Assembly (NCBI GenBank): GCA_021324155.1
Contig: JAJPJQ010000026.1
Span: 1-54,110, forward strand
Origin: Pseudomonadota bacterium
GTDB lineage: Bacteria > Desulfobacterota > Binatia > UBA9968
DNA: 54,110 nt
Reading direction: 5' to 3'
In this document: one piece after another, positions 1 through 54,110 of the stretch
Layout: every line of letters begins with the position of its first letter
Numbering within the stretch: the stretch's first letter is position 1
The notes under the pieces: generated by a model
Databases searched by the model: none
Seen by the model: the letters and a program-made list of their open reading frames with translations, nothing else
Told to the model about the DNA's origin: nothing
Translations under genes and position numbers: made by a program

Positions 1-902
1 AGCGCGTTTATCTTCTCCGGCTCGAGCGCCTGAAAGCGCAGCTCTTCGAGCAACTCCATCGTTTTTTTGGATTTCAAGAAAGAGAGGTAATGCCATTTTT
101 CGAGGTGTTCGTAGAGCCAGGATGGAACCGGCAGCGGCGCGCCGAACGGCGGCTGGTAGCGCGAATTCAATCCGAGCGCCGGCGCGACCAGCCGGCGCAC
201 GATCCGGCTGTCGAAGCTATCGCCGGCGATACCGACGCCGTCGGTGCCGACGACCGTACGCTGCCCGACGCGCCCTGGGCCGAGGCGCACGAGAGAGAAG
301 TCGCTTGTGCCGCCGCCGAAGTCCGCGATCAAGACCAGCTCGTCATGGCTTAGAGTCGCCTGGTACTGGCGCGCGGCGGCGACGGGCTCGAAGACAAACG
401 CTATCTCCTCGAAGCCGGCCGCCTCGAGCGCGGACCTCAGTCGCGCGAGCGCGAAGTCGTTATCGACGTTGGCTTTTGCGCCGCTGAAATGGACGGGTCT
501 TCCGACGACGACGCTGCGCCCGAGATCCCCAAACTGGGCTTCCGCCGCCTTCCGAAGCCGTCGGATGAGCATCCCGATCAGATCTTCGAGCGAAAACGTC
601 TCTCCCAGGATGCTGGTTTGTCGAAACAGTCGGCTCGGAAGATGCGACTTCATCGATTGCACAAGACGGCCGCGTCCGCCGGATTTGAGGTAAGCCGCGA
701 TCGCTTGCGGACCCGCGGTCGCGCGTGGAACGCCATCGGAGCTCGATGCTTCGGGATCGAAGTAGAGGAGGGACCTGAAGGTCTCCGTCGCCGAGCCGTC
801 GAGCTCGAAGCGCGCCAATTTTGCCGTTCCGTCGCGAGCGGCAACGGCGAGAGCGCTATTGGTCGTGCCGAAGTCCAAGCCGACGGCTTTCGGATCGCTC
901 AT
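1..902 (-). CDS. Hsp70/DnaK-family chaperone-like protein, partial (C-terminus outside window)
   Basis: The frame is open from an ATG at 902 to the left edge, giving about 300 residues of the N-terminal actin-like ATPase domain. The first ATP phosphate-binding loop is clear near residues 6-16 (VGLDFGTTNSAL). A second glycine-rich loop, DFGGGTSDFS, comes after FEPVAAARQY, as in Hsp70 and MreB-type ATPases. The divergent sequence resembles the YegD-like branch rather than housekeeping DnaK. It starts 15 bases after the M28 peptidase stop, so it is probably the third gene of a hisF-peptidase-Hsp70 transcript. Family membership is clear, but client and role are unknown. Whether a substrate-binding domain follows cannot be seen. 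Confidence 0.85.
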   Translation of the reverse strand, partial: MSDPKAVGLDFGTTNSALAVAARDGTAKLARFELDGSATETFRSLLYFDPEASSSDGVPRATAGPQAIAAYLKSGGRGRLVQSMKSHLPSRLFRQTSILGETFSLEDLIGMLIRRLRKAAEAQFGDLGRSVVVGRPVHFSGAKANVDNDFALARLRSALEAAGFEEIAFVFEPVAAARQYQATLSHDELVLIADFGGGTSDFSLVRLGPGRVGQRTVVGTDGVGIAGDSFDSRIVRRLVAPALGLNSRYQPPFGAPLPVPSWLYEHLEKWHYLSFLKSKKTMELLEELRFQALEPEKINA

Positions 903-917
903 CGCAATGAATCAGAA

Positions 918-1781
918 TTAAAGACGCGCCACGCCGTTGACGACGCCGCGGCAGACTTTGGCCATGAATTCGAAATCGAGCGTCTCAATGGTGTCGAAAG
1001 CTGTGTGATAGTTCGGATTGCGCAGGTACGCGGTATCCGTCAGGAGGAGCGCCGGAAAGCCGGCGTCCCAGAAAGGCGCATGATCGCTGAGGCGAGTTTG
1101 CGGCACGAGAAATCCGTTGCCCAGGACCGAAAGCGTCTCGACCGGCAGTCCGTCGATTTGTTTGAGCGCGGCGGTGAAGCTCTTGAGGAGCGGCGCGGAG
1201 CGCCGGTTTCCTACGACGCCGATAAAATCGGCGCGGTCGGGATAGAACCAGCCGAAACCGGGTGGATATTTTTGGCTCCCGGGCCGCCGGTCGGTGTAGC
1301 CCAGCATCTCGAGTGAAAGCATCGCCGCGACGTTGGCGCCTTCGGATTTAAGGCGCTTCGCCAGATGACCGCTGCCGATCATGTTGAACTCTTCGAGATT
1401 GAAAGCGCAGAAAAGAACCTCGCTGCGGAGTTTCGTCTTGGAAAGCGCGCGAGCGCTTTCCAACAGCACCGCCACGCCGCTCCCGTTATCGTCGGCGCCC
1501 GGCGAGCCCTCGACGCAGTCGAAGTGAGCCCCGAGGACGACGAGCGGCGCGTGATTGTGGGCGGAGGTGCGCGCGATAATATTGCGAAACCGCCTTCCGC
1601 GGTATGAAAAAAAATCGCTCTCGACACGGAGGCCCATCGCCGAGAGTTCTTGCTCTAGATAATTTTCTACCGCTGCAAGCCGCGCCGCGCTAGCCGACGT
1701 CGTCGGGCCCCGATCGCCGACGATGCGGTCGAGGCGCGCTCTTAGCGCCGCGGGTGTGATGTCGAAATCCGAAGTGCTCAT
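918..1781 (-). CDS. M28-family zinc aminopeptidase
   Basis: A 287-residue cytoplasmic metallopeptidase of the M28 (aminopeptidase Y/QC-like) family that probably removes N-terminal residues from peptides. The two-zinc ligand set is readable: GAHFDCV (His86), [10 protein letters not shown] (Asp97), FNLEEFN (Glu130/131), the Asp/Glu of SLEMLGY, and a late His in YHTAFDT. There is no signal peptide. The frame stays open far upstream, but the ATG at 1781 overlaps the hisF stop by four bases (ATGA), so that start is chosen; the upstream part is antisense-like noise inside hisF. The overlap implies translational coupling to hisF, an odd pairing because hisF normally sits with other his genes. Confidence 0.88.
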
Positions 1782-2542
1782 CCGGCGCGCGGTCGTACCG
1801 GGATGCCCCGTTCCGCGAGAAATCGCTTGCATTCCGCGACCGTGTATTCGCGGTAATGAAAAATCGAGGCCGCGAGCGCCGCGCTGGCCTTGCCCGCGGT
1901 CAAACCTTCGAAAATATGCTCGAGATTTCCCACGCCGCCGGAAGCGATCACGGGGATCCCGACGCGCTCGGATACGGCGCGGGTAAGCTCGATGTCGTAG
2001 CCGTCTTTTGTTCCGTCCCGGTCCATGCTGGTCAGAAGGATTTCGCCCGCGCCGTAGCCGGCCATCCGCTCCGCCCATTGGCAGGCGTCGATACCGGTCG
2101 CCTTTCTTCCGCCGTGCGTAAACACTTCCCAGCCGCCGTTTTTCCGCTTGGCGTCGATAGCGACGACGATGCACTGGCTGCCGAAAGTCTCCGCCGCCTC
2201 GCGAACGAATTCCGGACGCGCGACTGCGCCGGTGTTGATCGAAACTTTGTCGGCGCCGGCGCGCAGCAGCTGCCGGATATCCTCCAGGCGATTGATGCCG
2301 CCGCCGACGGTCAGCGGCATGAAGACCTCGTCGGCCGTTCTGCCGACCACGTCGAGAATGATGCCGCGCGCCTCGTGCGAAGCGGTGATGTCGAGAAAGC
2401 AAAGCTCGTCGGCGCCCTCACGGTCGTAAATGCGCGCGACTTCCACGGGGTCGCCGGCATCGCGCAGCCCGAGAAACTTCACCCCCTTGACGACGCGTCC
2501 GGCGTCGACGTCGAGGCAGGGAATGATGCGCTTGGCCAGCAT
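1778..2542 (-). CDS. hisF: Imidazole glycerol phosphate synthase cyclase subunit HisF
   Basis: This 254-residue (beta/alpha)8-barrel enzyme, with HisH, converts PRFAR and ammonia to imidazole glycerol phosphate and AICAR in histidine biosynthesis. The start reads [15 protein letters not shown], with the catalytic general acid/base Asp11. The second catalytic Asp is in VVAIDAKR, and the phosphate-binding loops are LTVGGGI and IASGGVG. Length is normal for the family. An in-frame TTG three codons upstream is possible, but the ATG at 2542 matches the usual N-terminus. No other his gene is in the window; the partners probably lie elsewhere. It overlaps the peptidase gene by 4 bp and diverges from the TauE-type exporter. 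Confidence 0.96.
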
Positions 2543-2647
2543 AGAGAGCAAGTGTAGCCGACGGTCTTTAGCCGCTCAAGGGAGCACGGTCGCGCTCCGC
2601 GATCGAATCGTGTATTTTAGTCGGAATTAACGCAGCCTCGCTCGTCG

Positions 2648-3463
2648 ATGGAACAATATTTATGGCTCGTGCCGCTGGGCTTTGTCATCGGCGCTTACGG
2701 AACGATCATCGGCGCCGGAGGCGGTTTCGTTCTCGTGCCGCTTCTGCTGCTCGCATATCCCTCTGCGAGCTCCGACACGATCACCAGCATTTCTCTCGCC
2801 GTCGTTTTCTTCAACGCGCTTTCCGGCTCGATCGCCTACGCGCGCGGGCGGCGCATCGACTATTATTCCGGCCTTCTCTTCGCTATCGCGGCGGTGCCAG
2901 GGGCGATTTTGGGCGCGCTCACGACGGGTTATATTCCGCGCCATTTCTTCGATGTTTTGATCGGCGTCTTGATGCTCGGTGCCGCGATATTTTTATTCTG
3001 GCGCCCGGCCGGTGAGAAGCCGGCGCGCCAGCCGAGACCAGGCGAATTCAAGCGCCGCATCGTAGAGGCCGACGGCAGCGAACACATTTTTTATTACAAC
3101 CGCGCCCTCGGCGTTACAATCAGCCTCATCGTCGGATACATCTCCAGCCTGCTCGGGATCGGCGGCGGATTCATCCATGTGCCCGTGCTTGTCGGTTTGC
3201 TGAATTTTCCCGTTCACATAGCGACCGCGACTTCCCATTTCGTTCTCGCGATGATGGCGCTCGCCGGCACGCTGACGCATATCATGACCGGCGCCTTTCA
3301 ACACGGGGGAGTCAGGCGGACGATCATGCTTTCAATCGGGGTCGTACTCGGCGCGCAACTCGGGGCCTGCTTGTCGACCCGGGTTCATGGCGATTGGATC
3401 ATCCGCGGACTTGCGCTCGCTCTGGCTCTCGTCGGCATGCGCCTCCTTTGGACCGCTATTTAG
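2648..3463 (+). CDS. TauE/SafE-family sulfite/organosulfonate exporter-like membrane protein
   Basis: A 271-residue integral membrane protein with the two-fold internal repeat of the TauE/SafE (DUF81) family. GTIIGAGGGF near residue 19 and LLGIGGGFIHVP near residue 168 are the two equivalent glycine-rich helices. About eight hydrophobic segments surround a soluble loop near residues 118-150. Family members export sulfite, sulfoacetate or other small anions, but the substrate cannot be read from sequence. It is monocistronic, divergent from hisF across a gap of about 100 bases. The next plus-strand gene begins about 140 bases later behind its own promoter-like sequence. Confidence 0.88.
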   Translation: MEQYLWLVPLGFVIGAYGTIIGAGGGFVLVPLLLLAYPSASSDTITSISLAVVFFNALSGSIAYARGRRIDYYSGLLFAIAAVPGAILGALTTGYIPRHFFDVLIGVLMLGAAIFLFWRPAGEKPARQPRPGEFKRRIVEADGSEHIFYYNRALGVTISLIVGYISSLLGIGGGFIHVPVLVGLLNFPVHIATATSHFVLAMMALAGTLTHIMTGAFQHGGVRRTIMLSIGVVLGAQLGACLSTRVHGDWIIRGLALALALVGMRLLWTAI

Positions 3464-3485
3464 ATCGCTCAATAAAGTCCCGGTA

Positions 3486-3504
3486 CGTCGCTATCATAGC
3501 GACG
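3486..3504. promoter_or_regulatory. Perfect 9-bp dyad, possible operator
   Basis: CGTCGCTAT, one C, then ATAGCGACG forms a perfect inverted repeat. It ends 12 bases before a TTGACA hexamer and about 100 bases before the Lys/Ala-rich lipoprotein gene. There is no T-tract after it, so a transcription-factor site is more likely than a terminator for the exporter gene. The binding protein is unknown; the adjacent two-component regulator is a guess. Confidence 0.45.
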
Positions 3505-3516
3505 CATATCTATGCC

Positions 3517-3546
3517 TTGACAACGCACAGCGGATTAAAGTATAGG
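3517..3546 (+). promoter_or_regulatory. Putative sigma70-type promoter
   Basis: A consensus TTGACA at 3517-3522 is separated by 18 bases from TATAGG at 3541-3546, which matches four of six positions of the -10 element. It is correctly placed and oriented for the lipoprotein gene at 3606, with a leader of about 55 bases ending in a strong GGGGGAGG ribosome-binding site. Confidence 0.5.
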
Positions 3547-3605
3547 CCTTAAGTCGTAGACAACGGAATACGCTTAACGTCGCAAATAAACCCGGGGGAG
3601 GTTCA

Positions 3606-4085
3606 ATGAAGACTCTATTTTCGGTCGTTGGGTTCGCTCTGCTGTATGTGATCTTCGCGCTCTCGTCTTGCGCGACGCAGCAGGAGTCGAAGACGTCATC
3701 TGCGAAGCCGGCGGCCACGGCCGAAGCGAAGCCTCAGCAGCCGGCTGAGAAAGCGCCGGCCAAAGCCGAAGCGAAAGCGGAGACCAAGCAGGCGAAGGCG
3801 GAGACGAAGGGCGAAGCCAAAGGCGAGGAAAAAGCCAAAGCCGAGAAGGCCAAGGGCGATGTGGGCTTGCTCGACACGGACAAGAATTATCTGATCCTCG
3901 TCACGAAAGAGGGCAAGCTGATCACGCTCGACTTCGATCAGAAGACGAAAGCCGTCATGCTCGAAGAAAAGCCTGCCAAGATGAGCGACGTCGGCCTCGG
4001 CTCCGCCGCGGATGTCGAATACGTCACCAAAGGCGACAAAAAGATCGTGACGAAGATGGAGTTTAAACCGGCTAAAGGCGAATAA
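3606..4085 (+). CDS. Lys/Ala/Glu-rich lipoprotein with conserved C-terminal domain (paralogue A)
   Basis: A 159-residue protein of unknown function. Residues 1-21 form a lipoprotein signal peptide with lipobox LSSC (Cys21). Residues 22-85 are a low-complexity, highly charged Lys/Ala/Glu linker. The last 75 or so residues form a compact domain that starts KAKGDVGLLDTDKNY and ends KMEFKPAKGE. That domain is almost identical in the paralogue at 6247-6645, on the far side of the two-component genes. The start is supported by GGGGGAGG eight bases upstream. The charged linker would suit a periplasmic tether or envelope-binding spacer, but this is inference; the family is not recognised. Confidence 0.8.
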   Translation: MKTLFSVVGFALLYVIFALSSCATQQESKTSSAKPAATAEAKPQQPAEKAPAKAEAKAETKQAKAETKGEAKGEEKAKAEKAKGDVGLLDTDKNYLILVTKEGKLITLDFDQKTKAVMLEEKPAKMSDVGLGSAADVEYVTKGDKKIVTKMEFKPAKGE

Positions 4086-4120
4086 GCCGTTCGGCCAAAA
4101 GCCGATCGCCGGTTACTCTT

Positions 4121-5302
4121 TCAGGCGGGTAGCGGTATCGTGAAAGACAGGCGGGTGCCCTTGCCGAGTGCGGCCTGGATATTGAAGCTACCGCCGAGCT
4201 TACGGACTCTCTCCTCCATGGAACGGAGTCCGAGGGTGCCGTTGGGGACGCGATGCTCGGCGTCAAAGCCGACGCCGTCGTCCTCCACGGCGCCGCGGAC
4301 CTGTCGATCGGTAACCTGAAGCAGCACCGCCGCGTTCGAAGCGTGCGCGTGCTTGGCAATATTCATTACTCCTTCGCGAATCACATAATAGAGCTCCCGC
4401 TCCGCCTCCGGGGGCAAATTCAACTCCTCCGGTTCATTATCCAGGATCACGTGAACGCCGAGGCCGTCGCGGAGAAAGCTTAAGTCTCCTTTCAGGCTTT
4501 CGATCAGCGTTCCCGGCGCGAGCACGCTAATTTCCTTGCCCGAAAGAAAGTGGCGGATCTCGGCGATAGACTGCGTGGTCATCTCCTGCATCGAGCGCAG
4601 CTCGCGCGCGGTTTCATCCGGTCCTTGCGATAGGTTACGCGCGCAGGCCTCGAGACTTAAGGATAGCGTCGCGAGCATCTGTAGCAGCTGATCGTGGAGC
4701 TCCCTGGCGATTCTGCTCCTTTCCTCCTTTGCGGCTGCGTCTGCGGCGGTTTTGTATAGAGCCGTCAGCTTGCGATTCTGCTTCTGCTCGAATTCGCTCA
4801 ACAGTCCGAAGATATAGGCGAGAAACAACAAGTAGATGCTTCGAATAATGAAGATGTCCCACGCCACCGAATCTTGGGCTGCCGGATGAAAGCGAATAAG
4901 ACCATACAGGAGAAGCCCGACCACTGCGGCCACCATTCCGCCCCGGATCCCGTACCGCGAGCTCGCCGTCAGAACAGGAAAAAAATAGTACGCGAAAAAA
5001 GGCGTCGGAGATCCGGTGGAAAGAACGATCACCGAGACCCAAATTAGATCGAGAGAGGTCGTGACGGGGGCAAGCCACCAAAGGTTGAACCGATCCCGCG
5101 CGGAGCCCGCGCGTGATACGATGATCAACACGAGCAGCGAGTAGAGAAAAAACGAAATCAACGAGGCCTGCGACAGCAGGGGAAAGCGAGCGCCGCGCTC
5201 GGGGTTGAGGAGAACGACGACGATGCCGGCGATAGAAAAGCCGAGGCGAACCCAGGCTAAGACCTTCTCCTTTTGGTGAAGCCACTGGTCTTGAGGATTC
5301 AT
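4121..5302 (-). CDS. NarL-family sensor histidine kinase (HisKA_3 type)
   Basis: A 393-residue membrane sensor kinase. Roughly five hydrophobic segments occupy residues 15-170 with no sizeable periplasmic loop, so it probably senses through its membrane part. A short coiled coil follows. The dimerisation/phosphoacceptor helix is RSRIARELHDQLLQ with phospho-His203. The ATP-binding domain has an N box (REGVMNIAKHAHA, residues 309-321), G1 DDGVGFD (341-347) and G2 LGLRSMEERV. It lies 25 bases downstream of its response regulator on the same strand, in the order regulator then kinase. Both genes are flanked by the two paralogous charged exported proteins, which are plausible targets. Confidence 0.93.
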   Translation of the reverse strand: MNPQDQWLHQKEKVLAWVRLGFSIAGIVVVLLNPERGARFPLLSQASLISFFLYSLLVLIIVSRAGSARDRFNLWWLAPVTTSLDLIWVSVIVLSTGSPTPFFAYYFFPVLTASSRYGIRGGMVAAVVGLLLYGLIRFHPAAQDSVAWDIFIIRSIYLLFLAYIFGLLSEFEQKQNRKLTALYKTAADAAAKEERSRIARELHDQLLQMLATLSLSLEACARNLSQGPDETARELRSMQEMTTQSIAEIRHFLSGKEISVLAPGTLIESLKGDLSFLRDGLGVHVILDNEPEELNLPPEAERELYYVIREGVMNIAKHAHASNAAVLLQVTDRQVRGAVEDDGVGFDAEHRVPNGTLGLRSMEERVRKLGGSFNIQAALGKGTRLSFTIPLPA

Positions 5303-5327
5303 GGCCGCGTTAACCGTCGGCGGAATT

Positions 5328-6032
5328 TTATCCGCGTGCTTTGCGTTTTAGAACCGCCGCGACCGAGGACGTATCGGACGGACGGTTCATGATGAGCAGG
5401 GCCGCTTTGAAGCGATTATTGACTTTCAGCTTGTCAAAAATATTCGTGAGGTGAGTCTTGACGGTCTTTTCGCTGATGAAAATTCGCTTGCCGATCTCCT
5501 CGTTGGTAAGTCCCTCGGCGACTAGGCGGAGTATTTCGTGCTCGCGCTTGGTAAGAGTTTTTATCGGCTCCGCCATGTGCTCGGGTAGCGCTCCGCCGTG
5601 CTGGGCTTGAGCGATTTCCTCGAAGGCTTCCGCCGACGGCGTCTCCTTGTCGATCCAGACCCCGCCGCCATGCACCGTTTTAATCGCGTCGAGCAAAACG
5701 GGAGATGACACGCCCTTCATGACGTATCCCGTGGCGCCGCCCTTAGCGGCGTTCAGAATATTTTCGTCTTCGGAAAACGCGGTCAGGATAATCGTCCGCG
5801 TCGATCTGCTGCATTCGTTGACGTCGAGCAGCGTCTGGACGACATCGCCGCGCGGCATCTTGAGGTCTAGGAGCAGGACGTCTGCTTTCGAGCGCTCGAC
5901 GACCTTGGCGACCTCATCGCTGCGGCTGGCTTCCCCAACGACTAATACCTCACGCTCCATGGAAAGGATCTTCTTCAGACCCTCCCGGAATAGAGCATGG
6001 TCGTCCGCGATTACAACTTTGATCGGGGCCAT
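5328..6032 (-). CDS. NarL/LuxR-family response regulator
   Basis: A 234-residue two-domain regulator. The receiver domain (residues 1-120) has the acidic pair Asp10-Asp11, phosphoacceptor Asp56 in LLLDLKMP, Thr84 and Lys106. A linker of about 35 residues leads to a LuxR-type helix-turn-helix (TKREHEILRLVAEGLTN to KTVKTHLTNIF, residues 161-199). The start MAPIKVVIADD fits the family; an ATG five codons upstream (6047) is an alternative. The cognate kinase is the next gene. The 215-base divergent region to the charged exported protein at 6247 probably carries both promoters and may be where this regulator binds. Confidence 0.93.
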   Translation of the reverse strand: MAPIKVVIADDHALFREGLKKILSMEREVLVVGEASRSDEVAKVVERSKADVLLLDLKMPRGDVVQTLLDVNECSRSTRTIILTAFSEDENILNAAKGGATGYVMKGVSSPVLLDAIKTVHGGGVWIDKETPSAEAFEEIAQAQHGGALPEHMAEPIKTLTKREHEILRLVAEGLTNEEIGKRIFISEKTVKTHLTNIFDKLKVNNRFKAALLIMNRPSDTSSVAAVLKRKARG

Positions 6033-6246
6033 ACCGATGTTTAACACGCAGGGTCAAAATACCTGAATTCCACTACCATGCCAAGATTTTTCTCGACGTT
6101 ATTGAGACACGATCCGACCTAAGTCTTAGCCGTGGCTGTGTATAAGTCAATAAAATCATACCTAAAGAGTATTGCGGAAGCCGGGTCGCTCTATTAAGTG
6201 TACGCTACAGCATCGACGTTTTTTTACGAAGGAGGATACTTTGCCC

Positions 6247-6645
6247 ATGAAGCGGAACTGGCTGTTATTCGTCGCGTTTGTGTTCGCCGTGTCTTTCGCC
6301 GTTAGCTTTCCCTTGATCGCTCAAGATCAGAAGGAAGAGAAGGGCGAAAAGGCGAAGGGCGGGGACGAGAAGAAGGCGGAGGGCGGTGAAAAGGCGAAAG
6401 CCGAAAAGGCCAAAGGCGACGTCGGCCTGCTCGACACCGACAAGAATTATATGATTTTGGTCACGAAAGAAGGCAAATTGATTACGCTGGATTTCGACCA
6501 GAAGTCGAAAGTCACGATGCTCGAAGAGAAGGACGTGAAGATGGGCGACGTAGGGCTCGGCTCCGCCGCCGATGTGGAATACGTGACCAAGGGCGAGAAG
6601 AAGGTGGTCACGAAGATGGAGTTCAGACCGGCCAAAGGCGAATAG
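6247..6645 (+). CDS. Exported Lys/Ala/Glu-rich protein with conserved C-terminal domain (paralogue B)
   Basis: A 132-residue paralogue of the lipoprotein at 3606-4085. It has an ordinary signal peptide (MKRNWLLFVAFVFAVSFAVS, cleavage probably after LIA) with no lipobox Cys, so it should be soluble in the periplasm or secreted. A shorter charged linker leads to the shared domain, which differs from paralogue A at only a few positions. The chosen ATG follows AGGAGGAT; in-frame codons further upstream would bury the signal peptide. A strong terminator follows the stop. Function is unknown. One membrane-anchored and one free copy of the same domain around a sensor kinase suggests an envelope-sensing arrangement (inference). 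Confidence 0.8.
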   Translation: MKRNWLLFVAFVFAVSFAVSFPLIAQDQKEEKGEKAKGGDEKKAEGGEKAKAEKAKGDVGLLDTDKNYMILVTKEGKLITLDFDQKSKVTMLEEKDVKMGDVGLGSAADVEYVTKGEKKVVTKMEFRPAKGE

Positions 6646-6672
6646 CCGCACATTCAACGACGTCATATACGG

Positions 6673-6708
6673 GCGGGTTTCGGTTCAACCGAAACCCGCT
6701 CTTTTTTT
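6673..6708 (+). terminator. Rho-independent terminator
   Basis: An 11-bp perfect stem (GCGGGTTTCGG with CCGAAACCCGC) around a TTCAA loop is followed by CTTTTTTT. It lies 28 bases after the stop of the exported-protein gene and separates it from the convergent glycerate kinase gene. Confidence 0.92.
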
Positions 6709-6737
6709 GGCCAAATGCCGCCTCGACCGCCTGCAAG

Positions 6738-8108
6738 TCACTCGACGATGGCGATAACGAAGTCCAGAACATTCGTGCCGGTCGGTCCCGGTCGGAAGAG
6801 ATCGCCGAGTCTTCGGAAGTAATGGTACGAGTCGTTGCGCCGAAGCGCCGCCAAAGCGTTTAGCCCCACGCGGCGCGCTCGTGACACTGTCGTTTCATCG
6901 ATGAATGCGCCGGCGGCGTCGGTCGGACCGTCGCTGCCGTCGCTCGCCGCGCTCAACAGATAAACTCCGGCGCTGCCGGCAAGAGCGAGCGCGCTCGCCA
7001 GCGCGAACTCCTGATTACGGCCACCCAAGCCTTTACCCCTCACTCGGACGGTCGTTTCGCCGCCCAGCAGCAGGCACAACGGCGGGCGCGATTTTTTCCG
7101 CGCCAGCCTTTTGATTTGCGCCGCGAGCTCGCGCGCGCGATTCCGCGCGTCGCCATCCAGCGCCGCATTAAGAATCTTCGTCTTGTATCCCAGCAGTTCA
7201 GCCTGCCGCTTGGCGGCGGCGAGCGCCGTGCGGTTGTCGGCGAGAAGAATGTAGCGGCTTTTCCGCGCCAGATCGCTGCCTGGCTTCACCGTCTCGGGGA
7301 TTTTTTTCCGTGCGCCGATCCGAAGGTGTCGCAGCGCGGCTTTCGGCATGCGGTTGGTGAGCCGATAGCGTCGCATGAGCCGCAAGGCATCTTCGAATGT
7401 CGTCGGGTCGTGGAAGCTGGGCGCGGAGCCGATCACGGACCGATCGTTTCCTAGGACATCGGAGATCGCGAGCGTAACGACCCGCGCCGGATACGCCGCG
7501 CGAAGCAGCCCGCCGCCCTTTACGGCGGAGAGATGCTTGCGCACGGCGTTCATCTCGGCGATCGGCATGCCGCTCCTAAGGAGCAGTGTCGTCGCGGCGC
7601 GCTTGTCGGCCAACGTGAGGCCTGGCGCCGGCTCGACCAGAAGCGAGGACGCGCCGCCCATGAGAAAAACGATCACTAAATCTTCGGCGCCGGCGCCGGC
7701 CAGCAGCCGCCTGCAGCGGCGCGCGGCATCTAGGCTTCGCGCGTCCGGCAGAGGATGGCCGGCGACCACGATCTCGATACGCGGCAAGCGACGGCGTATA
7801 CCGCGGTCGCGAGCGATGAAGAGGCCTGCCTTAAGCTGCTTGCCTAAGAGACTCGATAGCACCGGCGCCGCGCGATCCGCGCCTTTGCCGACGCCGATCA
7901 GATACGTGCTTTTTCCGAAGGGAATCCTCGAGCGGCGGCGGCCGGTTTTGACGATGAGATTCTTCCCGGCGGTTCCGACGCGCGCCTTCAGAATGCGCGC
8001 GGGATCGGCGGCGGCGACCGCCGAGCGATAGATGCGCTCGAGCGCCCGTCTTGCACGGCGGGAGCCGAGCGCATTTCTAATCGTCGGATGCTGAAATGAT
8101 GTTGCCAC
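6738..8108 (-). CDS. Glycerate 2-kinase (MOFRL/DUF4147 family)
   Basis: A 456-residue GckA/TtuD-type enzyme expected to phosphorylate D-glycerate to 2-phosphoglycerate; older annotations call the family hydroxypyruvate reductase. The N-terminal part has LIGVGKGADRAAP and a phosphate-binding stretch VFLMGGASSLLVEP. The C-terminal MOFRL domain has LLGGETTVRVRGKGLGGRNQ, followed by SDGSDGPTDAAGA, which is characteristic of the family. The start is a GTG at 8108 and is not certain. It begins 36 bases after the DksA-like gene and looks like the last gene of the plsC-rnj-ftsK-lolA-rimO run. Confidence 0.93.
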   Translation of the reverse strand: MATSFQHPTIRNALGSRRARRALERIYRSAVAAADPARILKARVGTAGKNLIVKTGRRRSRIPFGKSTYLIGVGKGADRAAPVLSSLLGKQLKAGLFIARDRGIRRRLPRIEIVVAGHPLPDARSLDAARRCRRLLAGAGAEDLVIVFLMGGASSLLVEPAPGLTLADKRAATTLLLRSGMPIAEMNAVRKHLSAVKGGGLLRAAYPARVVTLAISDVLGNDRSVIGSAPSFHDPTTFEDALRLMRRYRLTNRMPKAALRHLRIGARKKIPETVKPGSDLARKSRYILLADNRTALAAAKRQAELLGYKTKILNAALDGDARNRARELAAQIKRLARKKSRPPLCLLLGGETTVRVRGKGLGGRNQEFALASALALAGSAGVYLLSAASDGSDGPTDAAGAFIDETTVSRARRVGLNALAALRRNDSYHYFRRLGDLFRPGPTGTNVLDFVIAIVE

Positions 8109-8144
8109 CCTCTGGAAAAAGGGCGGAGAAGTACAGAGGCCCGG

Positions 8145-8630
8145 TTAGAAAACGTCCTCTTCGGTGTCGGTGATCGCAAGCTTGCGGTAGCTCCGATCGT
8201 CGTCCATTTTCCGCTGCATCTTGCTTTCTTTTTCCGTCTCTTCCTGGCAGCGGACGCAGAGCCGCGTAAACGGCAGGATCTGCAGACGGCCGAGGCGGAT
8301 CTCGCCTTCGCAATTGTCGCAGCCGCACTCGCAGATGCCGTACGATTTATCTTTAATGCGCTGGAGCGCCTCGTCGATGGCCAGAAGCTTCTCGCGCTCG
8401 CGATCGGTCAAGATGAAATTGATCTCACGGTCGCGCTCGTCGCTCGCGAGATCGTAGGTGTCGCGGCCTTCGTCCTTGCTGCCTTCGGTCTCTGTCTTGA
8501 CGCGATCCTGAATTTCGCGCAGGAGCTGCTTCTTCGTCTCGCGCAGCGTCTCTTCCGCCTTTTTCAGAAACTCCCGGCGGAGCTTCTTATCTTCCACCGG
8601 CGCCTCTACCGCTTTGGTTGTTTTAGCCAT
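8145..8630 (-). CDS. DksA/TraR-family zinc-finger protein
   Basis: A 161-residue protein with a long charged coiled coil (residues 14-95) leading to a C-terminal zinc finger, the DksA architecture. DksA-type proteins enter the RNA polymerase secondary channel and modulate initiation together with ppGpp. The finger reads GICECGCDNCEGEI then LCVRC (Cys100, 102, 104, 107, 125, 128). It carries extra residues and two extra Cys compared with the usual CxxCG. The family signature RLxxxPxTxxCxxC is kept as RLQILPFTRLCVRC. An acidic tail follows. The ATG at 8630 overlaps the rimO end by 8 bases; an ATG four codons upstream is also possible. Confidence 0.87.
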   Translation of the reverse strand: MAKTTKAVEAPVEDKKLRREFLKKAEETLRETKKQLLREIQDRVKTETEGSKDEGRDTYDLASDERDREINFILTDREREKLLAIDEALQRIKDKSYGICECGCDNCEGEIRLGRLQILPFTRLCVRCQEETEKESKMQRKMDDDRSYRKLAITDTEEDVF

Positions 8631-9954
8631 GTATGATTTCACCTGTGAGGTCGTAGTCGGAAGCCTCGGTTATTTTTACGTCCACGAAGTCTCCCGCGCG
8701 GACTCCGCGCGGCTCGCCGGCGATATAAACCGCTCCATCGACTTCCGGCGCGTGGCCTTGCGTCCGGCCTTGCGGCATGCCGCTGTCCGACGCAAGGGAA
8801 TCAATAATAACGCGCTGAAACATGCCGATCAAGGCCTGATTCTTTTTTCTTGAAATATCGGCTTGCAGGTCCATAACCTCCTGCCAGCGCGCCTCTTTGA
8901 CCGCTTCGGGCACCGGGTCGTCCATCGCCGCGGCGGCCGTGCCGTCCTCGACGGAATACTTAAAGACGCCGAGGCGCTCGAATTCTGATTCCTCGACGAA
9001 GTCGAGAAGCTCGCGGAAATCGTCGTCCGTCTCGCCCGGAAAACCGACGATCAGCGACGTCCTGAGCGTGACGCCGGGAATGCGCGCGCGCAGTTTCGCC
9101 ACGGCGTCGCGCACCGCGCTGCCGCTCTTTCCGCGGCGCATTTTCATGAGCATGCGCCGGCTCGCGTGCTGCAGCGGGATGTCGACGTACTTGCAGATTC
9201 TCCGGCTGTCGCGGACGAAATCGAGCAGCGCATCGTCGAGAAAATTCGGATAGGCGTAGAGCAGGCGGACCCACTCGATGCCCTCGACGCGGTCCAGCTC
9301 TTTCAGCAGGCCGTAGAGCGTCGTGCCGTCGCGTCGCTCGCGTCCGTACGCGGTTAAATCCTGCGCGATGAGATTGATCTCCTTGACGCCGTCGCGGGCG
9401 AGCGCTTCGGCTTCGCTGACGATCGACGCGATCGGCCGGCTGCGGTGCGGTCCGCGGAGCTGCGGGATGATGCAGAAGGCGCATTTATGGTCACAGCCCT
9501 CGGACGCCTTGACGAAAGCCGTGTGCGCGGCGGTCGAGCGGATGCGCGGCGTCTCATGATCGTACAAATAGCTCGGCAGGCCGACATAGACGCGCTTTTG
9601 ACTGCGCGCTTTCAAGATGTCGGCGATCTTCGGCACCTCGCCGGTGCCGATGAAAAGATCGACTTCGGGCATCTCGCGCTCCAGCTCACCGGCGTAGCGC
9701 TGGGGCAGGCAGCCGGCGACGACGAGCGTCTTGAGGCTGCCTTCTTTCTTCAGCCGCGCGATCTCCAATATCGTGTCGACGGACTCCTCTTTCGCCGCGT
9801 CGATGAAGCTGCAGGTATTGACGAGAACGATATCGGCGCCGGCCGCATCCGCGACGACCTCGTACTCCGAGCGGCGCAGGATGCCCGCCATCACTTCCGA
9901 GTCGACGAGGTTCCGCGCGCAGCCGAGGCTGACGATGTTGATTTTCTCGGCCAT
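8623..9954 (-). CDS. rimO: Ribosomal protein S12 methylthiotransferase RimO
   Basis: A 443-residue radical-SAM enzyme that adds a methylthio group to the conserved Asp of ribosomal protein S12. The UPF0004 domain holds three cluster Cys: SLGCARN (Cys12), VNTCSF (Cys48) and AGCLPQR (Cys82). The radical-SAM CxxxCxxC motif is GCDHKCAFCIIP (Cys154, 158, 161), and a TRAM-like domain closes the protein. N-terminal GCARNLVDSEVM separates RimO from MiaB. Length is normal. It starts three bases after the lolA stop, so the two are cotranscribed. Confidence 0.96.
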   Translation of the reverse strand: MAEKINIVSLGCARNLVDSEVMAGILRRSEYEVVADAAGADIVLVNTCSFIDAAKEESVDTILEIARLKKEGSLKTLVVAGCLPQRYAGELEREMPEVDLFIGTGEVPKIADILKARSQKRVYVGLPSYLYDHETPRIRSTAAHTAFVKASEGCDHKCAFCIIPQLRGPHRSRPIASIVSEAEALARDGVKEINLIAQDLTAYGRERRDGTTLYGLLKELDRVEGIEWVRLLYAYPNFLDDALLDFVRDSRRICKYVDIPLQHASRRMLMKMRRGKSGSAVRDAVAKLRARIPGVTLRTSLIVGFPGETDDDFRELLDFVEESEFERLGVFKYSVEDGTAAAAMDDPVPEAVKEARWQEVMDLQADISRKKNQALIGMFQRVIIDSLASDSGMPQGRTQGHAPEVDGAVYIAGEPRGVRAGDFVDVKITEASDYDLTGEIIHG

Positions 9955-9957
9955 CGG

Positions 9958-10650
9958 TTATTGTTGTTGCGCCCCGACGTCGACGACATCGGCGCCTTGC
10001 GGAACCTGTAAGCGGAAGAGCGAATCGTTGACGCCTACGCCGCGGCGGATGTTCGAGAAATGGACGGTGGTAACGTTGCCTCCGGGGTCTTTAATGCGCG
10101 CCCAGTTGATCTGAAAGTTCTGCTTGTCGACGCCGAGCGTGACTTCTTCCGCGCCCTTGGAGCCGTCCTTGGACCCGAGCTGAAGCACGTAAAGATTGCC
10201 TTCGACGCCTTTCGACGTCGCCTTGAAGTCGCGCTTCAAGTTGCCGATGCCGAGCAGGAACGTGAGCGGCGCGTTGGACGTGAAAGCATTCTTGAGCGGC
10301 GTTTTCAGCACCTGCTTGTTCTCCGGCTGGTAAAAATACAGGCTTTGGCCGTCGGCGAGGACCCACTGGTTCTTGGGCTCGTCGAACTTCCACAGCATCT
10401 TTCCCGGCCGCTTGTACGACACCTTGCCGTGGGCCTTCAGCGTCTTGTTCAGAGTTTTGTACTCGGTTTCCTGCTGGAAATCGGCCGTGAAGTCCGTAAT
10501 CGAGTCGTAGCTCTTTTGCAGCTGGTCGACGATCTGATCGTCGCTTTCCGCGGCGGGCGACGATCCCGGCGACGCTACCAAGAGAAAAGACGCGGCGAGA
10601 AGCGCAAGTAGGCTGAAAAGTATTCGGTTACGTCTCGATTTTTCTGGCAT
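9958..10650 (-). CDS. lolA: Outer-membrane lipoprotein carrier protein LolA
   Basis: A 230-residue periplasmic chaperone that carries lipoproteins from LolCDE to the outer membrane. After a signal peptide (about residues 1-35, ending near PAAES), the body has the LolA pattern SITDFTADFQQE, then GKVSYKRPGKMLWKFDEP, QSLYFYQPENKQV and PLTFLLG. Its presence indicates a Gram-negative envelope. The ATG at 10650 lies inside the end of ftsK (about 23-base overlap); a longer in-frame start at 10695 would put 15 extra residues before the signal peptide and is less likely. Confidence 0.93.
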   Translation of the reverse strand: MPEKSRRNRILFSLLALLAASFLLVASPGSSPAAESDDQIVDQLQKSYDSITDFTADFQQETEYKTLNKTLKAHGKVSYKRPGKMLWKFDEPKNQWVLADGQSLYFYQPENKQVLKTPLKNAFTSNAPLTFLLGIGNLKRDFKATSKGVEGNLYVLQLGSKDGSKGAEEVTLGVDKQNFQINWARIKDPGGNVTTVHFSNIRRGVGVNDSLFRLQVPQGADVVDVGAQQQ

Positions 10651-12895
10651 AGACTTCACGAGGTTTTGCTCCATCCGCGGGCCCGACAACGCCATCCCGC
10701 TCCATTTGTTCTATCATACGAGCGGCCCGATTATAACCTACGCGAAGCCGTCTCTGAATCATCGAAATCGAGGCCTGCTGGGTCTCGGAAACGAGCTCGA
10801 CCGCCTGGTCGTACATCTCGTCGTATTCGTCCTCGCCGCCCGCTCCGCCTTCCATTTCTTTTTTTATTTCGAAGACTTCCGGCCGGTAGCGCGGCTTAGC
10901 CTGGCGGCTGATAAACTCGATCACCTTTTTGATCTCCTGGTCGGAGACGAAGGCGCCGTGGATGCGGCTCAACCGCGCGGTGCCGGGCGGCAGGTAGAGC
11001 ATGTCGCCCTCGCCCAAAAGGCGCTCGGCGCCGATCGAGTCCAGGATCGTTCGCGAATCCACCCGTGAAGTCACCTGGAACGAGATGCGCGCCGGAAAAT
11101 TCGCCTTGATGAGGCCGGTGATGACGTCGACCGAAGGCCGCTGCGTCGCGAGGATCATGTGAATGCCGGCGGCGCGCGCTTTTTGCGCGAGCCGCGTGAT
11201 GTATTCCTCGATATCGCGCCCCACGCTCATCATGAGGTCGGCGAGCTCGTCGACGATGATGACGATGCGCGGCAGCCGCTCATGGATGAGCGGCTTTTGC
11301 TCGTCGAGATCGCCGCCGGGGGCGCCGTCCTCTTGCGGGGCTTCGTTGTCTTTTAGATCCACCAGGTTTTTCTTGTCGGCGGCTTCCTTCTCGATGATGC
11401 GGTTGTAACCGTCGATGCTACGCGCGCCCTTGTCGCGCATGAGGCGGTAGCGCCGGTCCATCTCGTCCATCGCCCAGAAGAGCGCCGCCGCGGCCTTCTT
11501 CGGCTCGGTCACGACCGGCACGATCATGTGCGGCAGGTTTTCGTAAACCGAAAGCTCGAGCATCTTCGGGTCGATCATGATGAACTGGACGTCTTGCGGC
11601 GAAGCCTTGAAGAGCATGCTCAGGATCATCGCGTTGATCGAGACCGATTTTCCCGTGCCGGTCGCGCCGGCGACCAGCAGGTGCGGCATGCGCGCGAGAT
11701 CGCCGGTGAACGGCGTCCCCGAGATATCGCGGCCGAGCGCCAGTGTCACCGGGGAATCGCTGGTCTGATAAACGTCGCTTTCGACGACCTGGCGTAAAAA
11801 GACTTTTTCGCGCCGCGGATTGGGAATCTCGATGCCGACGACCGATTCGCCGGGGATAGGGGCGAGGATACGAATGCTGAGCGCGCGCAGCGCCATCGAG
11901 AGATCGTCCGCCAGCGTCACGATGCGGCGGACTTTGACGCCGGAGGCCGGCTTGAACTCGTACATCGTGATGACCGGTCCGGGCTTTACCGCGACGACTT
12001 CGCCTTCTACGCCGAAGTCGGCGAGCTTATTCTGGAGAATCAGCGAGTTCGCCTCGAGCGTTTCCTTGTCGAGCTTGACCGGCCCGCCTTCCGGCTCATC
12101 GAGCAAGTTGATCGGCGGCAACTGATAGCCGTCGGGCTTGAGCTCCGGGAAATCGAGCTGCTTTTCCGGCGCCGCGACTTTTTTCTTCGGCCGCTTCGCC
12201 GCCGCCGGCGCCGACTCCTCTACGGGAATCTCTTCCTTCATCACGATCGGCGGAGGCACGTACTCGCGCTGCTCTTTCTTTTTATTCTCGTTCTTTTCCT
12301 GATGCGCCTGCCACTTCTCGCTTGCGCGCTGCAAGACGGACGCGCACCACTTCATGAGGCTCGTGAGTTGACGCGGCGCGCGCTCGACGGACGAGAGCAG
12401 GGATTTCTGGCTGACCGCGGCTGCCGAGAGCAGCAGGGTCGGCACGACGATGACGTAAGCGCCGACGCGCCCGAAGAGCGCGACGAGAAGCGAATTCGCC
12501 GTCAGCTCGCCGACGACGCCGCCGGCCTCGCGCCACGCGTCCACCGTGCGCACGAGGCTCAAGAGCGTGGACGCGCTCCAGACGAGAAGCGCGCCGCCGA
12601 TGAGCTTCGTCGGCCGGGTCCTTTCGTAACTGTCGCGAAAGAGGCTGAAGGATAGAGTGAAGAGAAAAATCGGTAGCAGGTACGATGTGAGGCCGAAGAC
12701 TTGCAGCAGGATGTCCGCTACGTAGGCGCCGGCGGGGCCGCCCCAATTTTTCGTCGAAAGGCTTCCCGAAGGCGTGTTGAACGACCGATCGCGCGGGCTG
12801 AAGGAGAGAAGGCTCAGGGTCAGCAGCAATCCTGCGACCAGGAGCGCCACCGCGAGAATCTCCCGATTGAGCTTCGACTTCTTTTCCTGCGCCAT
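10628..12895 (-). CDS. ftsK: DNA translocase FtsK
   Basis: A 755-residue FtsK/SpoIIIE translocase that pumps chromosome ends through the division septum and activates XerCD. About four membrane helices lie in residues 10-165. A short charged linker (165-260) precedes the alpha/beta motor, with Walker A AGATGTGKS (residues 409-417), Walker B RIVIIVDELADLM and ILATQRPSVDVITG. The C-terminal gamma winged helix (about the last 65 residues, from DEMYDQAVELV) reads KOPS-type sequences. The frame stays open upstream, but ATG 12895 shares one base with the rnj stop (TGATG) and starts MAQEKKSKLNREI, so it is chosen. Confidence 0.96.
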   Translation of the reverse strand: MAQEKKSKLNREILAVALLVAGLLLTLSLLSFSPRDRSFNTPSGSLSTKNWGGPAGAYVADILLQVFGLTSYLLPIFLFTLSFSLFRDSYERTRPTKLIGGALLVWSASTLLSLVRTVDAWREAGGVVGELTANSLLVALFGRVGAYVIVVPTLLLSAAAVSQKSLLSSVERAPRQLTSLMKWCASVLQRASEKWQAHQEKNENKKKEQREYVPPPIVMKEEIPVEESAPAAAKRPKKKVAAPEKQLDFPELKPDGYQLPPINLLDEPEGGPVKLDKETLEANSLILQNKLADFGVEGEVVAVKPGPVITMYEFKPASGVKVRRIVTLADDLSMALRALSIRILAPIPGESVVGIEIPNPRREKVFLRQVVESDVYQTSDSPVTLALGRDISGTPFTGDLARMPHLLVAGATGTGKSVSINAMILSMLFKASPQDVQFIMIDPKMLELSVYENLPHMIVPVVTEPKKAAAALFWAMDEMDRRYRLMRDKGARSIDGYNRIIEKEAADKKNLVDLKDNEAPQEDGAPGGDLDEQKPLIHERLPRIVIIVDELADLMMSVGRDIEEYITRLAQKARAAGIHMILATQRPSVDVITGLIKANFPARISFQVTSRVDSRTILDSIGAERLLGEGDMLYLPPGTARLSRIHGAFVSDQEIKKVIEFISRQAKPRYRPEVFEIKKEMEGGAGGEDEYDEMYDQAVELVSETQQASISMIQRRLRVGYNRAARMIEQMERDGVVGPADGAKPREVYARKIET

Positions 12896-14550
12896 CAAGT
12901 CTCCATGATCAGCGCGAGCACGACGGGGCGCCGCTCCACGGCTTTGAAGAAATACCGCCGCAGCGCCTTCCTGACCTCCTCCTGCACCTCGCCGGGGTCG
13001 GTCAACGTCTCGCGATTGATCTCTTTCAGAGTCTGGAGAACGACGCGCCGTCCGCCCTCGAGTATCTCCTCGCCGCCGTCCGCGCGCATGAAGCCGCGCG
13101 TGACGATGTCCGGACCGGCGACGATCTCGCCGGTCTGCTGGTGAATCGCCATGATCGCGAGCACCATGCCGTCGCCGGATAGATGCTTCCGGTCGCGGAT
13201 AACCACTTCTTCGACGTCGCCGACGCCCTTGCCGTCGACGAAGACGCGCCCGACGCCGATCGGGTCGAGCTTGCGCGCGCTCTCGGCCGTGAGCTCGAGC
13301 ACCTGGCCGTCTTCGAGGAGAAAACAGTTCTCTTTTGCGACGCCGACAGCTTCGGCGAGCTGAATGTGCCGGACCAGATGGCGATATTCGCCGTGGACCG
13401 GCACGAAATATTTGGGGCGGGTCAGATGAAGCATCGCCTTCAGCTCTTCCTGCGCCGCGTGGCCCGAGACGTGAATCTCCGACACGCTCTCGTAGTGGAC
13501 TTCGGCGCCGCGGCGGTACAGGTGGTTGATGACGTTGGTGATCGCGCGCTCGTTGCCGGGAATGAACTTGGACGAGAGCAGCACGGCGTCGCCGGGACGA
13601 ATCTTGATGGACTTGTGATCGTCGAGTGCGATGCGGTGCAGCGCCGACAGCGGCTCGCCCTGGCTGCCGGTCGTGAGAAACGTGACCTGATCGGGCGGCA
13701 GATGCTGCCACGGCTCATTCTCGTTCAGCGTGTCGGGCGGCAGATCGAGATAGCCGAGCTCGGAGGAGACCTCGGCGTTGTTGATCATACTGCGGCCGCT
13801 CAGAACCAATCGGCGTCCGGCGCGTTTCGAAATGTCGGCGACCTGCTGGATGCGCGGGATGTTGGACGAAAACGTCGAGACGAAGATCTTTCCATGGCTC
13901 CGCTTGAAGATCGCTTCCAGATTTCTCCCGACCTCGCGCTCCGACGGCGTGTAGCCTTCGCGCTCGACGTTGGTCGAGTCCGAGAGCAGCAGCAGCACGC
14001 CTTTTTCGCCGTAGGCGGCGAATTTTTGAAAGTCGAAGTATTCGCCGCCCATCGGCGTCTGATCGATCTTGAAATCGCCGGTGTGGATCACGACGCCGGC
14101 AGGCGTCTCGACCGCGAGCGCCAGGCAGTCCATCAGGCTGTGCGTGACGCGGATGCCTTCGAGTTTGAACGCGCCGAGCTGCCACGGCTGGTTGGCGGCG
14201 ATCTCGCGCAGATCGGCCGACGCCTCCAAGCCATGCTCCTTGATTTTATTTTTCAGGAGCGCGAGGGTCAGGCGCGAGCCGAAAACGGGCGCGTCGATCT
14301 GCTTCAGGATATAGGGCAGCGCGCCGATGTGGTCCTCGTGCGCGTGCGTGAGCACGATGCCGCGCAGCGTGCTTTTTCGCTCGAGCAGGTAGCCGATATC
14401 GGGGATGACGAGATCGATGCCGAAGAGATCGGCGCCGGGGAACATCAGGCCGCAGTCGATCGCGATCGACTCGCCGCCGTATTCCAGCAGCAGCATGTTG
14501 AGCCCGAATTCGCCGAGGCCGCCGAGCGGTATGACTTTTACAGGTTGCAT
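12895..14550 (-). CDS. rnj: Ribonuclease J
   Basis: A 551-residue metallo-beta-lactamase/beta-CASP nuclease with 5'-3' exonuclease and endonuclease activity in mRNA decay and rRNA maturation. The metal-binding HxHxDH motif is LTHAHEDHIGALPY (residues 67-80). Further ligands are in VIHTGDFKID, and the beta-CASP motifs include LLSDSTNVEREGYTPSE and LTTGSQGEP. HVSGHAAQEELK and PVHGEYRHL are typical of RNase J, and the C-terminal domain is present. The start is four bases after the plsC stop, and the stop overlaps ftsK by one base. Confidence 0.96.
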   Translation of the reverse strand: MQPVKVIPLGGLGEFGLNMLLLEYGGESIAIDCGLMFPGADLFGIDLVIPDIGYLLERKSTLRGIVLTHAHEDHIGALPYILKQIDAPVFGSRLTLALLKNKIKEHGLEASADLREIAANQPWQLGAFKLEGIRVTHSLMDCLALAVETPAGVVIHTGDFKIDQTPMGGEYFDFQKFAAYGEKGVLLLLSDSTNVEREGYTPSEREVGRNLEAIFKRSHGKIFVSTFSSNIPRIQQVADISKRAGRRLVLSGRSMINNAEVSSELGYLDLPPDTLNENEPWQHLPPDQVTFLTTGSQGEPLSALHRIALDDHKSIKIRPGDAVLLSSKFIPGNERAITNVINHLYRRGAEVHYESVSEIHVSGHAAQEELKAMLHLTRPKYFVPVHGEYRHLVRHIQLAEAVGVAKENCFLLEDGQVLELTAESARKLDPIGVGRVFVDGKGVGDVEEVVIRDRKHLSGDGMVLAIMAIHQQTGEIVAGPDIVTRGFMRADGGEEILEGGRRVVLQTLKEINRETLTDPGEVQEEVRKALRRYFFKAVERRPVVLALIMET

Positions 14551-14554
14551 TTGC

Positions 14555-15319
14555 TTACGTGACGTTCAGGGCCGCCGCGGCGCGCGCGCCGTGCGGGTGC
14601 TCCTCCGCATCGCCGGGGACGCGGCAGCGCGATTCGATCAGGCCGCGCACCCGCTGCGCGAGCTTCTCGCTGTCTTTGGCGCCGAGGCCGTCGGTCCCAA
14701 TCGGATCGTGCACGAAGACTTCGATCTCGCCGCTCCTGAGCCGCCATTCCTTGCGGCCGAGAATGCGCCAGCTGCCGTTGATCGTGACCGGCACGATCGG
14801 CGTTTTCGTTTTCATCGCGAGCAGGAAGGCGCCGCGCTTGAAATTTCCCAGACGGCCGCGGGTGCCGCGCGTGCCTTCGGGAAAGATGACGACCGATATG
14901 CCCGCGGCGAGCTTCGCCTTCGCTTTCGTCAGGCTCGCCATCGCCGCGGCGCGGTCGGCGCGGTCGATGAGGATGTGGCGCGAGGCCATCAGCGCCCAGC
15001 CGAAGAAGGGGACGTAGGCGAGCGTCTTTTTCGCGATCCAGCGGAGTTGGAAGCCCGGCAGACTCTGTACCATCACGGGAATGTCGATGTGGCTCTGATG
15101 GTTCGCGATGAAGATGTAGGGACGGCTGCGGTCCAGCCGCTCAAGGCCGGTGACCTTGAGATTGACGCCGGCGGTTTTCAAAACTGTGCGCGTCCAAAGG
15201 CGCCCGATGCGATAGGCGAGCCTCCCTTCGCGATCGTCGAATGGCGCGAACAGGAGAATGGCCAGAGAAAGAATCGGCGTAACGACGGCGATAACCGCGA
15301 GCTTGAGGCTATAGATCAT
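14555..15319 (-). CDS. plsC: 1-acyl-sn-glycerol-3-phosphate acyltransferase (PlsC family)
   Basis: A 254-residue membrane acyltransferase that acylates lysophosphatidic acid to phosphatidic acid. The catalytic NHx4D motif is IANHQSHID (residues 71-79), and substrate-binding FPEGTRG lies at 146-152. An N-terminal membrane helix (about 5-26) and VTINGSW complete the family pattern. The frame is open further upstream; the ATG at 15319 gives normal family length, while MGIVKRFLRLG near 15445 is a possible longer start. It is the first gene of the run through rnj, ftsK, lolA and rimO, and diverges from the CBS-domain gene. Confidence 0.88.
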   Translation of the reverse strand: MIYSLKLAVIAVVTPILSLAILLFAPFDDREGRLAYRIGRLWTRTVLKTAGVNLKVTGLERLDRSRPYIFIANHQSHIDIPVMVQSLPGFQLRWIAKKTLAYVPFFGWALMASRHILIDRADRAAAMASLTKAKAKLAAGISVVIFPEGTRGTRGRLGNFKRGAFLLAMKTKTPIVPVTINGSWRILGRKEWRLRSGEIEVFVHDPIGTDGLGAKDSEKLAQRVRGLIESRCRVPGDAEEHPHGARAAAALNVT

Positions 15320-15484
15320 TCGATAAACGCGGGGCGAATCGGTCAAAAAGCGACGGAAAAGTTTATGTATTTTAATCGACGAGGGGCGAAAATGCAACGA
15401 AATGTCGCGCGCGCCGAGTCTCAAAAACCGCTTTACAATCCCCATAGCCGGCAGTAGATATCTCTCGTCGGCAGGAGGTGTCGC

Positions 15485-15910
15485 ATGAAAGTCAGTGACA
15501 TACTCTCGACCAAAGGTGGGAACGTCTGGTCCATCGAGCCCGGCGCGTCGGTCTTCGACGCGATGAAGCTCATGGCCGAGAAGGGCGTCGGCGCGCTGAT
15601 CGTGAGGCAAGGCGAGCGCGTCGCCGGCGTGATCTCAGAGCGCGACTACGCGCGCAAGGTTATCCTCGAAGGGCGCTCCTCGCCCACGACCCAAGTGCGC
15701 GAGATCATGACCGCGCACGTCCTCTACGCGGGCCCCGAGCAGACGGTCGAGGAGTGCATGGCGGTCATGACCGATAAGCGCGTGCGCCACCTGCCGGTCC
15801 TAGAGCAGGGCCGGCTGATCGGCGTGATCTCGATCGGCGATCTCGTCAAGGCGATTATCAGCGAGCAGCAGTTCCGTATCGAGCAACTGGAGCAGTACAT
15901 CAAAGGCTGA
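15485..15910 (+). CDS. CBS-domain-pair protein
   Basis: A 141-residue stand-alone protein made only of two CBS motifs (residues about 7-65 and 72-130), a fold that binds adenine nucleotides as an energy sensor. Characteristic stretches are MAEKGVGALIV and GVISERDYARK in the first repeat, and MTDKRVRHLPVL and GVISIGDLVKA in the second. AGGAGGTG sits just upstream of the ATG. The next gene follows 27 bases later, so the two may be cotranscribed. The partner protein is unknown. Confidence 0.92.
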   Translation: MKVSDILSTKGGNVWSIEPGASVFDAMKLMAEKGVGALIVRQGERVAGVISERDYARKVILEGRSSPTTQVREIMTAHVLYAGPEQTVEECMAVMTDKRVRHLPVLEQGRLIGVISIGDLVKAIISEQQFRIEQLEQYIKG

Positions 15911-15937
15911 GCTTTTCCCGACGCGGGTGGAGGCGGT

Positions 15938-16798
15938 ATGAAGGTAGCGAACACTGCAGTCGGCGTGCGCGTAGCCGCGCGCGGTTTCTTTGCGGCGCTG
16001 GCGATTTTTTCGCTGGCGTTCGCGGCTTACGGCCAGAACACGCCCGCGGCGGACAAAGTGCAGCAGGCGCAGAAAAAACTGAACGACGCGCAGAAAAATC
16101 TCGAAAAGGCCGAGGAGGATTTCGATACCGCGGCGGAGGAGTTGTTCACGAATCCGGACTACGCACCCGTTAAGGATCTGCTCGACGATTATAAGAGCGC
16201 CATCAACGACGCCAAGAAATCCAAGGCCATCGCCGAGCAAAAGGCGAACAAGGCGTTTCAAGACGCCGCCAAGCTCGGCCTGAAGCCGCAGCTGGCGTTC
16301 CAGCCCAACGGCAAGGCGATAATCAACGAGGCGATCCAAGACTACATCGACGCCGTGGGAATCGTCTACGCGAAGCAAGAAGCGATCGACGAAGCGACTA
16401 ATACCTATTACGAAAAAATCAGGGACTATCTCAACCAAATTCACAAGCAGCTAAACGAGCATGCGGGTAAGCCCGAGGAGAAGACCGTCGTCGAGAAACT
16501 CGACGATGCCGAAACAGCCGTGGTTTACGCGAAGAAGGAGCTCCAAGACGCGCAGGACGCGCTAGAGGCCGAGGATGCCCGCGCCGCCGCGAAGCAAAAG
16601 GCCGGCGTTAAGCCCGTCCAGATGATGCCGGGCAACGCGCCCGGCATGATGCCGGCGGACCGACCAGGCGAGAGGCCCGCCGAAGAACGAACGCCGAGTT
16701 TTTGGGATCGCTTCGGCCCGATGGTGCCGCCGATGGGCATGGGCGGGTCCGGCGGCGATTCCAAAGACCGCCGTATGCCCGACGACCGCAAGCGCTAA
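15938..16798 (+). CDS. Exported coiled-coil protein of unknown function
   Basis: A 286-residue protein. A long N-region and signal peptide (about residues 1-33, cleavage near AAYGQ) precede two strongly helical, heptad-rich stretches: residues 38-75 (QQAQKKLNDAQKNLEKAEED) and about 85-215 with many Ala, Lys, Glu and Asp. The last 70 or so residues are low-complexity, rich in Met, Pro and Gly (MMPGNAPGMMP, MVPPMGMGGSGGD) with a basic end. I do not recognise the family. An extracytoplasmic structural or envelope-associated role is plausible. A hairpin with a T-tract lies downstream. Confidence 0.78.
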   Translation: MKVANTAVGVRVAARGFFAALAIFSLAFAAYGQNTPAADKVQQAQKKLNDAQKNLEKAEEDFDTAAEELFTNPDYAPVKDLLDDYKSAINDAKKSKAIAEQKANKAFQDAAKLGLKPQLAFQPNGKAIINEAIQDYIDAVGIVYAKQEAIDEATNTYYEKIRDYLNQIHKQLNEHAGKPEEKTVVEKLDDAETAVVYAKKELQDAQDALEAEDARAAAKQKAGVKPVQMMPGNAPGMMPADRPGERPAEERTPSFWDRFGPMVPPMGMGGSGGDSKDRRMPDDRKR

Positions 16799-16850
16799 GC
16801 CGCGGTGAGACACAGTCTCCTGCCAATTTTAACCAAAACTTGACAAAGAC

Positions 16851-16888
16851 GGCGGATAGCTTGACAAAGCCGCCGCCTAACTTTTTTT
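16851..16888 (+). terminator. Possible rho-independent terminator
   Basis: GGCGG at 16851 can pair with CCGCC near 16871-16877, with GCTT/AAGC pairing inside, and CTTTTTTT follows at 16881-16888. Placement after the coiled-coil gene fits. The asymmetric stem makes this weaker than the terminator at 6673. The hairpin also contains one of two TTGACAAAG copies spaced 21 bases apart (16840 and 16861). Confidence 0.45.
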
Positions 16889-16909
16889 CTCGGCAGCTAC
16901 AGAATTCCC

Positions 16910-16967
16910 TTGACATCATTCCGCCTGTTGCATAAGAACCTTAGGTTATCTGGTCAACCAACCTAAG
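16910..16967 (+). promoter_or_regulatory. Promoter region with inverted repeat upstream of the Lrp-gltBD genes
   Basis: TTGACA at 16910-16915 is followed 17 bases later by TAAGAA, a weak -10. Immediately downstream, CTTAGGTT (16940-16947) and AACCTAAG (16960-16967) form an 8-bp inverted repeat with a 12-base spacer. Such a dyad just before an Lrp-family gene fits an autoregulatory operator. Confidence 0.5.
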
Positions 16968-16977
16968 AGGCTAAAGC

Positions 16978-17489
16978 GTGATTGACGAAATAGATATAAA
17001 AATTCTTTCTATTCTGCAAAACAGTGGCAGGACTCACTTGGCGGAGATCGCCAAAGAAGTCGAGCTCTCTTCGCCGGCGGTTTTGGAGCGGGTAAAGAAG
17101 CTTGAATCCTCTGGAATAATCAAGGGTTACCAGGCCGTGCTGGATCCCAAGAAAATGGGCAAGGACGTCACCGCCTTCGTCGGCGTATCGGTCTCGCACC
17201 AGAAGTACATCGACGCCTTCGCCGCCTTCATTGGACGGCAGCGGGACGTCCTCGAATGCCACCACGTCACCGGCGAAGAGAGTTTCATTCTGAAGGTGAA
17301 GACCGCCAACACCGACTCGCTGGAAAAAATTCTCGCCGACGTCCGCTCGCTCGAAGGCGTCTCCGGCACGGTGACCAAGGTGGTTTTGTCGAGCGTGAAG
17401 GAAAGCCAGAAGCTCGAATTCGACAACGGCCTCGCGGCGCACGCGAAAAAACGCAACGGAGCGAATCACAGAAAGACAGGAACAGGATC

Positions 17490-17493
<4 letters not shown>
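16978..17493 (+). CDS. Lrp/AsnC-family transcriptional regulator
   Basis: A 171-residue regulator. The N-terminal winged helix-turn-helix reads [19 protein letters not shown] then [19 protein letters not shown] (residues 2-45). The AsnC/RAM effector domain covers about residues 65-145 ([27 protein letters not shown]). A basic tail of about 20 residues extends past the usual end. The start is GTG, with AAGAGG seven bases upstream. Its stop overlaps the gltB start by four bases (ATGA), so it is translated with glutamate synthase. Lrp-type proteins sense amino acids and control gltBD in enteric bacteria, so local control is a strong inference. Confidence 0.93.
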
Positions 17494-22085
<4,592 letters not shown>

Positions 22086-22160
22086 CCCGGCGGCCGATAA
22101 ACGCCCATCTACGGTGGTGCGCTCGAAACGCTTCGCTCGACGTACTGCAAGAGGTAAGAA

Positions 22161-22180
22161 GGGCACGGCGTGCCGTGCCC
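22161..22180. repeat. Palindromic REP-like hairpin between gltB and gltD
   Basis: GGGCACGG, CGTG, CCGTGCCC is a perfect 8-bp stem with a four-base loop in the gltB-gltD gap. No T-tract follows, so it is not a terminator. Similar GC-rich palindromes are scattered as REP-like repeats in many genomes, and one here could tune the ratio of the two subunits by RNA processing. Only this copy is in the window. Confidence 0.5.
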
Positions 22181-22223
22181 CAGGGTTGAATTTCGAAATT
22201 TCATAGAGGGGAAATTTAGAGGA

Positions 22224-23705
22224 ATGGGAAAACCGACAGGCTTCATGGAATACGCGCGCGAGCTGCCGCTCGACCGCTCGCCGAAGGAGCGCGTGCGCGA
22301 CTGGAAGGAATTTCACGAGCACTTCGCGGAGGAGAAACTGCGCACGCAGGGTTCGCGCTGCATGGACTGCGGCATTCCGTTCTGCCACACGGGCACGCTG
22401 ATCAGCGGCATGGCTTCGGGCTGCCCGGTGAACAATCTCATCCCCGAGTGGAACGATCTCATTTACCGCGGCCTCTGGCGCGAGGCGCTGGAGCGGTTGC
22501 ACAAGACGAATAATTTTCCCGAGTTCACGGGCCGCGTCTGCCCCGCGCCGTGTGAGGGCTCGTGCGTGCTCGGCATGAACGCCGATCCGGTGACGATCAA
22601 GACGATCGAGGCGGCGATCATCGACAACGGCTTCGCGCAGGGCTGGGTCGAGGCCGAGCCGCCGGCCAAGCGGACGGGGAAAAAAGTCGCCGTCGTGGGC
22701 TCCGGGCCGTCGGGCCTCGCCGCCGCCGCGCAGCTCAACCGCGCCGGCCATCTCGTCACCGTCTACGAGCGCGCCGACCGCATCGGCGGATTATTGATGT
22801 ACGGCATCCCGAACATGAAGCTCGACAAAACGCTCGTGCAGCGCCGCGTCGATCTCATGGCGGCGGAGGGCGTGAAGTTCGTCACCAACACCGCCGTCGG
22901 CGACAATCTCCCGGCCGCGAAGCTGAAGAAAGAATTCGACGCCATTGTCCTCTGCATGGGCGCGACCAAGCCGCGCGATCTCCCCGTGCCGGGGCGCGAG
23001 CTCAAGGGCATCCACTTCGCGATGGAATTTCTCCACGCCAACACGAAGTCCTTGCTCGACTCCAAGCACAAGGACGGAAAATATATTTCCGCGAAAGATA
23101 AGAACGTGATCGTGATCGGCGGCGGCGACACCGGCACCGACTGCGTCGGCACCGCGATGCGCCACGGCTGCAAGAGCCTCGTGCAGCTGGAGATCCTGCC
23201 GCGTCCGCCGGACGCGCGCCAGCCCGACAACCCGTGGCCCGAGTGGCCCAAGGTCTACAAGCTCGACTACGGCCAGGAAGAAGCCGCGGCGCGCTTCGGC
23301 GCCGACCCGCGCATGTACGTCATGTCGCCGCAGAAGTTCGTCGGCGACGCGGACGGCCACGTGAAAGAGCTGCACGCCGTTTCGGTCGAGTGGACGCGCA
23401 ACAACGGCGCCTTCGTGCCGAAGAACGTCGAGGGCACGGAAAAAGTCTTTCCCGCCGACCTCGTCCTCCTCGCGATGGGATTCTTAGGCCCCGAGCAGAA
23501 GATTCTCGAAGACCTCGGCGTCGAGCGCGACCCGCGCAGCAACGCGAAAGCCGAGCACGGCAAGTTTGCGACCTCGGTTCCCGGCGTCTTCGCGGCCGGC
23601 GACTGCCGCCGCGGCCAGAGCCTGGTCGTCTGGGCGATCAACGAGGGCCGGGGCGCGGCGCGGGAGTGCGATCGGTTTTTGATGGGCGAGACGGGGTTGC
23701 CGTAG
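22224..23705 (+). CDS. gltD: Glutamate synthase small subunit
   Basis: A 493-residue NADPH-oxidising subunit that feeds electrons through FAD and 4Fe-4S clusters to GltB. The N-terminal cluster ligands are [15 protein letters not shown], then GCPVNN and [16 protein letters not shown]. The FAD-binding Rossmann motif is [17 protein letters not shown], and the NADPH motif is [15 protein letters not shown]. The C-terminal [20 protein letters not shown] is the usual flavin-contacting segment. AGAGGA precedes the chosen ATG. The AT-richer island begins within about 30 bases of its stop. Confidence 0.97.
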
Positions 23706-23737
23706 GGGGCGAAGCCTCAGTATCATCCGCGAGGGAA

Positions 23738-24322
23738 ATGACGAGAGTCTCTGAAGACGTTGTCGTCTGGGAGTATATTCGTTGGCAGGAAAAGTATCAG
23801 CATTGGCAACGTGGATATCTTCTTAAAACGCCTAATTTTCAAGATCACGTAGAAAATCGATTGCGTTGGCAAATGTTATCCGGAGAGGGTGGGTTTCCGG
23901 GCGACCAGGGACAAGTTGGTAGAATAAGATATTACCCGAATCCTTTATTACCACCGTATTCGTGGGACAACGACACAGTAACGACGGGCATATTGCAGCA
24001 AGCGTTCTTGAATTATACCGGTCACAATCGACAGTTGCTCCCACTTGACAGTGTCGCGAGAGCATTTTTAGGAACAAACACGTTGCCGTTTCCATTCAGC
24101 GGTGACAACACGCGAGTGGTCCATGAAAATTTACGAAGATTGAACAACCAAATGGACCTAGATGACTTCAATGCAATAATATTCTGTCGGCCAACTCCAG
24201 GTTTACCCCAAAATGCATATCGAATTGTTGAAGGGACTAAGAGAGCGATTGCATACCGAATTGCGCAGCTCCAACGCGTGAAATTATCTCCTATCAACGG
24301 GTATTTTGGCAACTACCCTTAG
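23738..24322 (+). CDS. Unknown protein, possible ParB/sulfiredoxin-like fold (island gene 1)
   Basis: A 194-residue protein that I cannot place with certainty. The N-terminal 60 residues are rich in Trp and Arg/Gln (VVVWEYIRWQEKYQHWQRGY). The C-terminal half ends with AYRIVEGTKRAIAYRIAQL near residues 158-176, after IIFCRPTPG. This pattern resembles the 'VDGHHRxxA' segment of ParB/Srx-fold domains, though the His is replaced by Thr-Lys. GAGGG precedes the ATG. Base composition is clearly AT-richer than in gltD. The helicase gene starts about 40 bases downstream, so the two probably form an operon. The island setting suggests a DNA-linked role (inference). Confidence 0.6.
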   Translation: MTRVSEDVVVWEYIRWQEKYQHWQRGYLLKTPNFQDHVENRLRWQMLSGEGGFPGDQGQVGRIRYYPNPLLPPYSWDNDTVTTGILQQAFLNYTGHNRQLLPLDSVARAFLGTNTLPFPFSGDNTRVVHENLRRLNNQMDLDDFNAIIFCRPTPGLPQNAYRIVEGTKRAIAYRIAQLQRVKLSPINGYFGNYP

Positions 24323-24363
24323 GGTTAGAGTGATCCAGAGTCGCATGAATTTGGAGTAGGGCT

Positions 24364-26428
24364 TTGCCAATAACACCCGCTCAAAAAGCAGGCCGAGCAA
24401 AGACAATGGGCTGCTGCTAGAGATTCGGCACCACAAGTGCGGTTAGTCGCAGGACCTGGTACCGGCAAATCACACACCATTGAAAAACGTGTCGCGCACC
24501 TACTACTGAACGGTGCGACACCAAACAATCTATTTGTCATTTCGTTCACTCGGGCAACTTGTATTGAGTTGAAGGTACGTATTCAGGCGTACTGCTCAAC
24601 TCTGCCATGCGCTTCAACGGCCGCCAGCGTTCAGGTCTCGACTATGCATTCACTCGCGCTGCGGATTCTCCGGCGGGCAAATTTATTAACCTCTTATCCG
24701 AGTACTCCAATTATTTTAGACGACTGGGAGCAGGACGAGATCTATGACAGGGAACTAGCGACAACTTTAGGGTGCATCCCAACCCGTGCATCTCAAATTC
24801 GTTTAGCCCATGATGCACAATGGCAAACTCTTAATCCGCAATATCTCAATCAGGCCCAGATCACTGCTACTGAGGTGCAAGGATTCAATTCCTTCCATGC
24901 AGCGCGTACTAATCTTTACAGCTGCGTGCTCCCTGGCGAGGTAATTTACAAATGTGTAGAGGCGATGAGATTGGGATCATTGCAGGCTAGTCAGTTGCCA
25001 CCGATCGACCATTTAATTGTGGATGAGTACCAAGACCTGAATGCATGTGACCAGGAATTTGTTCACCAACTATGTATTAATAATGCTGTCTTATTCATTG
25101 CCGGAGACGATGATCAGAGTATCTACTCATTTCGGCATGCAAACCCAAATGGGATTGTTCAATTTTCAACGACGTACCCGTCTAGTTCAACCCATATCTT
25201 GACCGATTGCTTTCGATGCACTCCCGCGATTGTTCAAGCGGCAACTCAGCTCATCCAGCATAACCCAAGCCGAGTTCCTAAGGCGCTCATTTCACTTTAC
25301 GGTTCAGCTGTTCCGCCTGTGCAAGGAAAATTGTTGGTTTGGTCTTTCCACAACGCACAAGTAGAAGCGCAAGCTATCGCTCAATCGTGTCAGCAACTTT
25401 TGCAATCGGGAATGGCGGGGCGCGAAGACGAGATAGTCATTCTTATAGCGAATAGACCGCTTCAGTTGGATATCCTTACACAGGAACTTGGCAATCTTGG
25501 TCTTCCTTTCGACCCGCCTAAGGGTGCAGGTTTGATAGACGAATATGAAGCAATACGTGCCGTTTACGCAATGTTGCGGATTCTGCACGATTTAGAAACC
25601 GGCCAAGAGGATTACCCGGCGCATCGAGATATTCTCGGACTTCTCAGTGGTGTCGGCCATACCACCGCTAAAGGCATTGCAGACGCCTGCATTGCGAACA
25701 ACCACAATTTTCGCGGCCTCTTTTATTTAACTTCAGTTCCAAGTTGGCTGTCTGGGAGATCGACATCGGCGGTTCAGCGCGTATCAACGACAGTTCAGAG
25801 CATCCGTTCTTGGGGTCTTACAGATACAATCGCATCACGAACGACCGACATTTCTGCATTGCTGTCTTCGCAAATTTTCAATTCAGGACAAAATGCTGCG
25901 ACGCATCTACAAATTTGGAATGCTCTCGCCAGCGCATTGCCAGCCGACATGCACCTTGCCGAGTTACTTGAATTCCTAGCGGCGAAAACAGAGTCAGATC
26001 AACAAGCGATTCTAAATGTAGTTAACGCACGTTTAGGTTTGTCGGAAGGTCAAACGTTATCGTCAGTGCCGAAACGTATTCGAATTCTGACAATGCACGG
26101 AGCAAAAGGCCTCAGCGGCAAAGTTGTGTTTATTCCATCCGCCGAACAAGGCATTATACCAAATTTCAAAGCGTTGCAGGCCACTGGGCTTTTGATTGAA
26201 CAACGCCGGTTATTCTATGTCTCCGTTACTAGGACAATGGCCTGTTGCATTATCTCGCATGCGGCACAACATTCGGGCGCGCAAGCGATGGCATTACAGC
26301 AGAGACCAGATGTCCGGCTTTCGCGTTCACAGTTTTTAAACGAAATGAACGTTGCAAGTGTCACGCGAAGTTCAGGATTAACGGCCGCTGAAGCCGCAGC
26401 GATTGTTAATGATATTAGGAATCTATAG
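24364..26428 (+). CDS. UvrD/Rep/PcrA-type superfamily 1 DNA helicase with an N-terminal frameshift (island gene 2)
   Basis: About 687 residues if intact. All SF1A motifs are legible: I AGPGTGKS, Ia ISFTRATCIELK, Ib STMHSLALRILR, II IVDEYQDLN, III AGDDDQSIYSFRHAN, IV DCFRCTPA, V TMHGAKGLSGKVVF and VI RLFYVSVTRT. From a GTG at 24437 the frame begins just before motif I and lacks the Q motif. The missing start lies in another frame: TTG at 24364, behind GGAG, encodes MPITPAQK, a normal Q motif. It joins the helicase frame if one A is removed from the AAAAA run at 24383-24387. This could be a real mutation, an assembly error or programmed shifting. Such helicases partner nucleases in repair and in some phage-defence systems. 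Confidence 0.88.
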
Positions 26429-26527
26429 GGCGCGGACTTTGTGAAGCCGCGTGGTTGACGCCTTCAGGAGGGACAAAAAAGGTCGGAACTTTTCTTGCGC
26501 GGTGTTAAGTGTCTAAGTAGGACATCA

Positions 26528-27217
26528 ATGCTCAAGCGATATAAGAACGAGTTTCTATCGGTGATTCAGCAAGCCGGTCTCGATCCGCTCGACTTCGTGG
26601 CTGTGGAGACGACATACGATGGGCAGCTTGTATTCATGCTCCGTTATAAAGAAACCGATCTCAAATTCATAGCTCGCAATGACGGACAGAATTCCCATTC
26701 GTTCCTTTATTCGTATACTCCTTTTTTTCCTGGTCAGCGTGTGAGAATGGTAGGCTACTTACCTGAACAAGGCTACGATAGTTTCAAAACAGTACTTAGA
26801 GGATTTCAGAGTTGGATTGCGGATCATGTAAACGAGTGTATCGCCGACGAGTCTGTACCTGACCTATGGCAAGCATTGCAAGCAGGCGCATTTCTTTCAG
26901 AGAAATCGGTCAAGGAACATGATGAGTCGTTCTTTAGCGAGCCAGAAAAGGTCCAAATAAAAATCGCTCTGATATCTTTTCAACAGGCGACGGTCGAGCA
27001 GTTTCATCCCTCAGCCGATCAGCTAGTAGCCATTGAGAAGCAGATCAACTACCTCAGTGACGCTGTCGAACGGCTTAACAGATTTGACTGGAAAGGAGTC
27101 GCTATATCGACTCTTATCGGAATTTGCACAAACTTAGGCCTGGATACGGAACGCGGAAGGCAGTTGTACGGGATTTTTCAGCAGGCCATGACGGCGGTTT
27201 TACATTTATTGAAATGA
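26528..27217 (+). CDS. Unknown protein with a hydrophobic C-terminal segment (island gene 3)
   Basis: A 229-residue protein, not recognised. The N-terminal half (residues 1-100) looks like a compact alpha/beta domain (VAVETTYDGQLVFMLRYKET, LKFIARNDGQNSHSF). A helical region follows. The C-terminal 60 residues (KQINYLSDAVERLNRFDWKG followed by VAISTLIGICTNLGL) combine an amphipathic helix with a short hydrophobic stretch that could touch a membrane or form an oligomer core. ATG 26528 is preferred over an upstream TTG at 26495. It lies about 100 bases after the helicase stop in the same AT-richer island. Role unknown. Confidence 0.6.
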   Translation: MLKRYKNEFLSVIQQAGLDPLDFVAVETTYDGQLVFMLRYKETDLKFIARNDGQNSHSFLYSYTPFFPGQRVRMVGYLPEQGYDSFKTVLRGFQSWIADHVNECIADESVPDLWQALQAGAFLSEKSVKEHDESFFSEPEKVQIKIALISFQQATVEQFHPSADQLVAIEKQINYLSDAVERLNRFDWKGVAISTLIGICTNLGLDTERGRQLYGIFQQAMTAVLHLLK

Positions 27218-27254
27218 AGAATAGGTAGCCGCATCGCAAGCGCTAGTAGATCTC

Positions 27255-27313
27255 GTGTAGATTTGGGGTCAAGTCTTGCAATAACACATTGCTACCGCCG
27301 CGCAAACCGCGCC
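27255..27313. repeat. Short repeat/relic at the right border of the island
   Basis: GCAAT-AACAC-ATTGC (27278-27292) is a small dyad inside a GGGGTCAAGTCTTGCAATA-type sequence, reminiscent of the repeats that flank REP-associated or IS200-like transposase genes. It abuts a 22-base segment (27292-27313) that recurs with two mismatches at 29465-29486. It marks where composition returns to GC-rich. The mobile-element link is from memory and uncertain. Confidence 0.35.
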
Positions 27314-27328
27314 CGCTGATTGACGGAC

Positions 27329-27703
27329 TCAGAGGCTCTGGATCACCGCCATGATATTTCCTTCCGTGTCCTTGAACCATGCGGCCTTGGCGCCGCCGCC
27401 GGTCGCGATGCCTTTCTCGTCCACGCCGGGCAGGTCGTACTTCTCGAACTTGACGCCGCGCGCCGTCAGCTCCGCGACCTCTCGTTCTATGTCCTCGACT
27501 TGCCAGAACGCCTGGCTCGCCTGGGAGGTGCCTGCGTTCGGTGTCGGATACAGGAAGCACGCGGTGCCCGAGCCAAACTCGTAGACAACGCCGCCTGCCG
27601 TCTCCTGCTTCGGCTTGAAGCCCAACGTCTGCTCATAGAACTTGCGCGCACGGGCGACATTTTTCGCCGGGATATACGAATACATCGGAGCTTTTTGCAG
27701 CAT
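27329..27703 (-). CDS. VOC-family (glyoxalase/bleomycin-resistance-like) protein
   Basis: A 124-residue protein with the paired beta-alpha-beta-beta-beta modules of the vicinal oxygen chelate fold. PAKNVARARKFYEQTLGFKP opens the first module and VEDIEREVAELTARGVKFEK the second. WFKDTEGNIMAVIQ is the usual end, with the metal-ligand Glu position present. A perfect GAGGAGG lies before the ATG at 27703. Substrate is unknown; members act as isomerases, dioxygenases or antibiotic-binding proteins. High GC separates it from the island just upstream on the plus strand. Confidence 0.88.
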   Translation of the reverse strand: MLQKAPMYSYIPAKNVARARKFYEQTLGFKPKQETAGGVVYEFGSGTACFLYPTPNAGTSQASQAFWQVEDIEREVAELTARGVKFEKYDLPGVDEKGIATGGGAKAAWFKDTEGNIMAVIQSL

Positions 27704-27859
27704 GGTACCCTCCTCGGAGACGGTTGGCCCCGTCCCTAACAGGTAGTCGAAGAGGGCGTGGTGGAAATCGACAGTGGAAGCCGCCCTCTATAAATTATTT
27801 TAAGCTTAAATCGAAGCCTTGCGATAGAGAGGCTCTTCGTCGATATTTGCCCGCAACCG

Positions 27860-28492
27860 CTAGTAAAGCTCGGTCTTCAACCGCTCGGCGTATTTCGCGT
27901 CATACTCTTTCGCATAGGCGGCGTCCTTGCCGTCGCGCGCGGCGGCGAACTCGCCGTGGGTCGGCGCGGCGGTCGGCCGGTCGGCGGACTCCCAGAGCTT
28001 GGCGCGCACGAGCGCCTTGGGGCAGTGGTTGAAGGCTTCCTCGACCGTGACGACGATGACGACGCGCGGCGGCTTGCCGCCGACCTCGAAGCGCTTCATC
28101 AGCTCCGGGTCGGTGCTGATCTTCGCGCTGCCGTTGACGCGGTAGGTGTTATTCATTCCGGGAATCAGAAAAATAATGCCGACCTTCGGATTCGCGAGCA
28201 GGTTCTTGAGCCCGTCGAGGCGGTTGTTGCCCGGGCGGTCGGGAATCAGCAGGGTGCGATCGTCGAGGAGCTGAACGAACCCCGGCACATCGCCCTTGGG
28301 CGAGCAGTCCATGGTTTTCCCGTTCGAGGTCGCGAGCATGAGGAAGGGCGATGCCGCGATGAACTCGCGCCCGATCTCGCTGATATAGGGCCTTTCCTTG
28401 GTAGCGGTCTGGGGCGCGGGCTTGGCATAAATCTTCGCGAGGTCGTCGACCGAAGTCAGGGTGTAAGCGTCGTTCCCGTTTTTCGTATTCAT
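27860..28492 (-). CDS. Pyridoxamine 5'-phosphate oxidase-family FMN-binding protein
   Basis: A 210-residue protein of the PPOX split-barrel superfamily, similar to the MSMEG_1061 group. The pattern FIAASPFLMLATSNGKTMDC, then SPKGDVPGFV, LLIPDRPGNNRLDGLKNLLA and PKVGIIFLIPGMNNTYRVNG matches FMN-binding barrels that act on flavins or F420-like substrates. It is longer at both ends than a minimal PPOX domain. It starts at ATG 28492 and stands alone, divergent from the isochorismatase-like gene. The precise reaction cannot be inferred. Confidence 0.87.
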   Translation of the reverse strand: MNTKNGNDAYTLTSVDDLAKIYAKPAPQTATKERPYISEIGREFIAASPFLMLATSNGKTMDCSPKGDVPGFVQLLDDRTLLIPDRPGNNRLDGLKNLLANPKVGIIFLIPGMNNTYRVNGSAKISTDPELMKRFEVGGKPPRVVIVVTVEEAFNHCPKALVRAKLWESADRPTAAPTHGEFAAARDGKDAAYAKEYDAKYAERLKTELY

Positions 28493-28724
28493 GTCATGGT
28501 CCCCCTTTGCGGGCGTGAAAAACTATCCCAGAAAATAGCATACGAAATAAAATAGCGACAGAGCCGTTTTAGTGGTGAACAACGAGGCGATTTAGGCCGG
28601 AGAAAAGAAATTGATATCGCTCCTACTCGTATGATATAGCGTTTTCGCCTGCTTGGAAAAGGTTCTTCAAAAGATCCTATGCATATGTCGGAACCGAAAC
28701 ACTCGCCCCACAGGAGATTCCAAT

Positions 28725-29393
28725 ATGAGGTTTCCTCGTGCGTTGGGCTTTTTGAGCATTCTCGCTGTAGCGCTTTTTTTCGGAGAAGCTGAAGGAGCGC
28801 AACCGGCCATGGACACTGCCGCCAAAATGGTGACTCTGCAAATGCCGGCGATCCCCGAGCCGGCCCGCGTCACGATCGATCCCAAGAGCACCGCTCTGGT
28901 CGTGCTCGACTATGTCGAGGATATCTGCAGCCGGCAGCCGAACTGCAAAAACAAGATGGTGCCCGCCATGACTCCATTCATGGAGCGGGTGCGCAAAGCA
29001 GGCCTCACCGTGGCCTACGGGACGCGCGCGCAGAACCAGACCATGTGGCTGAAAGAGGTTGCTCCCGCTGCGAACGATATCAGGGTCAATAACACGGCGC
29101 AGGACCGATTCTACAACACCGATCTCGACAAAGAGTTGAAGGCAAAGGGCATCAAGACGCTGATCATCGTCGGCTGGAAGATCAGCGGTTCGGTGACCTA
29201 TACATCGGTCGGAGCGATGGCGCGCGATTACACCGTCGTCATTCCGGTGGACACGACCGCGGCGGCCACCGACTATGAGACCACGATCGGTTTTTATAAT
29301 GTCTTGAATTCGGGCAATGCAAACCTGAAAAACGAGCCTCTGAAGTCAAAATCCGTGACGCTCAGCCGCACGGACATGATCACATTCCAATGA
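28725..29393 (+). CDS. Exported isochorismatase-like protein lacking the usual catalytic residues
   Basis: A 222-residue protein with a signal peptide (residues 1-24, ending EAEGA) and an isochorismatase/cysteine-hydrolase fold: TALVVLDYVEDIC (Asp62), MTPFMERVRKAGLTVAYG, and TLIIVGWKISGSVTYTSVGA. In active members the Gly-containing strand ends in a nucleophilic Cys. Here that position is Ser156 (SGSV), and the Lys position falls at Asn122-123 (VNNTAQDRF). Only the Asp of the triad is retained. An export signal is also unusual for the family. CAGGAG precedes the chosen ATG. It may be a non-hydrolytic relative or use different chemistry. Confidence 0.83.
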   Translation: MRFPRALGFLSILAVALFFGEAEGAQPAMDTAAKMVTLQMPAIPEPARVTIDPKSTALVVLDYVEDICSRQPNCKNKMVPAMTPFMERVRKAGLTVAYGTRAQNQTMWLKEVAPAANDIRVNNTAQDRFYNTDLDKELKAKGIKTLIIVGWKISGSVTYTSVGAMARDYTVVIPVDTTAAATDYETTIGFYNVLNSGNANLKNEPLKSKSVTLSRTDMITFQ

Positions 29394-29721
29394 GCGCCGG
29401 CCAATAAGGCGTCACCGGGTCGATTCGCGGGTAGATTCGGAATCGGGTCTTTAATTTGGCTTTCCTACCTCCGCGCAAACCGCACCAGGTCGGAGTCCTC
29501 GACGCTTTGAAATCTTCTCGACTTTGACGCGGGTCTCCGCGGCGGCGAGGTGTTCCACGCTGCGGCCGGGCAGCCGCGTCAGTGAAAGTTTTTGGAGCAG
29601 TCGCTGGATTATGAGACGCCGCTGAGGTACGAAATAGGTGTCGCTAAACTGTCCACCGAATCCTGGTCAACTCAACCTACCCCGCAGTGCGACGTTTGTC
29701 ACGAGGAGGTAAAATGAGACG
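29394..29721. other. Gene-poor stretch with possible decayed minus-strand coding remnant
   Basis: About 330 bases without a convincing gene. On the minus strand, an open segment ends ...DLVRFARR-stop at 29467, and a neighbouring frame carries SLTRLPGRSVEHLAAAETRV, as if a gene end had decayed by frameshifts. A 22-base repeat of the segment at 27292 lies at 29465-29486. AGGAGGT at 29704-29710 belongs to the next plus-strand gene. Confidence 0.3.
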
Positions 29722-30165
29722 ATGAAAGCGCAACCGTTTGTTGTAACCCCGAAGGATTACGATCCCGCGTTGAACGTGCTCGGTATCAAGGTGACCGTGC
29801 TGGCTTCAAACACAGCGACGCAGGCCTACGAGATCACGCGGCAGCAGGGTCAGGCGGGAATCGGTCCGCCTCCGCATAGCCACAACTGGGACGAGTCCTT
29901 CTATGTCATCGCCGGCGAAGTCGAGTTCACCTGCTCCGGCAAGAGCGTCGTATGTTCGCCCGGCACGCTTGTTCACGTGCCCGCCGGAACGGTGCATAGC
30001 TTTCGCTATCTTGCCGACGGCTGCGACGTGCTCGAAATCACCGGGCAAGGCGGCACCGCCACACAGATGTTCACTGCCGTCAGCAAGTCGATTCCTGCCG
30101 ATGCCCCTGAGGTTCCCAAACTGTTAGAGGTGTTGAAGCAAAACGGCGTAACCGTGCAGGCGTGA
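29722..30165 (+). CDS. Cupin-domain protein
   Basis: A 147-residue single-domain cupin. Motif 1 is GPPPHSHNWDESFYVIAGEVEF, which supplies His-His-Glu metal ligands; motif 2 is GTLVHVPAGTVHSFRY with the last His. It begins KAQPFVVTPKDYD and has no signal peptide. The AGGAGG at 29704-29709 is better spaced for an ATG at 29714, which opens a three-codon frame (M-R-R-stop) whose TGA overlaps this ATG, so translation may be coupled. Cupins of this size include dioxygenases, isomerases and sugar-binding proteins; the reaction is unknown. Confidence 0.88.
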   Translation: MKAQPFVVTPKDYDPALNVLGIKVTVLASNTATQAYEITRQQGQAGIGPPPHSHNWDESFYVIAGEVEFTCSGKSVVCSPGTLVHVPAGTVHSFRYLADGCDVLEITGQGGTATQMFTAVSKSIPADAPEVPKLLEVLKQNGVTVQA

Positions 30166-30413
30166 GGTTACATCGGGCGACCCGATCGGCGTTCCAAGCG
30201 TGCGCGGGCGTAAACGCGCGCGCAGGAAATCGAGAAAGATCGTCTCGCGGCCGGCGAGCGCCGCTTTAATCTCATTCTTCGCCTGCTCGACGGTGATGCG
30301 TTCGCGATAAAGCCGGGCAGCGCGGCGGCGATACGGACCAATCCCAGCGTCCGGCTGGGAAGTTTTCCGAAGACCCCTTTGGGGTTGAGCCGTCGCGCGG
30401 CCGATGTCTTCAT
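30166..30413 (-). pseudogene. Frameshifted fragment related to the N-terminus of the LuxE/PaaK-like gene at 49168
   Basis: Read on the minus strand, one frame from ATG 30413 gives LGLVRIAAALPGF. It then continues in a second frame as YRERITVEQAKNEIKAALAG and FLDFLRARL, with a later return to the first frame at VYAR. This matches the start of the 49168 protein (ELGIFLPGYFRKTLSVAEAK, FLELVRSRIYA) in order and spacing. At least one frameshift and the missing remainder show a decayed copy. It lies between a cupin and a GST gene. The relation was judged by eye; the frame changes are visible in the sequence. Confidence 0.6.
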
Positions 30414-30520
30414 GCCGGATCGAATACATAATCGGAGAAAATGGCGCCGTAATTGATTGCACTCATAGCGCGGCAGTAATAGATTCGGATCGGATTCGAA
30501 CAATTACGGAGGAGACTCTG

Positions 30521-31165
30521 ATGGAGATCACACTTTACTACGCACCGAACACCTGCGCGCTCGCGCCTTACGTGACATTGACCGAGGCGCGCGCCGATTT
30601 CACGGTCCGGCCGCTCAATTACCGCAAGCGCGAGCATTTCACGCCCGAATATCTGAAAATCAACCCGAAGCACAAAGTGCCTTCGCTCGTCGTCGACGGC
30701 AGGGTGTTGACGGAAAACGTCGCGATCCACGAGTGGGTCAACCGGATGTTTCCCGCGGCGAAGCTCCTGCCGGACGATCCATGGGATTACGCGCAGGCCG
30801 TCGCGCTCCATAGCTGGTGCGCAAGCGGCATTCATCCGTACTTGAGCCGCATCAACAGCCCGGGCAAGGTCAGCGAAAACCCGGCGGCGCACGAGAGCGT
30901 GATCAAGCTCGCGACCGAAGTGCTGCACGAGCAATTCAAGATCGGCGACGACCGGCTCGCCGGGCGCGAGTACTTTTTCGACCATTTCACGGCTCCGGAC
31001 GCGCATTTCTACTGGTGCTGCCGCCGCGCGGGGCAGCTCGGCGTCGACGTGTCTGGCTTCCCCAACGTCGCCGCGCATTACAAGCGCATGGAGCAGCGCC
31101 CGAGCGTGAAGAAATTTCTCGCCTACGAAAACGAAATCAACGAAAAATTCGCCAAGGCGGGCTAG
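30521..31165 (+). CDS. Glutathione S-transferase-family protein
   Basis: A 214-residue soluble GST. The N-terminal thioredoxin-like half reads ITLYYAPNTCALAPYV, then YLKINPKHKVPSLVVDG and LTENVAIHEWV, with the cis-Pro of KVPSLVV and the Glu-Asn pair that binds the glutathione gamma-Glu. NTCALAP at residues 9-15 is typical of beta-class bacterial enzymes, with Cys11 as the likely thiol contact. The C-terminal helical domain holds DHFTAPDAHFYWCCRRAGQL. GGAGGAG precedes ATG 30521. Likely detoxification or aromatic degradation; the substrate is unknown. Confidence 0.93.
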   Translation: MEITLYYAPNTCALAPYVTLTEARADFTVRPLNYRKREHFTPEYLKINPKHKVPSLVVDGRVLTENVAIHEWVNRMFPAAKLLPDDPWDYAQAVALHSWCASGIHPYLSRINSPGKVSENPAAHESVIKLATEVLHEQFKIGDDRLAGREYFFDHFTAPDAHFYWCCRRAGQLGVDVSGFPNVAAHYKRMEQRPSVKKFLAYENEINEKFAKAG

Positions 31166-31305
31166 ACATTTTGTAATCGAAATTTCATTTCAGCCCGCCT
31201 TGACCGCTTGAACGGATGTGACAAGGTTTAATTTTTGTCGACTATCCTGTCAGCAAATGGATTGACCGAGCCGCACTGTCGGCGCCGGTAAACGAGAGGT
31301 CAACG

Positions 31306-31695
31306 ATGCCGACCAAGACGATCTTGACGATTCTATTCTGGCTCATCGCCGGCCCGCTGCTCGCTCAGGAGCCGAACGTCATGGAGCGGATGTCCAAGGA
31401 TCTGAAGGACCTTCCCGGGAAGGAAGGCACGATGATCACGGTGGAATATCCGCCCGGCGGGAAAGATCCCGTGCATCGCCACAACGCGCACGCGTTCGTT
31501 TACGTGCTCGAGGGCACGGTGGTCATGCAGCTGAAGGGCGGGAAAGAAGTCACATTGAAACCCGGAGAGACGTTTTACGAAGGGCCGAACGACATTCACG
31601 TCGTCGGGCGGAACGCGAGCAAGACCCAGCCGGCCAAGTTCGTCGTGGTCTTGCTCAAGGACAAGGGCGCGCCGGCGCTCGTGCCCGTGAAGTAA
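31306..31695 (+). CDS. Exported cupin-domain protein
   Basis: A 129-residue periplasmic single-domain cupin. A signal peptide (MPTKTILTILFWLIAGPLLA, cleaved near AQ) precedes the cupin motifs GGKDPVHRHNAHAFVYVLEG and GETFYEGPNDIHVVGRNASK. Metal ligands His-His and a late His are present. This pattern is widespread in exported cupins near oxidative or transport genes. GAGAGG lies just upstream of the ATG. A palindromic repeat lies downstream. Function is not specific from sequence. Confidence 0.87.
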   Translation: MPTKTILTILFWLIAGPLLAQEPNVMERMSKDLKDLPGKEGTMITVEYPPGGKDPVHRHNAHAFVYVLEGTVVMQLKGGKEVTLKPGETFYEGPNDIHVVGRNASKTQPAKFVVVLLKDKGAPALVPVK

Positions 31696-31716
31696 GCTTG
31701 GGCTAAGCCCGCATCG

Positions 31717-31803
31717 GAGCCCTTCGACAAGCTCAGAGCGAACGGAAAAGCAATTGCTTTCAACGCCGGAAACAATTCCGTTCGTCGTGAGCCGAAGCAC
31801 TCA
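31717..31803. repeat. REP-like imperfect inverted repeat (TTCGACAAGCTCAG type)
   Basis: GAGCCCTTCGACAAGCTCAG followed by AGCGAACGGA (31717-31745) pairs imperfectly with TCCGTTCGTCGTGAGCCGAA and downstream bases (31777-31802). The 31-base loop holds AAGCAATTGCTT. The TTCGACAAGCTCAG/GTGAGC core is a well-known intergenic palindromic repeat in many genomes. One copy is seen here, in the gap between the cupin and the NAD(P)-binding gene. Confidence 0.65.
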
Positions 31804-31842
31804 TAATCCTATTTCTCGCTAATCTCGAGTAGGAGGCGCACA

Positions 31843-32595
31843 ATGAAGATCGTCGTTATCGGAGGCAGCGGTCTTATCGGCAGCAAGGTCGTGAAGAACC
31901 TCACAGCGAAGGGCCACGAGGTTCTCGCCGCTTCGCCGAAGTCCGGCGTGGATACCACGACCGGCCGGGGCTTGGGCGAGGCGCTCGCCGGCGCCGAGGT
32001 GGTCGTGGATGTGTCGAACGCGCCGAATTGGGAAGACGCCGCGGTGCTCGCTTTTTTCGAAAGCTCCGCCCGCAATATCGCGCGCGCGGAGAAAGAGGCC
32101 GGCGTCAAGCATCACGTCGCGCTCTCGGTGGTCGGCACCGATCGGCTGCAGGACGGCGGCTATTTCCGCGCCAAGCTGGCGCAGGAGCGGCTGATCAAAA
32201 ATTCGGGCATCCCGTACACGATCGTCCGCGCGACCCAGTTCTTCGAATTTCTCGGCGCAATCGCCGATACCGGCACCGAGCAAAGACGCGTTCGCCTGCC
32301 GAACGTCAGCTTTCAGCCGATGGCCGCCGACGACGTCGCCAAGGCGGTGGCGGAAGCGGCGCTCGGCGCGCCGGTCAACGGGACGATCGAGATCGCCGGT
32401 CCGGACCGTCTGCCGCTGAGCGAATTCGTCGCACGCTATCTCAAGGCGACCAAGGACCCGCGCGAGGTCGCGAGCGATCCGCAGGCGCCCTATTACGGAA
32501 TTCGGGTCGACGACCGCTCGCTGGTGCCCGGCGGCAATCCGCATCTTGGGACAATCCGCCTGGACGACTGGATCCGCCAGCCCCGAGCGCGATGA
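31843..32595 (+). CDS. NAD(P)-binding NmrA/atypical SDR-family protein
   Basis: A 250-residue Rossmann protein. The dinucleotide-binding motif is KIVVIGGSGLIGSKVV (residues 2-17). ALSVVGTDRL and GYFRAKLAQERLIKNSGIPY give the YxxxK-like arrangement of the atypical SDR/NmrA group. The end reads IRLDDWIRQPRAR. AGGAGG precedes the ATG. Members act as NAD(P)H-dependent reductases or redox sensors. It follows the REP-like repeat and converges on the MFS gene. The substrate is unknown. Confidence 0.9.
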   Translation: MKIVVIGGSGLIGSKVVKNLTAKGHEVLAASPKSGVDTTTGRGLGEALAGAEVVVDVSNAPNWEDAAVLAFFESSARNIARAEKEAGVKHHVALSVVGTDRLQDGGYFRAKLAQERLIKNSGIPYTIVRATQFFEFLGAIADTGTEQRRVRLPNVSFQPMAADDVAKAVAEAALGAPVNGTIEIAGPDRLPLSEFVARYLKATKDPREVASDPQAPYYGIRVDDRSLVPGGNPHLGTIRLDDWIRQPRAR

Positions 32596-32620
32596 GATCG
32601 AACCGCGCACTTGGCGATCA

Positions 32621-33907
32621 TTACAGAACCGCTTTCACCGGCGGGCGCAAGAACAAACTCAGCACGGCGGAGACGAACAGCATACCGATGAAGATGCCGA
32701 AAGAGAGATCGTAGCTCTGGCTGTAATCGAAGAGCAGACCGAAGAACGGCGGACCCGTGGCCGACAAGAAACTCGTCACGAGCGAGCCCATGCCGCGGAT
32801 TTTTCCTAGCGAGGCGCGGCCGAAAAAATCCGCCCAGATTGTTTCTGCCAGCACCGCCGTGCCGCCCATGCCGATGCCGTAGATGAAAAATCCGGCGTAG
32901 AGCGGCGCCAAGCCCTCAAGCGACAGCGCCAGCAAAAGCCCGGCACCCTGCAGCGCGCATTTGGCCATATTGAGGATGCCGTTGTCCATCTTGTCGGCGA
33001 GCATGCCCCAGGCGATCGGCGTCGCGAACTGCATGAAGGCGATGACGCTCATTACCGTTGCCGCGACGAAAACCGGATGGCCCTGGTCGGTGACGTAGGA
33101 AAACACGTGGAGGTTGAGGCCGGTGACGCCGATCTGGGCCACGCCGAAGGTGAGAGCGATGAGCCAGAAGACCGGGGTGCCGAGCGCTTCGCGCCGGCTC
33201 CATTCGACATCGTCGGCGCCGGTGCGCTTGGCGTAGCGAATCTTCTTCGGCGCGGCGTCGACGGTTTTCGCCGCGCCCGGTCCGCCGTCGGGCTCCAATC
33301 CCATTTCTTCCGGCGAGCGCCGCATGAGCAGCAGCGCCGGCGGCACAACCAGCAGCAGGGCGAAAACGCCGAAGAACGCCCAGGCGCCGCGCCAGCCGAC
33401 GTAGAGAATCAGAGCCGCCGCGATCACCGGCATTAAGACTTTCATCAAGCCGTGGCCCATGCCCGCGATCGCGAGCGCGCGGCCGCGCATGCGCACGAAC
33501 CAGCGCGCGATCGACACATTGACGACGAGCGAGCCCATCAATGAATCGCCCGGGCTGACGAGCAGCCAACGCACGAGCATGAATTGGATGAAATCGCGCG
33601 TCTGGCCGAGGCAGATAAAGCCCGCGCCGGAGATCAGGCCGCCGGCCGCCATCAGCCAGCGCCCGCCGAAGCGGTCCATCAAGGTGCCGACCACCGGCGC
33701 CGCGGCGGCGCCGATGAGAATCTCACCGGAGCGGATGAGCGAGAACGCGCCGCGCGAGATGCCGAGATCGGCCGACAGCGGCTTCAAAAATACGGCGAGC
33801 GTGCTGGAGATGGAGAATGCGGACGCGATGTGCGCCAGAAACCCGACGCCGACGATGATCCAGCCGTAAAAGATTCTTTTCGCCGGTTGCACGAGCAGAG
33901 GTGACAT
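32621..33907 (-). CDS. Major facilitator superfamily transporter
   Basis: A 428-residue membrane protein with about twelve hydrophobic helices in two halves and a cytoplasmic loop around residues 190-225 (EEMGLEPDGGPGAAK). FYGWIIVGVGF at the start, GTLMDRFGGRWLMAAGG (the loop 2-3 motif) and WFVRMRGRALAIAGMG are characteristic of oxalate/formate-antiporter-like and monocarboxylate MFS members. The ATG at 33907 with GAGAGG upstream is preferred over longer frames. The substrate, possibly a small carboxylate, is inference. It is divergent from the hydrolase gene at 34064. Confidence 0.92.
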   Translation of the reverse strand: MSPLLVQPAKRIFYGWIIVGVGFLAHIASAFSISSTLAVFLKPLSADLGISRGAFSLIRSGEILIGAAAAPVVGTLMDRFGGRWLMAAGGLISGAGFICLGQTRDFIQFMLVRWLLVSPGDSLMGSLVVNVSIARWFVRMRGRALAIAGMGHGLMKVLMPVIAAALILYVGWRGAWAFFGVFALLLVVPPALLLMRRSPEEMGLEPDGGPGAAKTVDAAPKKIRYAKRTGADDVEWSRREALGTPVFWLIALTFGVAQIGVTGLNLHVFSYVTDQGHPVFVAATVMSVIAFMQFATPIAWGMLADKMDNGILNMAKCALQGAGLLLALSLEGLAPLYAGFFIYGIGMGGTAVLAETIWADFFGRASLGKIRGMGSLVTSFLSATGPPFFGLLFDYSQSYDLSFGIFIGMLFVSAVLSLFLRPPVKAVL

Positions 33908-34063
33908 CGACACCTCTCGCTTGTAGCAAGGACGGCGCGAGCGCGCAAAATGCCCTGTTCCCACGCTCGCGCGAAGTCGCCTCGGCCCGGCCAGCTCTTG
34001 AAACTCGAGGCCATTTACGACTAAAGTCTCAGTGCTCGTTTTTTTCGGCTAACACGCTCACTG

Positions 34064-35029
34064 ATGGCCGCCGGCGCTGAGATTTCTCATTCGTTCCGTA
34101 TTCCTATCCTTCTGCTGATCGCTTTTGTGGCGCATGCCGCCGGCTGCGCGCGCCAGTTTCCGACCACCGAAATCACGACGATCAAAGCGGCGAGTCCCGA
34201 AGACCTGCAGCGGTATCTGGTTTCCCGTAAGCCGGACGTGGCGCAGTTCCGGGCCCGTGGCCCCTTCGCCGTCGTCCAGCACAAAGATCTGCAAATCCCG
34301 GTTTCTTCCGATCTCGTGGTGGAAGCGGATCTTTACCTGTGCGCGGCCGCGCTCAAGGCGCCGCTGGTCGTCATGCTGCACGGCCAGGACAATTCGAAGG
34401 AGGATCACGCGTTTCAGGCGATGCACCTGGCATCGTGGGGCATGCACGGGCTCGCAATTGACCTGCCCAATCGGGGGCCGTGGATCGCCAACGGCTTGAT
34501 GCTCGCCAAATTCGTCGAGGCGGTTCATCGGGCACCGCAGCTCGTCGATATGCGCATCGATCCTGAGAAGATCATTCTCGTCGGACACTCGTTCGGTGCG
34601 ACCGCCGTCGCCGCTGCTCTCGGCGAAGGCGCGCCTGCGCTCGGCGGTGTCCTGCTCGATCCCGCGGGAATCGGCCGGCAATTGCCGCCGCTCCTCAGGA
34701 AGATCGCCGTTCCGGTCATGATCGTGGGAGCGGACGAGGAGATCTGGCCCACGCGCAACCGCGGGCAGTTTTTCCGCTTCATTCCGGCGCGTGTTGGAGA
34801 GATCTCGATACGCGACACGGTGCACGCGGACGCACAGTATCCGAGCCATCAGACGCTGCGCTTCTTCGAGGACCGCCCCGACGACACCGAGGAAGCGCAG
34901 ATCGCCTTCGTCAGCGCGCTTACCGCGTCCGTTTTCAGTATCGCCGCGACCGGCTCGCTGGAGTACGGCTGGAGCAGCTTCGAGAACGGATTCAAGAACG
35001 GAACGTTTTTTAACGCGAGGAGGAAGTAA
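34064..35029 (+). CDS. Alpha/beta-hydrolase, probable lipoprotein
   Basis: A 321-residue alpha/beta hydrolase. A signal sequence ends in a lipobox-like AAGC (Cys28), so the protein is likely membrane-anchored outside the cytoplasm. The oxyanion loop is LVVMLHGQDN (His106-Gly107), the nucleophile elbow GHSFG (Ser176), a probable acid Asp224, and a His near 262 (PSHQTLRFF). Length fits a dienelactone hydrolase/esterase-like enzyme. Its 3' end (FKNGTFFNARRK) resembles the segment before the second methyltransferase-like paralogue, and the next gene starts two bases after its stop, so it heads that operon. Confidence 0.85.
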   Translation: MAAGAEISHSFRIPILLLIAFVAHAAGCARQFPTTEITTIKAASPEDLQRYLVSRKPDVAQFRARGPFAVVQHKDLQIPVSSDLVVEADLYLCAAALKAPLVVMLHGQDNSKEDHAFQAMHLASWGMHGLAIDLPNRGPWIANGLMLAKFVEAVHRAPQLVDMRIDPEKIILVGHSFGATAVAAALGEGAPALGGVLLDPAGIGRQLPPLLRKIAVPVMIVGADEEIWPTRNRGQFFRFIPARVGEISIRDTVHADAQYPSHQTLRFFEDRPDDTEEAQIAFVSALTASVFSIAATGSLEYGWSSFENGFKNGTFFNARRK

Positions 35030-35031
35030 TC

Positions 35032-35934
35032 GTGAGGCATTCAATCTCGACAAAAATATTCACGAGCGAGACGTTGCGCTTGGCCGTCGTACTCGCTGTT
35101 GCCGTACAGGCGCTCGCGCTGGGCGCGGGCTGGGCGCAGGAGCCCGCACCGCCGCGCTTCGACGAGGAGATCGCCAAGCAGCAGAAAATATTTAACAGTC
35201 GCGGCGCCGACGTCCCCGAAGGCTACATCACCGGCCGAACGCTCTTGAGCTATCTGCAGATGCTTCCCGGCTTCTGCGGATCGCTCGGTGCGCTGGGCAG
35301 CTCGGACCGATGGTTGGATATCGGCGCCGGCGCCGGCCAGGCCATTCTGGACTACTACGCGGCCGAAGCCGACTCGACGGGTAAAATGTGCACGGGGTCC
35401 GCCGGCAAAGTGCGCGCGGTTGCGATGTCTATCGAGGACCGCCGGACGGACAAATGGCATCGGCGGGCAGCGAGCCTCGGCGACGACCGCATACGCTATC
35501 TCGCCGGCAAGCGTCTGCGGCAGTACGCGTCCGAGGAGCTGGGAAAATTCCAGATCATTACGGACGTGTTCGGCGGCTTCTCCTATACCGACGACTTGTC
35601 TGGCTTCGTCGAACGGACGCTGCGCTTGCTCGAGACCGGCGGCGTCTTCTACACGCTCGTGCAGAGCGTGCATTTGGAAGACGGCAAAGATAATCCGAAA
35701 ACCGCGTATCTGACCGAGCTGGTCGACGCGTCCGGCCGCGACGACAAAATCTGCGCCTGGCTCAAGCGAACCGCTTGCGTGGAGGTCAGCTGCGAATCGA
35801 AGAGCAACTGGAACGCCCCCACCGAGCTGATCGCCGTCAAGAAGGTTTGCGGCGAGGTCTCCGTTCCGCGCGTGAAGCTGTTGAAGTACGAAGCGGGCGA
35901 CCCTCCCGGCAGGCGTTTCGAATTGGAGCCGTAA
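35032..35934 (+). CDS. Exported SAM-methyltransferase-like protein (tandem paralogue 1)
   Basis: A 300-residue protein starting at GTG behind GAGGAGG. A signal peptide (about residues 1-36, ending GWAQ) precedes a Rossmann-type domain with methyltransferase motif I, RWLDIGAGAGQAILDYYA (residues 93-110). AMSIEDRRTDKW, QIITDVFGGFSYTDDLS and LRLLETGGVFYTLVQ are the later strands. Six Cys (82, 120, 241, 249, 254, 273) are all kept in the two following paralogues, as expected for disulfides in an exported protein. SAM is not normally available outside the cytoplasm, so the real ligand or reaction is unclear. It is not recognised as a named family. Confidence 0.8.
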   Translation: MRHSISTKIFTSETLRLAVVLAVAVQALALGAGWAQEPAPPRFDEEIAKQQKIFNSRGADVPEGYITGRTLLSYLQMLPGFCGSLGALGSSDRWLDIGAGAGQAILDYYAAEADSTGKMCTGSAGKVRAVAMSIEDRRTDKWHRRAASLGDDRIRYLAGKRLRQYASEELGKFQIITDVFGGFSYTDDLSGFVERTLRLLETGGVFYTLVQSVHLEDGKDNPKTAYLTELVDASGRDDKICAWLKRTACVEVSCESKSNWNAPTELIAVKKVCGEVSVPRVKLLKYEAGDPPGRRFELEP

Positions 35935-36006
35935 AAGATGAAAATCCGCTCTCAATTGGCGCCGTATCAACGGGAAGTTTTTCAACGCGAGGAGAGAGTA
36001 GTCGTG

Positions 36007-36906
36007 ATGCGTTCAATACAATCGATGATGAAGAAAATTAAGCTATTTCGCCTGCCCGTCGCGATCGCCATCGCCGCGCAGACGCTTTGTCTGAGCGCGC
36101 CCTCGGCGCAGGAGCCCACGGCGCGCGCCAACGAGGAAATGATCAAGCAGGAAAAAATCTACGGCAGCCGCGGCGCCGAGGTTCCCAAGGGCTACGTCAC
36201 CGACAGGGGGCTCTCGGACTATGCGGAAATTCTTCCCGCCGGGTTCTGCCCCGCGCTCGCGAAGCTCGGCGGCTCGGACCGCTGGCTCGATATCGGCGCC
36301 GGCGAGGGACAGGCGATGCTCGACTACTATGCGCTCGACGACGACACGGCGTCGCAAAAGTGCGGCCGGTCCATCGTCAAGGCGCGCGCCGTCGCGCTGT
36401 CGATCGAGGATCGGCGAACGGAGAAGTGGCGGCAACTGGCGGAGATCTTCGGCGACGATCGCCTGCGCTATCTCTCCGGCCGGCGACTGAAGCAATATTC
36501 GGGTGAGGAACTGGGAAAATTTCAGCTCATTACCGACGTATACGGCGGCTTCTCCTACACCGATGACTTGTCGGGGTTTGTGGAGCGGACGCTGCGTCTG
36601 CTGGAGACCGGCGGTGTCTTCTACACGATGGTACAAAACGTGCATTTGGAAAATGCGAAGGATAAGCCCGGCACCACGTATCAGACGTTGCTGGTGGACG
36701 CGGGCGGGCGCGACGTGAACGTCTGCTCCTGGATGAAGCGCATCGGTTGTGTGAATGTCGGCTGCGACTCGAAGGGCAATTGGGAGGCGCCCACCGAGTT
36801 GATCGAGGTGCGCAAGGTCTGCGGCGACATCGCCGTTCCGCACCTGAAAATGGTGAAGTACGACGCGGGGAATCCTCCCTGGAGGCGATTCCAGTTGGAG
36901 CCGTAG
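36007..36906 (+). CDS. Exported SAM-methyltransferase-like protein (tandem paralogue 2)
   Basis: A 299-residue close paralogue of its neighbour. A signal peptide (residues about 1-35, ending SAPSAQ) is followed by RGAEVPKGYVTDRGLSDY, motif I RWLDIGAGEGQAMLDYYA, ALSIEDRRTEKW and LITDVYGGFSYTDDLS. All six Cys positions are conserved (FCPAL, QKCGR, NVCSWMKRIGC, VGC, KVCGD). An ATG at 35938 is in frame. However, the leader TTTTTCAACGCGAGGAGAG directly mirrors the leader of paralogue 1 and puts the start at GTG 36004 or ATG 36007. The leader has been duplicated with the gene. Function is unknown. Confidence 0.8.
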   Translation: MRSIQSMMKKIKLFRLPVAIAIAAQTLCLSAPSAQEPTARANEEMIKQEKIYGSRGAEVPKGYVTDRGLSDYAEILPAGFCPALAKLGGSDRWLDIGAGEGQAMLDYYALDDDTASQKCGRSIVKARAVALSIEDRRTEKWRQLAEIFGDDRLRYLSGRRLKQYSGEELGKFQLITDVYGGFSYTDDLSGFVERTLRLLETGGVFYTMVQNVHLENAKDKPGTTYQTLLVDAGGRDVNVCSWMKRIGCVNVGCDSKGNWEAPTELIEVRKVCGDIAVPHLKMVKYDAGNPPWRRFQLEP

Positions 36907-36935
36907 CAGGCATGTCTCTGCACGAGAAGGAAGTA

Positions 36936-38576
36936 ATGGCTGTATCCTCGATCGAATCGCCTGTGAACGAATGGCCCTGCCCTTTAGTGCGCGCGGCTGT
37001 TCTGCTTCTCTTCCTCCTGCCGGCGTTTGCGGGAGCCGCGTCGCCGCCGCAGCCCGCTCAACCCCACATCGAAAAGGAAATCGAAAGGCAGGAAAAGATT
37101 TACAACCGCAGGGGCGCCGATGTTCCCCGCGGCTACATCACCAATCGAGGGCTCTCGAAATACACGGAACTTCTTCCTGCCGGTTTCTGCGACGCCCTCG
37201 CGAAGCTCGGCGATTCCGACCGCTGGCTCGATATCGGCGCGGGCGAGGGGCACGCGATAGTGGAATATTTTACGGCGGTCGATGCGGCCAAAAAGTGCGG
37301 CGGGTCGGGCGCGCGAGCCAGCGCGGTCGCGATATCCATAGAAGACCGCCGGACCGACGAATGGAAACAGCTGACCGCGAGCCTCGGCGAGGACCGCATA
37401 CGTTATCTCGCCGGCAAGCGCCTGCGGCAATATTCAGACGACGAGCTGGGGAAATTCCGGCTCATTACCGACGTCTTCGGCGGTTTCACCTATACCGAAG
37501 ACGTATCGCACTACATCGAAAGGGTTCTCGGCCTGCTCAATGTCGGCGGCGTCTTCTACACGCTGATCCCCGGCGTGCACTTGGCCGACGGCAGCGACAG
37601 AGCCGGCAGCCGGTATTTGACCGAGCTGGAAGATGCCGCCGGCCGCACGGAGAATATTTGCTCGTGGCTCAAACGAACGCTTTGCATCGAGGTCACCTGC
37701 GACTCAAAGGGCGGCTGGGATAGGCCGACCGAGCTGATAGAGATTCGCAAAGTTTGCAACGAGACGTCGGTCACGCGCATGAGATCCGTGAACTACGAGG
37801 CCGGATCCCCCCCGCGGCGACACTTCCAATTCGAACGCGCAAGCGCCGCATACGCCGGCGACGACAGCGCGGAACTGAAGCGGACGCGCCAACTTGCCGA
37901 GCAAGGACAGCAGTGGGCGCAGCGGAGGCTCGCCGCGATGTATGAAGCCGGGAAAGGCGTGCCGCAGGATTTCACGGAGGCGGTGAAGTGGTATCGCCTC
38001 GCTGCAGCGCAAGGAAATACCCCGGCGCAGTATAGCCTGGGTCAGGCATATGAAAACGGGAAAGGCGTGCCGCAGGATTATGAGGAGGCGGTGAAGTGGT
38101 ATCGTATCGCGGCCGCGCAGGAAGACGATTGGGCGCAGATGAGATTGGGTTCGATGTATGCGGAAGGGAAGGGCGTGCCGCAGGATTACGAGCAGGCGGC
38201 GAAATGGTATCGCCTCGCGGCGGCGCAAGGAAACGCCGCGGCCCAGTATAGTCTCGGTCGGGAATACGAGAAGGGCCAGGGCGTGCCGCAGGATTATGAG
38301 CAGGCGGCGAAATGGTATCGCCTCGCCGCGGCGCAAGGAAATCCGTCGGCGCAAATGAATCTCGGCGCGATGTATGCGGACGGCACGGGCGTGCCGCGAG
38401 ACCGCGTGCGCGCATACACGTGGCTGACGCTCGCGGCGGCATCGAGCGGCGATTCCGGGGCAGCGGCAGCGAAGAATCGAGATCGAATCGCAGCGCAAAT
38501 GACGGCCGAGCAGATCGACGACGCAAAGGAGATGGCACAGCGCTGCCGGGAGACCAAGCTCAAGAACTGCGACTGA
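36936..38576 (+). CDS. Exported methyltransferase-like domain fused to Sel1 repeats (tandem paralogue 3)
   Basis: A 546-residue protein. Residues about 10-36 form the signal peptide (ending FAGAAS). Then the same domain as paralogues 1 and 2 follows, with DRWLDIGAGEGHAIVEYFTA and all six Cys (FCDAL, KKCGG, NICSWLKRTLC, VTC, KVCNE). From about residue 315, five Sel1-like repeats of 36 residues follow (GKGVPQDYEEAVKWYRIAAA pattern), the middle ones nearly identical. A C-terminal helix ends KLKNCD. Sel1 arrays bind protein partners, so this may be the scaffold of the cluster. ATG 36936 is chosen because GGAAGTAAT before it mirrors the paralogue 1 leader; ATG 36912 is an alternative. Confidence 0.82.
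   Translation: MAVSSIESPVNEWPCPLVRAAVLLLFLLPAFAGAASPPQPAQPHIEKEIERQEKIYNRRGADVPRGYITNRGLSKYTELLPAGFCDALAKLGDSDRWLDIGAGEGHAIVEYFTAVDAAKKCGGSGARASAVAISIEDRRTDEWKQLTASLGEDRIRYLAGKRLRQYSDDELGKFRLITDVFGGFTYTEDVSHYIERVLGLLNVGGVFYTLIPGVHLADGSDRAGSRYLTELEDAAGRTENICSWLKRTLCIEVTCDSKGGWDRPTELIEIRKVCNETSVTRMRSVNYEAGSPPRRHFQFERASAAYAGDDSAELKRTRQLAEQGQQWAQRRLAAMYEAGKGVPQDFTEAVKWYRLAAAQGNTPAQYSLGQAYENGKGVPQDYEEAVKWYRIAAAQEDDWAQMRLGSMYAEGKGVPQDYEQAAKWYRLAAAQGNAAAQYSLGREYEKGQGVPQDYEQAAKWYRLAAAQGNPSAQMNLGAMYADGTGVPRDRVRAYTWLTLAAASSGDSGAAAAKNRDRIAAQMTAEQIDDAKEMAQRCRETKLKNCD
37905..38440 (+). repeat. Tandem 108-bp coding repeats (Sel1 array)
   Basis: Five 108-base units, marked by GCGTGCCGCAGGAT recurring at 108-base intervals from about 37957 (37957, 38065, 38173, 38281), with a diverged last unit. 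They encode the Sel1-like repeats of the gene at 36936. The high DNA identity between units points to recent unit duplication. Confidence 0.85.
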
Positions 38577-38754
38577 GGCCCATCCGCTCGACCGCGCCCA
38601 ATTAATCGCCTCGAAAATTCCTATCCTCCAGGTCTTCGCGCCGCCCGGCTTGTTCAGACTTCTCAATAATCGCGCCATTTCCGATCGCGATTTGCTTACG
38701 GCGGCCCGTTGTGCATAAGATCGCGTTGATGAATTTACAAGAAACGATAGGTTG

Positions 38755-39717
38755 ATGGCGAAACTTTTTCTAAGCGCGTTTCTTCTTCTCCTGCTATCCC
38801 TCGCGAAAGTCGCCGGCGCGGCGGCGCCGACCGCACCGGTGCGCCTCGGCTACTCGGCGCTCACGTTCACCGTCCTGCCGGTGCTCTACGGCCAGGAGGC
38901 GGGAGTCTTCCAGCAGAACGGAATCGATCTCAAGCTGCAGCAGATCCGCGGCGATCTGGCGATCCCGGCGATGCTCAACAACGAGATGGACTATGCGATC
39001 GGGGTGCTGCCGACGGTGTGGGCGGCCGCCGAAGGGATGCCGATCCGCCAGATCGCCGGCGGCCAGATCAAGCCGGCCTTCTCGCTCATCGCGCAGCCCG
39101 AGGTGAATTCGTACGCGGATCTCAAGGGCAAGCTCGTCGGCGTGTCGCGGCTCCGCTCGCTCGCGAGCAACCTGCTGACGGTGATTCTCAAGAAGCACGG
39201 CCTCGCGCCGAACGATGTGCGCATGATCTCGCTGCAGACGACCAACAACGTCTATCTCACCCTCGACACCAAGCAGATCACGGCGGGGATGCTGTCGGTG
39301 CCGCTGGACATCAAGGCGAAGCTCGCCGGCTTCAAGATGCTCGCCAGCGCGGCGGACTATACGAGCGCGTATCAGGGCGGCATCGCGACGACCACGAAAA
39401 AAATCGCCGAGATGCCGGAGGTGACCGAGCGCCTGCTGACCGCCTACGTGCAGAGCCTCCGCGGCTTGAAGGCGAACCGCGAGCCGGCGATCGATCTCAT
39501 CGTAAAACACTTCAAGATCGACCGGCCCCTGGCGGCGGCGTCCTACGAGCAGATCGCGCCCCTGTTTCAGGAGACGCCGATCATTCCGACGGATGTGATC
39601 GAAACGGAGCTTCGCACCTGGACCGAGCTGACGGGTAAAAAGCCCACGGTCTCGGCCGAGCAGACGATGGACATGGCGCCGCTGCAGCGCGTGCTCAAGC
39701 GGCTAGCGCAAAAATAA
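38755..39717 (+). CDS. ABC transporter substrate-binding protein (NMT1/SsuA type)
   Basis: A 320-residue periplasmic binding protein. A signal peptide (LFLSAFLLLLLSLAKVAGAA) precedes the NMT1/THI5-like fold: VRLGYSALTFTVLPVLYGQE, GVFQQNGIDLKLQQIRGD, and DLKGKLVGVSRLRSLASNL. The family captures sulfonates, taurine, thiamine precursors or aromatic acids for ABC importers. No ATPase or permease gene is nearby. It is followed 19 bases later by a two-subunit ThDP enzyme, which suggests the bound ligand is a substrate for that pathway (inference). The start could equally be the TTG one codon upstream. Confidence 0.9.
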   Translation: MAKLFLSAFLLLLLSLAKVAGAAAPTAPVRLGYSALTFTVLPVLYGQEAGVFQQNGIDLKLQQIRGDLAIPAMLNNEMDYAIGVLPTVWAAAEGMPIRQIAGGQIKPAFSLIAQPEVNSYADLKGKLVGVSRLRSLASNLLTVILKKHGLAPNDVRMISLQTTNNVYLTLDTKQITAGMLSVPLDIKAKLAGFKMLASAADYTSAYQGGIATTTKKIAEMPEVTERLLTAYVQSLRGLKANREPAIDLIVKHFKIDRPLAAASYEQIAPLFQETPIIPTDVIETELRTWTELTGKKPTVSAEQTMDMAPLQRVLKRLAQK

Positions 39718-39736
39718 GTATTTCCTAGGAGGGCCC

Positions 39737-40282
39737 ATGCCGGAAGAAGTACAACGCGGCGTCGCGATGCAATACAGCATGAAGAATTCGCGCATCATCG
39801 TCGACGCGCTCAAGGCCGCGGGCATCGACTTCGTCGCCACGCTGCCGGACTCGTTCAACACGCAGGTGCACAAGCTGATTCGGGACGATCCCGCTTTCAA
39901 ATGGGTGGTCGCGACGCGCGAGGACGAGGCGATGGCGATCGCCGGCGGGGCGTTTCTCGGGGGCAAGAAGCCGTGCGTCATCATGGAGGCGTCGGGCTAC
40001 GGCAACTGCGCGGGCTATCTCGCGCGCATCGCCATCGTGCATCATATTCCGCTATTGATTCTGTCGTCGCACGTGCCGGCGCTCGGCGAGATGTATTATC
40101 ACCACTCCGAGACGCGCTATCTCGCCGAGCCGGTGCTGAAAGGCTGCGGCATCCCGTACTGCGCGCTCATGCGCATCGAGGATGCCGACACGATCATCCG
40201 CGAGGCGCAGCTCACCGTCGAGGGGCAGAAAGTGCCGGTCGCGATCATGATTCCGCGCCACATCTATTACGAGGGAAGGTAA
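39737..40282 (+). CDS. ThDP-dependent decarboxylase, alpha (Pyr-domain) subunit, sulfopyruvate/phosphonopyruvate decarboxylase-like
   Basis: A 181-residue protein equal to the N-terminal ThDP-binding domain of decarboxylases, as in the split ComD-type sulfopyruvate decarboxylases. ALKAAGIDFVATLPDSFNTQ and VVATREDEAMAIAGGAFLGG supply the catalytic Glu. CVIMEASGYGNCAGYLARIA and PLLILSSHVPALGEMYYHHS complete the fold. AGGAGGG precedes the ATG. The beta subunit starts one base after the stop. The substrate (a 3-sulfo-, phosphono- or aryl-pyruvate) is inferred from the split architecture. Confidence 0.87.
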   Translation: MPEEVQRGVAMQYSMKNSRIIVDALKAAGIDFVATLPDSFNTQVHKLIRDDPAFKWVVATREDEAMAIAGGAFLGGKKPCVIMEASGYGNCAGYLARIAIVHHIPLLILSSHVPALGEMYYHHSETRYLAEPVLKGCGIPYCALMRIEDADTIIREAQLTVEGQKVPVAIMIPRHIYYEGR

Positions 40283-40283
40283 G

Positions 40284-40907
40284 ATGAAACGCTCCGAAGT
40301 CGTCAATATTTTCGCCAAGAAAAGAACCGAGGAAATCGTCCTCACCAACATCGCGCTGGTGTCGCGGCAGATCTACGCAACGTGCCACAACGACATGACG
40401 CTTTACCGCATCCAGATGGGCTACCCGCTGCCGATGGGCATCGGCCTCGCGCTCGCGCTGCCGCAGCGCCGGGTGATCGTGCTCGACGGCGACGGCTCGC
40501 TGCTCATGGGGCTCGGCGCGCTCACGACCGCCGCCAACGAGAACCCCAAAAATCTGGGGCTGATCGTCTTCGATAATGAGTGCTACGACAATCCCGGCGG
40601 GCTGCCCTCGGCGACCGCCGGCAAGGCCGATCTCGCCGCCATCGCGCGCGCATCCGGCGTCGCGAACAGCGTGACATCCTCGACCGTCGCAGAGTTCGAA
40701 GCCGCGCTCGACGGCGCGCTCGCCAAGCAGGAGCTCTTCTGCATCATCGCCAAAGTCGAGCGCACCGCGCCGGAGGAGGAGAAGATTCCGACGCTGCCCT
40801 TCGACTTGACGGAGAACACCTATATGTTTCTCCGCGCGCTCACGGACGCCGGGCTTATCAAGGGATGGCGCGAAGGCTTCAGCCGCCCGCTGCGTACGAC
40901 GAAATAA
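40284..40907 (+). CDS. ThDP-dependent decarboxylase, beta (PP-domain) subunit
   Basis: A 207-residue partner subunit that binds the ThDP diphosphate and Mg2+. The motif GDGS...N is VIVLDGDGSLLMGLGALTT, then NLGLIVFDNECYDN. YRIQMGYPLPMGIGLALALP precedes it, as in ComE and related enzymes. LFCIIAKVERTAPEEEKIPT follows, also seen in sulfopyruvate decarboxylase beta chains. One base separates it from the alpha gene, so expression is coupled. About 170 bases of non-coding sequence follow, with no clear gene. Confidence 0.88.
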   Translation: MKRSEVVNIFAKKRTEEIVLTNIALVSRQIYATCHNDMTLYRIQMGYPLPMGIGLALALPQRRVIVLDGDGSLLMGLGALTTAANENPKNLGLIVFDNECYDNPGGLPSATAGKADLAAIARASGVANSVTSSTVAEFEAALDGALAKQELFCIIAKVERTAPEEEKIPTLPFDLTENTYMFLRALTDAGLIKGWREGFSRPLRTTK

Positions 40908-41077
40908 CCGCTCGCGCCAGTTCGCGGCGCGGCGCCACCGCTTGTTCAGGCTCGCGTAGAAAATGCCCGCGACGATGTCGTCCTTGACGCGCCGCGTCTT
41001 TGTGGCAAGGTTGAAGAGTAGCGGGCAAGCCATTCAGGCCTGCGACCTAAATCTCATTTTCAGACAGCGAGGTGACC

Positions 41078-41578
41078 ATGGAGATCAAACGAGGCGGCTC
41101 GCAGCCGTCCGGCAAGGGGTCTGCGGAAACTTTTACCGGCAGCGTGCGCATCGATCCGCTGGTACAGGCGCCGAATCCGGCGCGCGTCGTGGCGTCCGCC
41201 GTCACCTTCGAGCCGGGAGCGCGGAGCGCGTGGCACACGCATCCGCTCGGTCAGAACTTGATCGTGATCCACGGCGCCGGACGCGTGCAGAGCTGGGGCG
41301 AAGCGATCAAGGAGATCCGCCCGGGCGACGTCGTGTGGTGTCCGCCGGGCGAGAAACACTGGCACGGCGCGGCGCCGACGACGGCGATGACGCACATCGC
41401 GATCCAGGAGGCGCTCGACGGCAAGGCGGTCGAGTGGATGGAGAAGGTGAGCGACGAGCAATACAACGGAAGTCAAAGCCATGGAAAAAAAACCGATGCG
41501 ATAATCGACGAAGCGTCGGCGGAGAGTTTTCCCGCCAGCGACCCGCCGTCCTGGACGCTGGGACGCGGCAAAATATAA
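41078..41578 (+). CDS. Cupin protein with [11 protein letters not shown] tail
   Basis: A 166-residue protein. Residues about 1-115 form a cupin like those of (R)-mandelonitrile lyase-type and carboxymuconolactone-linked enzymes: [20 protein letters not shown] supplies two His and [17 protein letters not shown] another. After a linker ([12 protein letters not shown]), the C-terminal 25 residues read [20 protein letters not shown]. This short motif otherwise occurs in small stand-alone proteins of soil bacteria. The ATG at 41078 follows AGCGAGG; a GTG two codons upstream is possible. The combination of cupin plus tail is unusual. Confidence 0.86.
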
Positions 41579-41648
41579 CTTCACTTTCGAAGTTAAATTA
41601 AAACTCATCATTCGACAGCCAACATTATTTCGGGGAGGGGAGGGAGCG

Positions 41649-41876
41649 ATGCCTCATATCATCGTGAAGTTGTGGCCGGGAAAATCGGAGGATCAGAAGC
41701 AGCGGCTCGCAGACGAGATCGTCAAAGACTTCGTCGAGCTATTCGGTTACAAGGACGAGTCGCTTTCTGTGGCGATCGAAGAAATCCCGCAGAAGGATTG
41801 GGCGGAGAAAGTCTATAAACCGGAGATTGTGAACCATCCGGAGAAGCTCTACAAAAAGCCCGGCTACAAAATGTGA
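41649..41876 (+). CDS. 4-oxalocrotonate tautomerase-family protein
   Basis: A 75-residue tautomerase of the PptA/4-OT group. After loss of Met, the N-terminal catalytic Pro starts PHIIVKLWPGKSEDQKQRLA. SLSVAIEEIPQKDWAEKV follows, as in the family. These enzymes tautomerise enol/keto intermediates of aromatic degradation. GGGGAGGGAG lies upstream. Its position after a cupin gene suits a small catabolic set, but the substrate is not known. Confidence 0.88.
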   Translation: MPHIIVKLWPGKSEDQKQRLADEIVKDFVELFGYKDESLSVAIEEIPQKDWAEKVYKPEIVNHPEKLYKKPGYKM

Positions 41877-41919
41877 ACGCGAGGCCGATCGTTCGCGCGC
41901 TTTCCGGCACGGCGGCTCT

Positions 41920-42912
41920 TTAAGCTTTTGCGATCAAGACCGAATCGGGATCGATAGAAAGCGGACTCGAACGGGAAGGCCCTTCGATGCGTGAAAATCC
42001 GGATTGGCGCAGCCAGCCCGTGATTTCGTCGAGCGTGTAGCAGCGGCCCCGGGGAGTGTGCAGAAGCAAACACACGGAAAAAAGGGCGGCCCACTCGGGA
42101 GCGGTGCGGTCGCGGCTCATGAACACGTCGCGCAGAATCAGTTGCCCTTCAGGGTTCAGGCAGTTGCGGGCTTTTCGCAGCAACGAACGGTTCTCATCGG
42201 CGCTGTGCGAGTGAAGAACATTCGATAGGAAAACTGCATCGAATCCCCGCGGCAGCCGCCCGCGCCGGAAATCCACGCCGATAACCCGCATCCTTTTCCC
42301 CAGCTTGGCGGCGCCGATGGCGCGGCGCGCGAGCGGCGCGATGCTGGGATGCTCGACGATGGTCGCCCGCAGCCGCGGATAGCGGCGGCAGAAGGCGATC
42401 GCAAAACCGCCCAGTCCGCCGCCGATATCGAGCAGCGTTTCGGCGCGCTTCAGCGGCAGCTTGGCGATCAGATGCGGGGCGATCGCCCGTGCGTCGATCT
42501 GCAGATCGCGCAGCAGCCGGTAGGCTTTTTTAGGGTCCGAGAAAAAGGGTCTCTGGGTACGGGGCCGCGCGCCGGTGCGGAGCGCGGCCGCGAGCCCGCC
42601 CCAGACCTGCCTGGCTTCGTAGTTGCGCAATAGAAAAGCCGCCGCCTTCGTGCGGAGGTGATGGGCCGCAAGCCCGCTGTTAGCGTATTTTCTTCCGCGC
42701 TTGCGCAGCAGGCCCATGGCGCAGAGCGCGTTCAAGAAAATTTCCCATGCTTGCGGATCGCCGCCGAAATGAGCGGCGAAGGCCGCGCGGCTCCTTGCCC
42801 TTTTTCCCATCCACGCGAATAAATCGAGCTCGTCCGCGGTGATGAGAATCGCCGAGCGCCAGTAGCCGCTCTCGGCGCGGAGACGTTCGAGCCCCGATCG
42901 CTTGCTGCGCAT
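41920..42912 (-). CDS. Class I SAM-dependent O-methyltransferase-like protein
   Basis: A 330-residue methyltransferase with an N-terminal helical dimerisation/winged-helix domain (residues 15-100, AWEIFLNALCAMGLLRKRGR). The catalytic Rossmann domain has motif I TLLDIGGGLGGFAIAFCRRY, then IVEHPSIAPLARRAIGAA, RGFDAVFLSNVLHSHSADEN and LNPEGQLILRDVFMSRDRTA. This is the layout of acetylserotonin/hydroxyneurosporene O-methyltransferases. Convergent with the tautomerase gene. The substrate is unknown. Confidence 0.9.
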   Translation of the reverse strand: MRSKRSGLERLRAESGYWRSAILITADELDLFAWMGKRARSRAAFAAHFGGDPQAWEIFLNALCAMGLLRKRGRKYANSGLAAHHLRTKAAAFLLRNYEARQVWGGLAAALRTGARPRTQRPFFSDPKKAYRLLRDLQIDARAIAPHLIAKLPLKRAETLLDIGGGLGGFAIAFCRRYPRLRATIVEHPSIAPLARRAIGAAKLGKRMRVIGVDFRRGRLPRGFDAVFLSNVLHSHSADENRSLLRKARNCLNPEGQLILRDVFMSRDRTAPEWAALFSVCLLLHTPRGRCYTLDEITGWLRQSGFSRIEGPSRSSPLSIDPDSVLIAKA

Positions 42913-42932
42913 CGCGCGGGTTGGACTTTAAA

Positions 42933-43517
42933 TTATTTCTTGGCGGGAGTGTGCTCGCCGGGATTCTGGTCGACTTCCGTTTCGTCCCAGACGGTTTTTC
43001 CCTCCAAGCTTTCCACGTTGAACTGATAATCGAATACCAGCGAGCCTCCGTACGTGGCACCGTAGGCGACGAGCAAGGCGACGACAACGGAAAGGATCGT
43101 CGTCAAGCCGTCCGCGTAGCCCTGATCGAAGCGGCTCAGGCGGACAATGATGTTGATAACGACGATGGCGGTTACCGTGAGCATCACGGCCATATGCCAG
43201 TTTGCGGTGCGCCATACCTGAGTGTGTTTCCCCATGCCCTTCCACCAGTCCCAGAAGCCCGTGAGCGCCGTTCCAACGGAGAAGATCGCGCCGGCGACGA
43301 TGACGTAGGTCGCGGCGATGAAGAAATCGCGCGCCGACGCTGCCCCCCCGCGAGCTTTATAGCAGGAGATAACGTCGAACACTGCCGCCAGTACGTAACA
43401 GACGATGGGAAAATCCGTGAGCGGCGGATGCGTCGGCTTGCCCGCCCACCCGCGCAACCCCCGAAACTCCCGCCCCTTAAGCGTTATTCCCGGCTTGATC
43501 GAAAACAATCTGGCCAT
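42933..43517 (-). CDS. DUF2231-like integral membrane protein
   Basis: A 194-residue protein with four membrane helices. GWAGKPTHPPLTDFPIVCYV near the start is the His-Pro signature of DUF2231 proteins, then TALTGFWDWW and HMAVMLTVTAIVVINIIVRL follow. DYQFNVESLEGKTVWDETEV forms a hydrophilic tail. Members lie near redox and cytochrome genes and may bind haem or take part in electron transfer. ATG 43517 follows GGAGGAAAC and is preferred over a longer frame. It is divergent from the cytochrome P460 gene. Confidence 0.82.
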   Translation of the reverse strand: MARLFSIKPGITLKGREFRGLRGWAGKPTHPPLTDFPIVCYVLAAVFDVISCYKARGGAASARDFFIAATYVIVAGAIFSVGTALTGFWDWWKGMGKHTQVWRTANWHMAVMLTVTAIVVINIIVRLSRFDQGYADGLTTILSVVVALLVAYGATYGGSLVFDYQFNVESLEGKTVWDETEVDQNPGEHTPAKK

Positions 43518-43698
43518 GTTTCCTCCGGTGGTGCCTTGATTGCCTGCCTGCCGATAGATATCACTTTCGTGCCTTAGCACGACGCGGGCGGCTGTCAATA
43601 CGCGGGAAATTCACCGTTTGGCCACCGTTGATATATTTTTAGGAGCGAATATACCGATGAGAACAGTCATAGTTCGGCGGCGACAAGGAGGCGCGCGT

Positions 43699-44220
43699 AT
43701 GCGGAGGTTCGCTTTTTTGCTTATCGCAGTTGCAGCGGCGGCCGGCGTAGCCGCTTCTATTGCTGCTGTATCTGCACCCACCGATGGAGAGGCCGTCCCG
43801 ATCTTCGGAATCAAAATTCCGCCCGGATACCGCGATTGGAAACTGATCTCGGTAGCCCACGAAGAAGGCAGCCTCAACGATCTGCGCGCCGTTTTGGGCA
43901 ACGATGCCGCGACGAAGGCCTACAGGGAAGGAAAGATTCCATTTCCGGACGGCGCCATCATTGCCCGGCTGGCATGGAATTATGTCCCCTCGGAGGAGAA
44001 CAACAAAGTCTTTGGCCGTGCGCAATCCTTCGTCGCCGGCGACCCCACAAACGTCCAGTTCATGGTCAAAAACTCAAAAAAGTACGCTTCTACCGGCGGC
44101 TGGGGCTTCGCTCAATTCAATGACGGCAAACCCGCGGACGAGGCGCTACTTAAAACCTGCTTTCCGTGCCACGTGCCGGTCAAAGCCCGGGATTATGTTT
44201 TCACCCGATACGCACCATAA
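43699..44220 (+). CDS. Exported cytochrome P460-family c-type haem protein
   Basis: A 173-residue periplasmic protein. A signal peptide (residues 1-26, AVSA) precedes the P460-like beta fold: IKIPPGYRDWKLISVAHEEG, DGAIIARLAWNYVPSEENNK, and QFMVKNSKKYASTGGWGFAQ. The haem c site is KTCFPCHVPVKARDYVFTRY (Cys154, Cys157, His158). P460 proteins oxidise hydroxylamine or bind NO, though many family members have no proven activity. AAGGAGG precedes the chosen ATG. The thioredoxin-like gene follows 24 bases later. Confidence 0.9.
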   Translation: MRRFAFLLIAVAAAAGVAASIAAVSAPTDGEAVPIFGIKIPPGYRDWKLISVAHEEGSLNDLRAVLGNDAATKAYREGKIPFPDGAIIARLAWNYVPSEENNKVFGRAQSFVAGDPTNVQFMVKNSKKYASTGGWGFAQFNDGKPADEALLKTCFPCHVPVKARDYVFTRYAP

Positions 44221-44244
44221 TCGCTGCGCTAGGGAGCATCTGCG

Positions 44245-45327
44245 ATGAAGCATTCCGTGATTTGGATTCCGCGCGCTGTGGGCGTCGCGGTGATCGTCGC
44301 CGTCGCCACGATCGTGATGCTGCATTCGGAGAAGCCCGGCGTCCCGATCGCCCACGCGGCGCTCGGCGATCAAGGCGCTATGCCCGAATTGAGCGGGGCC
44401 GTCGCCTGGCTCAACTCCGGGCCCTTAACGCGGGAGTCGCTGCGCGGAAAAGTCGTGCTGGTGAATTTCTGGACTTACTCGTGCATCAATTCCCTCCGGG
44501 AGCTGCCCTATATCAAGGCCTGGGCGGCGAAGTACAAAGACGCGGGCCTGGTCGTCATCGGCGCGCACGCGCCCGAGTTCGGCTTCGAGAAAGAACGCGC
44601 GAACGTCGAGACGGCGGTGCGCGAGTTAAAAATTACTTTTCCGGTCCCGATCGACAGCGACCACAGGATTTGGCAAGCGTTCAGGAACGCATACTGGCCG
44701 GCGGATTATTTCATCGATGGAAAGGGACGAATCCGCTATCACCACTACGGCGAGGGTGAATACGACAAGTCGGAGCGCGTCATCCAGGAGCTTCTTCGTG
44801 AAAACAGCGCCGGCGGCTTTGATGCGAATACGGTCCGCGTCTTCACCGACGGAGCCGAGGCACCGCCGAGCGACGACGTGCGCTCTCCCGAAACCTATGT
44901 CGGCTATGCGCGCGCGGAAAAGTTTGCCTCCCCCGAGCGAGTCGCGCGCGACGCGGCAAAAACCTACAGCGTTCCGCCGCGTCCTTCTTTGAATCAATGG
45001 GGCTTGGGCGGATCGTGGAATATCGGCGCCGAAAGCGCCGTACTGCAGCTGGCGCCGGGCAGGATCGCGTTCCGCTTTTACAGCCGCGATGTCCACATGG
45101 TTTTGGCGCCATCGAAAAACGGCAAGCCGGTCCGGTTTAGAGTGATGCTGGACGGCGCCGCGCCGAGCGAGGACCGCGGCCTCGATGCCAATGCCGACGG
45201 CGCTGGCGAGCTGCGACAGCCGCGCATGTATCAACTCGTTCGGCAAAAAGGCCGCATCAGAGATCGCCTCTTCGAGATCGAATTCCTCGATCCCGGCGCT
45301 CAAGCTTTTTCATTCACGTTCGGATGA
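44245..45327 (+). CDS. Membrane-anchored thioredoxin-like protein with CxxS site
   Basis: A 360-residue protein. One N-terminal membrane helix (residues 5-27) anchors an extracytoplasmic thioredoxin domain: KVVLVNFWTYSCINSLRELP, then GLVVIGAHAPEFGFEKERAN, and the cis-Pro region AYWPADYFID. The active site is Cys80-Ile-Asn-Ser83, so only one thiol is kept. The C-terminal 150 residues form a second beta-rich domain (GLGGSWNIGAESAVLQLAPG) of the DipZ type. A single-Cys site points to isomerase or reductase-partner function rather than a full dithiol cycle. It directly follows cytochrome P460, and may help form its CxxCH. Confidence 0.86.
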   Translation: MKHSVIWIPRAVGVAVIVAVATIVMLHSEKPGVPIAHAALGDQGAMPELSGAVAWLNSGPLTRESLRGKVVLVNFWTYSCINSLRELPYIKAWAAKYKDAGLVVIGAHAPEFGFEKERANVETAVRELKITFPVPIDSDHRIWQAFRNAYWPADYFIDGKGRIRYHHYGEGEYDKSERVIQELLRENSAGGFDANTVRVFTDGAEAPPSDDVRSPETYVGYARAEKFASPERVARDAAKTYSVPPRPSLNQWGLGGSWNIGAESAVLQLAPGRIAFRFYSRDVHMVLAPSKNGKPVRFRVMLDGAAPSEDRGLDANADGAGELRQPRMYQLVRQKGRIRDRLFEIEFLDPGAQAFSFTFG

Positions 45328-45357
45328 AACGCGGCAGCCGAGAGGAATAAGGGCACG

Positions 45358-45651
45358 ATGAAAAAAGGTTACTGGGTGGTTGTCTACCGATCGACTTCGG
45401 ATGACTCGGCGGTAAAAGCCTATGGTGCATTAGCCGTTCCGGCGCTTCAGCCGTTCGGCGGCCGATTTTTGATTCGGTCGACGGGCCAGCTTCAGGCGCA
45501 TGAAGCGGGAATGCAGCAGCGCGTCGTTGTTGTCGAGTTCGACAGCTATGAGAAAGCGACCGCCGCCTATGAAAGCGCGGCTTACAAGAAAGCGCTGCAG
45601 GCGCTCGGCTCCGGCGCCGAACGTGACTTCCGTATCGTCGAAGGGGTGTAG
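45358..45651 (+). CDS. DUF1330 family protein
   Basis: A 97-residue protein of the dimeric alpha+beta barrel type. KKGYWVVVYRSTSDDSAVKA, GGRFLIRSTGQLQAHEAGMQ and RVVVVEFDSYEKATAAYESA are typical of DUF1330. It is small and soluble; the function is unproven. It follows the thioredoxin-like gene by 30 bases, likely cotranscribed. Confidence 0.88.
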   Translation: MKKGYWVVVYRSTSDDSAVKAYGALAVPALQPFGGRFLIRSTGQLQAHEAGMQQRVVVVEFDSYEKATAAYESAAYKKALQALGSGAERDFRIVEGV

Positions 45652-45730
45652 ATGTCGACGACCGTCATCCGAGAATATCATGCTCGATCGAATGTAATTC
45701 GATCGCCGATCGGGAGGGTGATTTCAGGCA

Positions 45731-46768
45731 TCATTTTTTGTATAGCTGATCCAAAAAGCCGGAGTCGTCGAGCTTTTTGAGCACGCTGTGGTTGATGACG
45801 TCTTCCGGCTTGATTTTGGTGACGAGCGGATCGCTCTCCGCCATGAAATCGATCATCGAGGCGATGCCGGCGCTATCCGCGTAGGGCTTCTTGCTCATGA
45901 CCTTGAGCGCCGATTGGTAGTGCTCCTCGGCATTCTCGATCTTGCCAAGTCGGAGATAGCTCGCGAGGACTTTTTTGACGCGCTCTTTATTTTTAGGATC
46001 CCATACGAAGGCGGTCGCGGCGGCGACGCCCTTGAGGATCTGCTCGATGAGAACCGGATCGCTTTTGAGAATGCGCTCGCGTGCCGCTAGCACCTGCTGC
46101 GGATAAGGAATCGGCAGCTCGGTGAAATCGGCCAGCACGTTGAACCCCCGCGCCTGAAGCGCGCTCGCAAGACCGGGATTGACGATCGCGGCATCGCTGC
46201 CGCCGGTCTGCAGCGAGGCGACCCTGGCCGCCTGATTGCCGACCTGCAGCAGCGTCACTTTATCGCGCCGCGCATCCATTCCCCAATGCTTCAGCGCCAG
46301 GAGGACGGCATGATAGGAGGCGGAGCCGACCTGCGTGATGCCGATGCGCTTGCCCTTCAAGTCTTCGGGCTTTTTGATTCCCGCCGCGCTCGCGAGAATG
46401 TAATTCATCTTGTTGATCATTCCGCCGATCAGGACCAGGTCCGACCCGCGGGCGCGCGCGCTGATGACCGGCTGCCCGGCCATGCCCATGATCGGCACGT
46501 CGCCGGAGATGAGCGCCTGCGCCCCGCGCGTGCCGCCCTCGATGAGAATCAATTCCGGATCGAGGCCGAAGCGTTTGAAGATGCCTTCGTCTTTTCCCAC
46601 CCAGAGCGTCGTCTGATTCGAGCTGAGCGAGGAGTAACCGAACAAAAACTTTCGCGTTTGGGCATTCGTCGGCGAAACCGAAATGAAAAAACTCGCCAGC
46701 AGCGCGGCGGCGAAACAAATTGCCCGCGCTTTCATTCGTACGGCTCCAATACTTAAAACTTTGTTCAT
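45731..46768 (-). CDS. ABC transporter substrate-binding protein (NMT1/SsuA type), second copy
   Basis: A 345-residue periplasmic binding protein. A signal peptide (MKARAICFAAALLASFFISV, ending TNAQ) starts at residue 12 from ATG 46768, which has GGAGAG at good spacing; the ATG at 46735 is an alternative. The body reads KFLFGYSSLSSNQTTLWVGK, GIFKRFGLDPELILIEGG and DLKGKRIGITQVGSASYHAV. The family takes up sulfonates, nitrile or aromatic acids. No ATPase or permease lies beside it, as with the first copy. It is divergent from the flavoprotein gene, which suggests joint regulation. Confidence 0.9.
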   Translation of the reverse strand: MNKVLSIGAVRMKARAICFAAALLASFFISVSPTNAQTRKFLFGYSSLSSNQTTLWVGKDEGIFKRFGLDPELILIEGGTRGAQALISGDVPIMGMAGQPVISARARGSDLVLIGGMINKMNYILASAAGIKKPEDLKGKRIGITQVGSASYHAVLLALKHWGMDARRDKVTLLQVGNQAARVASLQTGGSDAAIVNPGLASALQARGFNVLADFTELPIPYPQQVLAARERILKSDPVLIEQILKGVAAATAFVWDPKNKERVKKVLASYLRLGKIENAEEHYQSALKVMSKKPYADSAGIASMIDFMAESDPLVTKIKPEDVINHSVLKKLDDSGFLDQLYKK

Positions 46769-46887
46769 TGCTATTCTCTCCGCGCCGCAAAATATTCCGC
46801 GGACGCGGTCAAGTCAACCAGCGATGTTGACAGTAGGAAAGGCTAGGGTATAAAAAATTGCTTTCGCGCACGGAGATAACATCCAAT

Positions 46888-48390
46888 ATGGCAACGCAAC
46901 ACTCTTCGCATCATTGGGACCAGGAAACCGAAGTGGTCGTGGTCGGCTACGGCGCGGCCGGCGGCGTGGCGGCGATCGCTGCTCACGACGCGGGCGCCAA
47001 AGTCCTCATCATCGAAAAGATGCCGCACCCCGGAGGCATATCGATCCTTTCCGGCGGCGGGGTGGCTTTCGCGCGCAGCGCGGAAGGCGCGTTTCAGTAC
47101 TTGAAGCGCACCTGCAACGGCACCACGCCGGATGAAGTGCTGCGGCCGCTGGCCGACGGCATGGTCGGGATTATCGACTGGGTTACGGAATTGGCCAAGG
47201 TCAGCGGCACCGAGCCGTCGCAGAGCGAAGTTCGCGGCCATGGGACCTATCCGTTTCCCGGAACCGACGATATGGACTCGATCAAGCTCAAAGACTTCCC
47301 CGCCTACGACGCGTTTCCGTGGGCGAAGGGACTGCGCGGCGGTGCGCGGCTGTTCAAGATGGTCGTCGATAACGTCGCAAAGCGCAACATCGAGGTGTCG
47401 CTGTCGACGCCGGCGAAGAGCCTCGTCACCGGCCCGGAGGGGGAAGTCCTAGGAGTTCTCGCCGAGCGCTCGGGCAAGCCGATCGCGATTAAGGCGCGTA
47501 AGGGCGTGGTGCTCTGCTCGGGAGGATTCGAAAATAATCCGGAGATGAAGCTGCAATACTTCCAGGCGCAGCCGGTCTATCCCGTTTATCTCGGCAACAC
47601 CGGCGACGGCATTCTCATGGCGCAGAAAGCAGGCGCCGCGCTCTGGCATATGTGGCACTTCCACGGCGGCTACGGCTTCAAGTATCCGGAGTTTCCTTTC
47701 GCGATCCGCCACGTCTGGGCCGGACCGCGCAACGATAAGCGCAAGATGATCTGGATCGCGGTTGACCGCTTCGGCAATCGGTTCATGGACGAGTATCCGC
47801 CCGCGCCGCAGGACACCGGCGCGCGGCCGCTGGAGTATTACGACCCCGACCTCCAGGAGTTCCCGCGCATTCCGTGCAATCTGATCTTCGATGAAGAAGG
47901 CAGAAAACTCGGACCGCTCGCGATGGTCATCGTCAACGACGCCCGCTACCACTACCAATGGAGCGCCGACAATCTCGTGGAAGTCGAGAAGGGCTGGATT
48001 AAAAAAGCCGCGAGCATCGAGGAATTAAGCAAGCAGATCAAAATCGATCCGAAGACGCTCGCGGCGACGGTCGCGCGCTGGAACGCGCAGTGCGCGGCCG
48101 GAACAGACAACGATTACAAGCGGCCGCCCGGAACCATGATGCCGATCGTCAATCCGCCGTTCTACGCGATGGAGGCGTGGCCGATCGTCTCCAACACGCA
48201 GGGCGGCCCCGTCCACGACGCGCGCCAGCGGGTGATCGACGCATTGGGAAAACCGATCCCGCGCCTCTACGCCGCCGGCGACATCACCTCGATCTTCGGC
48301 CATCTCTATCTCGAAGCGGGGAACATCACCGAATGCTTCGTCGGCGGAAGAATCGCCGGACAAGGCGCCGCAGCGGAGAATGCCTCGTAG
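46888..48390 (+). CDS. FAD-dependent oxidoreductase (fumarate reductase/ketosteroid dehydrogenase-like)
   Basis: A 500-residue flavoprotein. The FAD-binding motif is VVVVGYGAAGGVAAIAAHDA (residues about 18-37), then GGISILSGGGVAFARS and VLCSGGFENNPEMK. The C-terminal part reads LYAAGDITSIFGHLYLEAGN. It belongs to the fumarate reductase/succinate dehydrogenase flavoprotein family that also holds 3-ketosteroid and urocanate reductases. No signal peptide is seen, so a cytoplasmic reductase or dehydrogenase is expected. ATG 46888 has a weak GGAG 12 bases upstream; a longer TTG start is possible. The substrate is unknown. Confidence 0.92.
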   Translation: MATQHSSHHWDQETEVVVVGYGAAGGVAAIAAHDAGAKVLIIEKMPHPGGISILSGGGVAFARSAEGAFQYLKRTCNGTTPDEVLRPLADGMVGIIDWVTELAKVSGTEPSQSEVRGHGTYPFPGTDDMDSIKLKDFPAYDAFPWAKGLRGGARLFKMVVDNVAKRNIEVSLSTPAKSLVTGPEGEVLGVLAERSGKPIAIKARKGVVLCSGGFENNPEMKLQYFQAQPVYPVYLGNTGDGILMAQKAGAALWHMWHFHGGYGFKYPEFPFAIRHVWAGPRNDKRKMIWIAVDRFGNRFMDEYPPAPQDTGARPLEYYDPDLQEFPRIPCNLIFDEEGRKLGPLAMVIVNDARYHYQWSADNLVEVEKGWIKKAASIEELSKQIKIDPKTLAATVARWNAQCAAGTDNDYKRPPGTMMPIVNPPFYAMEAWPIVSNTQGGPVHDARQRVIDALGKPIPRLYAAGDITSIFGHLYLEAGNITECFVGGRIAGQGAAAENAS

Positions 48391-48396
48391 GTTTAT

Positions 48397-48636
48397 TCAT
48401 CCGTGGCCGTTCGCGCCCCAGATTTTCCCCTCGATCCATAATTTTGCCAGCTCGAGCGCATAGCCGTCAGCCTCGCCTCGCGTGTCGAAGCTCGCCTGCC
48501 GACGACCGAAGATCGGGATGCGCTTGATCCGGCCGCCGTCTTCGACGACGACCGTCGCACGGGCGACCCAGTGCCCGCGCTTGTGCTGGTGCGAATCGAG
48601 CTCGATCGCGTGTCCTTTGTAAGTCGATTTTTTCAC
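48397..48636 (-). CDS. Small conserved-type protein of unknown function
   Basis: A 79-residue basic, soluble protein (MKKSTYKGHAIELDSHQHKR) with a GTG start. It looks like a single small beta domain with a helix near the end (GEADGYALELAKLWIEGKI). A decayed partial copy of its first 20 codons lies at 48950-48999, across the neighbouring small membrane gene. It is 16 bases downstream of that gene. Real coding is supported by the existence of the related copy. Function unknown. Confidence 0.6.
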   Translation of the reverse strand: MKKSTYKGHAIELDSHQHKRGHWVARATVVVEDGGRIKRIPIFGRRQASFDTRGEADGYALELAKLWIEGKIWGANGHG

Positions 48637-48652
48637 AGTCTGACTTAAGCCT

Positions 48653-48931
48653 TTACACAGACTTCCTGAGTTCTGTGTGTCCGTAATACAGCATTAACAC
48701 CAGCCAACTGGTGTTTGCCGCAACGATCGAGATGCCCCCAAAGAAGCTCAGCCACTGATTCAGCGAAGGGTAGTAATACAAATTCCAATAGCCCCACGCG
48801 GAGAAGAAAAAGGTCGATGCGGCGGTCACGCCGCGATAGCCTTTGTCACGATATGTTTGTAGCACGTTCCACCAAAGCACAATGCTGCCGCCCAACTCGA
48901 ACAGCCCGTTAATTAAGTCTGGAAGATTCAT
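48653..48931 (-). CDS. Small three-helix membrane protein
   Basis: A 92-residue protein with about three membrane helices (LFELGGSIVLWWNVLQTYRD, TFFFSAWGYWNLYYYPSLNQ, FFGGISIVAANTSWLVLMLY). Trp/Tyr-rich helices with a central Asn-Trp region recall PQ-loop/SemiSWEET-like small transporters, but the resemblance is loose. ATG 48931. It forms a pair with the 79-residue gene downstream. Function unknown. Confidence 0.62.
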   Translation of the reverse strand: MNLPDLINGLFELGGSIVLWWNVLQTYRDKGYRGVTAASTFFFSAWGYWNLYYYPSLNQWLSFFGGISIVAANTSWLVLMLYYGHTELRKSV

Positions 48932-48949
48932 GGGTTAATCTTTCGTGAG

Positions 48950-48999
48950 CGACTGCGATTCGAACTCGATGCCGTGGTCTTGTAGGTGGATTTTTTCGT
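48950..48999 (-). pseudogene. Decayed partial copy of the 79-residue small gene
   Basis: On the minus strand, KKSTYK at 48999 is followed after one deleted base by HGIEFESQS. This matches KKSTYKGHAIELDSHQ at the start of the gene at 48636. The start codon is ACG instead of GTG and the frame breaks. This is a fragment left by duplication on the far side of the 92-residue gene. Confidence 0.55.
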
Positions 49000-49023
49000 C
49001 GGGTTTGACGCTCGCTCACCCGC

Positions 49024-49059
49024 CTTATATCTCTCATCCGTGTCTTTTGCGCAACGCGA
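49024..49059. repeat. 36-bp direct repeat, left copy
   Basis: This 36-base segment (CTTATATCTCTCATCCGTG then CTTTT...CAACGCGA) matches 50834-50869 with two differences. The right copy covers the 5' end of the RNA methyltransferase gene (GTG GCT TTT ACG CAA CGC). The left copy carries a dead version of that start, reading VSFAQRE. Together the repeats bracket the LuxE/PaaK-like gene. Confidence 0.8.
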
Positions 49060-49167
49060 GCATCGACGATCGTCGGCCAGCCGGGGTTCGTATTGGAGCT
49101 TTACGCAAAAATTTGGTAAGCCGTCCATTTTATGCGCCGAGATTTTCGCAGAAGTCCCAAGCGGACG

Positions 49168-50778
49168 ATGATTGCGCAGTTTAGAACCGCCGTGGACGCT
49201 CTTGTAGGACTCTACGAATTGGGCATCTTTCTGCCCGGATATTTCCGCAAGACACTCAGCGTCGCCGAAGCGAAGCTGGAGATTCAGAGCTATCTCGCAT
49301 GCCGGAACGAGACGTTTCTCGAGCTCGTGCGCAGCCGCATCTACGCCGCGCCGGGGAATCCGTACCTGCGGCTCTTGCGCCGGGCCGACTGCGACTTTTC
49401 CGATTTCCGGTCGCATGTGCTCAACCACGGCCTCGAGGCAACGCTCGAGCGGCTCGCACGCGAGGGGGTTTACCTCACATCGGACGAGTTCAAGGGGAAG
49501 AGAGAAGTCATTCGCGGCGTGGAGTCGTTTCGCGTCTCGCCGGCGGCGTTTCTACGCCCCGACGATCGGCCGGGATTTTTCGCGCAGAGCAGCGGGAGTA
49601 GGGGCTCGCCGACGCGCACCCGCGTCGCTTTCGATTGGCATCTCCTTCGCGCCGCGCCTATCGGCGTGTTTTTGCATGCGCACGGTTTGTATTCTTCCGC
49701 ATACGCTTATTACGACTCGGTGCTGTCGTTGACGGGCGGCGTCCAGACTATGCTCGCCTGCCATCATGTGGGGATGCCCATCGAGCGCTGGTTCGCCCGC
49801 GAGACGCCGGTTCGCGGGGCGCTGCAGCGATACCGGCATCGACTGACCAACTCTATGACGATCGCCGCCGCGCGTTGGTTCGGCCACGGTCTGCCGCGCC
49901 CCGAGCCTCTCGATCCCACGGATGTTGGGCCGGTTCTTCGCTGGGCGCTGGAGCAGCGGCGGCGCGGCCGCGTCGTTTGCATCGATACGGTCGCGAACAA
50001 TGCGGTGCGCATCGCTGCCGCGGCCTCAGCGGCGGGCGAGTCGCTCGAAGACGTAAAATTCTTCGTTCACGGCGAGCCCATGACCGATGCGAAACGGGAT
50101 GTGATCGAGCGCGCGAGCGCAAGCTATGCTGTGCGCTACTCCTCCGAGCCAAGTTTTCAGCTCGGCGTAGGCTGCGCCCGCCCTGCCTACACCGACGAGG
50201 TTCACGTGAACCAGCACCTCTACGCCGTAATCCAGCAGGGCTTCCCGCTCGCCGATCCTTATGCTCCGAGCGAAGCGCTGCTCTTCACCACACTTCACCC
50301 GCTCGCGCCGCAGCTGCTGCTTAACACGCAGAACGGCGACTACGGCGCGCTCGAACAGCGAAACTGCGGCTGCGCGCTCGAAGAGACCGGTCTCGCGCTG
50401 CACCTTTACGGTATCCGGAGCTTCGAGAAATTCACCGGCCAAGGAATGAATTATTATTTCGGCGACCTGCTCGAGCTGATCGAAAAGAAGCTGCCGGCCG
50501 AGTTCGGCGGCGGCCCGGGCGATTATCAGCTCACCGAAGAGGAAGAAGCGGGCCGGACTTGCCTCACGCTCAAAGTGGATCCGAGCATCGCGGCCTTGGA
50601 TGAGGACAAGGTCATGGCCCGGCTGCGGGCCGAGCTCGGCAGCGGCTCGTGGGGTAAGGAGTTCCAGGCGCGCGTCTGGGAGCAGGCGGGGGCGCTGAAA
50701 ATCAGGCGGACTAAGCCTGAGTCGAATGCGCGGGGAAAGATCCTTCCGCTCCAAGTGCAGAATAAAGCTGCCCGCTAG
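49168..50778 (+). CDS. LuxE/PaaK-like AMP-dependent acyl-activating protein
   Basis: A 536-residue protein distantly related to acyl-protein synthetase (LuxE) and phenylacetate-CoA ligase. The phosphate-binding loop is FAQSSGSRGSPTRT (residues 138-151), similar to the TSGTTGKP of the ANL superfamily. DVKFFVHGEPMTDAKRDVIE and LHLYGIRSFEKFTGQGMNYY are other candidate domain segments. The N-terminal helical domain (LPGYFRKTLSVAEAKLEI) is shared with the decayed fragment at 30166. Expected chemistry is adenylation of a carboxylic acid; the acyl acceptor is unknown. ATG 49168 is chosen; an earlier ATG at 49132 is possible. Direct repeats of 36 bp flank it, suggesting insertion. Confidence 0.78.
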   Translation: MIAQFRTAVDALVGLYELGIFLPGYFRKTLSVAEAKLEIQSYLACRNETFLELVRSRIYAAPGNPYLRLLRRADCDFSDFRSHVLNHGLEATLERLAREGVYLTSDEFKGKREVIRGVESFRVSPAAFLRPDDRPGFFAQSSGSRGSPTRTRVAFDWHLLRAAPIGVFLHAHGLYSSAYAYYDSVLSLTGGVQTMLACHHVGMPIERWFARETPVRGALQRYRHRLTNSMTIAAARWFGHGLPRPEPLDPTDVGPVLRWALEQRRRGRVVCIDTVANNAVRIAAAASAAGESLEDVKFFVHGEPMTDAKRDVIERASASYAVRYSSEPSFQLGVGCARPAYTDEVHVNQHLYAVIQQGFPLADPYAPSEALLFTTLHPLAPQLLLNTQNGDYGALEQRNCGCALEETGLALHLYGIRSFEKFTGQGMNYYFGDLLELIEKKLPAEFGGGPGDYQLTEEEEAGRTCLTLKVDPSIAALDEDKVMARLRAELGSGSWGKEFQARVWEQAGALKIRRTKPESNARGKILPLQVQNKAAR

Positions 50779-50833
50779 CGCCCTCGACGCCTCGCGCGCT
50801 TCGAAACTGCGCCGTTGACGGCGAAGGTCTGCG

Positions 50834-50869
50834 CTTATATCTCTCATCCGTGGCTTTTACGCAACGCGA
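50834..50869. repeat. 36-bp direct repeat, right copy
   Basis: The right partner of 49024-49059. It spans the start codon (GTG at 50850) and first codons of the RNA methyltransferase gene, so this is the parental copy and the left one a duplicate. Confidence 0.8.
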
Positions 50870-52052
50870 TAATTCACGCGCGCGGGCTTACGTTCCGTCC
50901 TGCCCGCATTTTCCCGACGGCTGCCGCGCGGGCTGCGCATGGATCGATGTGCCATATCCCGAGCAGCTCGCACGCAAGCAAAAGATCGTTGCGCACGCGC
51001 TGAAGGCGTACGCATCGCTGCAAGATATTGAAGTGCCTGCCGTCGTCGCGTCTCCCAAGCGGCTCGGCTATCGCGGGCGCGTGAAGCTCGTCGCGCGCAA
51101 GGGCCGCGCAGAAATCCGCGCCGGACTCTATCTCCCGGGAAGCCACGAGGTCGTCGACATTTCATCCTGTCCGGTTCATCCGGAGCCGGTGAACCGCGTC
51201 GTGGGGTACTTAAAGAGGCAGATCGAACGGCTCGGTATCGCGCCTTATGATGAGCGTACCGACGCCGGCGATGTGCGTTACATCGACATCCGCTACAGCT
51301 TCTTTTCGCGCGAGATCGTGTTCACGCTCGTGACCCGCCATCCGAATCTGCCGGCCGGGCAGGAGCTGGCGCGCGGGCTCATGCGCCGCTTCGGCTACAT
51401 CGCCGGCGTGGCGCAGAACATCAACGAAGACCCCGGCAACGTCATCTGGGGCGCGCGCACACGCGCTCTAGCCGGACGCGACACGGTGATCGAACGCATC
51501 GGCGAATGGAAAATGCGATTTCCGGTCGGCGTCTTCTCGCAGGCGAATCCGCTGACGGCGCGGAAGCTTTACGAGAAGGTCCGCGAGCTCGCGGCCCTCG
51601 GCGGAAACGAAATCGTGCTGGACGTTTACTGCGGTGTCGGTCCGATCGCGCTGCACCTCGCGCCGGCGGCGGAGCTTATCTGGGGCGTCGATGACAGCGC
51701 GCTCGCGATCGCGACCGCCAAGCAGAACGCGCGCATGAACGGGGTCGCGAACTGCCGCTTCTTCGCCGCCGACGCGGCGGAGAAGATCGCCGACGCCGGG
51801 CGTGCGCTGCCGCGCGTCGACTTGGCCGTCGTAAATCCGCCGCGGAAAGGGCTTCAGCCCGACGCTGCCTCGGCGCTGCTCGAGCTCGCCGCGCCGCGCA
51901 TCATCTATGTCTCCTGCAATGCCGAGACGCTCGCGCGCGATCTGGATAAATTCATCGGTTACGGCTGGCGCGCGGCCGCGCTCCAGCCGTTCGACATGTT
52001 TCCGCAGACCGATCAGGTCGAGACCGTCGCGCTGCTCCTGCGAGCTGATTAA
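50850..52052 (+). CDS. Class I RNA (uracil-5-)-methyltransferase, RlmD/RumA-like
   Basis: A 400-residue TrmA/RlmD-type methyltransferase. A 4Fe-4S-like cysteine set lies at Cys18, 25, 29 and 107 ([26 protein letters not shown]). Spacing in the first three is wider than in classical RlmD, and no N-terminal TRAM domain is present. The SAM domain has [18 protein letters not shown], then [18 protein letters not shown] and [14 protein letters not shown], where the Cys of SCN is the catalytic nucleophile. [11 protein letters not shown] closes the fold. The GTG at 50850 is tentative. Its stop overlaps the convergent transporter gene. The target may be 23S rRNA or tRNA. Confidence 0.9.
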
Positions 52053-53101
52053 ACGCCGCGCTTGGGCGCGAAAAAGTCGGCGACGAAACCCGCGAATGCG
52101 ACGGCCCACGCGGCGAGCGCGATATAGACGAAGCCGCGCGCGATCGCCATCAGAAAGGGAAGACCGGTCGCGTTAGCCAGCTGAAAGGTCGCGACGGTAT
52201 ACATGCCGAGCGGGAAGACGACGCCCCAATAGAGCGGGTCGTACGCTAGCCGAAGGCCCTTGTAGACGTGGCGCCACACGCTGAGGATCACGAGCATGGG
52301 AATCCACCAGGTTCCGGTCGCCCAGAAAAACAGCGTGAAGCCCTCGATGAATGAGACGAGGCGGCTGAGCAGCGGCGAGCGCTGCGCATCGATCAGCAGA
52401 GTCGCGCCGGCAAGCGTCGAGATCGCCACCGCGCCCATATTGATCCAGTAGGGCGGGCTTAGGTCCTCCGGCGCCATCTTGAAAAACGCGTAGCGATAGA
52501 AAATGAGCGAGATCATCCAGATATAAAGCATCCCGCCCCAGAGCCACATTGTTAGCGAGAAGAACACGACCGCCTCGGAGGCGTCGAAATGCGGCGCGAG
52601 ACGAGCGCCCAGAACGGAGACCGCCTGCGTCGCGACGACGGCGAGGAGCCAGCCGCCGTGCATGCCTTCGGCGAGCGTCGGCTTGTTTTCTTTGATGGTG
52701 ATGCCGGTGAAGATCGTGTAGGTCAGCACGATCCAGAGGCCGATCGAGAAGAGCCAGAGGAGGTCCGCGACGCGGGCGGCGTCGTAAATGACGAGCCATT
52801 GGCTGCCGAGGATGCACGCGGCAGCGACCATCGTGAAGAAGCCCGGCCCGCGCACATGGTCGCTCAAATCGGCGAGGAAGCGGTCGCGATAACGGACGAC
52901 ACGATGGAGCGTGAGCAGCCAGAGCGCGGCGAAAATCACCGCGTTTAACCAGCAGAGTGGGACCGCCACCAGTGGCATCTCCAGAAGATCCGCGGCGATC
53001 GAGACGATGCCCGTCGCCATGACCATGGCGAAGTAGGCGGGATGGAGAGTTGCGGTGGAGATTTTCATTCCGGATGCAGCTGCGGCTGAAGGCGGGTGCA
53101 T
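52049..53101 (-). CDS. TDT-family (TehA/C4-dicarboxylate-like) transporter
   Basis: A 350-residue membrane protein with about ten helices of the tellurite-resistance/dicarboxylate transporter (TDT) family. [20 protein letters not shown] is the signature opening, then [40 protein letters not shown] and [20 protein letters not shown]. Family members include TehA and plant SLAC1 anion channels, and malate transporters. The ATG at 53101 is chosen; ATG 53068 ([13 protein letters not shown]) is a shorter alternative. The substrate is unknown. Confidence 0.9.
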
Positions 53102-53257
53102 TCCGTGGCGAAGGTAATGGACGCTCCCGGCCGTGTCAACCAACAAACCTCATCGCGAGCCGAGTTCGTCGACTCATCGGGTAAATCCCTGCATTGAACG
53201 CGCCCGCGGCACTGCTACCTTTTCCCAGGAGGCAATAAAAACCGGAAGGAGGCAATC

Positions 53258-53686
53258 ATGAGAAAATATCTCGTAGGCGTCCTCTCCCTTTTTGTTGTCC
53301 TTGCTGTGTTGGTGCTGGTTGCGAGGAGCAGCAAGGCGGCGGAATCGAAGGCGCCGGATGTGCAGGTTCAGGTGCAGCCCCAAGGCGACAGAGGCAGTCC
53401 TGGTCCGCAAGGCGCACAGGGCCGCGAGGGAGCGCCAGGAACGGCCGGCGCGCCCGGACGCGAAGGCGCTCCTGGAGCGCAGGGTCCGCAAGGCGCGCCC
53501 GGCACGCCGGGACCTCAGGGGCCGGCAGGAGCGCCCGGACCGTCGGCATCATCGGGCTCGTCGGGCACGACCTTTCTCGGAATGGACTCGACCGTCGCGA
53601 TGATTATCGGCGCGATTTTCGTCGTCATCGTCATTGTGGCGATCGTGGCGATCTCGCGCGGCGGCAGCAGCAGTCACGCGCACTGA
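53258..53686 (+). CDS. Collagen-like membrane protein
   Basis: A 142-residue protein with a membrane helix at residues 5-22 and 18 uninterrupted Gly-X-Y triplets at 43-96 (GDRGSPGPQGAQGREGAPG at the start). A Ser/Gly-rich spacer and a second membrane helix (about 113-132, VAMIIGAIFVVIVIVAIVAI) follow, with a short SSSHAH tail. If both helices span, the collagen part would form a loop between them, which is unusual; one may instead be a signal sequence. GGAAGGAGG precedes the ATG. Bacterial collagen repeats act as rigid extracellular spacers. It stands alone. Confidence 0.88.
   Translation: MRKYLVGVLSLFVVLAVLVLVARSSKAAESKAPDVQVQVQPQGDRGSPGPQGAQGREGAPGTAGAPGREGAPGAQGPQGAPGTPGPQGPAGAPGPSASSGSSGTTFLGMDSTVAMIIGAIFVVIVIVAIVAISRGGSSSHAH
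53384..53545 (+). repeat. Gly-X-Y collagen-like triplet repeat (coding)
   Basis: Eighteen consecutive Gly-X-Y triplets, enriched in Pro, Gln and Ala at X and Y, encoded by nine-base GGN NNN NNN units. No interruption is seen. Confidence 0.9.
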
Positions 53687-53687
53687 T

Positions 53688-54110
53688 TCAGCCGAGCCTG
53701 CCGCCGGGCAGGTGGGGGAACGCGCTCATCTCGTGCGCAAAGGCGACCGGCGCGCCGGGACAGACGTAGGACGGCGCGAGCTGATCGACGCGCGTGACGC
53801 CTAAAAGCGCCATCGCGACTGAGATTTCGTTCTCGAGAATCTCGAGCACCCGCAGCAAGCCGTCCTTGCCGCCGGCGCCGAGTCCCCAACCCTGCAGTTT
53901 GCCGATCGCGACGGCGTTCGCGCCGAGCGCGAGCGCCTTGACGACGTCGGTGCCGCGGAGAATGCCGCCGTCGAGCACGATCTCGGCGCGCTTGCCGACG
54001 GCGGCGGCGATCTCCGGCAGCATGTCGATTGTGCCGCGGCCGTGATCGAGCTGGCGCCCGCCGTGGTTCGAGACATAGACGGCGCTTACGCCGTGCGCGA
54101 CCGCGAGTTC
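53688..54110 (-). CDS. FMN-dependent alpha-hydroxyacid dehydrogenase, partial (N-terminus outside window)
   Basis: The last 141 residues of an LldD/glycolate-oxidase-family enzyme, running off the right edge. YVSNHGGRQLDHGRGTIDML carries the catalytic His and substrate-binding Arg. EIVLDGGILRGTDVVKALAL and GANAVAIGKLQGWGLGAGGK form the FMN phosphate site. The usual ending (LENEISVAMALLGVTRVDQL) follows, with a short extension. It oxidises lactate, glycolate or a related hydroxyacid; the exact substrate is unknown. Convergent with the collagen-like gene. Confidence 0.93.
   Translation of the reverse strand, partial: ELAVAHGVSAVYVSNHGGRQLDHGRGTIDMLPEIAAAVGKRAEIVLDGGILRGTDVVKALALGANAVAIGKLQGWGLGAGGKDGLLRVLEILENEISVAMALLGVTRVDQLAPSYVCPGAPVAFAHEMSAFPHLPGGRLG

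Follow-up and report, generated by a model that had tools for sequence, protein, structure and literature searches.

The conserved unit at the locus described here is a hydrolase gene together with one methyltransferase-like gene, a previously undescribed pair carried by two distant groups of uncultured bacteria. The two genes are inherited together, mostly side by side, in a betaproteobacterial family, and they are adjacent in part of the Binatia-labelled family to which the window (the whole stretch of 54,110 nucleotides analysed) belongs. The first-pass annotation had pointed to a run of three methyltransferase-like genes headed by the hydrolase and asked whether this arrangement recurs. 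The linkage to the hydrolase does recur in other genomes, while the three-gene run proved to be a local variant.

Gene layout, duplication and Sel1 repeats

All genes of the locus lie on the forward strand. The lipoprotein alpha/beta hydrolase (P0004, 34064-35029), which has a predicted PETase/cutinase-type fold, is followed after a gap of 2 nt by the gene for exported methyltransferase-fold protein 1 (P0001, 35032-35934), which likely starts at the GTG at 35032. A Shine-Dalgarno sequence, AGGAGG (35018-35023), is placed within the end of the hydrolase gene, 8 nt ahead of this GTG. Proteins 2 (P0002, 36007-36906) and 3 (P0003, 36936-38576) likely start at the ATG codons at 36007 and 36936; for the analyses, P0003 was translated from the latter and P0002 from a later in-frame ATG at 36028. 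The corresponding open frames in the ORF list span 35032-35934, 35938-36906 and 36747-38576. Protein 1 shares 64% identity with protein 2 and 57% with protein 3, and in an alignment of the three paralogues the mature parts have an invariant WLDIGAGxG motif and six invariant Cys in common.

Directly before gene 2 we found a relic of the hydrolase gene end (35969-36003), identical at 29 of 35 positions to 34997-35031; it scored 40, and the best of 300 shuffles reached 21. This relic is a sign of whole-unit duplication, and at least gene 2 thus appears to have come from duplication of the complete hydrolase-methyltransferase unit. When the stretch before gene 3 was checked likewise, no hydrolase relic was detected (score 21, shuffles up to 26). 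Protein 3 carries in addition a Sel1-repeat region (37839-38573). The five repeats noted at first sight were all found (E 6.4e-57; 188.4 bits, Pfam cut-off 30.7), but their fusion to the methyltransferase-like domain is a local variant. The region is 70% identical to a stand-alone Sel1 protein of L016, and in the four loci of the window's lineage that have Sel1, it is fused in two and otherwise encoded beside the methyltransferase-like gene. Sel1 is an optional partner of the exported methyltransferase-like gene, fused or separate.

Predicted methyltransferase fold and cofactor pocket

Protein 2, modelled with AF2 from residue Q28 of P0002 onward, was predicted with high confidence (pLDDT 91.9, pTM 0.91) to adopt a class I methyltransferase fold, and the seven-stranded Rossmann-like arrangement was recognised in the model and in the Foldseek and VIA comparisons. 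Foldseek gave 445 matches in the PDB at E<=1e-3; the 50 matches listed were methyltransferases and other SAM-fold enzymes, with modest TM-scores among them (0.36-0.48 by query). VIA gave Z values of up to 13.2 to SAM methyltransferases, residues past 239 being barely covered. Since the top Z values tied over many substrates, guessing the substrate from the fold was abandoned. The predicted pocket residues D61, G63, G65, E100, D101 and D143 were invariant in 61 out of 61 aligned homologues, and the motif I glycines and the acid after beta2 (D61, G63, G65 and E100/D101) are among them. The relation to methyltransferases proposed from the sequence was therefore sustained by the model, and the confident fold with its retained residues supports an intact SAM pocket in the exported family.

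At the sequence level, the exported family stays under the cut-offs of curated methyltransferase families. Pfam matches at E<=0.1 were obtained for 26 of the 61 members, all below the gathering cut-off, and the best E-value of all belonged to member 1 (Methyltransf_23, 22.1 bits versus a cut-off of 27). Searching NCBIfam with the family returned no relevant model; in the PDB, a search with one family sequence identified no relative and a profile search a single chance match (E 0.95). Alignment with the window's O-methyltransferase (41920-42912) by hhalign showed the expected register at motif I, but its probability of 1.6% was too low for the alignment to count as evidence. This distance from curated families leaves room for the explanation that the exported proteins keep the fold and not the reaction. 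They would then bind another nucleoside-like ligand, or serve the lipoprotein esterase as a chaperone, regulator or non-catalytic partner. Co-inheritance with the hydrolase would suit an obligate partner, and we know of no supply of SAM to the periplasm. However, motif I, the acid after beta2 and motif IV are unchanged in the 61 rows, and a mere scaffold would not need them. We give loss of the reaction appreciable weight, though short of an even chance, and consider it plausible from sequence and model that the family binds SAM and transfers methyl groups outside the cytoplasm.

A virus or plasmid origin of the exported family was also considered and rejected, as no relatives were present in viral contigs, plasmids or phages. 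The viral structure library yielded generic methyltransferase-type folds only, and in PHROGs proteins 1 and 2 had no match and protein 3 matched solely via its Sel1 region.

Conserved cysteines

The six conserved Cys described in the first-pass annotation are present in the three window proteins, but across the exported family four are universal (61, 60, 60 and 59 of 61 rows, the remainder being gaps). These four are all C-terminal, at model positions 206, 214, 219 and 238, and the other two are confined to the window's lineage, whose nine rows form one group in the family tree (100/99). The universal Cys likely form two disulfides, C206-C219 and C214-C238 of the model, a pairing proposed from secondary-structure order only. 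Being close in sequence, they could instead constitute a Cys4 site for a metal such as zinc. We regard metal binding as improbable: the protein looks exported, Cys of exported proteins are usually oxidised, and the further pair, present together in 9/9 rows of the window's lineage and absent from 52/52 others, fits a disulfide, although it maps to a single event on the tree.

The hydrolase and its pairing with the methyltransferase-fold gene

P0004 matched Abhydrolase_6 in Pfam (2.5e-9), its N-terminus reads ...AHAAGC|AR, and a lipobox is found in the majority of its homologues. Its structure model (pLDDT 90.0) indicates a PETase/cutinase-group alpha/beta hydrolase fold, with a best Z of 26.4 to GlacPETase (8x6v; rmsd 2.6 across 245 residues), and the best profile match was 9pm1 (2.4e-11). 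A candidate Ser-His-Asp triad (S156, D204 and H234), assigned by motif, was invariant in 35 out of 35 hydrolases. The cutinase type has a conserved C-terminal disulfide; in the hydrolase family alignment, no Cys stood among the invariant or nearly invariant columns.

We analysed the pairing in 74 genomes of one betaproteobacterial family, with thresholds of E<=1e-8 for the partner and E<=1e-60 for the hydrolase. Both genes were present in 39 genomes, only the partner in 4, only the hydrolase in 0 and neither in 31, meaning that the partner occurred in 43/74 and the hydrolase in 39/74, all within those 43. Two of the four partner-only genomes (G1088 and G1120) are fragment matches; G004 and G016, which belong to the window's family, have the partner without the hydrolase. 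The Fisher value of the co-occurrence (7.9e-17) overstates independence because the genomes are related. Of the 40 hydrolase copies, 36 lay within 1 kb of the partner, 29 of these directly upstream on the same strand, and the other four shared a contig with it at a distance of 6-17 kb. Not every partner copy is paired, since 15/43 genomes contained more than one partner match and only 1/39 a second hydrolase. Over 34 pairs, hydrolase and partner distances were correlated with r=0.76, the best of 2000 shuffles reaching 0.24, which points to co-evolution, and L026 is the nearest betaproteobacterial relative of both proteins of the window's lineage.

A constant third partner was sought around the loci and none was found, as neighbours vary between loci. 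Nine neighbour genes inspected by eye were housekeeping- or transport-like (e.g., RNase D, EF-P, MFS plus UspA, LOG and amidase). The two genes might be linked merely because they were transferred jointly or kept an inherited order, with no task in common, given that the 74 genomes are related, that the grouping of both phyla's copies suggests transfer as a unit and that partner-only genomes exist. Nevertheless, the pair stays together in many differing surroundings and in three relative orientations, and the non-adjacent hydrolases are still in genomes having the partner, which makes linkage without a common function quite unlikely.

Export signals

The signal peptides read on the three window proteins were borne out in the wider family, as Sec-like N-terminal signals were predicted by a home-made rule in 54 out of 61 homologues; the family thereby departs from cytoplasmic methyltransferases, which have no export signal. 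As a control, the same rule detected signals in 2 of 24 PF13489 matches of the window's genome; judged by eye, one (L122) resembles a real lipoprotein signal and the other (L123) an internal start. Homologues in another phylum share 42-57% identity with protein 2, and because members recur there, most with a signal, the family in the window is not a chance occurrence. It is very unlikely that the hydrophobic N-terminus stays uncleaved as an anchor and keeps the methyltransferase domain on the cytoplasmic side, with ordinary SAM supply, even though the signals were called by a home-made rule that 7/61 homologues fail, since positive n-regions and small-x-small sites match the Sec export pattern and the Cys conservation fits an outside location.

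Discussion

We propose, with roughly even confidence, that the pair constitutes a cell-envelope module of a lipid-anchored esterase and an exported, disulfide-stabilised SAM-fold enzyme, most simply a periplasmic methyltransferase. The PETase/cutinase-fold hydrolase would open an ester that belongs to the envelope or comes from outside, and its Sec-exported partner, predicted to bind an S-adenosyl-type ligand, would act on the substrate or product of the esterase, most simply by methylating it in the periplasm. In this oxidising compartment, two disulfides may hold helix alphaE against strands beta6-beta7. In the window's lineage, the unit would have been duplicated with loss of one hydrolase copy, a third Cys pair gained and a secreted Sel1 protein recruited. 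More specific, and rather doubtful, is the reading that the partner acts as a genuine SAM-dependent methyltransferase outside the cytoplasm, using SAM available there, and works with a polyester-type lipid-anchored esterase, for example by making and breaking methyl esters or capping esterase-released acids.

To our knowledge, SAM chemistry is regarded as strictly cytoplasmic, and our searches gave nothing that establishes SAM outside the cytoplasm. The open-licence literature returned no match on signal-peptide periplasmic methyltransferases, exported methyltransferases or extracellular SAM, nor on COG4798; this does not imply absence from print. With its predicted unbroken pocket, Sec-type signal, structural Cys and near-constant esterase partner, the exported family offers a concrete test of the cytoplasm-only assumption, and the pairing assigns a partner to a set of PETase-fold lipoproteins. 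Should another ligand occupy the pocket, the family would show one of the most widespread enzyme folds put to a new use; if an extracytoplasmic methyltransferase proves true, it would point, together with the L122-type lipoprotein family, to SAM-based chemistry as a general feature of the bacterial envelope.

Comparison with known systems

The exported family resembles class I SAM-dependent methyltransferases in predicted fold, motif I DxGxG, acid after beta2 and motif IV Asp, and differs from them by its export, its four universal C-terminal Cys and its sub-cut-off Pfam scores. An exported SAM-type fold had been thought unusual, but it is not unique, as the same genome encodes the unrelated lipoprotein methyltransferase L122 (1438-2058, - strand; Methyltransf_31, 6.6e-19). 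By sequence, this protein is likewise an exported class I methyltransferase, yet it has no significant similarity to the exported family (BLASTP E 0.056) and is far commoner among relatives (29/56 at E<=1e-30). For the Anaplasma O-methyltransferase APH_0584, periplasmic methylation, as proposed here, was suggested by the authors from a Phobius prediction; unlike the exported family, it was reported to have no signal peptide, and the passages on APH_0584 mention no esterase partner, unlike the window pair (PMC4636158).

The window hydrolase is similar to PETases, bacterial cutinases and PAF-acetylhydrolase-type lipases in predicted fold and candidate Ser-Asp-His residues. It differs from them in its sequence (13-18% identity in the matches listed), in its predicted lipid anchor, in having no conserved Cys and in its coupling to a methyltransferase-fold partner. 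Finally, protein 3 shares its five repeats with Sel1-repeat proteins, from which the Sel1 regions in the four loci of the window's lineage are set apart by fusion to, or neighbourhood with, the exported methyltransferase-like gene.

Organization of the locus in the window

The three tandem ORFs proposed in the first-pass annotation (genes 1, 2 and 3 at 35032-35934, 36007-36906 and 36936-38576, +) were confirmed on one strand, and the mature parts of their products share motif I and six cysteines. Protein 1 shares 64% identity with protein 2 and 57% with protein 3. Protein 3 carries the five Sel1 repeats described, and with protein 2 as query (E<=0.01) only these three places of the own genome were matched. 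The lipoprotein alpha/beta hydrolase gene (34064-35029, +) is indeed the first of the run: it ends 2 nt before the start of gene 1, whose ribosome-binding AGGAGG, as read from the sequence, sits within it. Downstream, an NMT1-like binding protein (38752-39717) is followed by a thiamine-pyrophosphate enzyme (39737-40907, +) split into two genes for its N- and C-terminal halves, and a 548-aa ORF (49132-50778, +) has no Pfam match at E<=1e-5.

The hydrolase and its methyltransferase-like partner are co-inherited

A genome_contigs scan with nine family members as queries gave 56 loci. L022-L025 came from the window's own lineage, two of them titled Candidatus Binatia, and were later omitted as duplicates of L016-L018. 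Among the remaining 52 loci, 46 were titled Betaproteobacteria, Burkholderiales or beta proteobacterium. The other six (L038, L041, L042, L044, L051 and L069) were labelled, for instance, Bordetella parapertussis, Klebsiella pneumoniae or Chitinophaga pinensis; we take these titles to be MAG labels rather than isolates, and they seem wrong for betaproteobacterial family sequence. An HMM search of the window, L016-L019 and L026-L077 yielded 64 family ORFs, 61 of which were aligned after three partial ones were dropped.

A same-strand hydrolase ORF (stop to stop) lay at most 400 nt upstream of 31 of the 64 ORFs, and at L040, L051, L060, L063 and L077 the hydrolase adjoins the partner in another orientation. 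Pairing was counted in the 74 genomes of the betaproteobacterial family centred on genome G446, in which the titles of members such as L026, L029, L047 and L058 read Betaproteobacteria or Burkholderiales. Of these genomes, 43 carried the partner (E<=1e-8) and 39 the hydrolase (E<=1e-60), all 39 among those 43. Thirty-six of the 40 hydrolase copies adjoin the partner (29 upstream on the same strand, 6 divergent and 1 convergent); the remaining four are on the same contig at a distance of 6-17 kb. Of the run whose recurrence in other genomes was to be checked, the hydrolase linkage recurs. Distances of the two proteins correlated over 34 pairs (r 0.76, against at most 0.24 in 2000 shuffles). Among 58 relatives of the window, five carried the hydrolase, own genome included, and four of them the partner; in the fifth (G021) the hydrolase lies 59 bases from a contig end. 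Two genomes of the window's family, G004 and G016, speak against strict pairing: in both, the partner was present but the hydrolase was not found at that threshold, the partner being only a fragment in G016 and lying at contig ends in G004.

Outside these two families the partner family is rare. It occurred only in the own genome among 395 of a phylum draw, in the centre genome alone among 369 of a class draw around G446, in 9 of 250 in the order of G446 (seven of them also in the partner-search list of its family), and in 6 of the 58 relatives, window included, all within the window's family. Short remnants (L021:8349-8696 (-), L017:5531-5692 (+), L030:3791-4357 (+)), some adjoining intact copies, suggest repeated gain and decay of the family.

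Folds, conserved residues and export signals

The hydrolase model (pLDDT 90.0) has a PETase/cutinase fold and aligns with 8x6v over 245 residues at Z 26.4. The candidate Ser156/Asp204/His234 is present in 35/35 aligned rows, most of which have a lipobox. The model of exported protein 2 (pLDDT 91.9, pTM 0.91) matched 445 PDB entries at E<=1e-3, with modest TM-scores by query of 0.36-0.48 among the 50 matches listed. The best Z, 13.2, is shared by toxoflavin, halide, thiopurine and phosphoethanolamine methyltransferases, and the substrate therefore cannot be read from fold matches. Residues D61, G63, A64, G65, E100, D101, D143, G146, G147, F148 and Y150 of this model are invariant in the 61-row alignment and cover the class I methyltransferase motif I, the ribose-holding acid after beta2 and motif IV.

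The proposed conservation of six cysteines stands for the three window proteins and the window lineage, but beyond it only the four C-terminal ones are universal (61, 60, 60 and 59 of 61 rows, the remainder gaps), the two upstream cysteines being found in 9/9 window-lineage rows versus 0/52 others. By DSSP string, C206 lies in alphaE, C214 just before beta6, C219 in mid-beta6 and C238 just after beta7. Assuming a beta6-beta7 hairpin, C214 would lie opposite C238, leaving C206-C219 as the second putative disulfide.

A simple rule that asks for a positive n-region, an uncharged hydrophobic core of 12 residues and a small-x-small site called a signal in 54 of 61 homologues; it failed for L019, L040, L043, L054, L055, L061 and L062, some with a hydrophobic start visible by eye. 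Among 24 control Methyltransf_23 matches of the same genome it called two: L122, apparently a genuine lipoprotein methyltransferase, and L123, probably an internal start. Predicted export is thus unusual, as had been claimed, but not unique among this genome's methyltransferases. The L122 protein (L122:1438-2058 (-) = G000:C16:94591-95211 (-)) has a lipobox (LAGC) and a UbiE-like domain and is unrelated to the partner family. Its homologues occur in 29/56 relatives, own included, and a motif search at 10 loci displayed five copies, that of the own genome among them, each with a lipobox-like Cys.

History of the unit

On the tree, all nine rows of the window lineage fall into a single group (100/99) next to the betaproteobacterial L026, which is also the nearest betaproteobacterial relative of the window-lineage hydrolase. 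This pattern fits a transfer of the whole unit between phyla. Genes 1-3 form no window-only group, and protein 3 clusters with its Sel1-fused counterpart in L017 (95/75). Gene 2 is directly preceded by a 35-nt relic of a hydrolase gene end (29/35 identical) and the second gene of L016 by a 40-nt one (34/40); none was found in the stretch preceding gene 3. These relics argue that at least gene 2 and the second gene of L016 arose by duplication of the unit and loss of a hydrolase copy. L018 (G017:C96) has two complete units on one contig, with a Sel1 gene after one.

In L017 and the window the Sel1 part is fused; L016 and L018 encode it separately, as a protein whose start looks signal-like by eye (identity to the L016 protein: L018 78%, L017 91%, window 70%). 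Sel1 is an optional partner that apparently shares the compartment. At L016:4347-5189 (-) the stretch before the Sel1 protein resembles, by eye, part of the adjacent glutathione-transferase-like gene (GFPNVAAHF..MQ.RPS.KK), and a chimeric start is possible.

Discussion

Co-inheritance, rule-based export signals, folds and conserved residues were shown by computation, and we firmly regard the hydrolase and the exported methyltransferase-fold protein as a cell-envelope module. From them we infer that disulfides may form, that S-adenosyl binding and methylation may take place and that esterase and partner may have a common substrate, although methylation by the exported protein is a rather doubtful reading. 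A search of open-licence full-text literature found nothing on the hydrolase-partner pair, and polyester, cutinase and esterase are absent from the main text of PMC8262859 on Binatota; PMC9751292 had no bearing on the pair. In PMC4636158, periplasmic methylation has been proposed for an Anaplasma enzyme, which resembles the role considered here but, unlike the proteins of the window, was reported without a signal peptide.
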